NCBI RefSeq assembly: GCF_000192575.1
Contig: NZ_GL876933.1
Location: forward strand, 763,338-827,337
Reading direction: 5' to 3'
Source: Novosphingobium nitrogenifigens DSM 19370
Lineage (GTDB): Bacteria; Pseudomonadota; Alphaproteobacteria; Sphingomonadales; Sphingomonadaceae
DNA length: 64,000 nucleotides
This document shows positions 1 to 64,000 of the stretch, piece after piece; within the stretch, counting starts at the first letter, position 1, and every line of letters begins with the position of its first letter. The notes beneath the pieces are model-generated. The model was not told where the DNA came from, did no database searches, and was given only the letters and a program-made list of their open reading frames with translations. The position numbers and the translations under genes were made by a program.

Positions 1-1540
1 TCGCGGTCGGGCCGCGTCCCTTGGCGGCGGCGGCCTTGTCGCGCGCCGCCTTGTCGCGGGCGAGCGCATCGGCTTCGCGTTCGATCCCGACAAGGTCGGC
101 GCGAGCGGCGGCCAGCGCCTGCGCCGCGCTGTCGCGCGTGGTGATCAGCGTTTCGCGACGTTCGTTGAGGCGCGTGCGGGTCTCGCGCGCAGCGGCCAGA
201 GCTGCGCTCGCCTTGTCGCGGGCCGTTTCGGCTTCGGCCATGCGCAAGGCGGGATCGGGCTCGCGGGCAAGGGCATCGGCTTGCGCAGAGTGACGGGCCG
301 CGTCGGCATCGATGCGGGTCAGCCTTTGGCGGGCCGCCGTGACGGCCGCCTCGGCAACGCGCCATTCTGCATCGATCCCCGCCTGTTCGGCCGTGGCGGC
401 GGCAAGCGCGAGTTCGGCTTCCCGGCTTTGGGTCTCGGCGCGGTCGCGCGCGGAGCGGGCCTCGGGACGGCGCTCTTCCTCGTCCTTGAGGTCCGTTTCG
501 GTTTTTGCCAGATCGCCGGTCAGGCGCGCGAGCGCATCGGCAGCATCGTGGGAAATGCGGTCGGCCTGCCCCCGGTCGGTGGCGATGCGGGCGATCTGCC
601 GGTCGATGTCGGCAAGGCGGTCTTCGGCAGCTTCGAGCTGGGCGGCAAGCCCGGCCATGCGTTGCGCGTGGGCTCCGGCGTCCTGCCTGCGGTCGAAGAC
701 TTCCTCGCGTGCGGCGGCAAGCGCGGCGGCGGCTTCGTGCTGGGCGGTCTGGGCATCGGCGGCGGCCTGCTGCGCGACGATGACGGCGGCCTCGGCATCG
801 CTTGCGGCCTTGCGCGCGGCTTCGGCGGCGCGGTCGGCGTCGCGCCAGCGGGCAAAGACAAGCTGCCCTTCGGCAACACGAATCTTCTCGCTCAGCGCCT
901 TGTAGCGTTCGGCGGCGCGGGCCTGTCGGCGCAAGGCGTTGATCCGGGTTTCAAGCCCCGCGACAAGGTCGTCGAGCCGCGCCAGATTGGTTTCGGTCGC
1001 GCGCAGCCGGGTTTCGGCCTCGCGCCGCCGGACGTGGAGCCCGGCGATCCCGGCCGCTTCTTCGAGCATCATGCGCCGCTCGGTCGGCTTGGCGGCAATG
1101 ACGGCGGCGATGCGGCCCTGGCTGACGAGGGCGGGGCTGTGGGCGCCGGTCGCGGCATCGGCAAAGACGAGCGCGACATCGCGGGCGCGCACGTCGCGGC
1201 CATTGACGCGATAGGCCGAGCCCGCGCCGCGTTCGATGCGCCGGACGATTTCGAGATCGTTGCCGTATGGGCCGGGCTGGTCGGTTTCGGCGGCCAGAGT
1301 GACTTCGGCGAAATCGCGCGCCGGGCGGCGCGCGGTTCCGGCGAAAATCACGTCCTCCATCCCGCCGCCGCGCATCGCCTTGGCCGAGCTTTCGCCCATG
1401 ACCCAGCGGATGGCTTCGAGCAGGTTGGACTTGCCGCAACCGTTGGGGCCGACAATGCCGGTCAGCCCCGGTTCGATATGCAGCTCGGCCGGCTCGACGA
1501 AGCTCTTGAAGCCCGAGAGTTTGAGCCGCTTGAACTGCAT
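1..1540 (-). CDS. smc: Chromosome segregation ATPase SMC, N-terminal part (cut by window edge)
   Basis: SMC forms the condensin-like ring that organises and segregates the chromosome. The reading frame starts at the ATG complementary to 1538-1540 (MQFKRLKLSGFKSF) and stays open to base 1, giving about 513 codons; the family is about 1100-1200 residues, so the hinge, second coiled coil and C-terminal Walker B/signature half lie to the left. The Walker A motif GPNGCGKSN is at residues 31-39, followed by the usual MGESSAK and RRIERG segments. From about residue 170 the protein becomes Ala/Glu/Arg-rich with few prolines, as expected for the first coiled-coil arm. It is the last gene of a minus-strand run after two DsbA-like genes and dciA. 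Family assignment is certain; only its length is unknown. Confidence 0.96.
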   Translation of the reverse strand, partial: MQFKRLKLSGFKSFVEPAELHIEPGLTGIVGPNGCGKSNLLEAIRWVMGESSAKAMRGGGMEDVIFAGTARRPARDFAEVTLAAETDQPGPYGNDLEIVRRIERGAGSAYRVNGRDVRARDVALVFADAATGAHSPALVSQGRIAAVIAAKPTERRMMLEEAAGIAGLHVRRREAETRLRATETNLARLDDLVAGLETRINALRRQARAAERYKALSEKIRVAEGQLVFARWRDADRAAEAARKAASDAEAAVIVAQQAAADAQTAQHEAAAALAAAREEVFDRRQDAGAHAQRMAGLAAQLEAAEDRLADIDRQIARIATDRGQADRISHDAADALARLTGDLAKTETDLKDEEERRPEARSARDRAETQSREAELALAAATAEQAGIDAEWRVAEAAVTAARQRLTRIDADAARHSAQADALAREPDPALRMAEAETARDKASAALAAARETRTRLNERRETLITTRDSAAQALAAARADLVGIEREADALARDKAARDKAAAAKGRGPTA

Positions 1541-1597
1541 GGCTCGCTCCCCCGGCCTCCCGTCAGTGCAAGATCGAGCGGCTGCTCCCTTGCGGGA

Positions 1598-2365
1598 TCA
1601 GCGCGCGCCGGCCTTCTGCAGGAGGGGTTCGAGTGCGTCCCAGCTGGCGACGTCGAGATTGCGACCGTTCAGGATGAACGTCGGCGTGCCGGTGATGTTG
1701 AAATCCTTGGTCGCCTTTTCGGTGGCGGTGGCGAGCGCGGTCGCCTTGCCCACGTCGGAAAGGCAGGTTGCGCCTTGTCCGGTCGGAATCCCGCGCTGGG
1801 CAAAGAAGTCGTTCATACCCGTCAGGCGCGCGATCGCGGTCGGGCGCTGGTTGGCGGGCAGGTTCTGCACCTGCTGCAAGGTGCCGTCGCCCGAGGCCTT
1901 GAGATTGTTGAACATGTTGGGCTGCCATGCCCAGAATTGCTCGGCCATCGGGATCACCGTGTCCGCCGCGCCGCCGCAGGTCGCGAGCAGAACCGAGGGA
2001 ACGTCGAGCGGGTTGAGCATGAAGAAGCGCAGTTCGTAGCTGACCCGGCCCGAGTTCACATAGTCGTCGCGCAGCTTGGGGAAGCCTTCGGACGAGAAGG
2101 CGGCGCAGTGGGAGCACGACAGCGCGCCGTATTCGACCAGCTTGAGCTGTGCGTCGGGGTTGCCCATGCGATAGCCGCCTTCGGGCGTTGCCACCATGAC
2201 ATCGCTCCACTGCTTGCCCGCAGGAGCGGCCACTTTGGGCAGCGGGGCGTCGGCAACGACAGCGGCGGTGGTATCCTTCTTGCCGCAACCGGCAAGGCCG
2301 AGCGCGAGCGGCGTCAGGGCAAGGGCAAGAGCGGTGCGCAGGTATGCAGGACGGATCGAAGTCAT
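1598..2365 (-). CDS. DsbA-family thiol:disulfide oxidoreductase, predicted lipoprotein
   Basis: A 255-residue periplasmic thioredoxin-fold protein. The N-terminus has a hydrophobic signal ending in the lipobox LAGC (Cys27), so it is probably an inner-membrane or outer-membrane anchored lipoprotein. The active site is CSHC at residues 84-87 and the cis-proline loop is TGTPTF near residue 230, both typical of the DsbA/Thioredoxin_4 group. It lies 57 nt upstream of smc and 101 nt downstream of a second gene of the same family on the same strand, so the two look like a tandem duplication that has diverged in active-site dipeptide (SH versus PH) and in membrane anchoring. A role in oxidising or isomerising envelope proteins is inferred from the family; the partner DsbB-like protein is not in the window. 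Confidence 0.9.
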   Translation of the reverse strand: MTSIRPAYLRTALALALTPLALGLAGCGKKDTTAAVVADAPLPKVAAPAGKQWSDVMVATPEGGYRMGNPDAQLKLVEYGALSCSHCAAFSSEGFPKLRDDYVNSGRVSYELRFFMLNPLDVPSVLLATCGGAADTVIPMAEQFWAWQPNMFNNLKASGDGTLQQVQNLPANQRPTAIARLTGMNDFFAQRGIPTGQGATCLSDVGKATALATATEKATKDFNITGTPTFILNGRNLDVASWDALEPLLQKAGAR

Positions 2366-2466
2366 GGGTGGTCGGCTTTCCGGTGCATGAAGCGGAAGAA
2401 GGGCAGGGGTGCCAGGGATTCTGATGCCAGGGGTTCTAGCGTGCCCTGCCCGGATTGGGGAGAGGG

Positions 2467-3192
2467 TCAGCGCAGGCGGGCGTCGAGCTGGGGCTTCAAG
2501 GCTTCCCAGGTATAAGTCCCGGCCAGCGGCACGCCATTGAGAAGAAAGGCCGGGGTTCCCTGCACGAAGTCCTTTTCGACGGCATCCTGCGTATGCTTGG
2601 CAATGCGTTCGGCCAGCGGCTTGTTGGCAAGGCAGCGGTCGAGCGTGACGCGGTCATAGCCGCGCTGTTCCATGATCTTGTAAAGCCCGAGGTCGGACGC
2701 CATCGCCCGCATGCGCGCGCCGAAATCGGGGTTCGACCAGCGCGCCTTCTGCGCATCGGTCAGATTGCCGAGCGGGGCCATCCATTCGCTCTGGCTGGCA
2801 AAGAAGGCCTGGTTGTTGGCGAAAAAGTGCGAGGGAGGACCGCATTCGGCCAGGAGCGCGACGGCAATGTCGATGGGATTGCGCATGAACGGGCGGATTT
2901 CATACGAACCCTTGCCCGGCGCGATCATGCCGATGCGCATGGGGGCCTCCGCTTCCGCTTCGAACGCGGCGCAATGGGGGCAGGTATAGCTGATATAGGC
3001 GACCAGATTTACCGGGGCTGCCGGATTGCCGAGAATGTAGCTGTCCTGCGCCGTGCGGGTCACGGTCGCGTTCCAGTTGCCCACTTGCGGGGCGGCGTGG
3101 GGCTGGGGGCGTCCTGCGCCCGAAAGCAGGGCAAGACTGCCGAGCCCGGCCAGCACAAGCACCAACGATTTCAGCAATCTCTGCATCGGCAA
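2467..3192 (-). CDS. DsbA-family thiol:disulfide oxidoreductase, exported
   Basis: A 241-residue paralogue of the neighbouring lipoprotein. The first about 25 residues form a signal peptide (MPMQRLLKSLVLVLAGLG) without a lipobox, so it should be soluble or cleaved by signal peptidase I. The CPHC motif is at residues 71-74, identical to the classical DsbA dipeptide, and the cis-Pro loop is GTPAFLLNG. It sits between dciA (55 nt upstream) and the second DsbA-like gene, all on the minus strand. Function in periplasmic disulfide formation is a family-level inference. Confidence 0.9.
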   Translation of the reverse strand: MPMQRLLKSLVLVLAGLGSLALLSGAGRPQPHAAPQVGNWNATVTRTAQDSYILGNPAAPVNLVAYISYTCPHCAAFEAEAEAPMRIGMIAPGKGSYEIRPFMRNPIDIAVALLAECGPPSHFFANNQAFFASQSEWMAPLGNLTDAQKARWSNPDFGARMRAMASDLGLYKIMEQRGYDRVTLDRCLANKPLAERIAKHTQDAVEKDFVQGTPAFLLNGVPLAGTYTWEALKPQLDARLR

Positions 3193-3247
3193 TTCCCGTC
3201 CTGATTAACCCCGAGGCGGCATCGTCCGCCTTTTGCCCTTCGTACGA

Positions 3248-3880
3248 TCAGCCGATTTTCGGCGCGCGGCCCCTGCGCGCTTCGTCGGTTTCCGTTGCCA
3301 CCCGGTCAAGGCTGCGCGCCAGCGATTCGAGCACCGCGCGCAGTTCCGGATCGCCCACGTCGCGCAGGCTGTCGCCCAGTTCGAGCGGAACCGGCTTGAG
3401 CGAGGGCGGCGGTTGGCCTTTTCCGGGGTTACGTGGTTCGCTGCCACGCGGAGCCTGAACCGCGCCTTGCCGCATCTTGATCTTGGCAACGGCGCGATAG
3501 CCGAAGAACCGGTTCACCCGCTCGATGATCTCGGGGATGACATGCTGGATCAGCGGCGCATGGCCGGGGCTGACGACCAACTGCATAATGCCTTCCGATT
3601 TCTCACCGGGGGGAAATCGGATCGATTCGGGCGTGCAGTGGCGGGCATGGGCCACGCCGACGATTTCGGGCCAGCGCGTCACCACGCTCGACTGGACAAA
3701 GCCGAAGCGGCGAAAGGCGGTGCGTCCGATGGTGGGCATCAGGTCGCCGATCATGCGCGCTTCGCCGCCGCGCGGACGCTCATAAGTGCGCAAGGACGCG
3801 CCCTTGCGCTCGGCGCTCTTGGCGCCGGGCACTTTGCCGCCCGCAGCTTTGTCAGTTGTGCCCTTGCGATCGCGTTCCAT
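3248..3880 (-). CDS. DciA-like DUF721 protein
   Basis: Predicted 210-residue protein with a DUF721 domain in the middle (LMPTIGRTAFRRFGF through KIKMRQGAVQ) and an alanine/arginine-rich C-terminus. DUF721 proteins include DciA, the loader or operator of the replicative helicase DnaB in bacteria without DnaC; that role is transferred from the family. The frame is open further upstream, but the ATG at 3880 (MERDRKG) is chosen because it is preceded by a GGGG stretch and leaves room for the divergent mutY, which starts 30 nt away at 3910. The pair shares a very short divergent promoter region. Confidence 0.8.
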   Translation of the reverse strand: MERDRKGTTDKAAGGKVPGAKSAERKGASLRTYERPRGGEARMIGDLMPTIGRTAFRRFGFVQSSVVTRWPEIVGVAHARHCTPESIRFPPGEKSEGIMQLVVSPGHAPLIQHVIPEIIERVNRFFGYRAVAKIKMRQGAVQAPRGSEPRNPGKGQPPPSLKPVPLELGDSLRDVGDPELRAVLESLARSLDRVATETDEARRGRAPKIG

Positions 3881-3909
3881 CACGCTGCGCCCCATGCCAT
3901 AGGCAGGCC

Positions 3910-4980
3910 ATGCAAGCCAGCGCCGAGACGAAAGCGTCCCCATCCTTTGCAATCGCTCCGGCCCTTCTGGCCTGGTACGATGCCCATGCGCGGAGCCTGC
4001 CCTGGCGCGCGCCGCCCGGAGCCCCGCCGCCCGATCCCTATCGCGTGTGGTTGTCCGAAGTCATGCTGCAACAAACGACGGTTGCGGCCGTGGGGCCCTA
4101 TTTCGAGCGTTTTACCAGGCGCTGGCCGACGATCGCGGATCTGGCCGCTGCCGACGAGGCCGAGATCATGGCTGCCTGGGCTGGGCTGGGCTATTACAGC
4201 CGGGCCCGCAATCTGGTCGCCTGTGCCCGCGAAGTCGTGCGGCTGGGCGGTTTTCCCTCGACCGAGGCGGACTTGCGCAAGTTGCCGGGGCTGGGCGCCT
4301 ATACGGCAGCGGCGGTTGCCGCGATTGCCTTTGGCGAAGCCGCCGTAGTGGTCGATGCCAATGTCGAACGCGTCGTCGCGCGTCTTTTTGCGATCACCGA
4401 TCCCTTGCCCGGCGCGCGCCCGGCGATCCGGGAGGCGACCGCGACGATCACGCCACCGGTCCGGGCGGGCGATTTCGCACAGGCCATGATGGATCTGGGG
4501 GCAACGGTGTGCACCGTGCGCTCGCCGCGTTGCCTCTTGTGCCCCTTGCGCGGGGCGTGTCGGGCCGAGGCTGCGGGCATTGCCGAAGCGCTTCCCGCCA
4601 AGACGCCGAAAAAGCCCAAGCCGACCCGGAAAGGGCGCGTGTTCTGGATCGAGCGGGAGGGGGCGGTCTGGTTCGTGCGCCGCGAGGCCAAGGGAATGCT
4701 GGGCGGTATGCGCGCGCTTCCCGACGATGGCTGGCATGCGCGGGCCGACGGTCACGGCGAAGGGCCTGTCGCGGGACCATGGCGATCGGGCGGGGTCGTC
4801 CGCCACGGTTTCACGCATTTCGATCTCGAATTGCAATTGATGCTTTGCGATGCGGCGGAAATGGTTCACCAATTGCCGCCGGAAGAGGGTGAGTTCTGGC
4901 CGCTAGTCCGTCTGGACGAGGCCGGGTTGCCGACCGTGTTCGCCAAGGCCGCCCGGCTCGCGCTCTCCGAACGATCCTGA
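3910..4980 (+). CDS. mutY: A/G-specific adenine DNA glycosylase MutY
   Basis: MutY removes adenine mispaired with 8-oxoguanine. The 356-residue product shows the catalytic glutamate in LSEVMLQQT (E50), the helix-hairpin-helix KLPGLGAYTAAAV and the catalytic aspartate in VDANVERVV (D149). Four cysteines with C-X6-C-X2-C-X5-C spacing (C201, C208, C211, C217) hold the 4Fe-4S cluster. A Nudix-like C-terminal domain (from about residue 235) recognises the 8-oxoG. The start at 3910 is preceded by AGGCAGG and by the divergent dciA promoter. It heads a plus-strand run with a serine hydrolase 18 nt downstream. Confidence 0.96.
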   Translation: MQASAETKASPSFAIAPALLAWYDAHARSLPWRAPPGAPPPDPYRVWLSEVMLQQTTVAAVGPYFERFTRRWPTIADLAAADEAEIMAAWAGLGYYSRARNLVACAREVVRLGGFPSTEADLRKLPGLGAYTAAAVAAIAFGEAAVVVDANVERVVARLFAITDPLPGARPAIREATATITPPVRAGDFAQAMMDLGATVCTVRSPRCLLCPLRGACRAEAAGIAEALPAKTPKKPKPTRKGRVFWIEREGAVWFVRREAKGMLGGMRALPDDGWHARADGHGEGPVAGPWRSGGVVRHGFTHFDLELQLMLCDAAEMVHQLPPEEGEFWPLVRLDEAGLPTVFAKAARLALSERS

Positions 4981-4998
4981 AGGAAAGACCCCCAGGAA

Positions 4999-6339
4999 AT
5001 GAGCCGGTCCGATAGCCTTTCCTCGCCTTGCTCCGATCTTTTGTCTCAGCCCATGCTGTCGCGGCGTGGCTTGCTTGGCATTGCCCTGTTGGCAGGGGGC
5101 GCGGGGCTGTTGCCGCGATCCCTGTTTGCGGCGACGGACTCTGCGGCAGCGGGGCAGTGGCCGCATGTGGCGCGGCTGGTGACCGGATATGTCGACGCGG
5201 GGAAACTTGCCGGGGCGGTCGCTTTGATGGGGCGTGGGACCGAGGCGCCGGTGACGATTGCGCGCGGGGTGGGGACGCTGGGCGATCCGCGCGGCATCGA
5301 TGCCGACAGCCTGTTTCGCGCCTATTCGATGACCAAGCCGATCACCGGCATGGGCGTGATGATGCTGATCGACGAAGGCAAAATGCAGCTTGATCAGCCG
5401 CTTGCCGATTTCCTGCCAAAATTCGCCCGGATGCAGGTGCAAGTGAAGCCCGACGGGTCGATGACCGACCTGCGCCCGGCAAGGACGGCGATCACCATTC
5501 GTCACTTGCTCACGCACACCTCGGGGCTGGGCTATACGATCACCCAGCAAGGGCCGATCAAGGCCGCGTATGAAGCGGCCGGACTAGTGCCTGCGCAAGT
5601 GAGCCGGATCCCGGTTCCCAATTTCACGACGCCCCATCCTTTGCCGAGCCTCGCCGCCTTTGCCGACCGGCTGGCGGACATGCCGCTGGTCTATGAACCG
5701 GGGACGACCTGGTCCTATTCGGTCTCGCTCGACCTTCTCGGCCATGTGATCGAGCTGGTGACGGGGCAACCGCTCGACCGGTTTCTGGCCGACCGGATTT
5801 TCGGCCCTTGCGGCATGACCAGTTCGGGCTTTCGCGTCGCTCCGGCGAACAGGGAGCGGCTGACGACCAATTACGCGGTCGTTGCCGACCATCTCGTGCC
5901 GCTCGATCCGGCGCCGACCTCGGTCTATCTCGATGCTCCGGCCTATCCTTTCGGCGGGGCGGGGTTGGTGACGTCCCCGCGCGATTACGACCGGTTTCTT
6001 GAAATGCTGCTGGGATACGGCACGATCCGGGGACGCCGGGTGATGAGCGAGAAAGCGGTGCGATTGGGGACCAGCGACCTGTTGCCGCCGGGCATCGACA
6101 CGGGCCCGATCGGCGAGGGCAATTTCGGTTTCGGTGCAGGTGGCGAAGTCGGACGCGGGGCGGACGCTGGAACATATGGCTGGGCCGGGGCAGCGGGGAC
6201 CGTCGGCTTCATCAATTATCGCGCGGGCCTGCGCGCAGGCTTCTACGCACAATTCATGCCGCCCGGCGTGCTGAAGGCGCCCAAGGAATTCCCGCTGGCA
6301 GTCCGCGCGGACCTGCCCGCAGCAAAGGTCCCATCATGA
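4999..6339 (+). CDS. Serine hydrolase, class C beta-lactamase/esterase family
   Basis: A 446-residue protein of the beta-lactamase family (PF00144). The nucleophile motif SMTK is at residues 110-113 (SxxK) and the YxS-type motif is WSYSVS, about 125 residues later. Residues 20-44 (SRRGLLGIALLAGGAGLLPRS) form a twin-arginine-like signal, so export to the periplasm is likely; an ATG at 5053 just before the SRR could be the true start. Members hydrolyse esters, peptides or beta-lactams, and the sequence does not show which. The stop overlaps the nudC start by 4 nt (ATGA), so the two are translated together. Confidence 0.88.
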   Translation: MSRSDSLSSPCSDLLSQPMLSRRGLLGIALLAGGAGLLPRSLFAATDSAAAGQWPHVARLVTGYVDAGKLAGAVALMGRGTEAPVTIARGVGTLGDPRGIDADSLFRAYSMTKPITGMGVMMLIDEGKMQLDQPLADFLPKFARMQVQVKPDGSMTDLRPARTAITIRHLLTHTSGLGYTITQQGPIKAAYEAAGLVPAQVSRIPVPNFTTPHPLPSLAAFADRLADMPLVYEPGTTWSYSVSLDLLGHVIELVTGQPLDRFLADRIFGPCGMTSSGFRVAPANRERLTTNYAVVADHLVPLDPAPTSVYLDAPAYPFGGAGLVTSPRDYDRFLEMLLGYGTIRGRRVMSEKAVRLGTSDLLPPGIDTGPIGEGNFGFGAGGEVGRGADAGTYGWAGAAGTVGFINYRAGLRAGFYAQFMPPGVLKAPKEFPLAVRADLPAAKVPS

Positions 6340-7226
6340 GTGAACAGATCATTGCCTTTTCGGGCTCGGTGCTCGATCGCGCCGATCATGTCCGCAGCGA
6401 TCCTGAAAAGCTTGCCGCGCTGACCAACTGGCGTGCGCGCCTCTTGCGGCTGGACGGCCTTGCCCCGGTGATCGGTTCGGACGGCGAACTCGAATGGGGT
6501 ACTCTGGCCGAAGCGGATGAACGGGCCGAGCTCGTCTTTCTGGGGCTTTCGGCCGATGGACGCGCCTGTTTCGCGGCGGTCGATCCGGCTCTGGTGGGAA
6601 CGGGCAGCACTGCGCCGCCCGATCCCCGCCTGTGGCAGGTCATGGGTATGCTCTCGCCGGGGGATCTTGCCGTTTATGGCGGGGCCAAGGCGCTGGTCGA
6701 CTGGCATGCCCGGCATCGGTTCTGCGCGCGTTGCGGCCATGCCACCCGCCTGGCCAAGGGTGGATGGCAACGCAGCTGTACCAATCCGGCCTGTGCGGCC
6801 GAGCATTTCCCGCGCGTCGATCCGGTCACGATCATGACGGTCGAACATGACGGGCGGCTCCTGCTCGGACGCCAGCCGCGCTTTCCGCCCAACCGCTATT
6901 CCGCGCTTGCCGGTTTCGTCGAGCCGGGGGAAACGGTGGAGGAGGCGGTCGCTCGCGAGATTTTCGAGGAAGCGGGCATTCGCGTGCGCGACGTTCGTTA
7001 TGTCGCCAGCCAACCCTGGCCGTTTCCCTCTTCGCTGATGATCGCGTGCCATGCCTTTGCCGAAAGCGACGAGCTTTCCATCGACCGGACCGAGCTTGAC
7101 GACGCACGCTGGTTCAGCCGCGCGGATGTCGTCGCGGCCTTGCGGGGCGAGCCCGATGCCGCATTCGGGGCGCCGCCGCCCCATGCGGTGGCGCGCCACC
7201 TGCTTACGACGTGGGTGAATTCGTGA
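6336..7226 (+). CDS. nudC: NAD(+) diphosphatase NudC
   Basis: NudC hydrolyses NADH/NAD to NMN and AMP and removes NAD caps from RNA. The 296-residue product has the zinc ribbon cysteines C130, C133, C148 and C153, the Nudix box starting GFVEPGET at residues 193-214 (with REIFEEAG), and the NudC-specific SQPWPFPSS signature about 12 residues beyond it. It begins inside the stop of the serine hydrolase and ends in the GTGA that probably starts the next gene, so it is the middle member of a coupled trio. Confidence 0.95.
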   Translation: MSEQIIAFSGSVLDRADHVRSDPEKLAALTNWRARLLRLDGLAPVIGSDGELEWGTLAEADERAELVFLGLSADGRACFAAVDPALVGTGSTAPPDPRLWQVMGMLSPGDLAVYGGAKALVDWHARHRFCARCGHATRLAKGGWQRSCTNPACAAEHFPRVDPVTIMTVEHDGRLLLGRQPRFPPNRYSALAGFVEPGETVEEAVAREIFEEAGIRVRDVRYVASQPWPFPSSLMIACHAFAESDELSIDRTELDDARWFSRADVVAALRGEPDAAFGAPPPHAVARHLLTTWVNS

Positions 7227-7942
7227 CCCCGTCTGCTCTTGGCCCCCGGGCCATTGCCATCGACATCTGGTCGGACGTCATGTGTCCGTGGTGCGTGATC
7301 GGGACGAGCCAGCTTCACCAGGCTCTTGCCGGAATGGCCGACGACGTGCGGGCGACGATCCGCTTTCATCCTTTCGAGCTCAATCCCGACATGCCGCCCG
7401 ACGGCGAGGAACAGCGGTCGCATATCATGCGCAAATATGGCCGCACGGTCGAGGAAGCGGAGGCCGGACGTGAACGGCTGCGCGAGATCGGGGCGAGTGC
7501 GGGATATTCGTTCGATTATGTGGGGCCGGGCGACCCCCCGCCCGCGATGATGTGGAACACCCGGGCTGCGCACAGGCTGCTGGTCAAAGCCTTGCGCGAT
7601 CACGGGCCGGATATGCAGGGGCGGCTGAAACAGGCCCTGTTCGACGCGCATTTCCAGGCGCGGCGCAATGTTTCCGATCCCGAAGTGCTGGTGGACATTG
7701 CCGGGCAGGTCGGGATGGACGCGGACGAGGCCCGCGCGGCTCTGGCCGACCACGAGATCGACGCCATTGTTGCGGCGGGTGAGCAATATGCCCGTGATCT
7801 CAACATCACGGCGGTTCCCGCGATGATCGTCAACGGCCGCTATATGGTTCCCGGCGCGCAGGATCCGGCGACATATGCCCAGGTGATCCGTCGCGCGCTG
7901 GAGCCAAGTGGCCCGGCTTCAGACCAGGCCGAGGCGGGATAG
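7223..7942 (+). CDS. DsbA family oxidoreductase, FrnE-like
   Basis: A roughly 239-residue cytoplasmic DSBA-like thioredoxin-fold protein. The motif DVMCPWCVIG carries the CPWC active site typical of FrnE and 2-hydroxychromene-2-carboxylate isomerase relatives, and the cis-Pro segment AVPAMIVNGRYMV is near residue 195. No signal peptide is present. Two GTG starts are possible, 7211 and 7223; 7223 is preferred because it overlaps the nudC stop as GTGA and has GGGTG upstream. The 3' end overlaps the convergent DUF1489 gene by 24 nt. Members have been linked to redox stress tolerance; its exact partner is unknown. Confidence 0.88.
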   Translation: MTPSALGPRAIAIDIWSDVMCPWCVIGTSQLHQALAGMADDVRATIRFHPFELNPDMPPDGEEQRSHIMRKYGRTVEEAEAGRERLREIGASAGYSFDYVGPGDPPPAMMWNTRAAHRLLVKALRDHGPDMQGRLKQALFDAHFQARRNVSDPEVLVDIAGQVGMDADEARAALADHEIDAIVAAGEQYARDLNITAVPAMIVNGRYMVPGAQDPATYAQVIRRALEPSGPASDQAEAG

Positions 7943-8311
7943 CTCTCCGGCAAGGTCGGGGGGAAGTACTTCGCCGCTTTCCCCTTCGCCGAGATCGGCC
8001 GGGGCTTCGCTCTCTTCGAGGTAGCGCCAGCCCTGATGCGCGCGGCGGGGGCGGGGGTGGACTTCGATCAGCCGGGACGAAATGACGATCACCGTGCGTC
8101 CATCGGGGGCTTCCTCGAACCCCAGGATTTCCGAGCGGGCGACCAACTGGTGGCGAAAGATCCAGTAGAGCGATCCGCCGATCATCTCGGCATGACGGCG
8201 CGGCAGGTTGCGCGTGGTCAGCCGCGCCTCGGGCCCGCGATTGTCGAACCAGCCGTGGATTTCGGCCAGCGATTGCGCCCCATAGGCGACTTTGGTCATG
8301 TTGAGCGGCAT
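7919..8311 (-). CDS. DUF1489 family protein
   Basis: A 130-residue conserved protein of unknown function typical of Alphaproteobacteria. It starts MPLNMTKVAYG and carries the conserved GGSLYWIF and RRAHQGWRYLEESEAPADL segments that define DUF1489. The start at 8311 matches the usual family N-terminus (MPLH/N). It lies 44 nt downstream of mgtE on the same strand and overlaps the 3' end of the FrnE-like gene. No catalytic residues can be named. Confidence 0.85.
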   Translation of the reverse strand: MPLNMTKVAYGAQSLAEIHGWFDNRGPEARLTTRNLPRRHAEMIGGSLYWIFRHQLVARSEILGFEEAPDGRTVIVISSRLIEVHPRPRRAHQGWRYLEESEAPADLGEGESGEVLPPDLAGELSRLGLV

Positions 8312-8355
8312 GATGGTGCGGATCGTGCGAAAAAGGGCGGTACGGAACCTGACTA

Positions 8356-9783
8356 TCAGTGCAGGGCGAAAAGTTCGGCAAGGCCGAGAAAGAAGAAGCC
8401 GAACGTGTCGGTCATCGTCGTCACGAACACGGTGGAGGTGACGGCCGGGTCGATGCGCAGCCGGTCGAGCACGATCGGGATCAGCACGCCCGAAAGTCCG
8501 GCATTCAGGCTGTTGAGCACCATCGCCAGCAGAAGGACGAACGACAGCCACCAGTCGTGATAGACGAGCTGGCACCCCAGCGCCATCAGTGCGCCCAGGC
8601 CAAGGCCATTGGCGCTGGCGATCCACCATTCGCGCACGATCATGCGCCAGGTGTTCGAACTGGTCAGCTGATTGGTGGCAAGCGCGCGCACCGTCACGGT
8701 CATCGTCTGGGTCGCCGCATTGCCGCCCATGCCGGTCACGATCGGCATCAGCACGGCGAGCGTGACCAGTCGGGCGATCGTCCCTTCGAACAGCGCAACC
8801 ACGCTCGAAGCGAGAATGGCCGTGCCCAGATTGACGAAGAGCCACAACATGCGGGTGCGGATCGTGCGCGGCAGCGGTTCGTTGATGTCCCCGTCGCCTG
8901 CACCCGACAGCAGCAGGGCGTCCTCGCCCGCTTCTTCCTGGATGATGTGGACGACGTCATCGACCGTGATCTGGCCGACGAGACGCCCGGCCGGATCGAC
9001 CACGGCCGCCGAGATCAGCGCGTATTTCTGGAAGCGCAGCGCGACTTCTTCCTGATCCATCGTCACCGGGATCAGGGTCTGGTCCCGCTTCATGACGTCG
9101 GACAGGGCAACATTGCGGGGCGTGCGCAAGATCCACGAAAGCGCGCAAGTGCCGACCGGGTGGTGGCGCTCATCAACGATGAACACTTCCCAGAATTCGG
9201 TGGGCAGGTCGCTCTTGCGGCCCAGATAGTCGGTGAGTTCCCCCACGGTCCAGTGCTCGGGGACCGAGATGAACTCCCGGCTCATCAATCGGCCGGCGGA
9301 CTCGTGCGGGTGGGCGAGCGCGCTTTCGATGGCGGCACGCTCGGTCGGTTCCATTTCCGCCAGAACCGCCGCGCGGTCCTTGGCGTCGAGATCCTCGATC
9401 AGGGCGACGGCGTCGTCCGTCTCCATCTGTTCGGCAAGTTCGGCGACTTCGTCGGGATCGAGTTCCTCGACCAGGTCGTCGCGGACCCAGTCGTTCATCT
9501 CGGCCATCACGTCCGAACCGAGCAGGTCGGTGATCGCGCGGGCGAGTTCGGCCCGGTAATCAGGCTCGATCAGTTCGAAAAGGTCGGCGATGTCAGCCGG
9601 ATGGAGCGGTTCGACGAGCGCATAGACCCGGTCGGTCTCGTGATGGTCGAGCGCTTCGGCGACTTGGCGGATGAACGAAGGCTTGAGCGTATTGGATTCA
9701 TCGTCGAGCCGCTCGTGATGCTCTTCACCCGCATCTGCGGCGAGCGGGATCAGATCCCGGACATGATCGTCAAGTGGCTCCAT
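8356..9783 (-). CDS. mgtE: Magnesium transporter MgtE
   Basis: A 475-residue MgtE: an acidic N-terminal MgtE_N superhelical domain (about 50-150), tandem CBS domains (about 155-280) that sense magnesium, and five membrane helices in the C-terminal third including the MPIVTGMGGNAATQTMTV motif that lines the pore. The frame extends 12 codons upstream to 9819; 9783 (MEPLDDHVRD) is chosen as the start because of the GGAC upstream and the family N-terminus. The 130-nt divergent region to the cyclophilin gene shows no Mg-riboswitch that I can recognise. Confidence 0.95.
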   Translation of the reverse strand: MEPLDDHVRDLIPLAADAGEEHHERLDDESNTLKPSFIRQVAEALDHHETDRVYALVEPLHPADIADLFELIEPDYRAELARAITDLLGSDVMAEMNDWVRDDLVEELDPDEVAELAEQMETDDAVALIEDLDAKDRAAVLAEMEPTERAAIESALAHPHESAGRLMSREFISVPEHWTVGELTDYLGRKSDLPTEFWEVFIVDERHHPVGTCALSWILRTPRNVALSDVMKRDQTLIPVTMDQEEVALRFQKYALISAAVVDPAGRLVGQITVDDVVHIIQEEAGEDALLLSGAGDGDINEPLPRTIRTRMLWLFVNLGTAILASSVVALFEGTIARLVTLAVLMPIVTGMGGNAATQTMTVTVRALATNQLTSSNTWRMIVREWWIASANGLGLGALMALGCQLVYHDWWLSFVLLLAMVLNSLNAGLSGVLIPIVLDRLRIDPAVTSTVFVTTMTDTFGFFFLGLAELFALH

Positions 9784-9913
9784 TGTCGTCCGGGATAGGC
9801 GATGGCCGGGCAAAAGCAACCGCCTTGGCGGCGAAACCGGGGGCTCGCGCGGGGCTTATCGACATCCGCGTGAAAGCGCCTATACCGGCGACCAAACCAA
9901 GAGGATCGACCCC

Positions 9914-10369
9914 ATGGCAGAAGAAAAATTGGTACTCTCGCTCGACTCGGGCGACGTCGTGATCAAGCTCTTTCCGGACCTGGCTCCCGGGCACGTCGAG
10001 CGGATCAAGGAACTGGCCAAGGAAGGCTTTTACGACGGGGTGAAGTTCCACCGCGTCATTCCCGGCTTCATGGCGCAGGGCGGTTGCCCCAACGGAACCG
10101 GCATGGGCGGGTCGAGCAAGCCCGACCTCAAGGCCGAATTCAACGCCCACCCGCACGTGCGCGGCGTGTGCTCGATGGCCCGGACGCAGTATCCGCATTC
10201 GGCCAACAGCCAGTTCTTCATCTGTTTCGACGACGCGCGCTTCCTTGACCGCCAGTACACCGTCTGGGGTGAAGTCGAAAGCGGCATGGAACACATCGAC
10301 GCGCTGCCCAAGGGCGAACCGCCGGCGAACCCGGGCGTGATCCGCAAGGCAACGATCGTCGAAGCCTGA
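9914..10369 (+). CDS. Peptidyl-prolyl cis-trans isomerase, cyclophilin type
   Basis: A 151-residue cyclophilin with the core motif FHRVIPGFMAQGG (catalytic Arg and Phe/Met positions), GMGGSSKPDLKAEF, and NSQFFICFDDARFLDRQYTVWGEV. There is no signal peptide, so it is the cytosolic type that accelerates prolyl isomerisation during folding. The start is preceded by AAGAGGAT. A hairpin follows the stop. Confidence 0.95.
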   Translation: MAEEKLVLSLDSGDVVIKLFPDLAPGHVERIKELAKEGFYDGVKFHRVIPGFMAQGGCPNGTGMGGSSKPDLKAEFNAHPHVRGVCSMARTQYPHSANSQFFICFDDARFLDRQYTVWGEVESGMEHIDALPKGEPPANPGVIRKATIVEA

Positions 10370-10380
10370 TTTCGGCACCT

Positions 10381-10415
10381 TGCCGGTGACATGGCTCTCG
10401 AGTGCGTCACCGGCA
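10381..10415 (+). terminator. Hairpin after cyclophilin gene
   Basis: Perfect 10-bp stem (TGCCGGTGAC at 10381-10390 pairing with GTCACCGGCA at 10406-10415) with a 15-nt loop, 11 nt beyond the stop. There is no T-run, so it is a weak terminator or a transcript-end stabiliser. Confidence 0.5.
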
Positions 10416-10427
10416 CAGGTTTCTGTG

Positions 10428-10490
10428 ATTGCAAAAACCGCAATTACATTTGTGATAAATGTGCTGATCTACGACTGAGGTATAAGTCGT
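10428..10490. promoter_or_regulatory. Cluster of three inverted repeats upstream of the CoA transferase
   Basis: Three short palindromes lie in 63 nt: ATTGC/GCAAT (10428-10444), ACATTT/AAATGT (10446-10462) and ACGACT/AGTCGT (10471-10490). The stretch is AT-richer than its surroundings and lies 78-140 nt upstream of the next start codon, so it probably holds the promoter and operator sites of the CoA-transferase gene. The regulator cannot be named. Confidence 0.45.
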
Positions 10491-10567
10491 CTAGGTCCTG
10501 ACGCCGACATATGGGCGATTTTGACCACCCAGTCACATCAGCATCCTTGTCAAAGGCGCCCTGAACG

Positions 10568-12109
10568 ATGACGATTTCCGCAACTGAATCCGCGGCGACC
10601 AACGCCCGCATCGCCCATCCCGATTACCAGTCGAAAGTGATGGACGCCGCTGCGGCGGCCTCGCTCATCAAGTCCGGCGACGCCGTCGGCATGAGCGGCT
10701 TTACCGGTGCCGGCTATCCCAAGGCCGTGCCCCAGGCACTCGCCGCGCAGATCGAGGAAGCCCAGGCCAAGGGTGACAACTTCAAGATCCGCGTGCTGAG
10801 CGGGGCTTCGACCGGTCCTGAACTCGACGGCGCTCTTGCCAAGGCAAAGGGCATCGATTTCCGTCTGCCCTACAACTCCGACCCGATCGCGCGCGAACAG
10901 ATCAACGCGGGCACCATGCAGTATGTCGACATGCACCTCTCGCAGGTCGCGCCGGCAACCTGGCAGGGCTTCCTTGGGCCGCTCGACGTCGCGCTGGTCG
11001 AAGTTTCGGCGATCCTGCCCGACGGTTCGATCGTGCCTTCCTCGTCGGTCGGCAACAACAAGACCTGGCTCGACCGCGCCGATCGCATCATCCTCGAAGT
11101 CAATTCCTGGCAGAGCGCATCGCTCGAAGGGATGCACGACATCTATTACGGTACGGCCCTGCCGCCGAACCGCGTTCCGATCCCGCTGGTCCGTCCGCAG
11201 GACCGCATCGGTCAGCCCACGTTCCGCGTCGATCCCTCGAAGGTCGTCGCCGTCGTTCCGACCGACATCCCCGACCGCAACGCGCCGTTCAAGGCTCCCG
11301 ACGATGCCGCGCTCAAGATCGCCGGCCACCTCATGCAGTTCTTCGCGCATGAAGTGAAGGTGGGTCGCCTCCCCAAGGAACTGCTGCCGATCCAGTCGGG
11401 CGTGGGCAACATCGCGAACGCGGTGCTCCATGGCCTGCTCGACAGCCCGTTCGAGCAGCTGACTTCGTTCACCGAAGTGCTGCAGGACGGGATGCTCGAG
11501 CTGCTCGCAGCGGACAAGCTGACGATGGCTTCGTGCACGGCGTTCTCGCTGAGCCCCGAAGCTGCGGAAATGCTGAACAACGACATGGCGCGTTACCGCG
11601 ACCGGATCATCCTGCGTCCGCAGGAAATCAGCAACCACCCCGAACTCGTCCGTCGTCTGGGCTGCCTTGCCATGAACGGCATGATCGAAGCCGACATCTA
11701 CGGCAACGTGAACTCGACTCACCTGATGGGCAGCCGCATCCAGAACGGGATCGGCGGTTCGGGCGACTTCGCCCGCAACGCCTACATCTCGATCTTCATG
11801 GCGCCTTCGACTGCCAAGGGCGGCAAGATCTCGACGATCGTGCCGCAGGTCAGCCACGTCGACCACATCGACCAGGACGTCCAGGTGATCGTGACCGATC
11901 AGGGGCTCGCCGACTTGCGCGGCCTCGCGCCCAAGCAGCGCGCCGAAAAGGTCATCGCGAACTGCGTCCATCCGGCGTACCGCGACATGCTCGCCGACTA
12001 CTACGCCCGTGCGCTCCACGGTTCGTACGGCAAGCATTCGCCCTCGCTCCTCAACGAAGCGCTCTCGTGGCACCAGCGTTTCGTCGAAACGGGTTCGATG
12101 CTTCCCTGA
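10568..12109 (+). CDS. Acetyl-CoA hydrolase/transferase (acetate:succinyl-CoA transferase type)
   Basis: A 513-residue class I CoA-transferase related to yeast Ach1 and bacterial succinyl-CoA:acetate CoA-transferases. Visible landmarks are GMSGFTGAGYPKAVPQAL near the N-terminus (CoA-binding oxyanion region), MNGMIEADIYGNVNSTH (containing the candidate catalytic glutamate) and the conserved C-terminal TIVPQVSHVDH and VTDQGLADLRGLAPKQRA. It should move CoA between acetate and succinate, feeding acetate into the TCA cycle or dissipating acetyl-CoA. Codon use is cleaner than most neighbours, suggesting good expression. It is apparently monocistronic: cyclophilin ends 198 nt upstream and the GNAT gene begins 68 nt downstream. 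Confidence 0.93.
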   Translation: MTISATESAATNARIAHPDYQSKVMDAAAAASLIKSGDAVGMSGFTGAGYPKAVPQALAAQIEEAQAKGDNFKIRVLSGASTGPELDGALAKAKGIDFRLPYNSDPIAREQINAGTMQYVDMHLSQVAPATWQGFLGPLDVALVEVSAILPDGSIVPSSSVGNNKTWLDRADRIILEVNSWQSASLEGMHDIYYGTALPPNRVPIPLVRPQDRIGQPTFRVDPSKVVAVVPTDIPDRNAPFKAPDDAALKIAGHLMQFFAHEVKVGRLPKELLPIQSGVGNIANAVLHGLLDSPFEQLTSFTEVLQDGMLELLAADKLTMASCTAFSLSPEAAEMLNNDMARYRDRIILRPQEISNHPELVRRLGCLAMNGMIEADIYGNVNSTHLMGSRIQNGIGGSGDFARNAYISIFMAPSTAKGGKISTIVPQVSHVDHIDQDVQVIVTDQGLADLRGLAPKQRAEKVIANCVHPAYRDMLADYYARALHGSYGKHSPSLLNEALSWHQRFVETGSMLP

Positions 12110-12176
12110 TCGTGATTGCGTAGCGGTCTCCTGCGGTTATCACGGATGTGACGACCGCAGAGGGAAAGAGCCGCGC

Positions 12177-12629
12177 ATGACGACAGAAATCGAATTGAAA
12201 GCACCGGGGGTGGGCGACCACTCCCGGTGGTTTCGTTTATGGCAGGGGTATCAGCGGTTCTATCGCGTCGAGATCGCCCCTGAAGTCACCGAAGAGACGT
12301 TCCGGCGTCTGCTCGACCCGGCCGAACCGATGTGGGCCGCGATCGCCTGGCGCGGCGACGAGGCGCTGGGGCTGGTCCACTATATCCGCCATCGCTCCAC
12401 CTGGACGACGGGCGACTATTGCTACCTTCAGGATCTCTATGTCGAGGAAGCGGCGCGTGGGCTCGGGCTCGGGCGGCGTCTCATCGAGCATGTCTATGCC
12501 GAAGCCGCCGCGATGGGCTGCTCGCGCGTCCATTGGCTGACGCACGAGACCAACACGAACGCGATGCAGCTTTATGACCGCATCGCCGATCGCTCCGGCT
12601 TCGTGCAGTACCGCAAGCTATTGGGCTAG
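12177..12629 (+). CDS. GNAT family N-acetyltransferase
   Basis: A 150-residue GNAT domain protein. The acetyl-CoA binding motif A is seen in LYVEEAARGLGLGRRLIEHV (VxxxxRxxGxG/A pattern), and the C-terminal ETNTNAMQLYDRIADRSGFVQYRK fits motif B. The start at 12177 follows GAGGGAAAGAG. Substrate is unknown; the N-terminus resembles small amino-acid or diamine acetyltransferases. Its last 12 nt overlap the convergent nitronate monooxygenase gene. Confidence 0.9.
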   Translation: MTTEIELKAPGVGDHSRWFRLWQGYQRFYRVEIAPEVTEETFRRLLDPAEPMWAAIAWRGDEALGLVHYIRHRSTWTTGDYCYLQDLYVEEAARGLGLGRRLIEHVYAEAAAMGCSRVHWLTHETNTNAMQLYDRIADRSGFVQYRKLLG

Positions 12630-13673
12630 GGCGAGTTCGCGGGCCAGTTCGGCGACAAGTTCGGCTGCGGGCAAGGCGCGGGCAAGGGGGGCGCCTTGTC
12701 CCGCCCATTGCGCGCCGAACCCGTGTTCCCCGGCCGCCTTGGCTGCGGCATTGAGAGCCTTTCCGGCGTCATAGGCAATCGGATAGGCGGGCGGCAGGCA
12801 TCCGCCGAGTGTATCGGCAAGAGCGGTAAAGCGGTTGGCGAGCGCGCGGGCCGGGCGCCCGGAAATGAGCGTGGTGAATTGCGTGTCGAACGCCGCAGGG
12901 CTGGCGAGTGCCGCGCGATAGGCCGCGTCCGCCGCCGATTCCGGGCAGCCGATGAATGCCGTTCCCATCTGTGCGGCCACCGCTCCGAGATCGAGCGCGG
13001 CGGCAATGCCCGCTCCGTCCATGATCCCTCCGGCGGCGATGACCGGAATGCCGATCTTGGCGGTGAGCAGGCGGACGAGCGCGAAAGTGCCGAGGCCGGG
13101 GTCGCGCACGTCGGGATCGAACTGACCGCGATGGCCGCCCGCTTCGATGCCTTGTGCGACGACGACATCGATCCCCGCCGCTTCGATGGCGCAGGCCTCG
13201 TCGAGATTGGTGGCGGTTGCCATCAGCAAGGCCCCGGTCGCGCGCAGGGCTTCGAGCCACGAGGCACGCGGTAGTCCGAAATGAAAGCTGACGACGGCCG
13301 GGCGGGTTTCGAGCAGCACGTCGAACATGTCCGGATCGTCGGCCAGGCTGCGATAGATCGTACGCAGGGTCCGGGGCGGTTCGGCGCCGAATTGCGCGAA
13401 ACTGGGGCGCAGGGCCTCGATCCACGCTGCTTCGCGCACGGGATCGGGCCGGGGCGTCGCATGGACGAAGCAATTGACGTTGAAGGGGCGGTCCGTGCGG
13501 GCCTTGAGGTCGGCGATCATCGAGCGGGCGCCTGCCGCGTCCGTCGCCCCCACCGCGATCGAACCGAGTGCCCCGGCATTCGACACTGCTGCGGCAAGGG
13601 CGGGGGTGGAGGTTCCAGCCATCGGAGCCTGCACGAGGGGGAGCGAAAGGCCGAGGCGCGCGAGGAAGTCCAT
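12618..13673 (-). CDS. Nitronate monooxygenase-like FMN enzyme
   Basis: A 351-residue TIM-barrel flavoprotein of the 2-nitropropane dioxygenase/nitronate monooxygenase family: the N-terminal LPLVQAPMAGTSTPALAAAVSNAGALGSI, the FMN phosphate-binding GIEAGGHRG, and IPVIAAGGIMDGAGIAAALDLGA. The start at 13673 (MDFLARLG) matches the family. It is divergent from the ars operon, whose promoter begins about 50 nt away. Physiological substrate (propionate-3-nitronate or other) cannot be read from the sequence. Confidence 0.9.
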   Translation of the reverse strand: MDFLARLGLSLPLVQAPMAGTSTPALAAAVSNAGALGSIAVGATDAAGARSMIADLKARTDRPFNVNCFVHATPRPDPVREAAWIEALRPSFAQFGAEPPRTLRTIYRSLADDPDMFDVLLETRPAVVSFHFGLPRASWLEALRATGALLMATATNLDEACAIEAAGIDVVVAQGIEAGGHRGQFDPDVRDPGLGTFALVRLLTAKIGIPVIAAGGIMDGAGIAAALDLGAVAAQMGTAFIGCPESAADAAYRAALASPAAFDTQFTTLISGRPARALANRFTALADTLGGCLPPAYPIAYDAGKALNAAAKAAGEHGFGAQWAGQGAPLARALPAAELVAELARELALAQ

Positions 13674-13726
13674 GCGGTCATTCTGTCCGAGCCGGGCGAC
13701 AGGGTAAAGGCTTCCCACCTGCGGCC

Positions 13727-13768
13727 TTGACCGGCTCATCATGATTTCATATTTCGATAGTTATCGAA
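13727..13768 (+). promoter_or_regulatory. ars promoter with overlapping ArsR operator
   Basis: A -35-like TTGACC (13727-13732) and a -10-like TATTTC (13750-13755) are separated by exactly 17 nt. The -10 is overlapped by the perfect palindrome TTCGATAGTTATCGAA (13753-13768; arms TTCGATA/TATCGAA around GT). This is the layout expected for autorepression by ArsR/SmtB proteins, which bind AT-rich dyads over the -10. Confidence 0.7.
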
Positions 13769-13770
13769 TC

Positions 13771-14139
13771 ATGGAGATGATGATGGAGTCCGATGCGGTT
13801 GTCCGCGCGCTCGGCGCCCTTGCGCAAGAGCATCGCCTCGCTGCCTATCGCCTGCTCGTTCAGGCCGGGACGGATGGCTTGCCTGCCGGTGTCATTGCCG
13901 AGCGGCTGGGCGTCGTGTCCTCGTCGATGAGCTTTCATCTGGCCGCGCTCACGGTCGCGGGCCTCGTGACCCAGCGGCGACAGGGTCGGCTGATCATCTA
14001 TTCCGCCAACTATTCCGCCATGAACGGGCTGCTCGGCTATCTCACCGAGAACTGCTGCGGCGGGGTTTCCTGCGAGGGTATTTCCAGCGACGGGGGCGAT
14101 GTCTGCCGCCCCGTCGATCACGCGAAGGACGTGGCATGA
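13771..14139 (+). CDS. arsR: ArsR/SmtB family arsenic-responsive repressor
   Basis: A winged-helix repressor of about 120 residues ([60 protein letters not shown]). A frame with upstream ATG at 13741 runs through the operator, so a later start is more likely. ATGs lie at 13771, 13777, 13780 and 13783; 13783 has GGAG six nt before it. The C-terminus carries a cysteine cluster ([11 protein letters not shown]) that may be the As(III) site, unlike the classic ELCVCDL helix of the E. coli protein. The stop overlaps arsC by 4 nt. Its genetic partners arsC and acr3 make the arsenic role secure. Confidence 0.9.
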
Positions 14140-14570
14140 CTGTCGACATCGTCATCTATCACAACCCCGAATGCGGGACGTCGCGCAATGCGCTGGCGAT
14201 GATCCGCAATGCCGGGATCGAACCGCATGTGGTCGAATATCTGAAAACGCCGCCGTCGCGTGCCCTGCTCGAAAGCCTGATCGCGCGGGCCGGGATCGCC
14301 CCGCGCGCCTTGCTGCGCGAAAAGGGCACGCCTTATGCCGAACTCGGGCTCGACAATCCCGATCTCGACGACGGGCAGATCCTCGACGCGATGATGGCGC
14401 ATCCTATCCTCATCAACCGGCCGCTGGTGGTCTCGCCGCTGGGCGTGAAGCTGTGCCGTCCTTCCGAAGAAGTGCTGGACCTGATCCCGGGCGAACAACG
14501 CGGGGCCTTTGCCAAGGAAGACGGCGAGCAGGTCGTCGACGCGCAAGGACAACGGGTGGTGCAATCATGA
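14136..14570 (+). CDS. arsC: Arsenate reductase (glutaredoxin type)
   Basis: A 144-residue ArsC of the E. coli plasmid/YffB-Spx fold family. The nucleophilic cysteine is in NPECGTSRN (Cys13) and the arsenate-binding arginines lie in the middle and at [19 protein letters not shown]. It reduces As(V) to As(III) using glutathione and glutaredoxin. Translation is coupled on both sides: ATGA with arsR and ATGA with acr3. Confidence 0.96.
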
Positions 14571-15634
14571 GCGCATCCGGCCGTCGCCTGTCGTTTCTCG
14601 ACACCTATCTCACCTTGTGGATTTTCCTGGCCATGGCGCTGGGACTGGCCCTTGGTTCGGTCTTTTCCGGATTGCCGCATCTGATCGACAGTTTGTCGGT
14701 CGGAACCACCAATATTCCCATCGCCATCGGTCTCGTGCTGATGATGTTCCCGCCGCTCGCCAAAGTCCGGTACGAGGAACTGGGCGAAGCCTTTCGCGAC
14801 GGAAAGATCCTTGGCCTCTCGTTCGTCCTGTGCTGGATCGTCGGGCCGATGCTGATGTTCGCGCTGGCGGTGCTGTTCCTGCCCGATCGGCCCGAATACA
14901 TGACCGGCCTGATCCTGATCGGGATTGCACCGTGCATCGCGATGGTGCTGGTGTGGAACCAGCTTGCCAGCGGCAGTCCGCATTATGTCGCGGCGCTGGT
15001 GGCGTTCAATTCGCTGTTCCAGATCGTCTTCTACACGCCTTACGCCTGGTTGCTGCTGGCCAAGCTGCCGCCGCTGTTCGGTCTCGAGGCTCATGTCGTG
15101 CAGGTCTCGTTCCTCGACATCGCGCGTGCCGTGCTGATCTACCTCGGTGTGCCGTTCATTTCGGGCTACACGGTCCGGCGCACTCTGGTCGCGCACAAGG
15201 GGCGGGACTGGTACGAAGGGCACTTCCTGCCCGCGATCGCGCCGATGACGCTCGTTGCGCTGCTGTTCACGATCGTCGCGATGTTCAGCCTGAAAGGCGG
15301 GGAAATCCTCGCGCTGCCCTTCGACACGCTGCGTGTCGGGGTGCCGCTGGTGATCTTTTTCCTCGTGATGTTCCTCAGCGCCTTTGCGCTCGCCCGGTTG
15401 GTCGGGGCCGATTATCCGCGCGCAACCGCGCTGTCGTTCACGGCTGCGTCCAACAATTTCGAGTTGGCGATTGCAGTGGCCATCGCGACCTTCGGCCTGC
15501 GCAGCCATGTTGCCTTTGCCGCCGTGATCGGGCCGCTGGTCGAAGTGCCGGTGATGATTTCGCTGGTCAATGTGGCGCACTGGATCGGTCGGCGCTGGTT
15601 CGCCGACACCCTGCCCGCCGAGCTCAGGGGATAG
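14567..15634 (+). CDS. acr3: Arsenite efflux permease ACR3
   Basis: A 355-residue membrane protein of the ACR3 (bile acid:sodium symporter fold) family with about ten hydrophobic segments. The signature [16 protein letters not shown] contains the cysteine known to be essential in ACR3 proteins. It exports As(III) produced by ArsC. The start ATG at 14567 overlaps the arsC stop; a longer open frame upstream belongs to another reading of arsC and is not used. The last 11 nt overlap the convergent PII-like gene, which ends the operon. Confidence 0.95.
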
Positions 15635-16052
15635 GGCGCACCAACATGCGGGTCTCGGTCATTTCGATGACCGGGACTTCCCACGGATGGGCCGCGAGCA
15701 GCGCGGCAAGGGCGGCCTCGATCTGCTCGGGCGCGGCCAGATCGTTGATCCAGGTGGTCAGCGTCACGGTCGGGGACACGCTGGTTTCCCCCGGCGTGCC
15801 CAGCGTGGGATTGGCGCCCGGTGTCGGCGCGAACGTTTCCCAGCCCAGTCCGATTTCGGCGACCCCCTGATAGGTGCCGAAATCCCCGAGCGCGGGTTCG
15901 TCGCGGATCACCTGCTGCATGGCGGCAAAGGTGGGGTCGCGGTCGAGCGCGCTGCGGTCCCCCGCGATCAGCGCGGCAAGCGTGGCCTCGGCCACGGGAA
16001 CATAGATGCGAACCCGTTGAACCGGGCGTACGGCAACACTGCTTTTTGCCAT
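15624..16052 (-). CDS. NIF3-associated PII/CutA-like domain protein (COG3323 type)
   Basis: A 142-residue protein whose middle ([16 protein letters not shown], then [14 protein letters not shown]) and end ([15 protein letters not shown]) match the PII/CutA-like insert domain known from YqfO/NIF3 proteins, here as a free-standing polypeptide. The fold is a small ferredoxin-like trimer that often binds metals or small ligands; function is unknown. Its ATG overlaps the stop of the LysR gene (TAATG), so both are made from one message and the LysR protein may control or respond to the same signal. Confidence 0.7.
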
Positions 16053-16933
16053 TACAATCCGGCCTTGATCATCCAGTCGTGGAACAGGCGCACCGGCCGC
16101 GATTGCAGGGCGCGCGGACGACAGACGAACCAGTAGCTGTAGGGGCTGTCCACTTCGATCTGATAGACGCGGGCCAGACGGGTGTCGTGGCTGCGGGTGA
16201 AGTGATCGTCGTGCATGATCGCAATGCCGAGGCCTTGCGCTGCGGCTTCGAGAATGAGCTGCCCGGAATCGAAATGGTCGACGGCGGCCGGTTGCAGCCC
16301 ATCGAGGTGAAGCGTGCGCTTCCACGCCTCGAAACTGGCCGGAAGGTCGTTGTGGACGAGGAACGTCTGCTTCGCCAGTTTCTCGATATCGGGCTTGTCG
16401 CCCAGATAGGCGGCCATTTCCTTGTTGGCGATGGCATAGACGCGGTTGTGGTCGAGCCGGACGGCATGGAGCGAGGCGTCCGGCCCTTCCGACAGGATGA
16501 TCGCCGCGTCGATGGTATCGCCCAGCTTGGTTTCGGCCGCGTGTCCGCTGTCGATGTCGATGTGCAGCTGGGGATGCATCTTGCGCAGTTCGCCAAGGCG
16601 CGGGAACAGGCGCTGGCTGCCGAACAGGGGCAGGACGCCCAGACGCAGGCGCATGACTTTGCCGGTATCGATCAGGCGGTCGATGCGATCGGCCATCTCG
16701 TCGATCAGCGGGGCGACCGCGTCATAGAGCACTTGGCCGTCATCGGTCAGTTTCAGGGCCTGATGCTTGCGTTCGAACAGCGGCTTTCCGACGAATTCCT
16801 CCAGCGCGCCGAGGCGGCGCGACAGGGCGGAGGGGCTGAGCGCAAGCTCGGCTGCGGCGGTCTTGGCAGACCCCGCACGGACGACACGAATGAAGGCTTC
16901 GAGCGAACGCAGGGGAGGGAGGCGACGGATCAT
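16052..16933 (-). CDS. LysR family transcriptional regulator
   Basis: A 293-residue LTTR of the GcvA/TrpI-like subgroup: N-terminal winged helix PPLRSLEAFIRVVRAGSAKTAAAELALSPSALSRRLGALE and a C-terminal ligand-binding domain from about residue 90. The gene ends by sharing one base with the start of the downstream PII-like gene and is preceded by corC 60 nt upstream on the same strand. Unlike most LTTRs it is not divergent from an obvious target. The effector is unknown. Confidence 0.93.
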   Translation of the reverse strand: MIRRLPPLRSLEAFIRVVRAGSAKTAAAELALSPSALSRRLGALEEFVGKPLFERKHQALKLTDDGQVLYDAVAPLIDEMADRIDRLIDTGKVMRLRLGVLPLFGSQRLFPRLGELRKMHPQLHIDIDSGHAAETKLGDTIDAAIILSEGPDASLHAVRLDHNRVYAIANKEMAAYLGDKPDIEKLAKQTFLVHNDLPASFEAWKRTLHLDGLQPAAVDHFDSGQLILEAAAQGLGIAIMHDDHFTRSHDTRLARVYQIEVDSPYSYWFVCRPRALQSRPVRLFHDWMIKAGL

Positions 16934-16993
16934 CGCGCGCTCGCCTTGCCTGCCGGCCGTATATCGCCGGTCCTGTCGATCATTCCCCGCCCC

Positions 16994-17932
16994 TTACTCT
17001 CCGCTATCGTCGCCCGAAACGGGGGCATGGAGGCGCAGTCGTGTCAACCGCCGCTCGTCGCCGTCCGTCACTTCGATCTTCCAGCCGCTTTCGTGGTCCA
17101 GCACACGCCCCACCGGCGGCACTTCGCCCGCCAGCATCACTGCCAGCCCGCCGAGCGTATCCACATCCTCGTCGGTGATGGCAAGCCGGGGATCTACCCT
17201 TTTGCCCACTTCGTCGAGTTCGATCCGCGCATCGGCGTCCCAGGTGTCGGCATCGATCCGGCGCAACAGGTCGACCGGGGCGTCGTCGTGCTCGTCCTCG
17301 ATCTCTCCGACGATTTCCTCGACCAGATCCTCGATGGTGATGATCCCGTCGGTGCCCGAATATTCGTCGATGACGATGGCAAGGTGCGTGCGGCTCGACC
17401 GCATGTCGCCAAGCACGTCGAGAGCGCCGCGTGCCTGCGGCACGAACAGCGGCTGGCGCATCAGCTTCGACCAGTCGGTCGGCCCGCCGCGCCCCTTGAG
17501 CGCCATGTCGGCAACGATCGGGAACACGTCCTTGATGTGGACCATGCCGATTACTTCATCGAGCGATTCGCGATAGATAGGCATCCGGCTGTGGCCGTGT
17601 TCGGCAAAGGCCGCCACCAGTTCGGCGAAACTGGCCGTCGATGGGACTGCCACGATCTCGCCACGCGGAATGGCGACGTCGTCGGCGTCGTGTTCGCTGA
17701 AATGCAGAAGGTTCTTCATCATCTGCCGTTCGAGCGGCAGGAGATCGCCCTTGGCGTCGACCGTCTGGGCCGGATCGCCTTCGTGTTCCTCGATCGCCTC
17801 CTCGATCTGCGCGCGCAGCGACTGATCGGGATCGGATCCCCGGAAAAACGCCTTCAGAGTGCGCCAGAGCGCGTGGCTACTCTCGCCTTCGCCCGATCGG
17901 CTCTCGCCGCCGGACCCGTTGCCCTCGGGCAC
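16994..17932 (-). CDS. corC: CorC/HlyC-type CBS-domain protein
   Basis: A 312-residue cytoplasmic CorC-like protein: an N-terminal Q-E-rich helix region, two CBS domains (about 85-215, with MVHIKDVFPIV and AIVIDEYSGTDGIITIEDLVEEIVGEI) and a C-terminal CorC_HlyC transporter-associated domain (about 225-300). Such proteins modulate magnesium/cobalt efflux or membrane traffic. The frame is open to an ATG at 18079 that overlaps ybeY, but a GTG at 17932 is preferred: AGGGGAG lies 9 nt before it, the resulting VPEGNGSGG start resembles relatives, and the skipped stretch holds two palindromic repeats that look non-coding. It follows ybeY and phoH, as in many proteobacteria. Confidence 0.88.
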   Translation of the reverse strand: MPEGNGSGGESRSGEGESSHALWRTLKAFFRGSDPDQSLRAQIEEAIEEHEGDPAQTVDAKGDLLPLERQMMKNLLHFSEHDADDVAIPRGEIVAVPSTASFAELVAAFAEHGHSRMPIYRESLDEVIGMVHIKDVFPIVADMALKGRGGPTDWSKLMRQPLFVPQARGALDVLGDMRSSRTHLAIVIDEYSGTDGIITIEDLVEEIVGEIEDEHDDAPVDLLRRIDADTWDADARIELDEVGKRVDPRLAITDEDVDTLGGLAVMLAGEVPPVGRVLDHESGWKIEVTDGDERRLTRLRLHAPVSGDDSGE

Positions 17933-18013
17933 TTTGCTGAACTCCCCTGCAAGACTGATGCACGGCGCGGCGACAGGCCGCCCGGCGGGACCATGCCCGA
18001 TCCGAAGCTCCGG

Positions 18014-18045
18014 CCCGAAATTCGGGACAGCCCCCGAAATTCGGG
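18014..18045. repeat. Tandem palindromes CCCGAAATTCGGG
   Basis: Two identical 13-nt palindromes, at 18014-18026 and 18033-18045, are spaced 19 nt start to start, about two helical turns. They lie between ybeY and the preferred corC start. They may be an operator for a dimeric regulator, or a transcript hairpin element. Confidence 0.7.
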
Positions 18046-18075
18046 AAAGCCGTTGCGTCGGATCAGGCGTTGAAT

Positions 18076-18570
18076 TCATGCATATGGGTCGGCGATGCCC
18101 AGGAGCGCAAGCGCCTTCCGCTCCAGACCTTCCATTTCCTCGGCATCGGCCTCGCCGGTCTCGTGGTCGTACCCGGCAAGATGGAGCAGGCCATGGACGA
18201 TGAGGTGGCTGGTATGGGCGTCCTGCGTCACGCCTTTTTCCACCGCCTCGCGTGCGCAGACGCCGTGGGCCAGGATGAGGTCGCCGAGCATGGCCGGGGC
18301 ATCGGGAGCCTCTGCCGCCGACAGGACTTCCTCGCGCGAAAGCATGGGAAACGAGAGGACATTGGTGGGTTTGTCCTTGGCCCGCCATTGCTTGTTCAAT
18401 TCATGGACTTCCTCGTCATCGGCAAGGACGAGGCTGACCAGCATGCTTTCATGGGCCAGTTCGGGGGCGACCTTTGCCGCTGCCTGGGCAGCGGCATTGG
18501 CCAGATTTTCCCAATCGGTCGTTTCGCTCCAGACCGGATCAATATCGATTTCAAGTGTCGGCGCGGTCAT
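18076..18570 (-). CDS. ybeY: Endoribonuclease YbeY
   Basis: A 164-residue YbeY, the metal-dependent RNase needed for 16S rRNA 3' maturation and ribosome quality control. The zinc site H-X3-H-X5-H is present in HLIVHGLLHLAGYDH near residues 119-133, and KPTNVLSFP is the other family signature. It overlaps the end of phoH by 4 nt (ATGA), the usual phoH-ybeY arrangement. Confidence 0.96.
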   Translation of the reverse strand: MTAPTLEIDIDPVWSETTDWENLANAAAQAAAKVAPELAHESMLVSLVLADDEEVHELNKQWRAKDKPTNVLSFPMLSREEVLSAAEAPDAPAMLGDLILAHGVCAREAVEKGVTQDAHTSHLIVHGLLHLAGYDHETGEADAEEMEGLERKALALLGIADPYA

Positions 18571-19682
18571 TCCGGCCCAATTCCTTCTTCACGGGGCAGG
18601 ATCGGCTGCGTTTCCTTGCCTTCATAGGCTTCGACGATGCGGCCGACGATGGGATGGCGCACGACGTCGGCCGTGCTGAAGCGGATCGTGCCGATCCCTT
18701 CCACCCCTTCGAGACGGCGGACCGCGTCGGCAAGGCCGCTCGCGGCAGTGCCGCCGGGCAAGTCGACCTGACGCGGGTCGCCGCAGATGACCATGCGGCT
18801 GTTCTGGCCAAAGCGCGTGAGGAACATCTTCATCTGCGCAGGCGTGGTGTTCTGCGCTTCGTCGAGAATGACGAAAGCATCGGCCAGCGTGCGGCCGCGC
18901 ATGAACGCGATCGGCGCGATTTCGATTTCGGCAGAGGCGATGCGGCGTTCGACCTGTTCGGGCGGCATGCAGTCGTAGAGCGCGTCGTAGAGCGGGCGCA
19001 GATAGGGATCGACCTTTTCCTTCATGTCGCCGGGCAGGAAGCCCAGTCGCTCGCCCGCCTCGACCGCCGGACGCGACAGGATCAGCCGTTGGACCGAGCC
19101 GTTCATCAATTGCGCGACGGCCTGTGCCACGGCGAGATAGGTCTTGCCGGTCCCGGCCGGGCCGAGCGCGAAGATCACGTCGTCACGGACCAGCGAGCGC
19201 ATGTATTCGATCTGCGTCGCCGAACGCGGCACAATCGTCTTGCGGCGGGTGCGGATCATGATCGGGGGCGTGCCTTGGGGGGCGCCGGTGATGATCCCTT
19301 CCAGAGTCGGTTCGCTCGACATCGCGATCAGCGATTCGACCGCGCCGGTATCGATTTCAAAGCCGGACATGAGGCGTTGCTGCATTCCCTTGAGTACATC
19401 GCGGGCGCGGGCAACCGAATCCTCGGGGCCCTCGATCTGGACCTTGTTGCCGCGGGCCGAAATATAGACGCCCAACCGGTTCTCGATCTGGACGAGGTTG
19501 GTGTCGAACTGGCCGAACAGCGCGCCCAGCATCGTCTGTTCCTCGAACTCTATTTCGGTCCGGGCGCGACGTTGCCGGTCGCCGCGATGATCCCCTTCGT
19601 GGGTCGCTCCATAGTGCCCGGTGGCAACGCCACCGTGATCGCGATGCGTCTCGATCGAGGCGCGGGGGAACTTGCGGGCCAT
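18567..19682 (-). CDS. phoH: PhoH-family ATPase
   Basis: A 371-residue PhoH protein: an N-terminal KH-like region (GALFGQFDTNLVQIENRLGV to about residue 110) and a P-loop ATPase domain with Walker A GPAGTGKTY and Walker B FVILDEAQN. It is thought to act with YbeY in RNA processing. The start is the ATG at 19682 (MARKFPRAS), which is preceded on the minus strand by AAGGGAG. The first 45 residues are unusually basic and low-complexity, so translation could also begin at a later ATG. Confidence 0.94.
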   Translation of the reverse strand: MARKFPRASIETHRDHGGVATGHYGATHEGDHRGDRQRRARTEIEFEEQTMLGALFGQFDTNLVQIENRLGVYISARGNKVQIEGPEDSVARARDVLKGMQQRLMSGFEIDTGAVESLIAMSSEPTLEGIITGAPQGTPPIMIRTRRKTIVPRSATQIEYMRSLVRDDVIFALGPAGTGKTYLAVAQAVAQLMNGSVQRLILSRPAVEAGERLGFLPGDMKEKVDPYLRPLYDALYDCMPPEQVERRIASAEIEIAPIAFMRGRTLADAFVILDEAQNTTPAQMKMFLTRFGQNSRMVICGDPRQVDLPGGTAASGLADAVRRLEGVEGIGTIRFSTADVVRHPIVGRIVEAYEGKETQPILPREEGIGPE

Positions 19683-19993
19683 GCGTCTCCCTTGTTTGTG
19701 TGCGTGTCCCGCCCGGCGCGTCGCGCCGTCGAGGCACAGGATCAAGATTATGCCCCGTTGTGGCAGGCGCAAGTCATCACTGCGCGAAAAGATCGTATTC
19801 GGCCTGGATTTTGCACCGGATTTTGCACCGGCATGATGCGTCAGGAGTGATCGGGGATGGGCCGCGCCGTTACGTCTGTCGCGGCGGCGCGACAGTTTTG
19901 AACGATTTCTGCGTGCTTCGTCAGGTGACCGTTCAGTTGCCGCGTGGCATCCAGAGGGCGTTGCCGGACTGTGGCAACACAAGGAGATAGATC
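19683..19993. other. Divergent intergenic region between phoH and the His-rich gene
   Basis: These 311 nt hold no convincing gene. They contain the phoH leader on the minus strand and the promoter of the small His-rich gene on the plus strand. The one visible structure is a perfect tandem duplication of GGATTTTGCACC at 19806-19817 and 19818-19829. A strong ribosome binding site AAGGAG at 19981-19986 belongs to the next gene. Confidence 0.6.
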
Positions 19994-20209
19994 ATGCGTT
20001 CGTCCGTTCTCGGGGCTCTGGCCGCTGCTGCTGCGGTTCTCTCGCTGGCTCCCGCGCTGGCTCATGCCGCGCCGCCGCCCGCCCAGGCTCATCCCACCGC
20101 GTCGGCCCATCGCGATCACGTCGTTGCCCGTCACAAAGCGGCCCGCCATCGTCATGCCGTGGTCGTGCATCACAAGCACAAGCAGGAACAGCGCAAGCAC
20201 CGCCACTGA
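19994..20209 (+). CDS. Small exported histidine-rich protein
   Basis: A 71-residue protein. The first about 25 residues form a clear signal peptide (MRSSVLGALAAAAAVLSLAP, cleavage near AHA-AP). The mature part is about 45 residues with roughly one third histidine plus many Lys/Arg, ending KHKQEQRKHRH. A strong AAGGAG lies 7 nt before the ATG, and an 11-bp hairpin follows the stop, so this is a real, independently expressed gene. His-rich periplasmic peptides can bind Zn, Ni, Cu or Co; that function is only an inference from composition. It is the only plus-strand gene inside the miaB-phoH-ybeY-corC block. I do not recognise a named family. Confidence 0.82.
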   Translation: MRSSVLGALAAAAAVLSLAPALAHAAPPPAQAHPTASAHRDHVVARHKAARHRHAVVVHHKHKQEQRKHRH

Positions 20210-20231
20210 CGGTTCCTGTTCGGCATGTCGC

Positions 20232-20260
20232 ACGCCGTGCCCCCTTCCCGGGCGCGGCGT
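20232..20260 (+). terminator. Terminator of the His-rich gene
   Basis: An 11-bp stem (20232-20242 with 20250-20260, one G-U pair) with a 7-nt loop lies 23 nt after the stop and is followed by TTTGCG. It also lies just before the end of the convergent miaB. Confidence 0.6.
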
Positions 20261-20266
20261 TTGCGT

Positions 20267-21604
20267 TCATGCGCCTGGCGTGCTGTCGATCCGGCGTCCG
20301 GCGATCGAATTGGGGCCTGCTTCGATCAGTTCGACTTCGACCAGATCGCCGATGGCGGCTTCATCGGTAAAGTGGACCGATTGAAGCCAGGGCGACTTGC
20401 CCAGCCATTGACCGGGCTGGCGTCCCCGTCGTTCGATCAGGACCTGGCACCGCTTTCCGACCGAGGCGCGATTGAAGGCCAGCTGGTCGCGGGTGATTGC
20501 CGTCTGCAACCGCTTGAGGCGGTCGTCCATGATTTCGGCGGCAATCTGATCGTCCATCGTCGCAGCGGGGGTTCCCGGACGCGGCGAATACTTGAAGCTG
20601 AAGGCTTGCGCGTAGCGGGTCGCATCGATCAGGGCGAGCGTGTCGGCAAATTCTGCTTCGGTCTCGCCGGGAAAGCCGACGATGAAATCGCCCGAGAGCG
20701 CGATGTCGGGCCGCGCGGCGCGCACGCGCTCGATGATTTTCAGATAGCTTTCCGCGCTGTGGCTGCGGTTCATCGCCTTGAGCACGCGGTCGTTGCCCGA
20801 CTGCACAGGCAAGTGCAGGAACGGCATCAGCTTGTCATTGGTGCCGTGCGCCTCGATCAACGCGTCGTCCATGTCGGCCGGGTGGCTGGTGGTATAGCGA
20901 ATGCGGGCAAGGTCGGGCAGGCGCGCCAGTTCGGCGGCAAGCCCGGCAAGGCCGATCGTGCGGCCCTTGTCGTCTTCGCCGTGCCAGGCGTTGACGTTTT
21001 GTCCGAGCAAGGTGATCTCGCGCGCGCCGCCTTCGACCAGAAGTCGCGCTTCCTCGACCAGATCGGCGTATGGGCGCGAGATTTCCGCGCCGCGCGTATA
21101 AGGCACGACACAATAGGTGCAGAACTTGTCGCAGCCTTCCTGAATGGTGAGGAACGCCGAGGGGCCCGATTTGCGCCGCTGAGGGAGGGCCGCGAATTTC
21201 GCTTCCGCCGGCATATCGGTTTCGGTTTCGCGCGTGCCCGATGCGGCGGCGGCCACCATGTCGGGCAGGCGGTGATAGGCCTGCGGGCCGACGACGACGC
21301 GCACTTGCGGCGCGCGGGTCATGATTTCCTCGCCTTCGGCCTGGGCGACGCAGCCCGCAACCGCGATCAGCGGATTGGAGCCGTCCTCGCGGCGCAGACG
21401 GCCGATGTCGGAATAGACCTTTTCGGTCGCCTTTTCGCGAATGTGGCAGGTGTTGAGCACGACAAGATCGGCCGCTTCGCGCTCGTCGACGGCGGTCATG
21501 CCTTGGGCGGCGAGCAATTCGGCCATGCGCTCGCCGTCATAGACGTTCATCTGGCAGCCGAAGCTCTTGACGTGAAAAGTGCGGGGCGTGGTGTCGGAAC
21601 TCAT
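20267..21604 (-). CDS. miaB: tRNA-2-methylthio-N6-dimethylallyladenosine synthase MiaB
   Basis: A 445-residue radical-SAM methylthiotransferase: N-terminal UPF0004 domain with cluster cysteines in SFGCQMN, NTCHIREKA and VAGCVAQ; radical-SAM CxxxCxxC in CDKFCTYCVVPYTRG; and a C-terminal TRAM domain (VLIERRGRQPGQWLGKSPW onward). It adds the methylthio group at A37 of tRNAs reading UNN codons. It lies 57 nt downstream of plsC on the same strand. Confidence 0.97.
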   Translation of the reverse strand: MSSDTTPRTFHVKSFGCQMNVYDGERMAELLAAQGMTAVDEREAADLVVLNTCHIREKATEKVYSDIGRLRREDGSNPLIAVAGCVAQAEGEEIMTRAPQVRVVVGPQAYHRLPDMVAAAASGTRETETDMPAEAKFAALPQRRKSGPSAFLTIQEGCDKFCTYCVVPYTRGAEISRPYADLVEEARLLVEGGAREITLLGQNVNAWHGEDDKGRTIGLAGLAAELARLPDLARIRYTTSHPADMDDALIEAHGTNDKLMPFLHLPVQSGNDRVLKAMNRSHSAESYLKIIERVRAARPDIALSGDFIVGFPGETEAEFADTLALIDATRYAQAFSFKYSPRPGTPAATMDDQIAAEIMDDRLKRLQTAITRDQLAFNRASVGKRCQVLIERRGRQPGQWLGKSPWLQSVHFTDEAAIGDLVEVELIEAGPNSIAGRRIDSTPGA

Positions 21605-21661
21605 AGGCGCCGCCCCATACGCGAGAATCGCCGGATTTAGAAGAGCGGCGCTGTTGCGGGG

Positions 21662-22525
21662 TCAGGCCGCCTGTTCGGGCGGCGCATAGCCGACCGGCGC
21701 CACGGTATGGGCAAAGGGGCGAACCTGATGGCCGAGACGCGCTTCGAGTGCAGGCAGGATGCGGCGGCGCGCTTCGGCGGCAATCGCCTTGCGCCCGGCA
21801 TGGTCGCGCGGGTCGAAGGGCTCGAGGAAGAATACTTCCAGCTTGAACGAACCGCGGCGAGCGAGGATGCGCTTGGCATTGTCGACGCCCGCTTCGGTGC
21901 CGATCCAGCCGAGCCATTCGCCGATGTCCCCACCGTAGTCGAGCACGACCGGTTGCACGAGCACACCGGCGGGCGGCGGTTCGAGCACGCGCAGCATCGA
22001 GGTCTTGAACGGCAGCAGCGACTTGCCGTCGGTGGTCGTGCCTTCGGGGAAGACGGTGATCGACCAGTTGTCGGCCAAGGCTTCCTTCAGCCGATTGACC
22101 TGATCGGCAACGCCCATGCGATCCTCGCGCGTGACGAAGACCGTGCGGTTGATGCGCGCGAGCCAGCCGACCATCGGTGCGGTGGCGAGTTCAGCCTTGG
22201 CGACGAACGCCGTGCCGCTCGCCCCGCCGAGGGCGAGAATGTCGATCCACGACAGGTGGTTGGCGATGAAGAACACATCGCGCTTCAACGGGACGCCATG
22301 CACTTTCAGGCGCGCACCGCACAGGCGGCAGGCAATGCGCAGGAAAATCTTTGGAAAGGGCGAGCCGTAATGGACCGTGCGATAGACGTAATGCAGCGGC
22401 ACGCACACGAGCAGGGCGAGAAGCAGGCCGATCCCGCGCAGGACGATGCGCATCCAGCCTGCCCAGGAAATCGGTTCGCCTCGTTCCGGGCCGACCTTGC
22501 GGTGGCGCCGGGGCTTAAGCTTCAC
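21662..22525 (-). CDS. plsC: 1-acyl-sn-glycerol-3-phosphate acyltransferase (PlsC family)
   Basis: An acyltransferase of about 287 residues making phosphatidic acid. The HX4D catalytic motif is NHLSWIDIL, and the glycerophosphate-binding motif is VFPEGTTTDG. A hydrophobic segment (MRIVLRGIGLLLALLVCVPL) anchors it to the membrane. The GTG at 22525 overlaps the 3' end of fur by 11 nt; an ATG at 22454 with AGGCTGG upstream, which would begin just before the membrane helix, is an equally plausible start. Confidence 0.9.
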   Translation of the reverse strand: MKLKPRRHRKVGPERGEPISWAGWMRIVLRGIGLLLALLVCVPLHYVYRTVHYGSPFPKIFLRIACRLCGARLKVHGVPLKRDVFFIANHLSWIDILALGGASGTAFVAKAELATAPMVGWLARINRTVFVTREDRMGVADQVNRLKEALADNWSITVFPEGTTTDGKSLLPFKTSMLRVLEPPPAGVLVQPVVLDYGGDIGEWLGWIGTEAGVDNAKRILARRGSFKLEVFFLEPFDPRDHAGRKAIAAEARRRILPALEARLGHQVRPFAHTVAPVGYAPPEQAA

Positions 22526-22937
22526 GATCGAGCTTGACACCGTAAAGTTCCATGCGGTGGTCGACGAGGCGATAGCCGAGCTTTTCGGCGATCTGGCGCT
22601 GCAGGGCTTCGAGTTCGGGGTCCACGAATTCGATGACCTTGCCGGATTCAACGTCGATGAGGTGGTCGTGGTGGGCTTCGGGCGTCGCCTCGTAACGGGC
22701 GCGACCGTCGCCGAAGTCATGGCGGTCGAGAATGCCCGCTTCCTCGAACAGGCGGACGGTCCGATAGACGGTAGCGATCGAGATGCGCGGGTCGCGGGCA
22801 ACGGCCCGCTCGTGCAGTTTCTCGACATCGGGATGGTCGTCGCTTTCCGACAGGACCTGGGCGATCACGCGACGCTGATCGGTGATGCGAAGGCCGCGTT
22901 CGGCGCAGAGAGCTTCAATGTCGATAGGCTGGTGCAC
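22515..22937 (-). CDS. fur: Ferric uptake regulator family repressor
   Basis: A 140-residue Fur-family protein starting at a GTG (22937; MHQPIDIEALC). It has the winged helix RITDQRRVIAQVL through ISIATVYRTVRLFEEAGIL and the metal-site motif HHDHLIDVESGKVIEF. It lacks the CxxC pair of the structural zinc site, which is common in alphaproteobacterial Fur/Mur. Whether it senses iron or manganese cannot be decided here. It lies between mucR and plsC, all on one strand, with its own hairpin-rich leader. Confidence 0.92.
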   Translation of the reverse strand: MHQPIDIEALCAERGLRITDQRRVIAQVLSESDDHPDVEKLHERAVARDPRISIATVYRTVRLFEEAGILDRHDFGDGRARYEATPEAHHDHLIDVESGKVIEFVDPELEALQRQIAEKLGYRLVDHRMELYGVKLDREA

Positions 22938-23008
22938 GATCGTTCCGCGTAATTTCTGGGCGCGCCAATGATAAGCCCGCGAGCAAAGACTGCAACCGGC
23001 AGTCCGAT

Positions 23009-23039
23009 CCGAAAGGTCCGGGGTGACCCGGACCTTCGG
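23009..23039. repeat. Long hairpin in the mucR-fur intergenic region
   Basis: AAGGTCCGGG (23013-23022) and CCCGGACCTT (23027-23036) form a perfect 10-bp stem with a GTGA loop. Outer CCGAA/TTCGG pairs extend it with one bulged base. A related half-palindrome (CCGGATTTCCGGG) follows at about 23047. It lies about 75 nt before the fur start. Confidence 0.6.
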
Positions 23040-23108
23040 GTCATGTCCGGATTTCCGGGAATCGGTGCCGACATCAAGGCCGCGCGGTTGCGAGCCCCAT
23101 AAACGACA

Positions 23109-23138
23109 CTGCCCGACACGCAAGCGCGCCGGGCAGTA
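23109..23138 (-). terminator. Terminator-like hairpin after mucR
   Basis: ACTGCCCG (23109-23116) pairs perfectly with CGGGCAGT (23131-23138) around a 14-nt loop. On the minus strand it lies 31 nt beyond the mucR stop and is followed by a short T-containing stretch (GTCGTTTATG). Confidence 0.5.
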
Positions 23139-23169
23139 TCATCGTCCGGAAATGATCCGGGCGAAGGGT

Positions 23170-23610
23170 TCAGGCAGCAGCCTTGCCGCGACCGCGCTTG
23201 GGCGCAGGCTTGCGGCCGAGGCCGATCTTCTTGGCCAGTTCGCGGCGCTTTTCGGCATAGGCCGGAGCGACCATCGGATAGTCGGCGGGCAGGTTCCAGC
23301 GCGCGCGATACTGTTCGGGGGTCATGTTGTAGCGGGTGGCGAGATGCCGCTTGAGCATCTTCAGCTTCTTCCCGTCTTCGAGGCAGATGATGTGATCATT
23401 CTTCACCGAAGCACGAATCGAAACAGCCGGTTCCGGCGTCGGTTCGACAGCGGCTTCTGCAGGCTTGAGACCCGCAAGCGCAGTGTAGACGTTGCTGATC
23501 AGCAACGGCAGGTCGCCAACGCTGACGCTGTTGTTGCTGACATGCGCTGCAACGATATCGGAGGTGAGGGTGATCAGCGTCTCGCGCAGATCGTTTTCAG
23601 TTTCAGACAT
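23170..23610 (-). CDS. mucR: MucR/Ros family transcriptional regulator
   Basis: A 146-residue MucR-type regulator with the C-terminal core CLEDGKKLKMLKRHLATRYNMTPEQYRARWNLPADYPMVAPAYA and a basic tail (KPAPKRGRGKAAA). MucR proteins are global nucleoid-associated repressors of envelope, motility and cell-cycle genes in Alphaproteobacteria. In the prokaryotic zinc-finger pattern C-X2-C/D-X9-H-X3-H, this protein has C76, D79 and H89 but Arg at the position of the last histidine, so zinc binding may be altered. The 205 nt upstream are AT-rich, as expected of an autoregulated MucR promoter. Confidence 0.93.
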   Translation of the reverse strand: MSETENDLRETLITLTSDIVAAHVSNNSVSVGDLPLLISNVYTALAGLKPAEAAVEPTPEPAVSIRASVKNDHIICLEDGKKLKMLKRHLATRYNMTPEQYRARWNLPADYPMVAPAYAEKRRELAKKIGLGRKPAPKRGRGKAAA

Positions 23611-23815
23611 TGCGAACCGACCTTCTTTCTGTTGAAGTTGCTTTTATGTTGTTGGCCAGATGATTGTTGTTTCTGGCTTTTTTGCCTGACTCAGGCTTTC
23701 CAGTCCCATTATGTTTGGGCCATATAGACCGAAGAAATCAATACACAATACTTCCAGACTTGCGCAATATGGAAAATGACGAAATTTTCACATTCGATGC
23801 GTTTTCTGGCAGATT
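23611..23815. promoter_or_regulatory. AT-rich mucR promoter region
   Basis: The 205 nt between mucR and rimI are the most AT-rich stretch in this part of the window, with several T-rich runs (for example GTTGTTTCTGGCTTTTTT) and a short palindrome GCCTGACTCAGGC near 23683-23695. MucR proteins favour AT-rich sites containing T-A steps, so autoregulation here is likely but inferred. No open reading frame in it is convincing. Confidence 0.45.
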
Positions 23816-24286
23816 TCATTCGATAACGAGTTCCTGGGTTATCGCGTCGATCCGATCTCCGTTCAATGCGCGATAATACCGAGGCCGAATTCCTATCGGT
23901 TGAAAGCCGTGTGCTGCATAAAGAACGCCTGCGGGATTGTTTCGCCGCATCTCGAGAAAGAGGCGTTTCTTGTTGCGCTGCCGCGCGCTTTCGATGAACC
24001 TTTTGAGCAGGATGTGTCCCAGCCCTTTTCGCCTGTGCGCAGGTGCAATGGCGAAAAGGAGTAGTTCCTCTTCGTCGAAGAGGCCTCTCGACAAGTAAAA
24101 GCCCGCAGTGTCCTTGCCCGCTTCGGGGCGATCGGACCCGTCCGATGCAATCAGTTCGTGATGGGTTCCCGCCAGCAGCAGGGCGTCGCTGACCTGACGA
24201 CGGTTCCACGCCTCTCCGTATTCGGGCGGGAACGCGCTTTGCATGACTTCCATGATACGGTCGACATCGTCGAGCGGGGGAAGCAC
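23816..24286 (-). CDS. rimI: Ribosomal protein S18-alanine N-acetyltransferase RimI-like
   Basis: A 156-residue GNAT protein next to tsaB, the usual position of rimI. The acetyl-CoA motif is FAIAPAHRRKGLGHILLKRFIESA, followed by LFLEMRRNNPAGVLYAAHGFQPIGIRPRYYRA (EVR-like and Y-x-x-x-GF signatures of RimI). The frame is open into tsaB, but a GTG at 24286 with GGAGAGA about 7 nt upstream gives a natural start 19 nt after the tsaB stop. Confidence 0.85.
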   Translation of the reverse strand: MLPPLDDVDRIMEVMQSAFPPEYGEAWNRRQVSDALLLAGTHHELIASDGSDRPEAGKDTAGFYLSRGLFDEEELLLFAIAPAHRRKGLGHILLKRFIESARQRNKKRLFLEMRRNNPAGVLYAAHGFQPIGIRPRYYRALNGDRIDAITQELVIE

Positions 24287-24305
24287 CAGGTCTCTCTCCG
24301 TGAGA

Positions 24306-24962
24306 TCAGGCCGAAAGCGTAGGGCCCTGTTCAGGGCGAGAGGCTTGTTGGCGAGGTTGGGGCAGACGCGCATCGGGCGCGCGGCCGTAGATCGGCGCGG
24401 GATCGTCGATCATGGCGTGTTCGTCGAGTGCGCCAAAGGCGCGGGCATCGGGCCACAGCGGCAAAGCGTGGGCGCCGTTGCGCGTGGCGACCGCTTCGGC
24501 CTGGCTGCCCGCGACGAGCGGCGCGCGCGTGGCGGCAATGACAGCATCGGGCACGAGCGATACGGTCGGGGCAAGGGCGCGCCCGTCCGGTCCGAAAGGC
24601 TGGAAGAACCATTCGCCGTGGCCGCCGCTCATGACGATGTCGATAGCGGTGTCGGGGTGCTGCTCGCGGGCCATCGCCGCAACGAGATCGAGGCAGCCAT
24701 AGCCGACGACGGAAGCGTTCCAGGCAAGTCCGAGCGCGCGTGCGGCGGCAAGGCCGACGCGGATACCGGTAAAGCTGCCGGGGCCGACATTGACCGCGAT
24801 CCGCTCGGCGCGCCCCGATCCGGGCAGGGCGGCGATCATGGGTACGAGGTGTTCGGCATGTCCCCGTCCGAGCTGACGGCATTCGCCCGCGACAACCTGT
24901 CCGTTCTCGAAAAGAGCGACGGAACAGGCTTCCGTCGCGCTGTCGATGACAAGAACGCGCAT
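24306..24962 (-). CDS. tsaB: tRNA threonylcarbamoyladenosine biosynthesis protein TsaB
   Basis: A 218-residue TsaB, the non-catalytic ASKHA partner of TsaD in making t6A37 in ANN-decoding tRNAs. The N-terminal MRVLVIDSATEACSVAL and the GPGSFTGIRVGLAAARAL motif are diagnostic. The Ala/Pro/Gln-rich tail beyond residue 195 is variable. It lies between nfu and rimI on the minus strand. Confidence 0.95.
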   Translation of the reverse strand: MRVLVIDSATEACSVALFENGQVVAGECRQLGRGHAEHLVPMIAALPGSGRAERIAVNVGPGSFTGIRVGLAAARALGLAWNASVVGYGCLDLVAAMAREQHPDTAIDIVMSGGHGEWFFQPFGPDGRALAPTVSLVPDAVIAATRAPLVAGSQAEAVATRNGAHALPLWPDARAFGALDEHAMIDDPAPIYGRAPDARLPQPRQQASRPEQGPTLSA

Positions 24963-24996
24963 TTCTGGGTCAGGGCCGGGCTGGATCAGGGCCGGA

Positions 24997-25572
24997 TCAG
25001 GCGGCGCGGACTTCGTTCACTTCGGGAACATAGTGCTTGAGCAGTGCCTCGATCCCGTTCTTGAGCGTCGCGCTCGACGAGGGGCAGCCCGAACAGGCGC
25101 CCTGCATGCGCAAGTAAACGACGCCGTCGCGGAAGCCCCGATAGGAAATGTCCCCGCCGTCATTGGCGACAGCAGGGCGGATGCGCGTTTCGATCAGGTC
25201 GAGAATCTGATCGACGATGTCCGCATCGGCCGGATCGTCGCCGAAATCCTCGTCCTCTTCGGCCGGAACCGAAAATCCGGCGCTGGCTGCGACGAAGAGC
25301 GGCGCCTGCGACACGAAATGGTCGAGCAGGACGGCCAGCACTTGCGGCTTGGTATCGCTCCATGCCGAACCGGGAGCGATCGTCACCGACACGAATTCGC
25401 GGCCGAACAGAACGCCCGTCACATCTCCCAATGAAAACAACGCGTCGGCAAGTGGCGAGATCGCCGCTTCTTCGGCAGATGTGAATTCACGGGTGCCGTC
25501 CGCCATGACGATCTCGCCCGGCAGGAACTTGAGCGTCGCGGGATTCGGCGTGGTTTCGGTCTCGATGAACAT
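24997..25572 (-). CDS. NifU-family Fe-S scaffold/carrier protein (Nfu)
   Basis: A 191-residue protein with an N-terminal Nfu_N domain (MFIETETTPNPATLKFLPG) and a C-terminal NifU domain with the cluster-binding CSGC (MQGACSGCPSSSATLKNGIEALL). It carries and delivers 4Fe-4S clusters. An ATG three codons earlier (25581) is in frame, but MFIETE is the usual family start. A divergent 185-nt region with no visible gene separates it from the FKBP gene. Confidence 0.93.
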   Translation of the reverse strand: MFIETETTPNPATLKFLPGEIVMADGTREFTSAEEAAISPLADALFSLGDVTGVLFGREFVSVTIAPGSAWSDTKPQVLAVLLDHFVSQAPLFVAASAGFSVPAEEDEDFGDDPADADIVDQILDLIETRIRPAVANDGGDISYRGFRDGVVYLRMQGACSGCPSSSATLKNGIEALLKHYVPEVNEVRAA

Positions 25573-25766
25573 GATTTGCATTTAGAACAGGGGGGGCGAG
25601 GGTCAAGGGTTGGAAGTGGTAAAAACCGCGCCAATTTGCAGGTTCGACCAAGGTTCTGGTGCCGGTCTCTAGACTTGCGCGCGATTGCCGGTTCGATCGG
25701 TGCGACACAGGCGTTGCATGTTTCCCCGCTGGCGGGGCGCGTCCGCGCAGCTTATGGCCGCCGGTC

Positions 25767-26351
25767 ATGACCATGATCCGCTCGCGACTCGCCCGCGCCC
25801 TTGGCGCCGTTGCCCTCCTTGCCGTGGCGCCGCTGCCCGCTTTTGCCGCGACACCGGCCCCGGCTGCGCCCGCGATCATCAAGTTGCCCTTGCAGCCTGT
25901 CGTCGGTGCATCGATGCGCGCCTGTTCGCTCAAGACGGCCTCGGGCCTGGGCTATACTGTTCTTCAGCAGGGAACCGGGCCCAAGGCCGGCAAGTCGGAC
26001 TTCGTCCTCATCAATTACATCGGGTATCTTGCCGCGACCGGGGCCGTCTTCGATCAGAACATGACGACGCCGCTCAATCTCGACAACGTCATTCCCGGCT
26101 TTGCCGAAGGTGTGCAGTTGATGGCGCGCGGCAGCATCTATCGCCTCTGCGTCCCTGCTGCGCTCGGCTACGGTGCGGCAGGCGCGGGCGAATCCGTCCC
26201 GGCCAATTCCGACCTCGTGTTCCAGATCGAACTGGTCGATTCCAAGACGGTCGAGGAAGTAGAAGCCCTGCGCAAGCAGGCCGAGGCAACGCAGGGCGCC
26301 GCCGGTTCGGCCGCTGCTTCCGACAAGCCGGCAACGGCGGTGACGCACTGA
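25767..26351 (+). CDS. Exported FKBP-type peptidyl-prolyl isomerase
   Basis: A 194-residue protein with a signal peptide (MTMIRSRLARALGAVALLAV, cleavage near AFAA) and an FKBP_C domain: SDFVLINYIGYLAATGAVFDQN, then VIPGFAEGVQLMARGSIYRLCVPAALGYGAAGAG and NSDLVFQIELVD. It should act as a periplasmic folding helper. The C-terminal Ala/Thr-rich tail is low complexity. Some active-site aromatic positions of canonical FKBPs are changed, so activity may be modest. Confidence 0.9.
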   Translation: MTMIRSRLARALGAVALLAVAPLPAFAATPAPAAPAIIKLPLQPVVGASMRACSLKTASGLGYTVLQQGTGPKAGKSDFVLINYIGYLAATGAVFDQNMTTPLNLDNVIPGFAEGVQLMARGSIYRLCVPAALGYGAAGAGESVPANSDLVFQIELVDSKTVEEVEALRKQAEATQGAAGSAAASDKPATAVTH

Positions 26352-26449
26352 TCGTCTGCGGGAGGATCCGGACAGACCGGTGAATGGGTAGGGTGATATG
26401 CCCGGCCTATTCACTGGTCCTTCATTTTCCCCCGCCCTATAGACGGGAT

Positions 26450-29317
26450 ATGGTGTCTTTCCCTCGGCGCATCGCCCGCATCGGTCTGGTCGCAAGTCTT
26501 CTTGTCGGCAGCGTTCTGTCTCCGGGAGTGGCATCGGCCGCACCTGCCGCGCATGTGCCCTGGCTCTATGTCGGGTCGGACGTTCCCCATGATCCGCAAT
26601 GGGTATTCGGCGTCCTGCCCAACGGTTTGCGCTATGTCGTGCGGCACAACGGCGTTCCCCCGGGGCAGGTGTCGATCCGCATTATCGCCGACGTCGGTTC
26701 GCTGTACGAAACCGAGGCGCAGCGCGGCTATGCGCACCTCATCGAACACCTGACCTTTCGCGATAGCAAATACCTGAAAGGCGGGGAAGCGATCCCGACC
26801 TGGCAGAAGCTCGGCGCGACATTCGGCAGCGACACCAATGCCGAGACCAGCCCGACGCAGACGGTCTACAAGCTCGACCTTCCCAACGCGACGCCGCCCG
26901 CGCTCGACGAGACGTTCAAGCTGCTGTCGGGCATGATCGCCGCGCCGATCTTCACGCCGCAAGGGGTGAATACCGAAGTGCCGATCGTGCTGGCCGAAAT
27001 GCGCGAGCGCGAAGGAGCCGAAAGCCGCGTCGTCGATGCTACCCGGGGCGTGTTCTTCAAGGGGCAGCCGCTTGCCGCGCGCTCTCCCATCGGCACGGTC
27101 GCGACCTTGCAGGCGGCAACGGCCCAGAGCGTCAAGGATTTCCACGACAAGTGGTATCGCCCGGACAATACCGTGATCGTGGTGTCGGGCGACGCGGATA
27201 CCAGCGTGCTGGTTGCCGAACTGACCAAGTGGTTCGGTGACTGGAAAGCGGTGGGCAAGAAGCCGCCGCAGCCCGATTTCGGAGCGCCGGTCGCTCCCGT
27301 CGGCAGCGATCCCAAAAATCCGGTGGGCGAAACCGCCGTCATCGTCGAACCGGATCTGCCGCGCGTGTTCAACGCCGCGATCCTGCGCCCCTGGCACAAG
27401 GTCAACGACACCATCGTCTACAACCAGGGCAACATGATCGACCGTCTTGCCCTGTCGCTGATCAACCGGCGGCTCGAGGCCCGGGCGCGCGGCAATGCCA
27501 GTTTCCTGGCCGCGTCCGTCGATGAAAACCGCATCAGCCGTTCGGCCGACGCGACCCTGATCACGATCACGCCGCTTGGCGACGACTGGAAAACCGCCGT
27601 GCGCGATGTACGCGCAGTGATTGCCGACGCGCTCAAGACGCCGCCCAGTCGCGAGGAAATCCAGCGCGAATTGGCCGAATTCGACGTCAGCTACAAAGTG
27701 CCCGTCGAAACGCAGGAAACGCAGGCCGGATCGAAACTGGCCGACGACATCGTCGAGGCGGTCGACATCCGCGAAACGGTCGCCAATCCCGACACCGTCT
27801 ACGCCATCTTCCGCAAGTCGCTGCCGTTGTTCACGCCCGAAGCGGTGCTGGCCCATACCCGCAGCCTTTTTACCGGGACTGTCGAACGCGCCGTCCTCGT
27901 CACGCCCAAGGCCAGTGACGGCAATGCGCAAGACCTGCGTGTCGCGCTGACCAGCCCGGTCGATGCCGCCTCGGGCAGTCGCGTCGCTGCGACCACGCTC
28001 AAGTTCGCCGATCTTCCTGCGCTCGGCACGCCGGGCAAGGTCGCGTCCTCGGTCATGACCGGCCTGCTCGGGATCGAACGGGTCGAACTGTCGAACGGAG
28101 TGCGCGCGCTTTTGTGGCCCAACGATGCCGAACCGGGCCGGATCATCGTGCGTGTCCGTTTCGGCGGAGGCTATGCGGCGATTGATCCCAAGGATGCCGT
28201 CTATGCCCAGCTCGGCGATATCGCCCTCATGGATTGCGGCTTCGGTACTCTCGGGCGCGAGGATCTCGACCGGCTGGCGACGGGACGCAAGTTGAGCCTC
28301 GATTTCGACATCGGCGATACCACCTTCGGGTTCTCGGCCGATACCCGTCCCGCCGACCTTGACGATCAACTCTATCTCTTCGCGGCCAAGCTGGCCTCGC
28401 CGCGCTGGGATGAACACCCCGTGCTGCGCGCGCTGGCCGCGTCGAAGTTGCAGTACGAGAGCACCAATTCGGCGCCGATGAAAGTCCTGCAGCGCGACCT
28501 GCCGTGGTTGCTGCGCGACGGCGATCCCCGCTTTGCCACGCCCAATCCGGCCGAATTGTCGAAGGCCACCCCCGAAGGGTTCCGGCGGGTATGGGAAGCC
28601 TTGCTGCGGCAGGGCCCGATCGAAGTCGACATCTTCGGCGATTTCAACCGCGACAAGACGATCGCGGCGCTCAATCGCACGTTCGGTGCCCTCGGCGCGC
28701 GCGATCCGCTTTCGCCGATGAAGCTGGCGCCGCACTTGCCCGCGCACAATGCCGAACCGCTGGTTCTCACCCATCGCGGCGACGCGAATACGGCTGCGGC
28801 GGTCGTTGCCTGGCCGACCGGCGGCGGGCGCGTTGGCGTGCATGAATCGCGGCAGCTCGAATTGCTGTCGCAGATTTTCCAGAACCGCCTGTTCGACGTC
28901 ATGCGCGAAAAGATCGGGGCGAGCTATGCCCCGCAGGTCAATTCGGCCTGGCCGCTCGACGTGCCTTCGGGCGGTTACTTTGCGGCGATGACGCAATTGC
29001 GCCCCGGCGACCTCGCGGCCTTTTTCGCCGCCGCCGAAAAGATCGCCGCCGACCTTTCCGATGCGCCGCCCAGCGCCGACGAGATCGCACGCGTGACCGA
29101 GCCGATGAAGCAGTGGATCACGCGCCTTTCGACCGGCAACGGCTTTTACCTCGACCAGCTTCAGGGCGGGGCTTTCGAACCGCGCAAGTTCCCCGATCTG
29201 ACCTCGATCCTGCGCGATTCGTCGCAGACCACGCCCGAGGCGATGCAGGCGCTTGCCCGTCGTTACCTGCATCCCGACACGACGTGGAAGGTCGAAGTGC
29301 TGCCCGAAAAACATTGA
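26450..29317 (+). CDS. M16 family zinc metallopeptidase, exported
   Basis: A 955-residue periplasmic insulinase/pitrilysin-family protease. A signal peptide covers about residues 1-31. The inverted zinc motif HLIEH lies at residues 96-100, with the third ligand downstream in IVLAEMRERE. The protein contains the usual two M16 halves: an active N-terminal half (about 50-480) and an inactive C-terminal half (about 550-950). It is preceded by the FKBP gene (98 nt) and followed by the DAHP synthase gene. Substrates are unknown; relatives degrade peptides and signal sequences. Confidence 0.93.
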   Translation: MVSFPRRIARIGLVASLLVGSVLSPGVASAAPAAHVPWLYVGSDVPHDPQWVFGVLPNGLRYVVRHNGVPPGQVSIRIIADVGSLYETEAQRGYAHLIEHLTFRDSKYLKGGEAIPTWQKLGATFGSDTNAETSPTQTVYKLDLPNATPPALDETFKLLSGMIAAPIFTPQGVNTEVPIVLAEMREREGAESRVVDATRGVFFKGQPLAARSPIGTVATLQAATAQSVKDFHDKWYRPDNTVIVVSGDADTSVLVAELTKWFGDWKAVGKKPPQPDFGAPVAPVGSDPKNPVGETAVIVEPDLPRVFNAAILRPWHKVNDTIVYNQGNMIDRLALSLINRRLEARARGNASFLAASVDENRISRSADATLITITPLGDDWKTAVRDVRAVIADALKTPPSREEIQRELAEFDVSYKVPVETQETQAGSKLADDIVEAVDIRETVANPDTVYAIFRKSLPLFTPEAVLAHTRSLFTGTVERAVLVTPKASDGNAQDLRVALTSPVDAASGSRVAATTLKFADLPALGTPGKVASSVMTGLLGIERVELSNGVRALLWPNDAEPGRIIVRVRFGGGYAAIDPKDAVYAQLGDIALMDCGFGTLGREDLDRLATGRKLSLDFDIGDTTFGFSADTRPADLDDQLYLFAAKLASPRWDEHPVLRALAASKLQYESTNSAPMKVLQRDLPWLLRDGDPRFATPNPAELSKATPEGFRRVWEALLRQGPIEVDIFGDFNRDKTIAALNRTFGALGARDPLSPMKLAPHLPAHNAEPLVLTHRGDANTAAAVVAWPTGGGRVGVHESRQLELLSQIFQNRLFDVMREKIGASYAPQVNSAWPLDVPSGGYFAAMTQLRPGDLAAFFAAAEKIAADLSDAPPSADEIARVTEPMKQWITRLSTGNGFYLDQLQGGAFEPRKFPDLTSILRDSSQTTPEAMQALARRYLHPDTTWKVEVLPEKH

Positions 29318-29437
29318 TGGGCAAGATAATTGGCGCTTTTCGATCACTGTGAACGGAACGCCCCGCTTTCAATTGTCGCCTCGTGCGCCTATTTCCGCAT
29401 CCGGCCCCCATTCGGGCCGGATGAAGGATGAGGAAAA

Positions 29438-30811
29438 GTGGCAAGCAATTGGAATGCGCATAGCTGGCGCGGGTTCGAGGCGCGGCACATGCCCGTCTAC
29501 CCCGACGCGGACAAGCTCGAAGCGGTCGAAAAGACCCTCACCAGCTTTCCGCCGCTCGTTTTTGCCGGCGAAGCGCGCGCGCTCAAGACCGACCTCGCCA
29601 ATGTCGCGGCGGGCAAGGCTTTCCTGCTTCAGGGCGGGGACTGCGCCGAAAGCTTTGCCGAATTCCATCCCAACAACATCCGCGACACGTTCCGGGTGCT
29701 GTTGCAGATGGCCGTCATCCTGACCTTCGCCAGCAAGCAGCCGGTCGTGAAGGTTGGTCGCATGGCGGGCCAGTTCGCCAAGCCGCGCTCCTCGCCGGTC
29801 GAGAAGCAGGGCGAGATCGAACTGCCGAGCTATCTGGGCGACAACATCAACGGCATCGACTTCACGCCGGAATCCCGGATTCCCGATCCTGAACGGATGC
29901 TGCGCGCCTATAGCCAGGCGGCCGCGACGCTCAATCTGCTGCGCGCCTTTGCGGGCGGCGGCTATGCCAATCTGCGTCAGGTCCATCAGTGGACGCTCGA
30001 CCATATCGGCAAGAGCCCGTGGGCGGCCAAGTTTGCGGAAATGGCCGACAAGATCGGTGAAGCGCTCGACTTCATGGAAGCTTGCGGGATCAATCCCTCG
30101 ACGGTGCCGCAGCTTCAGGGGACGAATTTCTACACCAGCCACGAGGCGCTGCTGCTTCCTTACGAAGAGGCGCTGACCCGGCAGGATTCGCTCACCGGCA
30201 AGTGGTACGACACCAGCGCGCACATGCTGTGGATCGGTGACCGCACCCGCTTCGAAGGCTCGGCCCATGTCGAGTTCCTGCGCGGCGTGGACAATCCGAT
30301 CGGTCTCAAGTGCGGACCGAGCCTTGCGCCCGACGTGCTGATCAAGCTGCTCGACGATCTCAACCCCGCGCGCGAGCCGGGGCGGATCACGCTGATCAGC
30401 CGGTTCGGCCACGACAAGGTGGAAAGCGGCCTGCCGCCGCTCGTCCGTGCGGTCGCTCGCGAAGGGCATCCGGTGGTGTGGTCGTGCGATCCCATGCACG
30501 GGAACGTGATCAAGGCCGACAACGGGTACAAGACGCGTCCCTTCGAACGCATCCTGTCCGAAGTGAAGGGCTTCTTCGCCGTTCACCGCGCCGAAGGCAC
30601 CCATGCGGGCGGCATCCATATCGAGATGACCGGCCGCGACGTGACCGAATGTACCGGTGGTGCAGTTGCGATCACGCAGGAAGGCCTTGCCGATCGCTAT
30701 CACACCCATTGCGACCCGCGTCTCAATGCGGCGCAGTCGATCGAACTGGCATTCCTGTTGGCCGAAGCGATCAACGAGGAACGGGCAGAGGTGAAGGCCG
30801 AAGCGGCCTGA
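29438..30811 (+). CDS. Class II (plant-type) 3-deoxy-7-phosphoheptulonate synthase
   Basis: A 457-residue enzyme for the first step of the shikimate pathway (PEP plus erythrose-4-phosphate). Class II features are [15 protein letters not shown] (metal-binding Cys), [37 protein letters not shown] and [11 protein letters not shown]. Translation starts at a GTG (29438) after GAGGAAAA. A strong terminator follows, so it forms its own transcription unit. Confidence 0.96.
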
Positions 30812-30837
30812 TCCCCACAGATTTCGAACCGATCAGG

Positions 30838-30876
30838 AAGGGGCGTGGCAGGCAACTGTCGCGCCCCTTTTTCTTT
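30838..30876 (+). terminator. Rho-independent terminator of DAHP synthase
   Basis: AAGGGGCG (30838-30845) pairs with CGCCCCTT (30862-30869) and is followed by TTTTCTTTT, 27 nt after the stop. Confidence 0.8.
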
Positions 30877-30955
30877 TCTGCGGCGGCGCGTTGCGTGAAC
30901 AAAGGCGCGCGATTGCACTCGCGGGGCATGGGGGGCTGCGGCTAGACGGGCCTGC

Positions 30956-32239
30956 ATGAAAAACCGTTCCGTCGCGCTCGCCCTTTCCGCCCTGTCCCTT
31001 TGCGCGGCCGTGCCCGCCATGGCCGAGACGCTCTATGTCCGTGCCGGGCATCTCGTCGATCCGGAAAAGGGCGTGGTCGAAGGGGCGCGGTTGCTGAAAG
31101 TCGAGGACGGGCGCGTGACGGCGGTTCTGGCCGATGGCGCGGTGCCGGCCGGGGCCCGGCTGGTCGACTGGTCGGCTTATACCGTCCTGCCCGGCCTGAT
31201 CGACATGCATGTCCATCTGGCCGACAATGACGAGACCAACAATCCCGCCGAGCCCTTGTTCCATTCGCCGATGGAAGTCGCTTATATCGGCGCACGCAAT
31301 GCCCGCTCGACGTTGATGGCCGGGTTCACCACGGTTCATGACGTCGGTTGTTTCCATGCCTTTGCCGACGTTGAACTGCGCAATGCGATCAATCGCGGCG
31401 ATGTCATCGGGCCGCGCATGTCGGCGGTCGGTGCCTATATCACGGCGCCAGGCGGCGGTGGGGAAGTGACCGGCTTTGCGCCGGAAGTCCATGTTCCCGA
31501 CGACATGCGTGTCGGGGTCGTCACCAGCCCGGCCGATGTCACGCTCAAGGTCAATTACCTGTTCCAGCACGGGGCCGATTCCATCAAGCTGATCGCGACC
31601 GGCGCCGTCGTTGCGATCGGGACTGTCGCCGGGCAGCAGGAGCTGACCGAGGACGAAGTGCGTGCGGCGGTCGATGTGGCCAAGGCGCGCGGATCGTGGG
31701 TCACGGCCCATGCCCATGGCGCGGCGGGGATCAAGGCGGCGATCCGGGGCGGCGTGCGCGGGATCGAACATGCCAGCCTGATCGACGACGAAGGCATTGC
31801 CCTTGCCAAGGCAAAGGGCGTCTATCTCGACATGGACATCTACAACGGTGACTGGACCGACGAAGTCGGACATCGCGACGGCTATCCCGCCGATTACTTG
31901 CGCAAGAACGACGAAACCACGCTCGCTCAGCGCGAAGGCTTTCGCAAGGCGGTCAAGGCCGGGGTCAAGCTGGCGTTTGGAACCGATGCCGGGATCTATC
32001 CCCACGGCCTTAACGCGCGCCAGTTCAAGTACATGGTCAAATGGGGCATGACCCCGATGCAGGCCATTCAGGCGGCGACCACGGTGTCGGCCGACATGCT
32101 CGGCTGGAGCAAGGACGTCGGCGCGCTGTCGCCGGGGCACTATGCCGACATGATCGCGGTCTCGGGGGATCCCATGGCCGACATTTCCACGCTCGAACAT
32201 GTCGACCACGTGATGAAGGGCGGTGTCGTGGTGAAATAA
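30956..32239 (+). CDS. Secreted metal-dependent amidohydrolase (dipeptidase-like)
   Basis: A 427-residue amidohydrolase-superfamily enzyme with a signal peptide (MKNRSVALALSALSLCAAVP, cleavage near AMA-E). Binuclear metal-site markers are DMHVHL, a candidate carbamylated lysine in DSIKLIATG, the histidines in THE-type AHAHG and GIEHAS, and the terminal aspartate in FGTDAG. It resembles Xaa-Pro/L-Xaa-L-Arg/Lys dipeptidases described from Caulobacter and Sphingomonads, so hydrolysis of dipeptides is the best guess. Confidence 0.88.
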   Translation: MKNRSVALALSALSLCAAVPAMAETLYVRAGHLVDPEKGVVEGARLLKVEDGRVTAVLADGAVPAGARLVDWSAYTVLPGLIDMHVHLADNDETNNPAEPLFHSPMEVAYIGARNARSTLMAGFTTVHDVGCFHAFADVELRNAINRGDVIGPRMSAVGAYITAPGGGGEVTGFAPEVHVPDDMRVGVVTSPADVTLKVNYLFQHGADSIKLIATGAVVAIGTVAGQQELTEDEVRAAVDVAKARGSWVTAHAHGAAGIKAAIRGGVRGIEHASLIDDEGIALAKAKGVYLDMDIYNGDWTDEVGHRDGYPADYLRKNDETTLAQREGFRKAVKAGVKLAFGTDAGIYPHGLNARQFKYMVKWGMTPMQAIQAATTVSADMLGWSKDVGALSPGHYADMIAVSGDPMADISTLEHVDHVMKGGVVVK

Positions 32240-32244
32240 TACCA

Positions 32245-32273
32245 ACCTGTGATGAGTTCATCTCATTGCAGGT
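32245..32273. repeat. Dispersed hairpin element, copy 1
   Basis: A 12-bp stem with two G-U pairs: the left arm is ACCTGTGATGAG (32245-32256), the loop TTCAT, and the right arm CTCATTGCAGGT (32262-32273). It lies 6 nt after the amidohydrolase stop. A second copy with the same architecture lies at 45026-45056. Confidence 0.6.
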
Positions 32274-32377
32274 CCGCATAACCGCACAGACCCGTTCCGG
32301 GGCAGGGCGCGCGATGGAAACCGTTGCGGCCTTGCCCCACGGCCTATAGGTGGGGCTCCCGCATTTCAGGCAGACAC

Positions 32378-32716
32378 ATGGCCCGCAAGCATTCCAAACG
32401 CGCCGCTTACGACGACTTCGAGACCGAGGAGGAGACTCCCGTCGAAGTGGTCCCCTGCTGGCTTTGCGGTCGCCCGACCGGTTCGAACATCGTCTGGCAC
32501 CATCCCGTGCCCAAGAGCCGGGGCGGGCGCGACGTCGTGCCCATGCACCCGATCTGCCAGCAGACGCTGATTGCCAATTTCACCAATTCCGAATTGCAGC
32601 GCTACGGCATGGATGTCGAAGGCCTGCTCGCGAACCCGGCGATCCGCAAATTCGTCGACTGGGTCGCCAACAAGGACCCCGACTTCACCGCGACCATCGC
32701 CAAGAAGCAGCGCTGA
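32378..32716 (+). CDS. HNH nuclease-domain protein
   Basis: A 112-residue protein with an HNH fold: zinc cysteines in CWLCG, the catalytic HH in WHHPVPKSRGGRDVVPMHPICQQ, and the conserved C-terminal helix. The start ATG at 32378 (MARKHSKRAAYDD) follows a short leader. It is a small conserved single-domain protein rather than part of a recognisable restriction system; substrate is unknown. Confidence 0.85.
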   Translation: MARKHSKRAAYDDFETEEETPVEVVPCWLCGRPTGSNIVWHHPVPKSRGGRDVVPMHPICQQTLIANFTNSELQRYGMDVEGLLANPAIRKFVDWVANKDPDFTATIAKKQR

Positions 32717-32760
32717 CCGGGCGATCCCGTCCGGCATGCCCGACATGGGCCCATGCACAT

Positions 32761-32790
32761 AAAAAAGCGGGCGATCTTGCGATCGCCCGC
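32761..32790. terminator. Bidirectional terminator between HNH and TonB receptor genes
   Basis: GCGGGCGATC (32767-32776) and GATCGCCCGC (32781-32790) form a perfect 10-bp stem with a TTGC loop. Six A residues precede it, giving a T6 tail on the minus strand, so it chiefly ends the TonB-receptor transcript. Confidence 0.85.
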
Positions 32791-32821
32791 TCAAGTTTAA
32801 TGAGGGATTTTATGTTATTCC

Positions 32822-35209
32822 TCAGAAGGTGATGCGGACTTCGCCACCGAACGTGCGCGGCGGATTGAAGTTGCCGTAATCACCCAGCACCGCGTCATTG
32901 GCGCCTGAACGGCGATAGATGTACGTGGTGTCAAACAAGTTCCGGGCCCACATCGAGAACGTCGCCCGGGTGTCGCCTGCCATCGGGATCGAGGCGAGGG
33001 AGAGGCGACCGTTGACCACGAAGCTGGCGTCGGTTTTGACCGATTCGTTCTGGAAGCTGTATTGCGAGGATGCATAGTTGGCATCCAGATGCAGCTTCAT
33101 TTCGGTGCCCGCATGGCCCACCGGCATGCCGTAATCGACTGCGGCCGAAGCAGCGTTGCGCGGCGTGTAGACCACATAGACCTGATACATCGCGTTGTTC
33201 AGGAACGGGTTGGGCGTCGCGGGAACGTGGGTATAGGTATAGGCGTACGAGGCGTTGAACGAGAGGCGGCTGGTCGCCTTGACCGTCAGGTCCGCTTCGG
33301 CACCGCGGATCTTGGACGTGCCCGGTGCGTTGCGGGTTTCCTCGGTATGCAGATTGAACGTGGGACTGGACGGATTGGTGTCGACATTGTCGAAATCGGT
33401 CTGCGTCCCGGTGCGGTCCATCATGTAACCGGCAAGGTTCAGGCGGGCATGATGATCGAAGAGATCCATCTTCGCCCCGATTTCGTACGAGCGCACGACT
33501 TCCGGAGAGAATGAATTGAACGTCTGCGAACGGTCGTTGGCGCCGCCAGCGCGATAGCCGGTCGAATACTTGGCGTAGACGTTGACCGTGGGCTTCACGT
33601 CATAGGCCGCCACGATCAGCGGGTCGAACCGGCTCACGCCCTGGTTGAACGTGAAATCGGTGGCTGCGCCCTGCACCAGATACAGCGTGCCGTGGCGGTG
33701 CTCGTTGGTATAGCGCCCGCCCAGGGTGAGGTGGAACCGGTCGCCCATCCATTCGGGCGTATAGGTCAACTGACCGAAAGCGGCATAGCTCTTGGCATAG
33801 GCTTCGCTGGCGCGTTGCAGGAACTGCTGCCCGATCGCCCACCCCTGGTTGGACGAGGTGACGGGGCCGGTAATGGTTTCGCTGTTGATGGTATAACCGG
33901 TGCCGTCGCTGTTCCACTTGTTCGAACTGGGCGTCGCGGCCTGTTCCTGCGCCCGTTCGTTGAAGTAATAGCCGCCGACCACGTATTCGACTTGCGGAAT
34001 GCTGCCCACCAGTTGCAGTTCCTGGCTGAACTGACGCTGGTTGAGGAAGGACAGGCTGTAACGGCTGAACGAGGTGTTGGGCAGGAAGACCGTGCGATGC
34101 GCACCGCCCGAATTGTCCCATTGATCGGTCGACACGGTGCGCCACGCGGTGATCGAGCGCAGTTCCATGTTCGGCATGACGTGATAGTTGAGGCGCAGCG
34201 AGGTGCCTTCGGTGCGGTCCACGCTGGGCTGCTGGGGCACGCCGATGTCGGCGACGGTCATGCGATTGCCGCCGCTGACCGTTACCAGCGGCGAAAGCGG
34301 GGCAATCATGCCCGAGGGCACCTTGTTGCCGTTGGCCGCGATCTGGGCCAGCGTCGCCACCGGCAGGCCGTTGGGATTGTAATTGATCAACTGGCTGTAA
34401 TTGGGCGTATTCTCGTCCTTGGCCTTGTCATAGGAGACGATGGCCGAGAAATTGGGCGCCGGGGTCCATTTCGCCGAAACGCGGCCGCCGGTGCGCTCGT
34501 ACTGGTTCCAGCCCGCCTGACCGGCGAGAGGGTTCTTGACGGTCGGATCCTGGTGCTGCTCGATACCGTCGAGCTTGATGGCGATATTGTGGAATTCGGG
34601 CAGGTCGATGTGACCTTCGACCGAATGGCTGCCGTAATTGCCGACGCCCGCGACGACACGACCTTCGAACTTTCCGCTGGGATCGCGGGTCACGATGCTG
34701 ACGGCGCCGCCTTCGGTATTACGACCAAACAGCGTGCCCTGAGGCCCCTTGAGCACTTCGATGCGCTGAACGTCGAACAGCGCGGCGTTCAGCCCCTGCG
34801 AACGTCCGAGATAGACGCCGTCGATATAGACGCCGACGCCGGTATCGCGAGCCGTCTGGTTCTGGTCGAAAGGCACGATGCCGCGGATGCCGACGGTCAG
34901 AGCCGACTGGCGCGCTTCGAACGTCGCGACGCGCAGGCTGGGCACGCCGCCATCGGCCAGATCGAGCAGACTCTGCACGTGGCGGTCGGCAATGACTTCA
35001 TCGCTGACGACCGAGATCGCAATCGGGGTCTTTTGCAGGTTGGTCGCGCGCTTCGTGGCGGTCACGACGATTTCGGTAAGGCCGGTATTATCCGTTGCCG
35101 GCGCTGCACCTGCCGGAGCCGGAGCAGCATCGGCCGCATGAGCGGCGCCTGCACCCAGCATGACCAACGCGCAAAGCGGCAGCCCGAACATGACCCTCTT
35201 GTGATTCAC
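32822..35209 (-). CDS. TonB-dependent outer-membrane receptor
   Basis: A 795-residue receptor. It has a signal peptide (to about AHA, residue 25), a TonB box-like TEIVVTATKR at about residues 45-54, a plug domain (residues about 60-170, including IRGIVPF and VEVLKGPQGTLFGRNTEGGAV) and a 22-strand barrel ending in EVRITF, the aromatic C-terminal signal. No siderophore- or B12-specific feature can be read, and sphingomonads carry many such receptors for diverse carbon sources. The gene is divergent from a two-component system and its promoter region contains a GTAAC palindrome. Confidence 0.95.
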   Translation of the reverse strand: MNHKRVMFGLPLCALVMLGAGAAHAADAAPAPAGAAPATDNTGLTEIVVTATKRATNLQKTPIAISVVSDEVIADRHVQSLLDLADGGVPSLRVATFEARQSALTVGIRGIVPFDQNQTARDTGVGVYIDGVYLGRSQGLNAALFDVQRIEVLKGPQGTLFGRNTEGGAVSIVTRDPSGKFEGRVVAGVGNYGSHSVEGHIDLPEFHNIAIKLDGIEQHQDPTVKNPLAGQAGWNQYERTGGRVSAKWTPAPNFSAIVSYDKAKDENTPNYSQLINYNPNGLPVATLAQIAANGNKVPSGMIAPLSPLVTVSGGNRMTVADIGVPQQPSVDRTEGTSLRLNYHVMPNMELRSITAWRTVSTDQWDNSGGAHRTVFLPNTSFSRYSLSFLNQRQFSQELQLVGSIPQVEYVVGGYYFNERAQEQAATPSSNKWNSDGTGYTINSETITGPVTSSNQGWAIGQQFLQRASEAYAKSYAAFGQLTYTPEWMGDRFHLTLGGRYTNEHRHGTLYLVQGAATDFTFNQGVSRFDPLIVAAYDVKPTVNVYAKYSTGYRAGGANDRSQTFNSFSPEVVRSYEIGAKMDLFDHHARLNLAGYMMDRTGTQTDFDNVDTNPSSPTFNLHTEETRNAPGTSKIRGAEADLTVKATSRLSFNASYAYTYTHVPATPNPFLNNAMYQVYVVYTPRNAASAAVDYGMPVGHAGTEMKLHLDANYASSQYSFQNESVKTDASFVVNGRLSLASIPMAGDTRATFSMWARNLFDTTYIYRRSGANDAVLGDYGNFNPPRTFGGEVRITF

Positions 35210-35260
35210 TGTATTCCTCCGACGACGGTCATCCGGAACAGCCCCCCGATAACCACAGTT

Positions 35261-35274
35261 GTAACTTTCGTTAC
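35261..35274. promoter_or_regulatory. Palindrome GTAAC-N4-GTTAC between TonB receptor and two-component system
   Basis: A perfect inverted repeat, GTAACTTTCGTTAC, lies 52 nt upstream of the TonB receptor start and 80 nt upstream of the earliest kinase start. It is a good candidate operator for the NarL/FixJ-type response regulator encoded next door. Confidence 0.5.
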
Positions 35275-35353
35275 GGGCCCACTATTCGCGCATTCCTTCA
35301 CTTTTATGACAGGTCGATGCCGTTGCGACGGGCAGCGAGCATGAGGGGGGGGC

Positions 35354-37054
35354 ATGAGGTGGGGCATGATTGACCGGGGGGAAATTCGTGGCATTAGGAC
35401 GGCCATGTTTCTCCCGAAACGGAATGCCCCCGAAACGAACGACTGCGCCGACCAGCGCCTGCCGCGATCGCATTCCGGCCTGGTGCTTGCGGGAATGCGC
35501 AATCTGGTGGCGCTGTTTCTGGTGCTGTGGTTCTGGATGGCGCCGTCCCATGCGGGGCTTGGCGGGACGGCAACTGCGGCCTTGCTCGTCGCGTATCTGG
35601 TCTTTGCCCTGATCCTGCTGGCGGTGGCCTGGCGCAGTTGGTGGTATGAAGTTCAACTCGGGCGGCCGGCCTTTATCGTCGATGTGATCACCTTGCTTTC
35701 CGCGCTCTTCCTGACCAAGGCGGTGGCGCTCGATTTCTTTAGTCCTTTCATCCCCTTCTTTGCCTTCCTGACGCTCAATTCGGCCGCGCGCTGGAGTGCG
35801 CGCAGCGTGTGGCTGATTGCGGGCGGTCTGGTCCTGGGGTTCCTGCTGACCGGGTGGCTGGTCGATCGCGGCGGTCTGTCGATCGACATGGCGCGTTTCG
35901 CACGGCGTTTCGGCTCGCTGGCCCTGCTCGCGGTGATGCTCGTGTGGTTTGCCTTCGGTCGTCAGTTGAGCGGCGCGGCGCGCTACGAACGGCAATGCTG
36001 TGCGCCGATGTACGGGGCATTCGGCGGGGTGTTGCGCTATGCAATGGATGCCTATGGGGCTCGCGGAGGCGTCCTTGCATGGTTGGACGAAGGCGAAACG
36101 CGTCCGCATCTCCATGCGGCCGGAACCATGGAGGGAGCATCGCTATCGCTGTCCGGCGGCATGATGGCGGGCGACCGGCCTTTCCTCTTCGGCAAGGGTG
36201 GGCAACGGCGAATCGTACTGATGGACCGGCGGACCCTGAGTGCCACGCAGGACGAAGGGCCGGTCGGTCCGATTGCAGTGCGTGATGGTGATGAAGGCCT
36301 TGCGATTCCGATCGGCAGTCGTACCGGGCGGGGCCAACTCCTGCTTTACGGCATTTCGGGCATGAATTCGGACGATCTTTTCACCGTGCAGGGCGTGGCC
36401 CGGGAAATTGCCGCCGCACTTGACGAGGACAATGCCGAAACCCTTGCCCGCGAAGTGGCCTTGTCGCGATTGCGTTCACAGATCGCTACCGATTTGCACG
36501 ACAGCGTGATCCAGACATTGGCGGGCACCAGGTTCCGGCTTCAGGCTCTGCGGAACGGCGTGGTCGAGGGCAAGGATATAGCACCCGACATCGACATGAT
36601 CTGCGCCGGAATCGCGGGCGAACAGGACCATGTCCGCACGATCATCGAACAGTTGCGCCAGGGCCGGATCCAGCCCGGCCACCGTGACCTGAGAGAGGAA
36701 TTGCGCGCCGTTTGCGCCCATCTCGCGCGGCACTGGATGATCAGGATTGCCGTGGCCGAGGTGGAAGAGCCTGTCATGGTCTCGGCGGCTCTTTGTTTCG
36801 AAGTGCAGCAGATCCTGCGCGAGGTTACTGCGAATGCGGTTCGCCACGGCAAGGCAACCGCAATCGATCTGGAAGCGGCCTGTGTCGAGGGCAGGATCCG
36901 GCTCGAAATGATCGACAACGGCGAAGGGTTTGCCGTCCCGCATCAGCCGCGCTCGATTGCCGGGCGCGTGGCCTGGCTGGGCGGTGATCTGACGGTCACA
37001 TCCGTGCCGGGGCGAACGGCGATCGTTGTCAGTCTGCCGATGGGGTTCGCATGA
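35354..37054 (+). CDS. Membrane sensor histidine kinase, NarL/DesK-type
   Basis: A kinase of up to 566 residues. About six hydrophobic segments fill the N-terminal 230 residues. Next comes a GAF-like region (about 230-365), then a HisKA_3 dimerisation domain with the phospho-acceptor in ATDLHDSVIQTL (H382 in this numbering) and a HATPase_c domain (VTANAVRHG N-box, DNGEGF G1 box). Three ATGs are possible (35354, 35366, 35405); all have purine-rich leaders, so the first is reported. The response regulator begins 16 nt after its stop. The ligand is unknown; the divergent TonB receptor suggests it senses or controls nutrient uptake. Confidence 0.88.
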   Translation: MRWGMIDRGEIRGIRTAMFLPKRNAPETNDCADQRLPRSHSGLVLAGMRNLVALFLVLWFWMAPSHAGLGGTATAALLVAYLVFALILLAVAWRSWWYEVQLGRPAFIVDVITLLSALFLTKAVALDFFSPFIPFFAFLTLNSAARWSARSVWLIAGGLVLGFLLTGWLVDRGGLSIDMARFARRFGSLALLAVMLVWFAFGRQLSGAARYERQCCAPMYGAFGGVLRYAMDAYGARGGVLAWLDEGETRPHLHAAGTMEGASLSLSGGMMAGDRPFLFGKGGQRRIVLMDRRTLSATQDEGPVGPIAVRDGDEGLAIPIGSRTGRGQLLLYGISGMNSDDLFTVQGVAREIAAALDEDNAETLAREVALSRLRSQIATDLHDSVIQTLAGTRFRLQALRNGVVEGKDIAPDIDMICAGIAGEQDHVRTIIEQLRQGRIQPGHRDLREELRAVCAHLARHWMIRIAVAEVEEPVMVSAALCFEVQQILREVTANAVRHGKATAIDLEAACVEGRIRLEMIDNGEGFAVPHQPRSIAGRVAWLGGDLTVTSVPGRTAIVVSLPMGFA

Positions 37055-37070
37055 GGATCGGGGTTCTGTC

Positions 37071-37706
37071 ATGATCAGTCCGGGCATGTTGAGGATCGTC
37101 ATTGCCGACGATCACGCGTTTTTCCGCGCCGGGCTGGAACAGGTTCTCGGCAGCCTGGGCTTTGCGGTCGTCGCGTCCGTGGGCGATGGCGACGCAGCGC
37201 TTGCCGCCGTCAAGGAGCATCATCCCGATCTCGTCATTCTCGACGTTCGCATGCCCGTGCGTGATGGGGGCGAAGTTCTGAAGGCGCTGCGCGCCAAGGG
37301 CGATGCGACCCCCATTCTGATTCTGGCCGCCGAAATTGACGATGACCGGCTGGTTTCCGCCGTACGGGCCGGTGTCAACGGGATCGTGTTCAAGGATACC
37401 GAGGCCGGAGCCCTGCGCGAAGCGATCGGCACGGTGATGGCGGGGGAGCGTGCTATTGCCGTATCGGTGATGGAACGTGCCTTTACGCTGGTGTCGGAGC
37501 CTCGGGGGCCATCCTTGCTGGAAAGCCTGTCCGAGCGGGACCGCAAGATCGTCGAAGGCGCCGCAGCAGGCCTGCGCAACCGTGAAATTGCCGAAAGGCT
37601 CGGAATTTCAGAAGGCTCCGTGAAGATCTACCTGCACCGGATTTTCGATCGTCTCCATGTCAGCAATCGCACTGAACTGGCGTTGCTGGTCCGGACAAAA
37701 GGCTGA
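37071..37706 (+). CDS. NarL/FixJ family response regulator
   Basis: A 211-residue regulator: receiver domain (LRIVIADDHAFFRAGLEQVL, phospho-acceptor D58 in LVILDVRMP, conserved Lys in IVFKDTE) and a LuxR-type HTH (LSERDRKIVEGAAAGLRNREIAERLGISEGSVKIYLHRIFDRL). It pairs with the upstream kinase. The start at 37071 is preceded by ATCGGGG; an ATG at 37086 is also possible. The natural target is the divergent TonB receptor gene, by inference from position and the palindrome between them. Confidence 0.93.
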   Translation: MISPGMLRIVIADDHAFFRAGLEQVLGSLGFAVVASVGDGDAALAAVKEHHPDLVILDVRMPVRDGGEVLKALRAKGDATPILILAAEIDDDRLVSAVRAGVNGIVFKDTEAGALREAIGTVMAGERAIAVSVMERAFTLVSEPRGPSLLESLSERDRKIVEGAAAGLRNREIAERLGISEGSVKIYLHRIFDRLHVSNRTELALLVRTKG

Positions 37707-37717
37707 CCATCGGCGGG

Positions 37718-38605
37718 CTACAGGTTCGCCTTGAACAGGACGAGCATGCGGGACCATGCTTTTTCGGCCTGTTCGCGGTCGTAGACGGGGGCGTCGATCG
37801 TGCACCAGCCGTGCTGGGCGGGGTAGACCTCGATCTCGGCGGGGCGGTGGGCCTGTGCGGCGGCGGTTTTCAGAGTGGTCTTGTCGTCGGGGCTGCGGGC
37901 GTCGTCGTTCTGGGCGATCGCGAACAGGAATGAAGCCTTTGTGCGGGGCAGCAGGAGGTGGGGGCTGTCGGGGCCGGTATCGACAAGGCCTGCGCCGTGG
38001 AACGAGGCGGCAGCGCCGATACGGTCGGGTTCGGCCGCCGCAGTGCGGACGGTATAGGGGCCGCCCATGCAAAAGCCGCAGGTGCCGATGCGATGCATGG
38101 TATCGACTTCGCCCTGCCGGTCGAGCCAGCCGACATAGGCGGCGGCATCGCGCATGATGCCGGCGGGTGTGATCTGGGTGATCAGGGGCTTGAGCTTGGC
38201 CTGTCCTTCCGGCGTGCGCCAGGCGACAAGGGAATCGAGCACCGGGGCTTTCGCACCGCGATAGTATTGATTGACCGCCAGCACGGCATAGCCCGAGGCG
38301 GCCAGATGCGCGGCCATGGTGCGATAGGCCGGACGCAGCCCGGCGATGTCGGGCCAGAGCAGGACGGCGGGATGGCGTCCGCTCGTCGGGGCGACGAACC
38401 ATGCGTCGGTGATGCCGTCGGGCGTGGTGATGGCGACGTCGCGCCCCTTGACCGGAAGAGCGGGCGGTTCGCCTTGGGCGCGGCATCCGGGCATGGAGGC
38501 CAGCGTCATCGCGCCCGCGCCGAGTGCGGCGAACCGGCGTCGATCGAGTGTCCCCGCGCGGGCGAGAAAGCGGGCGGCGTCGGTTTCGGTCAGGTCATCG
38601 CACAT
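37718..38605 (-). CDS. Dienelactone hydrolase family protein
   Basis: A 295-residue alpha/beta hydrolase. The nucleophile elbow is GFCMGG, with cysteine as in dienelactone hydrolases, and the catalytic histidine is in PAQHGWCTID. The N-terminus (DRRRFAALGAGAMTL) looks like a twin-arginine signal followed by a lipobox-like MPGCRA, so the protein is probably exported. Its substrate, possibly a lactone or carboxylic ester, cannot be told. It is convergent with the response regulator (11 nt gap). Confidence 0.88.
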   Translation of the reverse strand: MCDDLTETDAARFLARAGTLDRRRFAALGAGAMTLASMPGCRAQGEPPALPVKGRDVAITTPDGITDAWFVAPTSGRHPAVLLWPDIAGLRPAYRTMAAHLAASGYAVLAVNQYYRGAKAPVLDSLVAWRTPEGQAKLKPLITQITPAGIMRDAAAYVGWLDRQGEVDTMHRIGTCGFCMGGPYTVRTAAAEPDRIGAAASFHGAGLVDTGPDSPHLLLPRTKASFLFAIAQNDDARSPDDKTTLKTAAAQAHRPAEIEVYPAQHGWCTIDAPVYDREQAEKAWSRMLVLFKANL

Positions 38606-38671
38606 CGTGGGGGGCTCCCATGGCTTTGCGTGCGGACGATAGCGACGCGAGCCCCCGGTGCAATGCGATTG

Positions 38672-39526
38672 TCAGCTCTTGAAGACGACGGTCTTGTGTC
38701 CGTTGAGCAGGGCGCGATCCTCGAGATGGAGGCGGACTGCTTCGGCAAGGACGCGGCGTTCGATGTCTCGGCCCTTGCGGACGAGGTCGTCGGGGGTGTC
38801 GGCGTGGGTGACCGATTCCACGTCCTGATGAATGATCGGGCCTTCATCGAGGTCGGCAGTGACGTAGTGGGCGGTCGCGCCGATCATCTTCACCCCGCGC
38901 GCGAACGCCTGGTGATAGGGCTTCGCGCCCTTGAAGCTGGGCAGGAAGGAATGGTGGATATTGATGCAGCGGCCGGACAGGTAATGAGTCATGTCGTCGG
39001 ACAGGATCTGCATATAGCGGGCAAGGACGACGAGTTCGGCGCCGGTTTCCTCGACGATGCGCTTGATCTCGGCTTCCTGGGCGGGCTTGGTCGCGGCGGT
39101 GACGGGCAGGTGGTAATAGGGAATGTCCGACCACAGCGGCACCGACAGTGCCTCGCGCGGGTGGTTGCCGATGATTGCGACGACATCCATCGCCAGTTCG
39201 CCGATGCGCGCGCGATAGAGCAGGTCGCCCAGGCAGTGGTCGAACCGGCTGACCATCAGGATCACGCGGCGGCGCAGGCCGGAATCGCGCAGGCGCCAGT
39301 CCATGGCGAATTCCTCGGCCACCGGGCGGAAAGCCTCGCGCAGCGCGACCACGCCCTGTGCGCCCGGATCGAGCACCACCCGCATGAAGAAATTGCCCGA
39401 CAGCGCGTCGTCGAATTGTTGTGCTTCGAGAATGTTGGCGCCGCTTTCGAACAGCTTGCCGGTGACGCCGGAAACGATTCCGGGGCGGTCCTTGCACGAC
39501 AGGGTCAGGATAAGCGGTGCGGTCAT
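38672..39526 (-). CDS. purU: Formyltetrahydrofolate deformylase PurU
   Basis: A 284-residue enzyme hydrolysing 10-formyl-THF to formate and THF. An N-terminal ACT domain ([22 protein letters not shown]) is joined to a formyltransferase domain. The catalytic triad region is visible as [20 protein letters not shown] and [13 protein letters not shown]. It is divergent from the formaldehyde dehydrogenase gene across a 387-nt region, which links it to C1 handling. Confidence 0.95.
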
Positions 39527-39913
39527 CGTTCTCTTGTCTTTCGGGTTGAATCCGGCAGGTCAAATCCGGTTTGCGCGGGGTCTATGTGCCTGATCGGATC
39601 ATCCGGCAATGACCGAATGCCCGACCGCGGCACCGTTCCATCCCCATGGGTTCGCCCGATAATAAATGCTTATGCGGGCAATCGTTCGGGGCTGGGTCGG
39701 TGCCTCGTTCCCGATCCGCCGTCCGGCGAAAGAGGAACGCGGCCCTATAAATCGCGCCTTGCGGCGTGACGATACCTCGTGGGGGTAACGGGTCACATGT
39801 GTCAAGAAACTATGCACATATGCCTGGAAAGGGTGGCATGGGCAATTGCCACGGTTCCGGGGGCGGACTATGCACGGGCTCAAACCGAACTCTCCGCATT
39901 TGAGGACCGTTCC
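39527..39913. other. Divergent control region between purU and frmA
   Basis: No credible gene in 387 nt. It must contain both promoters. The clearest structure is the inverted repeat at 39833-39852, described separately. GAGGA at 39902-39906 is the likely ribosome binding site for frmA. Confidence 0.6.
39833..39852. promoter_or_regulatory. Inverted repeat upstream of frmA
   Basis: GTGGCA-N8-TGCCAC, with an inner perfect palindrome GGCAATTGCC (39841-39850). It lies 61 nt before the frmA start, a suitable place for a repressor or activator site. Confidence 0.45.
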
Positions 39914-41019
<1,106 letters not shown>

Positions 41020-41026
<7 letters not shown>

Positions 41027-42867
41027 TTGTCGTCATCGTCCGTGTCCGGGTCGATCCTTGCGGTCGGCCCGGCCGGAGGGATCGGCGCGACAAGGCCGTA
41101 GGCGCTGTAATGCGTGTCGATTTCCGGTGAGAGCTTTCGAGCGGCGGCAAGGTCATCCTTGCCGCCGTTTTCCTGTCCGGCCTTGAATTTTGCCAGTGCG
41201 CGCAGGAACAGCGTGTTCGCCATGTCAGGGCGCAGGGCGAGCGCCGCATCGGCATCGGTGATGGCCGCGGCATAGTCCTTGCGGCGCAAGTGCACGAGCG
41301 TGCGGCTGTCGAGATAGCCCGGCTCTCCACGGCTCTTGCGGATCGCGGCGGTGCAATCGTCCAGCGCGCGGTCGAGATCGACATTGGCAAGAGCCCGGTT
41401 CCAGCAGCGCATGTTGAGCAGGTCGGGATAGCTGCTGTCTTCGCGATGGAGCGTGATCATCGGGTCGATCAGGGCCAGCGCGCGATCGGCCTTGCCCATG
41501 CGTTCGTAAAGGCCGACGGCTTGCATCATGTCGAGCGAGGTTTTCGGCGTGGCGGCAACGCCGGCATCGGCGTCGGCCATGGCGCCGGTCCGATCCCCGT
41601 CGTGAAGACGCAGCCACGCGCGGTGGAACAGCAGGACATTGTCGTTCGGTTTGAGCGCAAGAGCGGCATTGGCGTCTTTCAGAGCCAGATCGCGCTTGCC
41701 CGCGCGTTGATAGGCTCTCATGCGCATGGTCAGGAGATCGGTGCGTTGCGGAGCCAGCCGGATCGCTTCGGACAAGTCGGCAATGGCGCCGTCGATGTCG
41801 CCCTTGGTCATACGCGCCGATCCGCGTCCGGCGAATTCGTCGGCGGTCTTGGGGGCGTTGATTTTGTCGGTTCCGGTGAAGTTCCTTTCCACCGTCTTCA
41901 TGTGACCGATTTCGTCCTCGGTGGTGGAGGAAAAGATCGGGCCGCCGTTGTAGGTGAGGTAGATCACGTTCTGGCTGCGTGCGATGAAAACGTGATGCGA
42001 CAGGAAGAAATCCATGCCCAGCAGCATGTCGGTGCCGTCGCTGCCCATGTCGTCGTCGACGACCCGGATCGGGGAATTGTGAATTTCCTCGCCGTTGAAA
42101 TCGATCGAATCGGTGCGGGCGATCCAGCTTCTGCGTTGTTTCGTCCCGACGCCGGACATCTTGACCGAGGCGACCACTTTGGGGGAATTCAGGTCGATCC
42201 CCACTTTTTGGGCTGCCGAGCGTGTCAGGATCGAGGACGTCGCACCGGTATCGAGCATGGCGCGGATCTTGTGCCCGTTGATCCTGATTTCGCCATAGAC
42301 ATGGTAGTCGTGGTCGTCGCTTCCGGGCAACAGGGGCATCATGGCCAGAGTGCGATCGCCCGCCCAGTAGGCAAGATTGACCTTGGCGCAGTTGTGCGGC
42401 TTGATGATGTTCACCGTGCCGTGGGCAAGGTCGTATTCGGTATCGGCAAAGGACAAGAGGTTGGCGCCGATGAAGCCGTTGCCGCCGTCACTGCCGCCGA
42501 CGATGAACTGGATATTGTGCAGCGGATATTCCGCCAGTTTGAATTCGCGGATCGTGGCGAGTTCGGGCGTGAAATCGCCGCCGATCCCGGTGACGAAGAA
42601 ACCTTCGGGCAATGGTCCCAGAGAAAGCCCGAGTTCGGCTGCCCTTGCTCTGGGCATGGTGTTGAAGAAGGCGCCCGTATCCAGCCAGAAATGGGTTTCC
42701 TTGCCGTTGACGGAGACCGGAACGCTGGCCCGGTGATCCTCCATGACGACGGGTAGCCGCGCAAGCAGGTTGACTTTGCAGGCGTTGTCACCGGCATAGG
42801 CGGCATGGGGCAGGGCCACCCCAAGGAGGAGTGTCGGGGCGAGCAGGGAGCGGGCAATCCAGCGCAT
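41020..42867 (-). CDS. Exported protein with two retropepsin-like aspartic protease domains and TPR repeats
   Basis: A 615-residue protein. It begins with a signal peptide ([20 protein letters not shown], cleavage near AYA-G). Two aspartyl-protease half-domains follow, each with its own DTG motif: [10 protein letters not shown] (D63) and [11 protein letters not shown] (D206), each ending in a typical G-x-x-hydrophobic-L segment (GANLLSF; LLGMDFF). From about residue 360 to the end there are about six tetratricopeptide-type repeats (for example [32 protein letters not shown]). Retropepsins normally dimerise through single DTG units; two in one chain could form an intramolecular pair. The start at 42867 is chosen for the signal peptide. 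Substrate is unknown. Confidence 0.85.
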
Positions 42868-42946
42868 TGCGTCATGACTGCCCGCTTTATTGTCTATTGG
42901 CAACCGGCTTGAAATCAAATGAAGTAACGTAACTGGTCCAATCTGG

Positions 42947-43741
42947 TCACAGCGCCGAAATTCCTCCATCAAGTTTGAGTTCGGCACCGGTCATGAAGCT
43001 CGATTCGTCGCTGGCAAGATAGAGGACGCCGTTGGCGATTTCTTCGGGCGCGCCGATGCGGCCAAGGGGAATCTGGCGGGCGAGTTTTCCCATGATGACT
43101 TCTTTTTCGATGCCTGCATTGGCGCCGATTCCGTCAAGAATGGGCGTGTCGACAAAGGTCGGGTGAATGGAATTGCAGCGGATCGCCCAGCCGCGTTTCG
43201 CGCAGTAAAGCGCGACTGACTTGCTCAGCATCCACACCGCTGCCTTGCTGGCATTGTAGCCGGGCATGGTATCAGAAGCGATCAGCCCCGCGATCGAGCT
43301 GATATTGATGATCGAACCGGGCTGGTTGTCCTTCATCAGCGGCAATGCTTTCTGGCAGCCCAGAAAGACGCTGTCGACATTGACGGCAAAGCCGCGTCGC
43401 CATTCTTCGAGCGTGCAGGTCTCGATCGTGCCGCGCACGCCGATCCCGGCATTGTTGACCAGCACCGACAGCCCTCCGAGCGCCTCGGCGGCGCAGGCAA
43501 TGGCCCGGTCCCAGTCGTCGGGGTCGGTCACGTCGTGGGCAAGGGCAAGCGCGGTGCCCTCGCCGAATTCGTCATTGATGGCTTGCGCGGCGGCGGCGAC
43601 CTTGTCGGCATTGATGTCGGTCATCAGCACGCGGGCGCCTTCGCGTGCCAGCACGCGGGCGTGGGCAGCGCCCAGCCCTTGTGCCGCGCCGGTCACCAGC
43701 GCCTTTTTTCCAGAAACCCGTCCATCGGCAATCGGGGCCAT
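42947..43741 (-). CDS. Short-chain dehydrogenase/reductase
   Basis: A 264-residue classical SDR: NAD(P)-binding TGAAQGLGAAHARVLA, NNAGIG, catalytic Ser-Tyr-Lys in ISSIAG and YNASK, and C-terminal SFMTGAELKLDGGISAL. The acidic residue after beta-2 (LMTDINADKV) favours NAD. It resembles 3-beta/20-beta-hydroxysteroid or cyclic-alcohol dehydrogenases, but the substrate is not fixed by sequence. AGGAGAGG lies a few nt before the ATG, and a palindrome sits just upstream. Confidence 0.92.
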   Translation of the reverse strand: MAPIADGRVSGKKALVTGAAQGLGAAHARVLAREGARVLMTDINADKVAAAAQAINDEFGEGTALALAHDVTDPDDWDRAIACAAEALGGLSVLVNNAGIGVRGTIETCTLEEWRRGFAVNVDSVFLGCQKALPLMKDNQPGSIINISSIAGLIASDTMPGYNASKAAVWMLSKSVALYCAKRGWAIRCNSIHPTFVDTPILDGIGANAGIEKEVIMGKLARQIPLGRIGAPEEIANGVLYLASDESSFMTGAELKLDGGISAL

Positions 43742-43756
43742 TGCCCTCTCCTATCT

Positions 43757-43778
43757 TAAGCGTTCGATTAAACGCTTA
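43757..43778. promoter_or_regulatory. TetR-operator-like palindrome upstream of the SDR gene
   Basis: TAAGCGTT (43757-43764) and AACGCTTA (43771-43778) form a perfect 8-bp inverted repeat with a 6-nt centre. It overlaps the Nudix stop codon and lies 16 nt before the SDR start. The form fits a TetR-family operator, though no TetR gene is in the window; it could alternatively fold as an mRNA hairpin. Confidence 0.5.
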
Positions 43779-44310
43779 TGAGGCGAGCTCCGAGAAACAG
43801 CAACATTCTTGTGTCGATGGCATAGCCTTCGGCCCGGCGGGCCGCGATGAAAGCGTCGACCTGGGCCAGCGGGACGCGGTGGACGGTGATGTCCTCGCCA
43901 TCAAGGCCACCGCCTTCGCCGATCTTTTCGAGGTCGGTGGCGTGGAACAGCGTGTAGGATTCGGTGACCATGCCCGGCGAGGACTGAAATTCCCCCAGGG
44001 ATACGATCTGCCCCGCGCGATAGCCGGTTTCCTCTTCCAGTTCGCGGGCAGCGGCCACCTGGGGGTCTTCGCCTTCGCCACCGTCATCGTCGCCGACAAG
44101 ACCGGCAGGCAATTCGAGCGAGCGTCGCCCGAGCGGGATGCGGAACTGTTCGACCATGATGACGTGGTCGTTGTCGATGGCCAGGATCACCGCGGCGGTG
44201 ACATTGCGGGTACGGCTGACATATTCCCAGCGCCCCCGGGTCTTGGCGGCGATGTAGCGACCTTCCCAGCGGATCTCCTCGGGCTGGGCATATTCGTCTT
44301 CAAGAGCCAT
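43768..44310 (-). CDS. Nudix hydrolase, ADP-ribose/ADP-sugar pyrophosphatase type
   Basis: A 180-residue Nudix enzyme. The Nudix box is spread over GLVGDDDGGEGEDPQVAAARELEEETGY with a small insertion between G and REL, and the upstream SLELPAGLV and downstream SSPGMVTESYTLF are typical of ADP-ribose pyrophosphatases. The ATG at 44310 has GGAG five nt upstream; a GTG two codons earlier is also in frame. It lies between the TPM protein gene (12 nt) and the SDR gene (26 nt) and may share a message with them. Confidence 0.9.
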   Translation of the reverse strand: MALEDEYAQPEEIRWEGRYIAAKTRGRWEYVSRTRNVTAAVILAIDNDHVIMVEQFRIPLGRRSLELPAGLVGDDDGGEGEDPQVAAARELEEETGYRAGQIVSLGEFQSSPGMVTESYTLFHATDLEKIGEGGGLDGEDITVHRVPLAQVDAFIAARRAEGYAIDTRMLLFLGARLISV

Positions 44311-44322
44311 GGGCACTCCGGT

Positions 44323-45000
44323 TCACAGTTCGATGACGCCGTCGGGCAATTCGTTGACGGCTGCGGCTTCGCGCGGGAAATGCTCGGCCAGAACCTGCCC
44401 GACCTGTTCGATCGCTGCAACCAGTCCGTCGCCGGTGCGGCCCGCGCGGATTTCGGTCAGCATGGCATGCATGGCATTGCCCCAGATTTCGGGGGGCACC
44501 CGTGAGGCGATGGCCGCATCGGCGACGATTTCGGCGCGCCGTTCGGCAAGCGACAGGAAAATGACCACCCCGGTCGCCCCATGCGTGCGTCCCTGTGCGG
44601 CAAGACGGAAGGCCAGCATGGCCCGCGCGCGGACGCGGCGCGCCTTGATCGCGCCGGGGGTCAGCCACAGGCGCAAGGGGCGCCAGAGCATCAGCAGCCA
44701 CATGCCCGCAAACTTGATCGCCGCGACGAAGAGAGCAAGGCCGAAAGCCTCGTGCGGGGTCCAGCGATGGGCCCACATGCCGAGCGAACGATCGACGAGG
44801 CCAAGGTAGAAATCCGAGCCGATTTCCAGAGCACACAGAGCCACAAGCGCGATGGCCGCCGACCATGCGAGGGCGACGTCGGCGTAATTGTCCGAGGCTT
44901 GCGAAAAGACGGGGACGATTTCACCGTTCGCGCGACTTTCGGCGGCGACGACGGCGCTTGCCGCCTTGCGCCGGTCTTCTGCCGACAGGATGTTCGCCAT
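44323..45000 (-). CDS. TPM-domain membrane protein (no signal peptide)
   Basis: A 225-residue protein. Residues 10-40 and 130-215 together form a TPM-type domain (NGEIVPVFSQASDNY, then GATGVVIFLSLAERRAEIVADAAIA), split by two membrane segments (about 48-65 and 88-105). This is the form seen beside LemA/TPM pairs in many Proteobacteria. The ATG at 45000 is preferred over 45006 because AAGGGGG lies 7 nt before it. Molecular function is unknown. Confidence 0.82.
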   Translation of the reverse strand: MANILSAEDRRKAASAVVAAESRANGEIVPVFSQASDNYADVALAWSAAIALVALCALEIGSDFYLGLVDRSLGMWAHRWTPHEAFGLALFVAAIKFAGMWLLMLWRPLRLWLTPGAIKARRVRARAMLAFRLAAQGRTHGATGVVIFLSLAERRAEIVADAAIASRVPPEIWGNAMHAMLTEIRAGRTGDGLVAAIEQVGQVLAEHFPREAAAVNELPDGVIEL

Positions 45001-45025
45001 GGTCATTCCCCCTTGGTCTCATACG

Positions 45026-45056
45026 GCCCTGAAATGAGATGCACTCATCGCAGGGC
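45026..45056. repeat. Dispersed hairpin element, copy 2
   Basis: GCCCTG-aa-ATGAG, a 5-nt loop ATGCA, then CTCAT-cg-CAGGGC. It has the same arm order and spacing as the copy at 32245-32273 (CCTG, two variable bases, ATGAG, loop, CTCAT, two variable bases, CAGG). It lies between the two TPM-domain genes. Confidence 0.6.
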
Positions 45057-45082
45057 GTTTCGCTTGGACGGCGCGCGGCCTT

Positions 45083-45880
45083 TTACCAGCCGCCCGAGGC
45101 GCCGCCACCGCCCGAGCTGCCGCCACCGCCGGAAAATCCGCCGCCACCGCCACCCCAGTCGTTGCCGCCGCCCCAACCGCCGCCACCGAAGCCGCCGCCC
45201 GGAAAGATCCACACGCCGCCGCCGTAGCGGCGACCGCCGCCGCGCAGCACGCGCAGGAGCGGCATGAGGAAGAACAGGACGAAGATCACGAGAAAGACGA
45301 CCGTGCCGCTGTCGAATTGCGGCTGGTCCTCGCGCGCGACCTGGTCCTTGGCTTGTGCGGCGACTTTGCGCGCCTGATCGTCGGGCAGGCGCAATTGCGT
45401 GATCAGATCATCGACCGCCGCATTGATGCCCCCGGCATAGTCGTTGGCGCGAAAGCGCGGGACGATGTCGTGGCGGATGATGATGCTCGACAAGGCGTCG
45501 GTCACGATCCCTTCGAGGCCATAGCCGACCTCGATCCGCACTTTGTGCTCGGTCGGCGCGACCAGCAGGAGGATGCCGTCATTGCGTTGCTTGTCGCCGA
45601 TGCCCCAGGTGCGGAACAGGCGATTGGCATAGTCCTCGATCTCGTCGCCGCCGAGGCTGGAGACCGTGGCGACGACAAGCTGGCGTTGTGACTGGGTTTC
45701 CAGTGACGCAAGTTTGGTGTCGAGCGCGGAAACCTGATCGGGGGTCAGGATGTGTGCGTCATCGACCACGCGCCCGGTCAGTTGCGGGAACGTCTGGGCG
45801 CTGGCCGGGGCAAGACCCGACCACAGCGCCGCTGCAAGGATCAGCAGCGCTGCGGCAAGACGGTGAAGACGCGGGCGCAT
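45083..45880 (-). CDS. TPM-domain protein with glycine-rich C-terminus
   Basis: A protein of about 265 residues: signal peptide (MRPRLHRLAAALLILAAALW to near ASAQ), a periplasmic TPM domain (FPQLTGRVVDDAHILTPDQV through FRANDYAGGINAAVDDLI), a transmembrane helix (VVFLVIFVLFFLMPLLRVL) and a Gly/Ser/Trp-rich tail. This is the standard architecture of YgcG-like proteins. A TTG three residues into the lemA stop (45898) could be an alternative, coupled start. It is the middle gene of a lemA-TPM-TPM group implicated only loosely in envelope functions. Confidence 0.9.
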   Translation of the reverse strand: MRPRLHRLAAALLILAAALWSGLAPASAQTFPQLTGRVVDDAHILTPDQVSALDTKLASLETQSQRQLVVATVSSLGGDEIEDYANRLFRTWGIGDKQRNDGILLLVAPTEHKVRIEVGYGLEGIVTDALSSIIIRHDIVPRFRANDYAGGINAAVDDLITQLRLPDDQARKVAAQAKDQVAREDQPQFDSGTVVFLVIFVLFFLMPLLRVLRGGGRRYGGGVWIFPGGGFGGGGWGGGNDWGGGGGGFSGGGGSSGGGGASGGW

Positions 45881-45894
45881 GGACGCGCGCCCGC

Positions 45895-46518
45895 TCAATG
45901 GGCCGGTTTGGCCGGAGTGTCGAAATTGACCGTCGGAGCGGCCTGCGCGCCTTCGGCCGCTTCGAACGGCACCATCGGCTTGGCGCCGTAAATCACTTTG
46001 GCCGCAACGACCGCCGGGAACGTGCGGATGGTCACGTTGTATTCGCGGACCGCCTCGTTGTAATCGCGGCGAGCGACCGAGATGCGGTTTTCGGTTCCTT
46101 CAAGCTGGCTTTGCAGCGTCAGGAAGTTCTCGTTCGACTTGAGATCGGGATAGGCTTCGGCCGTGGCGAGCAGGCGGCCCAGACCCTGCGAAAGTTCGCC
46201 CTGCGCTTTCTGGAACTGGGCGACCTTGGCCGGATCGGTAAGATCGTCGGCGCTGACCTGGATCGAGGTTGCCTTGGCGCGGGCTTCGGTCACTTTGGTC
46301 AGGGTGTCCTGTTCCTGCTTGGCATAGCCTTTGACCGTCGCGACCAGATTGGGGATCAGATCCGCGCGGCGCTGGTACTGCGTCTGGACGTCGGCCCACT
46401 TGGCCTTGGCATTTTCCTCGGCGGTCGGAATGGAATTGACCCCGCATCCGGCCAGCGAAGCGGCGGCCGCAGCGACAAGGGCGAAACGGGCAAAACGGTT
46501 GAACAGGCGTGCAGCCAT
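45895..46518 (-). CDS. LemA family lipoprotein
   Basis: A 207-residue LemA protein: a signal with lipobox SLAGC near residue 25, then the helical core (YQRRADLIPNLVATVKGYAKQEQDTL, LLATAEAYPDLKSNENFLTLQSQLEGTENRISVARRDYNEAVREYN). The start at 46518 is the ATG that begins the signal peptide. It heads a minus-strand cluster with two TPM-domain genes. Function is unknown, but the lemA-TPM linkage is widely conserved. Confidence 0.93.
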   Translation of the reverse strand: MAARLFNRFARFALVAAAAASLAGCGVNSIPTAEENAKAKWADVQTQYQRRADLIPNLVATVKGYAKQEQDTLTKVTEARAKATSIQVSADDLTDPAKVAQFQKAQGELSQGLGRLLATAEAYPDLKSNENFLTLQSQLEGTENRISVARRDYNEAVREYNVTIRTFPAVVAAKVIYGAKPMVPFEAAEGAQAAPTVNFDTPAKPAH

Positions 46519-46720
46519 GATCGATACTTTCCTTGACCCGGCAGGCGCGGGAAACGCACCATGCTTTCGCGCGCAGAGATAGCGTGTCGTCATGACCGTT
46601 CAAGCACTACGGTCGATGGCGCAGTGCCGTTCGTCGGAAACGGACAGCCGCCACGACCTTGCGAAAGTGGGTGAAGGATGGCAGTCAGGCCGACAATATT
46701 AACTACAAACGGGGCAGGCG

Positions 46721-47164
46721 ATGGCACTTCTCTCGGAATTCAAGGCCTTCATTTCCCGCGGCAACGTGCTTGACCTTGCTGTCGGTGTTATCATCGGCGC
46801 CGCTTTCGGCAAGATCGTGACCTCGTTGACCGAGGATCTCATCATGCCGGTGCTGGGGCTGGTCACCGGGGGCATCAATTTCTCGAACAAGTTCGTCGTG
46901 CTCGGCGCGGTTCCGGCGACCTACAAGGGATCGCTGGAGGACTATGCCGCGCTCAAGGCCGCGGGTGTGGCGCTGTTCGGGTATGGGGCGTTCATCACCA
47001 ATGTCATCAACTTCCTGCTGATGGCTTTCGTGATCTTCCTGCTGGTCCGTTCGGCCAACAAGCTGATGACCAAGCCTGCCGAAGAGGCTGCGCCGCCCCC
47101 GCCGTCGGGGCCGAGTGAAGTCGATCTGCTGATCGAGATCCGCGACGCTCTCAAGACGAAGTGA
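46721..47164 (+). CDS. mscL: Large-conductance mechanosensitive channel MscL
   Basis: A 147-residue MscL that opens under hypo-osmotic shock. TM1 is [29 protein letters not shown] (with the pore glycines/alanines), the periplasmic loop follows, TM2 is [25 protein letters not shown], and a C-terminal cytoplasmic helix ends [15 protein letters not shown]. It is a single-gene unit with a strong terminator. Confidence 0.97.
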
Positions 47165-47227
47165 GCTTTGGGGGCCCAGTGAACCTTGGGCCCAAGTGAA
47201 CGCGGCGTCCGGGCGCCACGGAAAGAG

Positions 47228-47265
47228 GAGGCGGGAACCGCAAGGTTCTCGCCTCTTTTCGTTTT
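47228..47265 (+). terminator. Rho-independent terminator of mscL
   Basis: A 12-bp stem (47228-47239 with 47244-47255, one G-U pair) capped by a GCAA tetraloop and followed by TTTTCGTTTT. Confidence 0.9.
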
Positions 47266-47299
47266 GGCCCCTTTCAATTCGGGGTGGGCGCCTTATATG

Positions 47300-47640
47300 C
47301 GCTCCTGCCGGTCTCGTGCCGGCTATGACGATAAACTGTGGCGTGCAATAGGCACAGCGGACCCGGGGGCGGTACCCGGCGGCTCCACCACCTCTCTCGC
47401 CTTGCGGGATAGATGACGGGGCCGAACTAGGATCGACGTGTGTTGAAAAGCGTTGCTTTCGTCCGGGCTGAGTAACCCGTTAAAGGCTCAAAACTCACAA
47501 GTGCCAACGACAACGAAGCACTTGCTCTCGCTGCGTAACCTGACGGCCTAACGGCCAGATCTTACAAAGCGAAAGCGCGGTTGGACCCGCCGGGCAACAG
47601 AAGGATACCAGGGGTTGGGGGCGTACCTAGCAACAGAAAC
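47300..47640 (+). ncRNA. ssrA: Circularly permuted two-piece tmRNA (alphaproteobacterial type)
   Basis: tmRNA rescues stalled ribosomes and tags the nascent peptide. The acceptor piece ends with CCA at 47390: acceptor strand CGGCTCC (47380-47386), discriminator A, CCA. Its T-arm has a 5-bp stem (47363-47367 with 47375-47379) and the loop GGCGGTA. A 27-nt intervening segment (47391-47417) leads to the coding piece, which starts GGGGCCG at 47418. GGGGCCG pairs with CGGCTCC and gives the G3-U70 pair that identifies alanine tRNA. The 5' GGGGCNGA...GGATCGACG block matches other tmRNAs. The tag frame at 47503-47538 reads ANDNEALALAA then TAA. The order acceptor-spacer-coding is the permuted form. 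Outer limits (47300 and 47640) are estimates. Confidence 0.9.
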
Positions 47641-47670
47641 GCCCTACCTGCCTTTCATTCGAGTTGAGCC

Positions 47671-47910
47671 TCAGGTCCGGTCGTTTTGGGCCTCGGCCGC
47701 TCGTTCATAGGTCAGCGCGTCGAGAATCTTGGCGCCGCCCATGAACACCGCGACCATCGCGGCAAGGAACAGCATCTTTCCGCCAAAGCCGGGAAACTGG
47801 TCGAGATAGATCCGTCCCCGCTCGGCCGCGCCGAGGGCAAGGGCGTAGATGATCGCGAAGGCCTCGATCCGGTTCTTGATGATGAACAGGCGGAGAAGCT
47901 TGCGTAGCAT
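47671..47910 (-). CDS. Small two-helix membrane protein, unknown
   Basis: A 79-residue protein with two hydrophobic segments ([18 protein letters not shown] and KMLFLAAMVAVFMGGAKIL) and a charged N-terminus MLRKLLRLFIIKNR. The C-terminus is hydrophilic. It lies alone between the tmRNA and the ast operon. The composition and codon use look like a real gene, but I recognise no family. Confidence 0.6.
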   Translation of the reverse strand: MLRKLLRLFIIKNRIEAFAIIYALALGAAERGRIYLDQFPGFGGKMLFLAAMVAVFMGGAKILDALTYERAAEAQNDRT

Positions 47911-48008
47911 GGTTAGGATCCGGTTAATTGTGCAACCTTGGGTGCTGATTTCATTAGCAAAGCCCGTGCCAATGCCCGAATGCCGCGCTCCCGCGCCTGC
48001 GAAGGTGT

Positions 48009-48026
48009 CCCGACTGTAAAGTCGGG
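48009..48026 (-). terminator. Hairpin after astB
   Basis: CCCGACT (48009-48015) and AGTCGGG (48020-48026) form a 7-bp stem with a 4-nt loop, 35 nt beyond the astB stop on the minus strand. No T-run follows, so its strength is uncertain. Confidence 0.45.
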
Positions 48027-48060
48027 CGACATGTTGCCGCCCGACGCACCGTAACGAAAA

Positions 48061-49326
48061 TCAGATCAACTCGTTAAGCCCGGCCTCGTCGAGGAGAGCC
48101 CGCCGCGCCGCAATGACGCTTTGGCCAAGACTTTCAGACCCAAGATCAAGGGGATCGATCTGTTCGGGCCAGGTCCGTGCAACGACTTTGGCAAGGGCGT
48201 CGATCCGTGCTTCGTCGAGCAGGAAGCGCGGATCGACCGTGGCGGGGTCGGCAACCACCCGCAGGCGCAGGCAAGCCGGGCCACCGCCATTGGCCATCGA
48301 CTGACGAACGTCGACGGGCAGGACGCGGCGGATCGGACCGTTCGAAGCGAGCATCGCTTCGAGCCAGGTGCGAACCGATGGGGTTTCCCAGGCCTCGAGC
48401 GGGATGACGAGACCCATTTCGCCCGACGGCAGCGTCAGCAACTGGGCATTGAAGAGATAGGAACGGATCGCGTCGGACAGGCTGACGGCGCTTGCCGGAA
48501 CCACGACGATTTCCGCTTCGGGCAGGGCGGCGCGGATCGCGGCATAAGTGCCTTCGGGATCGGCAAAGGCCAGTTCATGGGTGAACAGCACGCGTTCGTT
48601 GGCGACGGCGACGACATCGTTGTGAAAGGCGCCTGCCGCGATTGCTTCGGTCGATTGTTCGACGAAGAGCGCGCGTGCGGGATCGAGGCCGTGGAGGCGG
48701 GCGACCGCGCGGCTGGCCTGTTCATGCTGGCGTGCGGGGAACAGGCCGCCGGGGCGTCCATAGACGAAGATCTCGAGGCCCGGCGCATCGTGGCGGGCGG
48801 CCATGCGCATGTGGTTGGCCGCGCCTTCGTCGCCGAAACAGGCCGGGACCGCGTCATGGACGGCGAAATGGGCCTTGTCGGCAAAGGCGAGACGCAACTG
48901 GCGCACGGTGTCGGGCCATTCCTGCGACCGATGCGGCATGGTGACGAGATTGGCGGCAGTCAGGTGGCAACGCGCATCGGTGGTGTCGGGGGCGGGTGAA
49001 ACCGTTGCGGCATTGGCCGTCCACATCGAGCTTGCCGACCAGGCCGCAGCGCGCAGGCGGGTTTCGGCTGCATCGGCCGGTTCGCGCGCATCGAGGCCGA
49101 CAGCGGCGAGGAAGGCCGGATTGGGGCGCGGCAGTGGCGCGAAAAAGCCCTGTACCAGTCCCAGATGCAGGTTGTGGCGCATCTTTTCCAACCCTTGCAG
49201 CGCGGCGGCGCGGGGATAGGACGTGTCGCCGCCGTGGCTGGCCGAGGCGAGGTTGCCGAGGCTGAGCCCGGCATAGTTGTGGCTGGGGCCGACGAGGCCG
49301 TCGAAGTTGATTTCTACAAGCGCCAT
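48061..49326 (-). CDS. astB: N-succinylarginine dihydrolase AstB
   Basis: A 421-residue AstB, the second enzyme of the arginine succinyltransferase (AST) pathway: it releases ammonia and CO2 from N2-succinylarginine to give succinylornithine. The N-terminal MALVEINFDGLVGPSHNYAGLSLGNLAS, the middle HNDVVAVANERVLFTHE and QSMANGGGPACLRLRV (catalytic Cys region) are diagnostic. It is the last gene of an operon with astA (18 nt upstream) and an M20 hydrolase. Confidence 0.96.
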   Translation of the reverse strand: MALVEINFDGLVGPSHNYAGLSLGNLASASHGGDTSYPRAAALQGLEKMRHNLHLGLVQGFFAPLPRPNPAFLAAVGLDAREPADAAETRLRAAAWSASSMWTANAATVSPAPDTTDARCHLTAANLVTMPHRSQEWPDTVRQLRLAFADKAHFAVHDAVPACFGDEGAANHMRMAARHDAPGLEIFVYGRPGGLFPARQHEQASRAVARLHGLDPARALFVEQSTEAIAAGAFHNDVVAVANERVLFTHELAFADPEGTYAAIRAALPEAEIVVVPASAVSLSDAIRSYLFNAQLLTLPSGEMGLVIPLEAWETPSVRTWLEAMLASNGPIRRVLPVDVRQSMANGGGPACLRLRVVADPATVDPRFLLDEARIDALAKVVARTWPEQIDPLDLGSESLGQSVIAARRALLDEAGLNELI

Positions 49327-49344
49327 GAGGTTCTCTCCCGGTTA

Positions 49345-50388
49345 TCAGCGCGCGACGTGCCAGATGGTGTCGCCTGCACTGACGCCCAGTGCGGCAGCCG
49401 CGACGGGATCGAGCACCACGCCGTCCGGCCCGTCTTCCGCCAGCTCCCCGTATGCGCAGCGATAGTCGGACAGGCGTCCGGTCGCGACCAGCGCGCGGCG
49501 TGCCTGGCCGGTGCCTTCGAGAGCGCGAACATGAGTGACGGTCGCGGTGCGCGCTTCGGCGATCGAGCGCACGCGATCGGTGCGCGCGGTCATGGTCGGC
49601 CCGCCGTCGAAAATGTCGACATAGCCCTCGGCGGCAAAGCCTTCCTCTTCGAGCATGCGCATGGCCGCGCGCCCGGTCGGGTGGGGCAGGCCGATCACCT
49701 GTCGCGCGCCTTCGGGCAGCATGGCGACATAGACGGGATGCTTGGGCATCAGGTCGGCGATGAACTGGTTGCCGTTGATGGCGTTGAAATAGTCCGCTTC
49801 CTGAAAGCTCATGCCGAAGAAGCGCCCGGCAACGCCGTCCCAGAACGGCGATCCGCCGCGTTCGTCGATGATCCCGCGCAGTTCGGCAAGGATGCGATCG
49901 GCAAAGCGCCGACGGTGCATGGCGATGAAGAGATAGCGGCTGCGCGCCAGCAGCAGGCCGAGGCCGCCTGCGCGTTCGCCGGGATGAAGGAACAGGCCGC
50001 CCACTTCGCTCGATCCTTCAAGATCGGTGACGAGATTGAGCAGTTCGGCACGGAATGTCCGCCCCAGTTCCTTGGAATGCTGGGTCAGCGTGGCGATGCG
50101 ATAGGAATAGAACGGCCACTGTTGCCCGACGCAGGTGAAGATCTGCGCGGTGCCGCGCACTTCGCCGGTCGTCGTGTCTTCGAGCACGAGGACGAACAGT
50201 TCGTCCTTGACCTCGCGGGGGGCGCCTTCCTCGGTATTGCCGAAAGCCGCCGCCGCGCGTTCGAGCTTGGCGGTCAGCGCCTTGCGGTCGGGGGGCAGGT
50301 TGGTAAAGCCGCCGCCGGTCAGCTTGGCCATGTCGTACAGGTGTTGCAGGTCGCCGGGCGCAGCGGCGCGGATGCGAAAGCTCATCAT
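49345..50388 (-). CDS. astA: Arginine N-succinyltransferase AstA
   Basis: A 347-residue AstA transferring succinyl from succinyl-CoA to arginine, the entry step of the AST pathway. Characteristic segments are [80 protein letters not shown] and EEGFAAEGYVDIFDGGPTM. Two adjacent ATGs (50388, 50385) overlap the stop of the M20 gene; the second has better spacing to GGAGG. Confidence 0.95.
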   Translation of the reverse strand: MMSFRIRAAAPGDLQHLYDMAKLTGGGFTNLPPDRKALTAKLERAAAAFGNTEEGAPREVKDELFVLVLEDTTTGEVRGTAQIFTCVGQQWPFYSYRIATLTQHSKELGRTFRAELLNLVTDLEGSSEVGGLFLHPGERAGGLGLLLARSRYLFIAMHRRRFADRILAELRGIIDERGGSPFWDGVAGRFFGMSFQEADYFNAINGNQFIADLMPKHPVYVAMLPEGARQVIGLPHPTGRAAMRMLEEEGFAAEGYVDIFDGGPTMTARTDRVRSIAEARTATVTHVRALEGTGQARRALVATGRLSDYRCAYGELAEDGPDGVVLDPVAAAALGVSAGDTIWHVAR

Positions 50389-51590
50389 TCCCCTCCCGAA
50401 AGTCGATGCAGCACAAGCGCCGAGAGCCGTGCCCGTTCGGCAAGCGAAGGCACGATCAGGAACTCGTCCGTTGAATGGATGGCGCCGCCGCGCACGCCCA
50501 TGGTGTCGACCACGGGAACGCCGCAGGCAGCGATATTGTTGCCGTCGCAGACCCCGCCGGTCGATTGCCAGGCGATCGTCTGGCCCAGGGCCGCCCCGCA
50601 ATCGCGGACAAGGCCGAACAATCCCTCGGCTTCGGGGGTCAACGGCTTGGGCGGGCGGGAAATGCCGCCGTGGACATGGATGGAAACGCCGTGGGCGGTT
50701 TCGATCGCGGCGATCAGGATGGGCAGGGCCGCAGCAAAGGCATCGGCCGCCTCGACCGCGCGGGGGCGGATGTTGAAACGGACAATGGCATGGTCGGGCA
50801 CCACATTGTTGGCCGAGCCGCCTTCGATCCTGGCCGGGTTGACGGTGATCCCGGCGTTCTCGAGGCCTTTGAGGCGCAGGACGAGATCGGCGGCGGCAAC
50901 GATCGCGTTGCGGCCTTCCTCGGGATTGCGCCCGGCGTGGGCCGAACGACCGGTGATGATCACTGAATAGTTGCCGCTGCCCGCACGAGCCCCTGCCAGG
51001 GTGCCGTCGGGCCGGGCTGAGGGTTCGTAGGTGAGCGCCGCCGCCTTGCCCGCAGCGAGGCGCGCGATCAGCGGGGCCGAGGACAGGCTGCCGGTTTCCT
51101 CGTCGGCATTGAGGAGCACGTCATAGCCGACGCCCGTTGCGGCCGGGCTCTGTTCGAACGCGAGCAGGGCTGCCAGAATGACTGCGATCCCGCCTTTCAT
51201 GTCGGCAACGCCGGGGCCGTTGAGCGTCTCGGCGTCGAGCCAGCGGGTCGTCTGGAACGGATGGTCGATAGGGAACACCGTGTCCATATGCCCGGTCAGC
51301 AGATAGCGCCGGTTGGCTTGCGGACGCACCCGCAGGACGAGATTGCGGCCATGGGCAATGGCAACGGCCCGTCCGTCGGCTGCGACCGCCTCGACCGGGG
51401 CGGCCTCTTCGAGCTCCACGTCGCCGGGCAGGGCGGCAAAGGCCTCGGCCAGCACGTCGGCTTGTCGGGCAAGGCCGTCGAGATTGCGGGTGCCGGTGTT
51501 GATCGCGCTCCACGCCAGGACCTGATCCAGCATCGGCGCGGGGTCGATGCGCGCAAGGCAATCGTGTTCGCTCGTGGAGAGAGTGTGCAT
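50385..51590 (-). CDS. M20 family metallopeptidase/deacylase in the ast operon
   Basis: A 401-residue zinc hydrolase of the M20/carboxypeptidase-G2 type. Metal and catalytic motifs are [22 protein letters not shown] and NADEETGS, and the dimerisation domain lies around [21 protein letters not shown]20 enzymes cleave N-acyl amino acids, so here it could remove succinate or another acyl group in arginine catabolism; the canonical AstE is a different (M14) family. The ATG at 51590 follows GCAAGGA; a further upstream ATG (51626) falls inside a palindrome and is not used. It is the first gene of the operon and is coupled to astA (ATGATG). Confidence 0.9.
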
Positions 51591-51617
51591 TCCTTGCTCT
51601 ATTATGAGTTCGTTGGA

Positions 51618-51639
51618 AAAATGCACGGGAGTGCATTTT
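51618..51639. promoter_or_regulatory. Palindrome upstream of the ast operon
   Basis: AAAATGCAC-N4-GTGCATTTT is a perfect 9-bp inverted repeat 28 nt before the M20 start. Its AT-rich ends and TGCA core resemble arginine-regulator or other dimeric repressor sites, but the regulator cannot be identified. Confidence 0.5.
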
Positions 51640-51642
51640 CAA

Positions 51643-51746
51643 TGCGGCACCGGCCCTCTCCCCCACCCGACCACCCAACGATAGTACCCTGTGGGTGGTC
51701 GGGTGGGGAGAGGGCCGGTGCCGCAAATCCGGCTGCTGCCGGATTT
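51643..51746. repeat. Long near-perfect hairpin plus adjacent 9-bp hairpin
   Basis: The left arm 51643-51677 and right arm 51692-51725 are reverse complements over 34 positions with one extra C in the left arm, and the loop is 14 nt. The right arm runs straight into a second hairpin, AAATCCGGC-TGCT-GCCGGATTT (51725-51746). Such a long inverted repeat is too large for an ordinary terminator and may be a miniature repeat element or a strong bidirectional terminator. Confidence 0.7.
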
Positions 51747-51977
51747 CAACGAAACGTCTTAGCGCAGCAGTTGGGTAAGGTGAAGCCACCCCCCTGGTGG
51801 GCAGGCACAGGCCGCTGGCCGAGCATACCTATGCAATTGTTCTTGCGCGCGATTGCCAAACGATGCGGGACAAGGCATAGAGGGCTCAGCGTTCCTCCCC
51901 AGGATTGCCGATTCACGTCCGGTGCGCCGCTTTTTGGCAGCACCACCATGTTTCGTAAGTCTATGGGAATACAGGAT

Positions 51978-54104
51978 ATGACCGATCGCGTTGACCGCTC
52001 CGGCCTTCAGGTCGATGCCGCGCTGGCCGCTTTTATCGAAACCGATGTTCTTGGTCCCGTCGGGATCGCTGCTGCCGATTTCTGGGCCGGTTTTGCCGGG
52101 CTGGTGGATCGTTTCGTGCCGGTCAATCGCGGCCTGCTGGCACGCCGTGACGAGCTTCAGGCAAAGATCGACGACTGGTATCGCGCTCGCAAGGGGCAGT
52201 CGCTCGACGTTGCCGCCCAGCGCGCGTTCCTGAGCGAAATCGGCTATCTGGTTCCCGAACCGGCGCCGTTCGCTATCGCGACGACCAATGTCGATGCGGA
52301 AATCGCCACCATGGCCGGGCCGCAGCTGGTCGTTCCGGTTCTCAACGACCGGTTCCTGCTCAATGCGGCCAATGCGCGCTGGGGCAGCCTCTATGACGCG
52401 TTCTACGGCACCGATGCGCTCGATGCGGCGCCGGCGCGTCCGGGGGGCTATGACGCCGAACGCGGTGCTGCGGTGATCGCCGCGGCGCGTGCTTTCCTCG
52501 ACAAGGCCCTGCCGCTCGCGGCCGGGTCGTGGACCGAATGGGACGGCGAAGGCGTTCCCGCGCTTGCCGATCCGACCCAGTTCATTGCCCGCAAGGACGG
52601 CGGCCTGCTGTTCCGTCACAACGGCCTCCACATCGAAGTCGTGCTCAACCGCGCAAGCCCGGTCGGCGCGACCGACAAGGCGGGCATTGCCGACGTCGTT
52701 CTCGAAGCGGCGCTGACTACGATCGTCGATCTGGAAGACTCGGTCGCGGCAGTCGATGCCGAAGACAAGCTGGTCGCCTATCGCAACTGGCTGGGCCTCA
52801 TGCGCGGCGATCTCGTCGCCAGCTTCGAAAAGGGCGGGCGCACGATGACCCGTTCGCTCGACGCGGATCGCGTGTGGACAGCGCCTGACGGTTCGACGAT
52901 TACGCTGTCGGGCCGTAGCCTGCTGTTCGTGCGCAATGTCGGTCATCTCATGACCAACCCGGCGATCCTGCTCGCCGACGGCAGCGAAATCCCCGAAGGG
53001 ATCATGGACGCGGCGATCACCAGCGCGATCGCGATGCACGATCTCAAGGGGCTGAGCCCCTATCGCAACAGCCGCGAAGGCTCGATCTATATCGTCAAGC
53101 CCAAGATGCACGGGCCCGAGGAAGCGGCGTTCACCAACGACCTCTTCGCCGGGGTCGAAGACGTTCTGGGTCTGCCGCGCTTCACCATCAAGGTCGGCGT
53201 CATGGACGAGGAACGCCGCACTTCGGCCAACCTTGCCGCCTGTATCGCGGCGGTGAAGGACCGCGTCGTCTTCATCAACACCGGCTTCCTCGACCGTACG
53301 GGCGATGAAATCCATACCGCGATGCAGGCCGGCCCGGTGATCCGCAAGGGCGCGATGAAGGCTTCGGCCTGGATCGCGGCCTATGAAGCGCGCAATGTCG
53401 CGATCGGTCTTGCCAGCGGCCTGTCGGGCAAGGCGCAGATCGGCAAGGGCATGTGGGCGGCTCCCGACATGATGCGCGACATGCTTGCGCAAAAGATCGG
53501 CCATCCCAAGACCGGGGCGAACACCGCCTGGGTTCCCTCGCCGACCGCAGCGACCCTGCATGCGACCCACTATCATGAAATCGACGTTTTTGGTCTGCGC
53601 GAAGGCATCGCGGCAGCGGGCATTCCCTCGCTCGACGCGCTGCTGACCGTGCCGTTGGCCGACGGGACCAACTGGTCGCCCGAGGAAGTCGCCGAGGAAC
53701 TCGACAACAACGCGCAGGGCCTGCTCGGCTATGTCGTGCGCTGGATCGACCAGGGGGTCGGTTGTTCCAAGGTGCCCGACATCAACGATGTCGGCTTGAT
53801 GGAAGACCGCGCGACCTTGCGCATTTCCAGCCAGCATATCGCCAACTGGCTGCTCCACGGGGTCGTCACGCCCGAGCAGGTTACCGAAAGCCTCCAGCGC
53901 ATGGCCGCCAAGGTCGACGGGCAGAATGCCGGTGATCCGCTTTACGAACCGATGGCGGGCAACTGGGACACCAGCTTTGCCTTCCGTGCGGCATGCGATC
54001 TGGTGTTCAAGGGCGTCGAACAGCCCAGCGGCTACACCGAACCGCTGCTGCACGCCTGGCGGCGCAAGAAGAAGGCGGCGGCGAAAGTGGCCGAACCGGC
54101 CTGA
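51978..54104 (+). CDS. glcB: Malate synthase G
   Basis: A 708-residue malate synthase G condensing glyoxylate and acetyl-CoA. Landmarks are [18 protein letters not shown] (magnesium-site acidic residues), NRNREG-like [23 protein letters not shown], and the late [26 protein letters not shown]. The frame is open upstream to 51261 through the hairpin region and the ast promoter, but [11 protein letters not shown] at 51978 with AGGA is the natural start. Isocitrate lyase is not in the window. Confidence 0.96.
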
Positions 54105-54150
54105 GAGTGTCGGTGCCGCTTATCGGAAACTGAATCCGGAACGGTAACGG

Positions 54151-54178
54151 GGCGCGAGGGGCAAAAGACCCTCGCGCC
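54151..54178 (+). terminator. Hairpin after glcB
   Basis: GGCGCGAGGG (54151-54160) pairs perfectly with CCCTCGCGCC (54169-54178) around an 8-nt A-rich loop, 47 nt beyond the stop. No T-run follows. Confidence 0.55.
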
Positions 54179-54211
54179 ATCCACAGGATGACACGCGGTG
54201 GAGTGCCGGTG

Positions 54212-54478
54212 ATGAACGTTTACGAGGCCATTGGTCAGAGTGTGGAACGCAAGAGCGTCGTCACGCGCGTTCCCAAAGTGGAAGTCCCGGTTGTCGATGT
54301 CGCCGCGATCCGCGCGAGCACCGGCTTGTCGCAGAGCGCCTTTGCCCGCAGCATCGGCGTTCCCAAGGGCACCCTGCTCAATTGGGAGCACGGCCGCCGT
54401 CGCCCGACCGGCCCGGCGCAAGTGCTTCTCGCGATGATCGCGAAGAAGCCTTCGCTGGTCAGCGAACTGCTGCGCTGA
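54212..54478 (+). CDS. XRE-like helix-turn-helix protein, antitoxin-type
   Basis: An 88-residue protein with a C-terminal HTH: VDVAAIRASTGLSQSAFARSIGVPKGTLLNWEHGRRRPTGPAQVLLAMIAKKP. This arrangement (short strand-forming N-terminus then HTH) matches HigA/MqsA-type antitoxins and NadS-like regulators. The start at 54212 has GGAG about 9 nt upstream. No RelE/HigB-like toxin gene lies beside it: malate synthase is upstream and a convergent antiporter downstream, so it seems to be a solo regulator. Confidence 0.8.
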   Translation: MNVYEAIGQSVERKSVVTRVPKVEVPVVDVAAIRASTGLSQSAFARSIGVPKGTLLNWEHGRRRPTGPAQVLLAMIAKKPSLVSELLR

Positions 54479-54484
54479 CGTGTT

Positions 54485-55687
54485 TCATGCGTGGCTGTGG
54501 ACTTGATCCGCAGCCACGTTGGCCTTGCGCAGCAGGCGCGGCACAGTCAGCCCCTGTACGAAAATGGAAAAGGCGACGACGGCAAAGGCCGTGCTGACGA
54601 GCGCGTCGTGCTCGGGCAGGGCCTGCGGCGCGCCGAGTGCGAGCGCAAGGGCGAGGGCCCCGCGCAGCCCGCCCCAGACGAGGATGTGCTGGGTCAGGCG
54701 GTCGACCGCGATGGGGCTTTTGCGAAAGATCCGTGCGATCGGATAGATCGCCGCAGCCCGGCCCGCGAGCACCGCGACCGTGCCGACCAGCGCGGGCAGC
54801 CAGTAACTGGCGATCGGCTGGATCGCCTCGCTGCTGCCGATGAGCAGGAACACCACCGAATTGGCAAGGAATGCGGCGAATTCCCAGAAACGGACGACCG
54901 CCTGCCCGCCTTCTTCGGTAAGGTCGCGACCCATGCCCCGGTTGCCGACCAGCATCCCCGCCGACAAGGTGGCGAGCACGCCCGAAACATGCAGTTCCTC
55001 GGCCAGCAGGAACGAGCCGTAGGCGGCCAGCATGGTCAGCGTGATTTCGACGAGATGGTCGTCCGAAGGGCGCGCCACCAGCATCAGCGCTCCCCCGACG
55101 GCAAGGCCGAGCAGGACCCCGCCGCCGACCGTCGATGCCAGCGCCAGGACCACGCCCGAAGGCGTCGAGGCCTCGCCCGCGATCCATGCCGCAACCAGCG
55201 CGAACAGGACCGCCGCCGCACCGTCGTTGATAAGGCTTTCGGCCTCCATCAGGAAGCGCAGCCGCTGATCGGCTTTCTGTTCCTTCATCAGGGCAATGAC
55301 CGAGACTGGATCGGTCGCGGCGATAAGGCTGCCGAACAGGAGCGAGGCGGGCCATCCCCATGCGGCCAGCCAATGCATGCCCACCGCGACCACGAGCGCC
55401 GACAGCAAAGTGCCGCCAAAGGCAATGCTCAGGACCAGCGGGCTTTCCCGTCGAAACTGCGCCCAGCCCAGATGGAGGGCGGCTTCGAAAACCAGTGGGG
55501 GCAGCAGCACGGAAAAGACGAGTTCGGGCGTCAGCGCGAGACCGCTGTGAAATCCGAACAGGCTGAGCGCGATTCCCGCAACGACCAGCCCGATCGCATA
55601 AGGTTGCGCAAACCGGCGACAGGCGATCGCGACCAGACAGGCGATGAACAGCAACAGGCCGAGCGTGACCGTATCGACATGATGCAT
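54485..55687 (-). CDS. CPA1-type Na+/H+ (or K+/H+) antiporter
   Basis: A 400-residue membrane protein with about 12 hydrophobic helices. The CPA1 signatures are VLLPPLVFEAALHL, the ion-binding ATDPVSVIALM (Asp of the ND/DP motif), EAESLINDGAAAVLFALV and VWGGLRGALALALAL. It exchanges cations for protons in pH and salt homeostasis. It follows a DUF389 gene by 4 nt and is probably co-transcribed with it. Confidence 0.93.
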   Translation of the reverse strand: MHHVDTVTLGLLLFIACLVAIACRRFAQPYAIGLVVAGIALSLFGFHSGLALTPELVFSVLLPPLVFEAALHLGWAQFRRESPLVLSIAFGGTLLSALVVAVGMHWLAAWGWPASLLFGSLIAATDPVSVIALMKEQKADQRLRFLMEAESLINDGAAAVLFALVAAWIAGEASTPSGVVLALASTVGGGVLLGLAVGGALMLVARPSDDHLVEITLTMLAAYGSFLLAEELHVSGVLATLSAGMLVGNRGMGRDLTEEGGQAVVRFWEFAAFLANSVVFLLIGSSEAIQPIASYWLPALVGTVAVLAGRAAAIYPIARIFRKSPIAVDRLTQHILVWGGLRGALALALALGAPQALPEHDALVSTAFAVVAFSIFVQGLTVPRLLRKANVAADQVHSHA

Positions 55688-55691
55688 GGGA

Positions 55692-57272
55692 TCAGCGTCC
55701 CTTCTTGGCGCCGGGGATGATCAGGTCGAGCGCGCCGGGAAGGTCCGGGCCAACGGCACGCGGTTGCAGTCCGTTGTCGGCAACGGCCTTGGCGACTGCG
55801 GCCGCAGCGATCTGTTCGGGAGTGGGGCGTGATGGCATGGCGGCCGTCATGCCGGGCACGCCGATGGAGGTCCAGTTCCATCGGTGCGCGGCCCAGATGT
55901 TTGTGCGTATGGCGTCGAGCGCGGCCGGGCCGAGCGCCCCGGTCTCGTCGATATCGGCCGGAACGGGGAGCAGCGGGATCCCTGCAGGCGGGACGATCGC
56001 GATGCTCCAGTCCTGTGCCTGTGCGGCAATGCGTTCTTCGAGGGCGCGATAGGTGGAGAGCGTCGCACCGGGGAGAGGTGTACCCGCTGCCTGGATCCGA
56101 TGGGCGGAGCGATCGACGAGAATGGCGTCGGCAGGAACGCCTGCGGCAACAGCAACCATACCCGTGAGCTTTGTCGCGAGTTGCTGGTCCTGCGTCTTGG
56201 TCAGCGCGGCAAGCGCTTCGTCAGCTTTGGCGGAGGCCGGATCGATGAGCACCTGATCTGCCTCGATCTCGACCGGCTGGCCGAGGTGGGCGGCAAGGGC
56301 TGCCTTGAGGCTCGCGGTGGGCACGGCCTGTTTCCGGGGGGCGATCACGACGGTACGGATGGCGAGCGGCGTGGCCTGAAAATCGATGTCGAGCTGCGTC
56401 ACGCGGGCGCGTTCACCCATGGTTTCGGTCAGGGTGGAGCGTACCTGTGATGTGATCACGGCTTCGCCCGCGATCCGCTGGAGCGCAAAGCCGAGCGGGA
56501 CAGCCATGACGACAAAGACCGCGAGGAGGAGGCCAGTCTGAAGCCAGCTCTGCTTGCTCGAGAGAGCGTGGCCGAACCCGTAGAGCCGCGCCATGATCGT
56601 GGCCGAGAGGGCAATGGTCACGAAATTGGTGGCAAAGAGCGCAAAGGCGCCCCCGGCAATGGAAGTGTTGGCCGTGGCGAGGCCGAAACCCACAGTAGCG
56701 AGCGGGGGCATCAGGGCCGTGGCGATGGCGACGCCGACGATCGTTTCGCCTTTGCCACGGATCAGTGCGAATGTGCCCGCAAGGGCCGAAAACAGCGCCA
56801 CGACAAGGTCGAACAGATTGGGCTGGGTCCGCGCAAGAATTTCGGGCGTCGCCGATTTCAGCGGAGAGAGCAGCACGATTGCAGCGGTAAACGCGATCGC
56901 GAAGGGCACCGCGATACCAAGGGCGACCAGAGAACGGCGCAAGCTGGCGAAATCGAACAGCGCGAGGCCAAAGCCCAGCCCCATGATCGGCCCCATCAAT
57001 GGGGAGATCAGCATGGCGCCGATGACGACCGCAGGGGAGGATTGCAGCAGGCCGAGTTCGGCAATGCCTGCCGACATCAGCACCATGAAGGCAAAGCGGG
57101 GTGTCCAGCCTGCTTCGTCGGCGACCCGCTGCATGACGGCGGGATGATCGACGGTTCCGCTGACATGGCGGCGCCACCACAGGCGCGCGCGGGTCGCATA
57201 ATGGAAGGTCTCCGGCGCCGGTGACGCCGTGGTTCCGGTGTTGGGCGAGACGGTCATGAGCGTTTGTCCCAT
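55692..57272 (-). CDS. DUF389 family membrane protein
   Basis: A roughly 526-residue protein: an N-terminal DUF389 region with about seven membrane helices (LLQSSPAVVIGAMLISPLMGPIMGLGFGLA, IVGVAIATALMPPLATVGFGLAT) and a 250-residue soluble C-terminal part. The family is common beside ion transporters, but its transport substrate is unknown. Alternative starts exist at 57296 (GTG) and 57257 (ATG). The antiporter begins 4 nt after its stop. Confidence 0.85.
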   Translation of the reverse strand: MGQTLMTVSPNTGTTASPAPETFHYATRARLWWRRHVSGTVDHPAVMQRVADEAGWTPRFAFMVLMSAGIAELGLLQSSPAVVIGAMLISPLMGPIMGLGFGLALFDFASLRRSLVALGIAVPFAIAFTAAIVLLSPLKSATPEILARTQPNLFDLVVALFSALAGTFALIRGKGETIVGVAIATALMPPLATVGFGLATANTSIAGGAFALFATNFVTIALSATIMARLYGFGHALSSKQSWLQTGLLLAVFVVMAVPLGFALQRIAGEAVITSQVRSTLTETMGERARVTQLDIDFQATPLAIRTVVIAPRKQAVPTASLKAALAAHLGQPVEIEADQVLIDPASAKADEALAALTKTQDQQLATKLTGMVAVAAGVPADAILVDRSAHRIQAAGTPLPGATLSTYRALEERIAAQAQDWSIAIVPPAGIPLLPVPADIDETGALGPAALDAIRTNIWAAHRWNWTSIGVPGMTAAMPSRPTPEQIAAAAVAKAVADNGLQPRAVGPDLPGALDLIIPGAKKGR

Positions 57273-57322
57273 CAACTTGCCGTCGGCGCAAATCACTTCG
57301 CGCTTGCGGCGGGGCGGATGGG

Positions 57323-57343
57323 GCGAGGGGCAATGCCCCTCGC
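57323..57343 (-). terminator. Hairpin after the TorF-like gene
   Basis: GCGAGGGGC and GCCCCTCGC form a 9-bp stem with a 3-nt loop about 50 nt beyond the stop of the minus-strand porin-like gene. No T-run follows. Confidence 0.55.
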
Positions 57344-57391
57344 GTGGGGTCCTTTCGTTTCGGGTTCGCGCCTATTTCCCGACGGTCTGCT

Positions 57392-58240
57392 TCAGAACGC
57401 GACGGTGGCCGAAAACACTGCCGTACTGCCCGCGATGGACGATCCGTCCTTGGTCGAGGAGAAGTTGGGCTGGAGATAGGCGGCCTTGGCTTCGGAAATG
57501 TCGGTGTCGATCCAGGCAAGGCCGAGCGTGACCCGGTTGAATGTCACGTCCGCGCCGAGCATCCAGTCCCAATAACTGCCGGTCGGGGCGACGCTGGTTC
57601 CGTTGGGCCCAAGGCCGGGATTGCCCTTGGAATAGCCGACGTGGCCCTTGAGCGTGATCGGGGTATGGGCGATCCCCACTGTGCCGTCGCCCCAGACATA
57701 GAGGTTGTCGTGCTTGGACCCGACCCGGCTTTCAGGCGTGTTGGACCAGTTGCCGAGCGCCTGTTGCGAGGGGGCATAGGCGACCCCGACCAGTGCCTTG
57801 GCCGGGCCGATCTGCTTGCTGACCTTGATGAAAGGCTCGCCGAAGTCGGTCTTGTCCGCGCCGCCGGGGTACATGTACCAGGTGAGCCCCGCGTCGATGG
57901 TGACCCCGCCGATGGTGCGGGCATAGCCGCCGATCACGTCGAATTCGAGATTGGCTCCGCCGAAAGTGCCCCACCCGGCGAGATTCGAGCCCCAGACGCC
58001 GAGATAGGCGCCGCTCTTGTGGGTGACAGTGGCACCGGCCTGCACGGCGAAGTGCTTGTCGCTCTGCGAGACGCCGCGCAGGCGGTAATCGGTGACGACA
58101 GCGGCGCTGCCGCTGAGCGTGAAATCCTTGGGCGGGTCGGTTTCGTCGGCCAGCGCCGGGGTGGCAAGGGCAAGCAAGGGTGCCGCAGTCGCCAGAACGG
58201 CGGCCATGCGGGAAACGCGAAGTGTATCGATCCTGTCCAT
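57392..58240 (-). CDS. TorF family putative outer-membrane porin
   Basis: A 282-residue beta-barrel protein: signal peptide (to TPALA, about residue 31), then the family opening FTLSGSAAVVTDYRLRGVSQSDKHFAVQAGATVTHKSGAYLG, alternating aromatic strands, and a C-terminal Phe (FSATVAF) used for outer-membrane insertion. The family (TIGR02001) is described as a putative porin/gene of unknown function. The 240 nt upstream, to rsmA, show no gene or clear structure. Confidence 0.9.
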   Translation of the reverse strand: MDRIDTLRVSRMAAVLATAAPLLALATPALADETDPPKDFTLSGSAAVVTDYRLRGVSQSDKHFAVQAGATVTHKSGAYLGVWGSNLAGWGTFGGANLEFDVIGGYARTIGGVTIDAGLTWYMYPGGADKTDFGEPFIKVSKQIGPAKALVGVAYAPSQQALGNWSNTPESRVGSKHDNLYVWGDGTVGIAHTPITLKGHVGYSKGNPGLGPNGTSVAPTGSYWDWMLGADVTFNRVTLGLAWIDTDISEAKAAYLQPNFSSTKDGSSIAGSTAVFSATVAF

Positions 58241-58480
58241 TGTCGCGGAACTCCTCCGGGATAATCAGAGCACGTCCCTTCTGCGGGTGCCGGATCAGGC
58301 CATCCTTTCGAGCGGACCTTGGCAGGTCTGCCCTCGGGCCTTCGTCGCCGGACACGCAGCGATCTTGGACAGCGGGAGTGTCCCGCCGTTTGCCGGTGTG
58401 TAAGGAATCATTGCTGGCAGGGCAGGGGCCCGAGAGCGTGGCCGCAGTGTGCCGTTCAGGTCACACCGACGGGTGGGGCG

Positions 58481-59326
58481 TCAGTTTCCGCCGGTGGTCT
58501 TGCCGCCCATGATCCGGGCAATGGCGACGAAGTCGGCAACGTCCAGCGTTTCGGCACGGCGTTGCGGGTCGATGCCGAGCGTTTCGAGCGCATCGAGAGC
58601 GCCGGGCAGGCCCTTGAGCGATTGGCGCAGCATCTTGCGGCGCTGACCGAAGGCGGCTTCGGTCACGCGTTCGAGTGTCCGGGCACTGACCCCATCGGGC
58701 ATCTCGGCCGGTTCGACATGGACGATGGCCGACATGACCTTGGGCGGCGGGGTGAACGCGCTGCGGTGCACTTTCATCGCGATGCGCGGGGTGGCGCGCC
58801 ACTGCGACAGGATGGCAAGGCGGCCATAGGCATCACTGCCCGTCTTTGCGACGATGCGCTCGGCCACTTCGAGCTGGAACATCAGCGTCAGAGAGCGCCA
58901 GCGCGGCGGCCACGCCTGTCCCGACAACCAGCCGGTGAAGAGCCCGGTGCCGACATTGTAGGGGAGGTTGGCGGCAATGTGCCATTCGCCTTCGAACAGG
59001 GTCTCGGGCGCGATCTTCATCGCGTCGCCCTCGATCACGCGGAGTTGACCCGGAAAGGCTTCGCCCAGTTCCGCCAGCGCAGGAAGGCAGCGGCGATCCA
59101 TTTCGATCGCGGTCACGCGCGCGCCGGCACGCAAAAGCGCGCGGGTAAGCCCGCCGGGGCCGGGGCCCACTTCCAGAACGTCCGCTCCGGCAAGCTTGCC
59201 TGGAACTGCGGCAATGCGGTCGAGCAGCTGTTCGTCGAACAGGAAATTCTGTCCCAGCGACTTTTGCGCGGACAGGCCGTGGCGCGCGACGACGTCGCGC
59301 AAGGGCGGGAGCGTCGGGGGCGTCAT
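58481..59326 (-). CDS. rsmA: 16S rRNA dimethyladenosine transferase RsmA (KsgA)
   Basis: A 281-residue methyltransferase that dimethylates A1518 and A1519 of 16S rRNA. Motifs: SLGQNFLFDEQLLDRIA, SAM-binding VLEVGPGPGGLTRALL, IEMDRRC, and catalytic NLPYNV. The ATG at 59326 overlaps the pdxA stop (ATGA), the classical pdxA-ksgA coupling. The frame is open further upstream but that part lies inside pdxA. Confidence 0.97.
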   Translation of the reverse strand: MTPPTLPPLRDVVARHGLSAQKSLGQNFLFDEQLLDRIAAVPGKLAGADVLEVGPGPGGLTRALLRAGARVTAIEMDRRCLPALAELGEAFPGQLRVIEGDAMKIAPETLFEGEWHIAANLPYNVGTGLFTGWLSGQAWPPRWRSLTLMFQLEVAERIVAKTGSDAYGRLAILSQWRATPRIAMKVHRSAFTPPPKVMSAIVHVEPAEMPDGVSARTLERVTEAAFGQRRKMLRQSLKGLPGALDALETLGIDPQRRAETLDVADFVAIARIMGGKTTGGN

Positions 59327-60351
59327 TCCGCCGCAGCGGCGGCCCGGCGTGCCGCGCATTGTCCGGCCATGCGGATGGCCGCAACGGTTGCGCCCGAACG
59401 TGCCGCGCCGGTCCCGGCAATGCCGAAGGCGGTGCCGTGGTCGGGGGACGTGCGCACAATCGGCAAGCCCAGCGTGACATTCACGCCTTCGTCGAAATCC
59501 AGCACCTTGAGCGGGATCAGTGCCTGATCGTGATACATGCACACGGCAAGGTCATAGGCCTGGCGCGCATGGGCATGGAACATGGTGTCGGCGGGCAAGG
59601 GGCCGGTGGTGGCAATCCCTGCGGCATTGAGCGCGGCGATCGCGGGCGCGATGATCGTCTGTTCTTCGTGCCCCATGCGACCGTCTTCACCCGCGTGGGG
59701 GTTGAGCCCCGCAACGGCAAGGCGCGGTGCGGCGATCCCGAAATCGCGACGCAGCGCAGCTGCCGCAATGGCTGCGCGCGAGCGGATGAGCTCGCTCGTC
59801 AGCAGTCCGGGGACGCTTGCCAACGCGACATGGACGGTGATCGGAATGACGCGCAGGTTGGGGCCGGCAAGCATCATCACCGCCTTGGTCGCGCTGATCC
59901 CGCAAGCTTCGGCCACGAATTCGGTCTGGCCGGGAAAATCGAAGCCGACTTCGGCGAGACGGCTCTTGGCGATCGGGGCCGTGACGAGAGCCGCCGCCGC
60001 GCCGCCGCGCACGAGCCCGGTTGCCATTTCGAGACTGCGCAGGGCGAGCGTCGCTCCGGCCGCATCGGGCTTGCCGGGGGTATAGTCGCCTTCGCCGATG
60101 TCGAGCACGGGCAAGGCCTTGTCGAAGGCCTCGAGCGCTTCCTGCGGGGTTGTGACTGCGGTCACCCGCGCATGGAGGCCGCGCTGGCGAGCCGCCTTCT
60201 CGATGACCCGCTTTGAGCCGACGACCATGAACGGAGGCAGGTTGTCAGCGCCCGACAGGGCCCAGGCGGCGACCGCCAGTTCCGGGCCGACCCCGGCGGG
60301 ATCGCCCATGCTGACCGCGAGCGGCAAGGCGGGGTTGGGGACCGGAGACAT
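59323..60351 (-). CDS. pdxA: 4-hydroxythreonine-4-phosphate dehydrogenase PdxA
   Basis: A 342-residue enzyme of pyridoxal-5'-phosphate synthesis. Characteristic segments are LAVSMGDPAGVGPELAV, the metal histidines in TVHVALASVP and YHDQALIPLKVL, GLNPHAGEDGRMGHEE, and GLPIVRTSPDHGTAFGIAG. It starts 7 nt after surA and overlaps rsmA by 4 nt; surA-pdxA-rsmA is a widely conserved operon. Confidence 0.97.
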   Translation of the reverse strand: MSPVPNPALPLAVSMGDPAGVGPELAVAAWALSGADNLPPFMVVGSKRVIEKAARQRGLHARVTAVTTPQEALEAFDKALPVLDIGEGDYTPGKPDAAGATLALRSLEMATGLVRGGAAAALVTAPIAKSRLAEVGFDFPGQTEFVAEACGISATKAVMMLAGPNLRVIPITVHVALASVPGLLTSELIRSRAAIAAAALRRDFGIAAPRLAVAGLNPHAGEDGRMGHEEQTIIAPAIAALNAAGIATTGPLPADTMFHAHARQAYDLAVCMYHDQALIPLKVLDFDEGVNVTLGLPIVRTSPDHGTAFGIAGTGAARSGATVAAIRMAGQCAARRAAAAAE

Positions 60352-60358
60352 CGCGCGA

Positions 60359-61762
60359 TCAGTTGTATTCGATGACGGCGTCGCGGCGAAGGTCGCGCAG
60401 GTACGTCTGCGCGCGCTTGTTCACGCGGTCGTCCTCGATCTGCGACTGGAGCTGTTCGAAGCTCGGACCGTTTTCAACCTTGGGATCGTCGCGTCCGCAC
60501 AGCATCAGCACGCGCACGCCGTCCTCGATCGACCCGAACGGGGGCGTCGCTTCGCCGACAGCAAGCTTCAGCACGGTATCCTGCAGCGCGACGGGAAGGT
60601 CGCGCGCGCGGATCTGGTCGTTGGCAACGACGCTGGCGCCGATCTGCGTGGCGGCGGCATCGACCTGGCCGCAGCCGTGGATCGCCTTGACCACCTTGGC
60701 AAATTCCGCCGCCTTGGCCGCGGCATCCTTTTCAGCGGTGCCCTTGGGGAACGTGATCGAGACCTGCTTGAGGCTGAGGATCGAGTCGCGCGCGTCTGCG
60801 GTCAGCACCTGACGCTTGTCGATCACGTAAATGATCGAATACCCGCCGGCGAGAGCGATCGGCCCGGCCAGCTGACCGGGACCCATCGTCGTTGCGCTGG
60901 TGGCCAGTTCCTGGGGCAACTGGACAAGACGGATCCAGCCCAGGTCGCCGCCGACCGCCGCCGTCGAGGCTTCGGAGAACTGGCGGGCATAGGCGGTGAA
61001 GCTGCCGCCTTTCTTCAACTGCTCGACGATCTTGTCTGCGTTGGCGAGAACCTGAGAGCGGTTTTCGTCGGTGGCGGACAGGAAGATTTCGCCGATGTGG
61101 TATTCCTCGGTGCCCTTGGCCGCCTTCATCCGGTCCATCATTTCGCGGACTTCGGAATCCGAAACGTTGATATAGGGCTGGACGTTGCGGCGAAGCAGGC
61201 GCTGCCAGGCCATTTCACCCTTGATCTGGCGCTTGAGCGAAGCGGCGGACGATCCGATCGAGGTCAGGTACTTTTCGAGCGCGGCGGTGTTCTGGCCGAA
61301 ATTCTGCTGGGCGACGCGGTCGAACGACTGGTTCACTTCCTCTTCGTCGATTTCGATGCCGACGCCCTTGGCTTCCTGGATCTGGAGCGTTTCGTCGATC
61401 AGGTTGCGCAGGACCTGCGCGCGCAGGCGTTCCTGTTCCTCGGCTGGGATCTTGTTGCCGCCGCCGTTGGCATTGATGATCAGCGCAAGGCGCTGGTCGA
61501 TGTCGGTGCCGGTGATGATCTCGCCGTTGACGATCGCGGTGGCACGGCGATGGTTGGGGTCCATCTTGCCGAAGAATTTGGGATTGGTCGGCAGGTTGAG
61601 ATTGCCGTCAAGATCGGTCGTGGTCGCAGGCGCCTCTACCGGGACATCCTGCGCAACGGCGATCGAGGTCGCAAGCGGGCCAGCGAGAGTGATGCCCAGC
61701 ATCAGCGTCATGCGCAGGGTTACGCGTCCGGAGGCGGGCAGCAGGCGAAGGACGGCATTCAT
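60359..61762 (-). CDS. surA: Periplasmic chaperone/peptidyl-prolyl isomerase SurA
   Basis: A 467-residue SurA-like chaperone for outer-membrane proteins such as LptD. It has a signal peptide (cleavage near IAVAQ, residue 38), a SurA_N chaperone region (ATAIVNGEIITGTDIDQRLALIIN through NVSDSEVREMMDRMK) and a parvulin domain (EYHIGEIFLSA, GGSFTAYARQFSEASTAAVGGDLGWI). A second, weaker rotamase-like region follows. It lies between lptD and pdxA, as in other proteobacteria. Confidence 0.94.
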   Translation of the reverse strand: MNAVLRLLPASGRVTLRMTLMLGITLAGPLATSIAVAQDVPVEAPATTTDLDGNLNLPTNPKFFGKMDPNHRRATAIVNGEIITGTDIDQRLALIINANGGGNKIPAEEQERLRAQVLRNLIDETLQIQEAKGVGIEIDEEEVNQSFDRVAQQNFGQNTAALEKYLTSIGSSAASLKRQIKGEMAWQRLLRRNVQPYINVSDSEVREMMDRMKAAKGTEEYHIGEIFLSATDENRSQVLANADKIVEQLKKGGSFTAYARQFSEASTAAVGGDLGWIRLVQLPQELATSATTMGPGQLAGPIALAGGYSIIYVIDKRQVLTADARDSILSLKQVSITFPKGTAEKDAAAKAAEFAKVVKAIHGCGQVDAAATQIGASVVANDQIRARDLPVALQDTVLKLAVGEATPPFGSIEDGVRVLMLCGRDDPKVENGPSFEQLQSQIEDDRVNKRAQTYLRDLRRDAVIEYN

Positions 61763-61896
61763 GGCAATTCGTCGTTCCTGTTCGATGCACCGGGCGCAGA
61801 CGACCGGGCAAGGGCGCGTAACCTGCCGGGTGCTTTTCCGGACTTTGACAAGACCGGCTTAACCCAAGCTTAGTGCCGGGGCGATAGCCGGTTTGT

Positions 61897-61919
61897 CCCG
61901 GCGAGGGAAGTTCGCCGGG
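61897..61919. other. Hairpin between lptD and surA
   Basis: CCCGGCGA (61897-61904) and TCGCCGGG (61912-61919) form an 8-bp stem in the 199-nt gap between lptD and surA. The T-run lies on the wrong side for a minus-strand terminator, so attenuation of the operon is only possible, not shown. Confidence 0.4.
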
Positions 61920-61961
61920 GAAAAAGAGCGCAAGCCCTTTTCGTGTCTCGTTTTCCTTTGA

Positions 61962-64000
61962 TCAGCGCGAACCGATGTTCCGAAGCGAAAGGCTGAGGAG
62001 ATAGGAGTTGCCGCGCACGACGTCGCCCGTGGTGACATAGTCGCGCCGCCACGTGAACGCGAGGTCGAGACACCCGTCGGTATAGGCGACCCCAAGCCGG
62101 TGACGCAGCATTTCAAAGCCGTTCGATCCGTTGATGGGATCGTCCTGCTTCGTTGTCAGGTTGACGACCGCCGAGCCGAACACAGACCAGTAGCGGGTGA
62201 TCGCCGCGCGGGCGGAGGCAAGCAGTTCCTTGTTGTCCTGCAAATCCTCGTAGGTCGTCGGGATACTGCGGTTGAGCGCCATGTAGCCGACCTCGACATA
62301 GGTCCGGTGGTTGCCGATGGTCGCGTCGATTTCGTTGCGACGCACTTCCAGCGTGTTCTTGTCGAGCTGGAACCGCTCGGTCAGCTTGATGATGTCGCGG
62401 AAGCGGATTTCGGTGCGTCCGACGATGTCCGACACTTTCGCGCCGAGACCGGTGCCGTCGGGAACGAGATCGGTCTGGTCCTTGAATCGATAGGACTGCC
62501 CGATCGTCGTCGAGATGCGCCAGCCCGGCAGGTCGAGCCGCCAGTCGAAACCGTAGGTCACGCGCACGCCGTCTTCGACGCGGTCGTAACCGGGATACCG
62601 GTTCAGTGCGAATATGTTGTAGTCCTCAAGCTCGATCGAGCGCGAGTCCTCGTTGGGAATGGCAAGGTTGCGGATATGCGGCGTGGCGACGATCTGGACA
62701 CGCGGGGTCAGTACCTGGGTGCCGCCGAACAGCGTGCCGACCAAAGCCCACTTCATGTCGATCGCTGCCGTCGCGATCCCGCGCGCCTGCCAGCCGGGCA
62801 AGCCCTGATACAGGGTGTTGGTGGTGAGCGAGTTGCCCGAACTGTGATAGATGTCGCCGCGCAGCAGCGTGGTAAAGGTCACTTCCTGCCCGCCGGGAAG
62901 GATGCGGTGGAGATCCCACTGCACCCGGGCCAGCGCGCGCTGGGTATCCTGTCCCGACGAACGGGTCAGGGCCAGCGAGTTGACCTCGACCTCGAGCTTG
63001 CCGCCGATGCCGGGCATGTCATAGCGGTGGCGGTAATCCAGGCTGGGCAGGGCAAAGGGCACCAGCCCCTGCACGTCGTTGACCCGGATCGCCTGAACCG
63101 CCCACCCTGCAAGGCTGAAATAGGAATTGGAATCGATGCGTTCGAGATTGACCGACGAGCGCAGGCGGTCATCGGCGGAAATGTCGTAACGGCGCAGGAA
63201 CGTGCGGTCGGAGACGTAGCGGCCGTATGCAGTCACGCTCCACTTCTCGTCGAGCTGGAAGCGGCCGTTCGCCTCGATATAGCCACGCCAGTCGTACTGG
63301 CCGTTGCCCACGGTGACGGTGGAGCCGTTGGCATCGGTGGTCGCGTCGTTCTGGCGGCTGCGGGTGAGGTAGCCGGTGACCTGGAACGCGCCGTTGGATG
63401 TCAGCTGGCGATAGCGCCCGGTGATCATCGGCAGGCCCTTGGTAAAGAGCGTACCGGTGACCGCGAGGTCCTTGTTGTTGGCAAAGCGCCAGTAATAGGT
63501 GCTGCCGATCTGGGCGCCGTTCGACGAGCCGAGGCGGAAGTCGGGAACGAGCAGGCCGCTGGTGCTGCGGAAGTCGACCGTGTGGCCAAGTCCGGGCAGG
63601 GGCAGCAGCGGAATGCCGAAGACCCGCAGTTTCGCCCCGTAATAGCGCACCATCTTGTCCGAGGCGCGATAGGTGATGCGGACTGCGGTGATTTCCCAGC
63701 TGGGATGGCGCGGGCAATTGTCGGAATCGACGACGTCGCAGCCGGTATAGGCCCCGCCGCGCAGCACCATGTTGCCCGCATCGTCGCGCTGGGCCGACTT
63801 GGCGGCAAGACGGCCGCCTTCGTGCAGGACGAACAGGAGGTCTTCGGTCGCGCCCGCCTTGAACTCGTCGGTCAGTTCGAGGTGGTCGGCATAGAGGACA
63901 TTGCCGTCTTCGTCGACGAAGCGGACATTGCCCGCCGCCATGATCTGCCCGGTCTTGCGGTTCCACGTCACGGTGTCCGCGCGGACGCTCTGGTCGGCGC
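61962..64000 (-). CDS. lptD: LPS-assembly protein LptD, C-terminal part (cut by window edge)
   Basis: LptD with LptE inserts lipopolysaccharide into the outer leaflet. About 679 codons are in the window, ending NSYLLSLSLRNIGSR at 61962. The frame is open through the right edge, so the signal peptide and first part of the OstA/LptA-like domain are missing. Seen are the end of that domain (DTVTWNRKTGQIMAAGNVRFVDE, VLYADHLELT) and the long LptD barrel (PLLPLPGLGHTVDFRSTSGLLVPDFRLGS, RVEDGVRVTYGFDWRLD). Conserved cysteines occur near the domain junction (GAYTGCDVVDSDNCPRHP). It precedes surA, its own chaperone. Confidence 0.95.
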   Translation of the reverse strand, partial: ADQSVRADTVTWNRKTGQIMAAGNVRFVDEDGNVLYADHLELTDEFKAGATEDLLFVLHEGGRLAAKSAQRDDAGNMVLRGGAYTGCDVVDSDNCPRHPSWEITAVRITYRASDKMVRYYGAKLRVFGIPLLPLPGLGHTVDFRSTSGLLVPDFRLGSSNGAQIGSTYYWRFANNKDLAVTGTLFTKGLPMITGRYRQLTSNGAFQVTGYLTRSRQNDATTDANGSTVTVGNGQYDWRGYIEANGRFQLDEKWSVTAYGRYVSDRTFLRRYDISADDRLRSSVNLERIDSNSYFSLAGWAVQAIRVNDVQGLVPFALPSLDYRHRYDMPGIGGKLEVEVNSLALTRSSGQDTQRALARVQWDLHRILPGGQEVTFTTLLRGDIYHSSGNSLTTNTLYQGLPGWQARGIATAAIDMKWALVGTLFGGTQVLTPRVQIVATPHIRNLAIPNEDSRSIELEDYNIFALNRYPGYDRVEDGVRVTYGFDWRLDLPGWRISTTIGQSYRFKDQTDLVPDGTGLGAKVSDIVGRTEIRFRDIIKLTERFQLDKNTLEVRRNEIDATIGNHRTYVEVGYMALNRSIPTTYEDLQDNKELLASARAAITRYWSVFGSAVVNLTTKQDDPINGSNGFEMLRHRLGVAYTDGCLDLAFTWRRDYVTTGDVVRGNSYLLSLSLRNIGSR

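Follow-up and report, generated by a model that had tools for sequence, protein, structure and literature searches.

Alanine charging, SmpB-dependent entry into the ribosome and tagging are established tmRNA biology, and a two-piece tmRNA was reportedly described in Caulobacter crescentus by Keiler et al. in 2000. In the accessible part of a review, two-piece processing of the Caulobacter tmRNA is treated as established, and two-piece tmRNAs are counted with PK1 and PK2 alone (PMC3985003); knot names vary by source. The accessible text of Burks et al. 2005 (PMC1168896) describes Caulobacter with pk1, pk2 and pk3, places helix 11 in residues 1-18 of the 83-nt chain B and lists an ACCU tail for pk3 (Table 4). 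In that text pk2 and pk3 are separate elements and are not called copies. As far as the accessible parts of two reviews go (PMC3985003, PMC3968760), tagging can largely do without PK2-PK4, which act in folding and maturation, and in two-piece tmRNAs the knots are reduced without loss of tagging. The Rfam consensus for the alphaproteobacterial genes, RF01849 (alpha_tmRNA), has one terminal element, whereas the locus described here and its own family have two in tandem.

Identity and surroundings of the gene

The window, the whole stretch of 64,000 nt that was analysed, had been given a preliminary description in which the locus was read as a permuted two-piece tmRNA gene and an alpha_tmRNA covariance match was named as a check. 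This match was found. A cmscan of the whole window gave two matches in all, both to the tmRNA gene: RF01849 at 47268-47612 on the + strand, over the full model (227.4 bits, E 1.3e-64), and RF04321 (tmRNA_permuted) at 47327-47538 (141.6 bits); the gathering thresholds are 50 and 47 bits, respectively. ARAGORN called a permuted tmRNA at 47295-47629 with the tag ANDNEALALAA. Both covariance models, ARAGORN and script parsing agree on the circularly permuted order, with the acceptor half upstream of the coding half. The features of an alpha_tmRNA are all present, namely a score above 50 bits, permuted order, G3-U70 with CCA, the tag and the GGCAACAGAA element, and the likeness to RF01849 extends to the acceptor and T arms including the T-loop, the PK1 region and the terminal position of the GGCAACAGAA element. 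The terminal element with the GGCAACAGAA loop occurs in the coding piece in two copies, not one. A chance match is ruled out by the score, the E value, the single genomic match and the full stem pairing. The locus is thus an ordinary alphaproteobacterial tmRNA gene of an already known kind, as the preliminary description had correctly read it.

The gene adjoins mscL (46721-47164, PF01741) on one side. The other flank holds, on the opposite strand, a 79-aa open frame (47671-47910), for which a Pfam search gave no match, followed by astB (48061-49326, PF04996). A 76-aa open frame (47186-47416, +) crosses the acceptor half, where a protein-only annotation could call a spurious gene.

The genome (4.18 Mb, rated 100% complete) contains a single RF01849 match and a single smpB gene (PF01668, E 6.1e-58, in a 163-aa open frame). 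RF01849 is present in 192 of 199 same-family genomes and in 98 of the 99 genomes of an order sample in which the own family is also represented; RF04321 matches were obtained in 133 of 142 class-sample genomes, 131 of them above the cut-off. In the same-family genome G622 (completeness 99%, contamination 1%), two permuted tmRNA genes that look complete (L298 and L299) were found along with a single smpB, and the two tags differ (ANDNEALALAA and ANDNEAFALAA). This could possibly reflect contamination or a second, possibly mobile, tmRNA.

Anatomy of the two pieces

Upstream of the acceptor half, within the 5' flank conserved in RF01849, lies a -10-like TATATG (47294..47299, +), a probable promoter element of the precursor. 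A TATAT, TATAG or TATGT box starting 32-36 nt upstream of GATAAA was seen in 69/69 anchored loci (68 same-family loci and the own locus), two further same-family loci being unanchored and outside this count. A simple sigma-70 promoter scan found none at the TATATG site.

The mature acceptor piece is predicted from the RF01849/RF04321 alignment to span ~84 nt (47307..47390, +), with an estimated 5' end, and to contain helix 11, the 3' strands of the P2 helix, the T-arm, the 3' acceptor strand and CCA. It starts with the hairpin GCCGGT-CTCGT-GCCGGC (47307..47323, +), which has a 6-bp stem and a folding z of -2.02 and is, judged by position, the counterpart of helix 11 in Caulobacter chain B; in both organisms the acceptor chain comes to 83-84 nt and starts with this helix (PMC1168896, in its accessible text). 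A best-stem search without shuffle control found at least four pairs in the 28 nt before GATAAA in 68/68 anchored same-family loci and in the window, and T-A, A-T, G-C and T-G are among the commonest forms of the inner pair of the hairpin. The T-arm (47363..47379, +) consists of the stem CCGGG/CCCGG (47363-47367/47375-47379) and the loop GGCGGTA (47368-47374). It is followed by the terminal segment (47380..47390, +) with the 3' acceptor strand CGGCTCC (47380-47386), A73 (47387) and the encoded CCA (47388-47390). The acceptor stem GGGGCCG/CGGCTCC forms 7/7 pairs, with U70 opposite G3, both by reading the sequence and by script. An intervening spacer of 27 nt (47391..47417, +) is presumably removed.

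The mature coding piece is predicted at ~232 nt (47418..47649, +), compared with 213 nt for the Caulobacter coding chain in the accessible text of PMC1168896, which likewise has pk1, the tag, further small knots and an ACCU tail. Its 5' end is set by the acceptor stem, and it opens with GGGGCCG (47418-47424). PK1 lies upstream of the tag (47464..47490, +) and pairs CGGG (47464-47467) with CCCG (47476-47479) and UGAG (47469-47472) with CUCA (47487-47490); these pairings were drawn by eye from seven sequences, without statistics, in a region covered by both RF01849 and RF04321. The tag frame, with the resume codon GCC, runs from GCC to TAA (47503..47538, +) and encodes ANDNEALALAA-stop according to both ARAGORN and our script. 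The acceptor stem with G3-U70, the encoded CCA, the tag frame and the exact limits of the spacer are all as the preliminary description had given them.

To compare this anatomy across relatives, 131 loci were parsed (own 1, own family 70, order 30, class 30), the parser requiring at least 6/7 acceptor pairs and at least 4/5 T-stem pairs. The order and class loci were the 30 best-scoring each and the family loci the 30 best-scoring plus 40 hand-picked from the ranked list, and hence the sample is non-random. A fully paired acceptor stem (7/7) and T-stem (5/5) and G3-U70 were found in all 131 parsed loci, and ACCA is encoded in all but two class loci, which have ACCC. The T-loop reads GGCAGTA in 58 and GGCGGTA in 12 of the 70 family loci, and one or the other in 29/30 order and 28/30 class loci. 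The supposition that GGCGGTA is typical of the lineage is thereby borne out, and as these loops are usual for the lineage, the odd T-loop is ruled out as a sign of something special. Spacers measure 26-54 nt in the 70 family loci (26-30 nt in 57 of them), 5-58 nt in the 30 order loci and 5-47 nt in the 30 class loci; a variable spacer between two fully paired stems would be in line with maturation into two chains. Six tag types occur in the 70 family loci, each starting with ANDN and ending with AA, most often ANDNEALALAA (34/70) and ANDNEALAIAA (28/70). A locus from the genus of the window, L324, carries the tag ANDNEALALVA, ending in ALVA and not in the usual ALAA, an unusual C-terminus for a degradation tag.

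Two tandem pseudoknots follow the tag

After the tag, two tandem H-type pseudoknots with the GGCAACAGAA loop in common are observed, a feature absent from the preliminary description. Copy 1 (47578..47610, +) has an S1 of CGG (47578-47580) and CCG (47590-47592), an imperfect S2 (47582-47588/47603-47610) with one mismatch and one bulge in the window, and a loop ending in GGGCAACAGAA. Copy 2 (47613..47645, +) has an S1 of GGU (47613-47615) and ACC (47625-47627), an S2 of seven pairs (47618-47624/47639-47645), the outermost being G-U, and the loop ACCUAGCAACAGAA at 47625-47638. A direct repeat of 9 nt, GCAACAGAA, is located at 47594 and 47630.

Pairs were counted in ungapped blocks anchored on the motif. 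A MAFFT alignment, which held 66 of 67 distinct references (L110 was left out), was not used for these counts because its gaps fell inside the copy 2 stem. The first six pairs of the copy 2 S2 are 99.3% paired in 70 distinct sequences, while shuffles gave a mean of 80% and a maximum of 82.9%, and slid registers 45-67%; double changes occur at five of the six pairs. The pair closing the loop was found as T-A (25), A-T (17), C-G (16) and G-C (10) in 68 distinct sequences. All three Watson-Crick pairs of the copy 2 S1 are intact in 70/70 distinct sequences (mean 41.4 and maximum 48 in 500 loop-strand shuffles), with five loop types, ACC, GCC, AGC, GGC and ACG.

For copy 1, the inner three positions of S2 show 92% pairing across 54 distinct sequences (mean of the shuffles 62%, maximum 74%), a set from which L110 was left out, its first motif being a chance one. 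S1 is intact in 54/55 sequences, including the chance motif of L110 (shuffle mean 46.7, maximum 52). L102 has no copy 1 entry, its loop being altered (GGGCACCAGAA), and in L100 the first motif was skipped as a chance one. Since the copy 1 S1 is nearly invariant in sequence, its covariation is statistically weak; compensating forms are seen by eye in L314 (CCG/CGG) and L326-L328 (GGG/CCC). In these comparisons copy 2 covaries strongly in both stems and copy 1 shows covariation in its inner stem, with the shuffles treating sequences as independent irrespective of kinship. Single-strand MFE folding, with a program that cannot form pseudoknots, gave z values of 0.30 for the tandem region, -0.31 for copy 1 and -1.57 for copy 2; the tandem region does not exceed shuffled sequences in stability, and the knots gain no support from such folding.

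Distribution of the tandem knot

Within 140 nt of the stop codon, two motifs were found in 68 of the 70 family loci and in the own locus, three in one (L100, one of them by chance) and one in another (L102, with its altered first loop). L110, counted among the 68, owes one motif to chance, yet it has both knots, the loop of the first being altered. In the class sample, where 46 of 50 loci were parsed (L155, L165, L166 and L171 were left out), 44 loci have one motif, and L092 and L169 have a second far downstream. In L169 this second one is a CCGGGCAACAGAA hairpin that lies ~130 nt past the stop codon and well beyond the terminal knot; another order may here have undergone a partial duplication of its own. 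In the single-motif class loci a terminal stem, mostly 6-8 bp long, carries the motif in its loop, and the first loop bases can pair just upstream, giving a small H-type pseudoknot; this S1 is present in 83 of 86 distinct sequences of single-copy knots (shuffle mean 66.2, maximum 75). Because of its position and its ACCU tail, we take the single terminal knot to be the pk3 of Burks et al. (PMC1168896, as far as its accessible text describes it).

A strict tandem pattern, CCGGGYAACAGAA-20..34-GCAACAGAA, was found in 291 of 396 order-sample genomes. By hand count of the rows these are 285/313 genomes of the own family and 6/83 of other families of the order, the latter being 4/8 in f2, 1/7 in f6 and 1/2 in f7. 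The 28 own-family genomes lacking the pattern were read by eye, and both knots, with a variant loop, were seen in every one; tandem knots are therefore present in 313/313 own-family genomes of the sample. In the one f3 locus there are two motifs, of which the second is altered, and the loci read from f4 (4), f5 (13) and f8 (20) have one motif each. In the f6 loci L144 and L152, two tandem stems follow the tag, the second stem being kept and its GCAACAGAA motif lost. The class sample contains the strict pattern in 5/385 genomes, all five of the own family, and in the other orders, where the strict pattern alone was tried, it occurs in 0/380. The reversed pattern, used as a control, gave 0 in the rows of the order and class scans.

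A scan with the named tail pattern returned at least 119 stretches, and most of the 80 matches listed are from Sphingomonas, Novosphingobium, Sphingopyxis, Erythrobacter, Sphingobium and relatives, while a few carry loose names. A match in a 'Lachnospiraceae' bin (L226) is false, being a low-complexity repetitive stretch in which ARAGORN finds no tmRNA. G481 gave two tandem-tail pattern matches and one RF01849 match; the extra match could stem from the 3' part of a tmRNA gene that an integrating island left behind.

Origin of the second knot and the 3' end of the gene

The annotated ends of the gene, 47612 by Rfam and 47629 by ARAGORN, both fall before the end of the copy 2 closing strand at 47645, and in 30/30 best same-family loci the RF01849 match does not reach the second motif. 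Rfam stops early because its model provides for a single terminal element. The end at 47640 in the preliminary description is also too early, as the closing strand reaches 47645 and is likely followed by an ACCU tail (47646-47649). As this ACCU resembles the tail of the Caulobacter pk3, the 3' end of the coding piece is placed at ~47649. We consider it probable that the last pseudoknot of the coding chain, at its 3' end, was duplicated in tandem and the duplication became fixed in the sphingomonad family and some close relatives, with both knots under selection in the mature two-piece tmRNA, and that Rfam alpha_tmRNA mis-ends the gene there.

Copy 1 might instead be no duplicate, but the ancestral pk2, with a loop that converged on, or was gene-converted by, that of the terminal knot. 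The description of Caulobacter with three knots in the accessible text of PMC1168896 would lead one to expect a knot in this slot, and f5 and some class loci hold a hairpin-like element without the motif in the same place. However, copy 1 of many family loci shares GCGCGGUU...ACCGGGCAACAGAA with the single terminal knot of other orders, and those other-order loci have nothing similar before their terminal knot. The shared string makes a direct duplication the simplest explanation, and we regard descent of copy 1 from pk2 as possible but doubtful.

We judge it unlikely that copy 2 is a hairpin of the 3' trailer, such as a terminator or a processing signal, and that copy 1 is the last element of the mature coding chain, which would then end near 47612. 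The RF01849 match does end at 47612 here and, among the 30 best same-family loci, 15-17 nt past the first motif, and copy 2 forms a stable hairpin close to the end, but the Rfam end stems from a model with one terminal element. It is copy 2, not copy 1, that has the full long stem and a tail of the CACT/CACC/ACC type, both typical of the single terminal knot in other alphaproteobacteria. Moreover, its S1 pairs covary in 70/70 sequences, which a simple terminator hairpin would not need, and no T-run follows copy 2 in the window. The terminator scan lists no site here, its loops of 3-8 only placing copy 2 beyond its reach. A pseudogene or decayed copy can practically be dismissed, as the acceptor and T stems are fully paired, the tag is intact and the locus is the sole RF01849 match in a genome rated 100% complete.

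We regard the tandem terminal pseudoknot as a lineage-specific variant that is modestly new. No description of a tandem knot was found in our literature searches, for which the original two-piece papers were beyond reach, as were the curated tmRNA database alignments and supplements, where the variant may show; PMC11915505 contains no word beginning with 'sphingo'. A likeness is found in the pk4a/pk4b of cyanobacterial tmRNA, where, according to the accessible text of PMC1168896, one knot is replaced by two smaller tandem ones, although in another lineage, at another knot (pk4) and in a one-chain RNA.

Proposed pathway and meaning of the doubled knot

Taken together, the locus can with high confidence be read as the permuted two-chain ssrA of a sphingomonad-type alphaproteobacterium, serving tagging via SmpB, with a 3'-terminal knot that is doubled, likely by duplication. 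A single transcript would start from near the TATATG box and carry the acceptor half ahead of the coding half. Enzymes of tRNA processing, for which the accessible part of a review calls RNase P and tRNase Z probable (PMC3985003), would cut on both sides of the 27-nt spacer, releasing an acceptor chain of ~84 nt that ends in CCA and a coding chain of ~232 nt. By analogy with Caulobacter, the mature RNA would then consist of two chains that pair and rebuild the tRNA-like domain. It would be charged with alanine through G3-U70 and delivered by SmpB to a stalled ribosome, where the frame at 47503 would add the degradation tag (A)ANDNEALALAA. In this family the terminal pseudoknot at the 3' end of the coding chain, which we equate with the Caulobacter pk3, stands twice in tandem, most likely through duplication; the two copies probably both fold, capping the 3' end that the coding chain leaves exposed. 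Folding and capping of this free end is the likeliest role of the doubled knot, because the reviews, in their accessible parts, give PK2-PK4 roles in folding and maturation (PMC3985003, PMC3968760).

As a gene, the tmRNA is textbook biology that calls for annotation alone, and the doubled knot is of mild importance. With it, the 3' end of ssrA is put right across a large, well-sampled bacterial family, and the narrow distribution of the knot means that it could serve as a clade marker. As PK2-PK4 are held to be largely dispensable for tagging in the accessible parts of the same reviews (PMC3985003, PMC3968760), the doubled knot of this family is also a natural experiment on the function of the knots that follow the tag.
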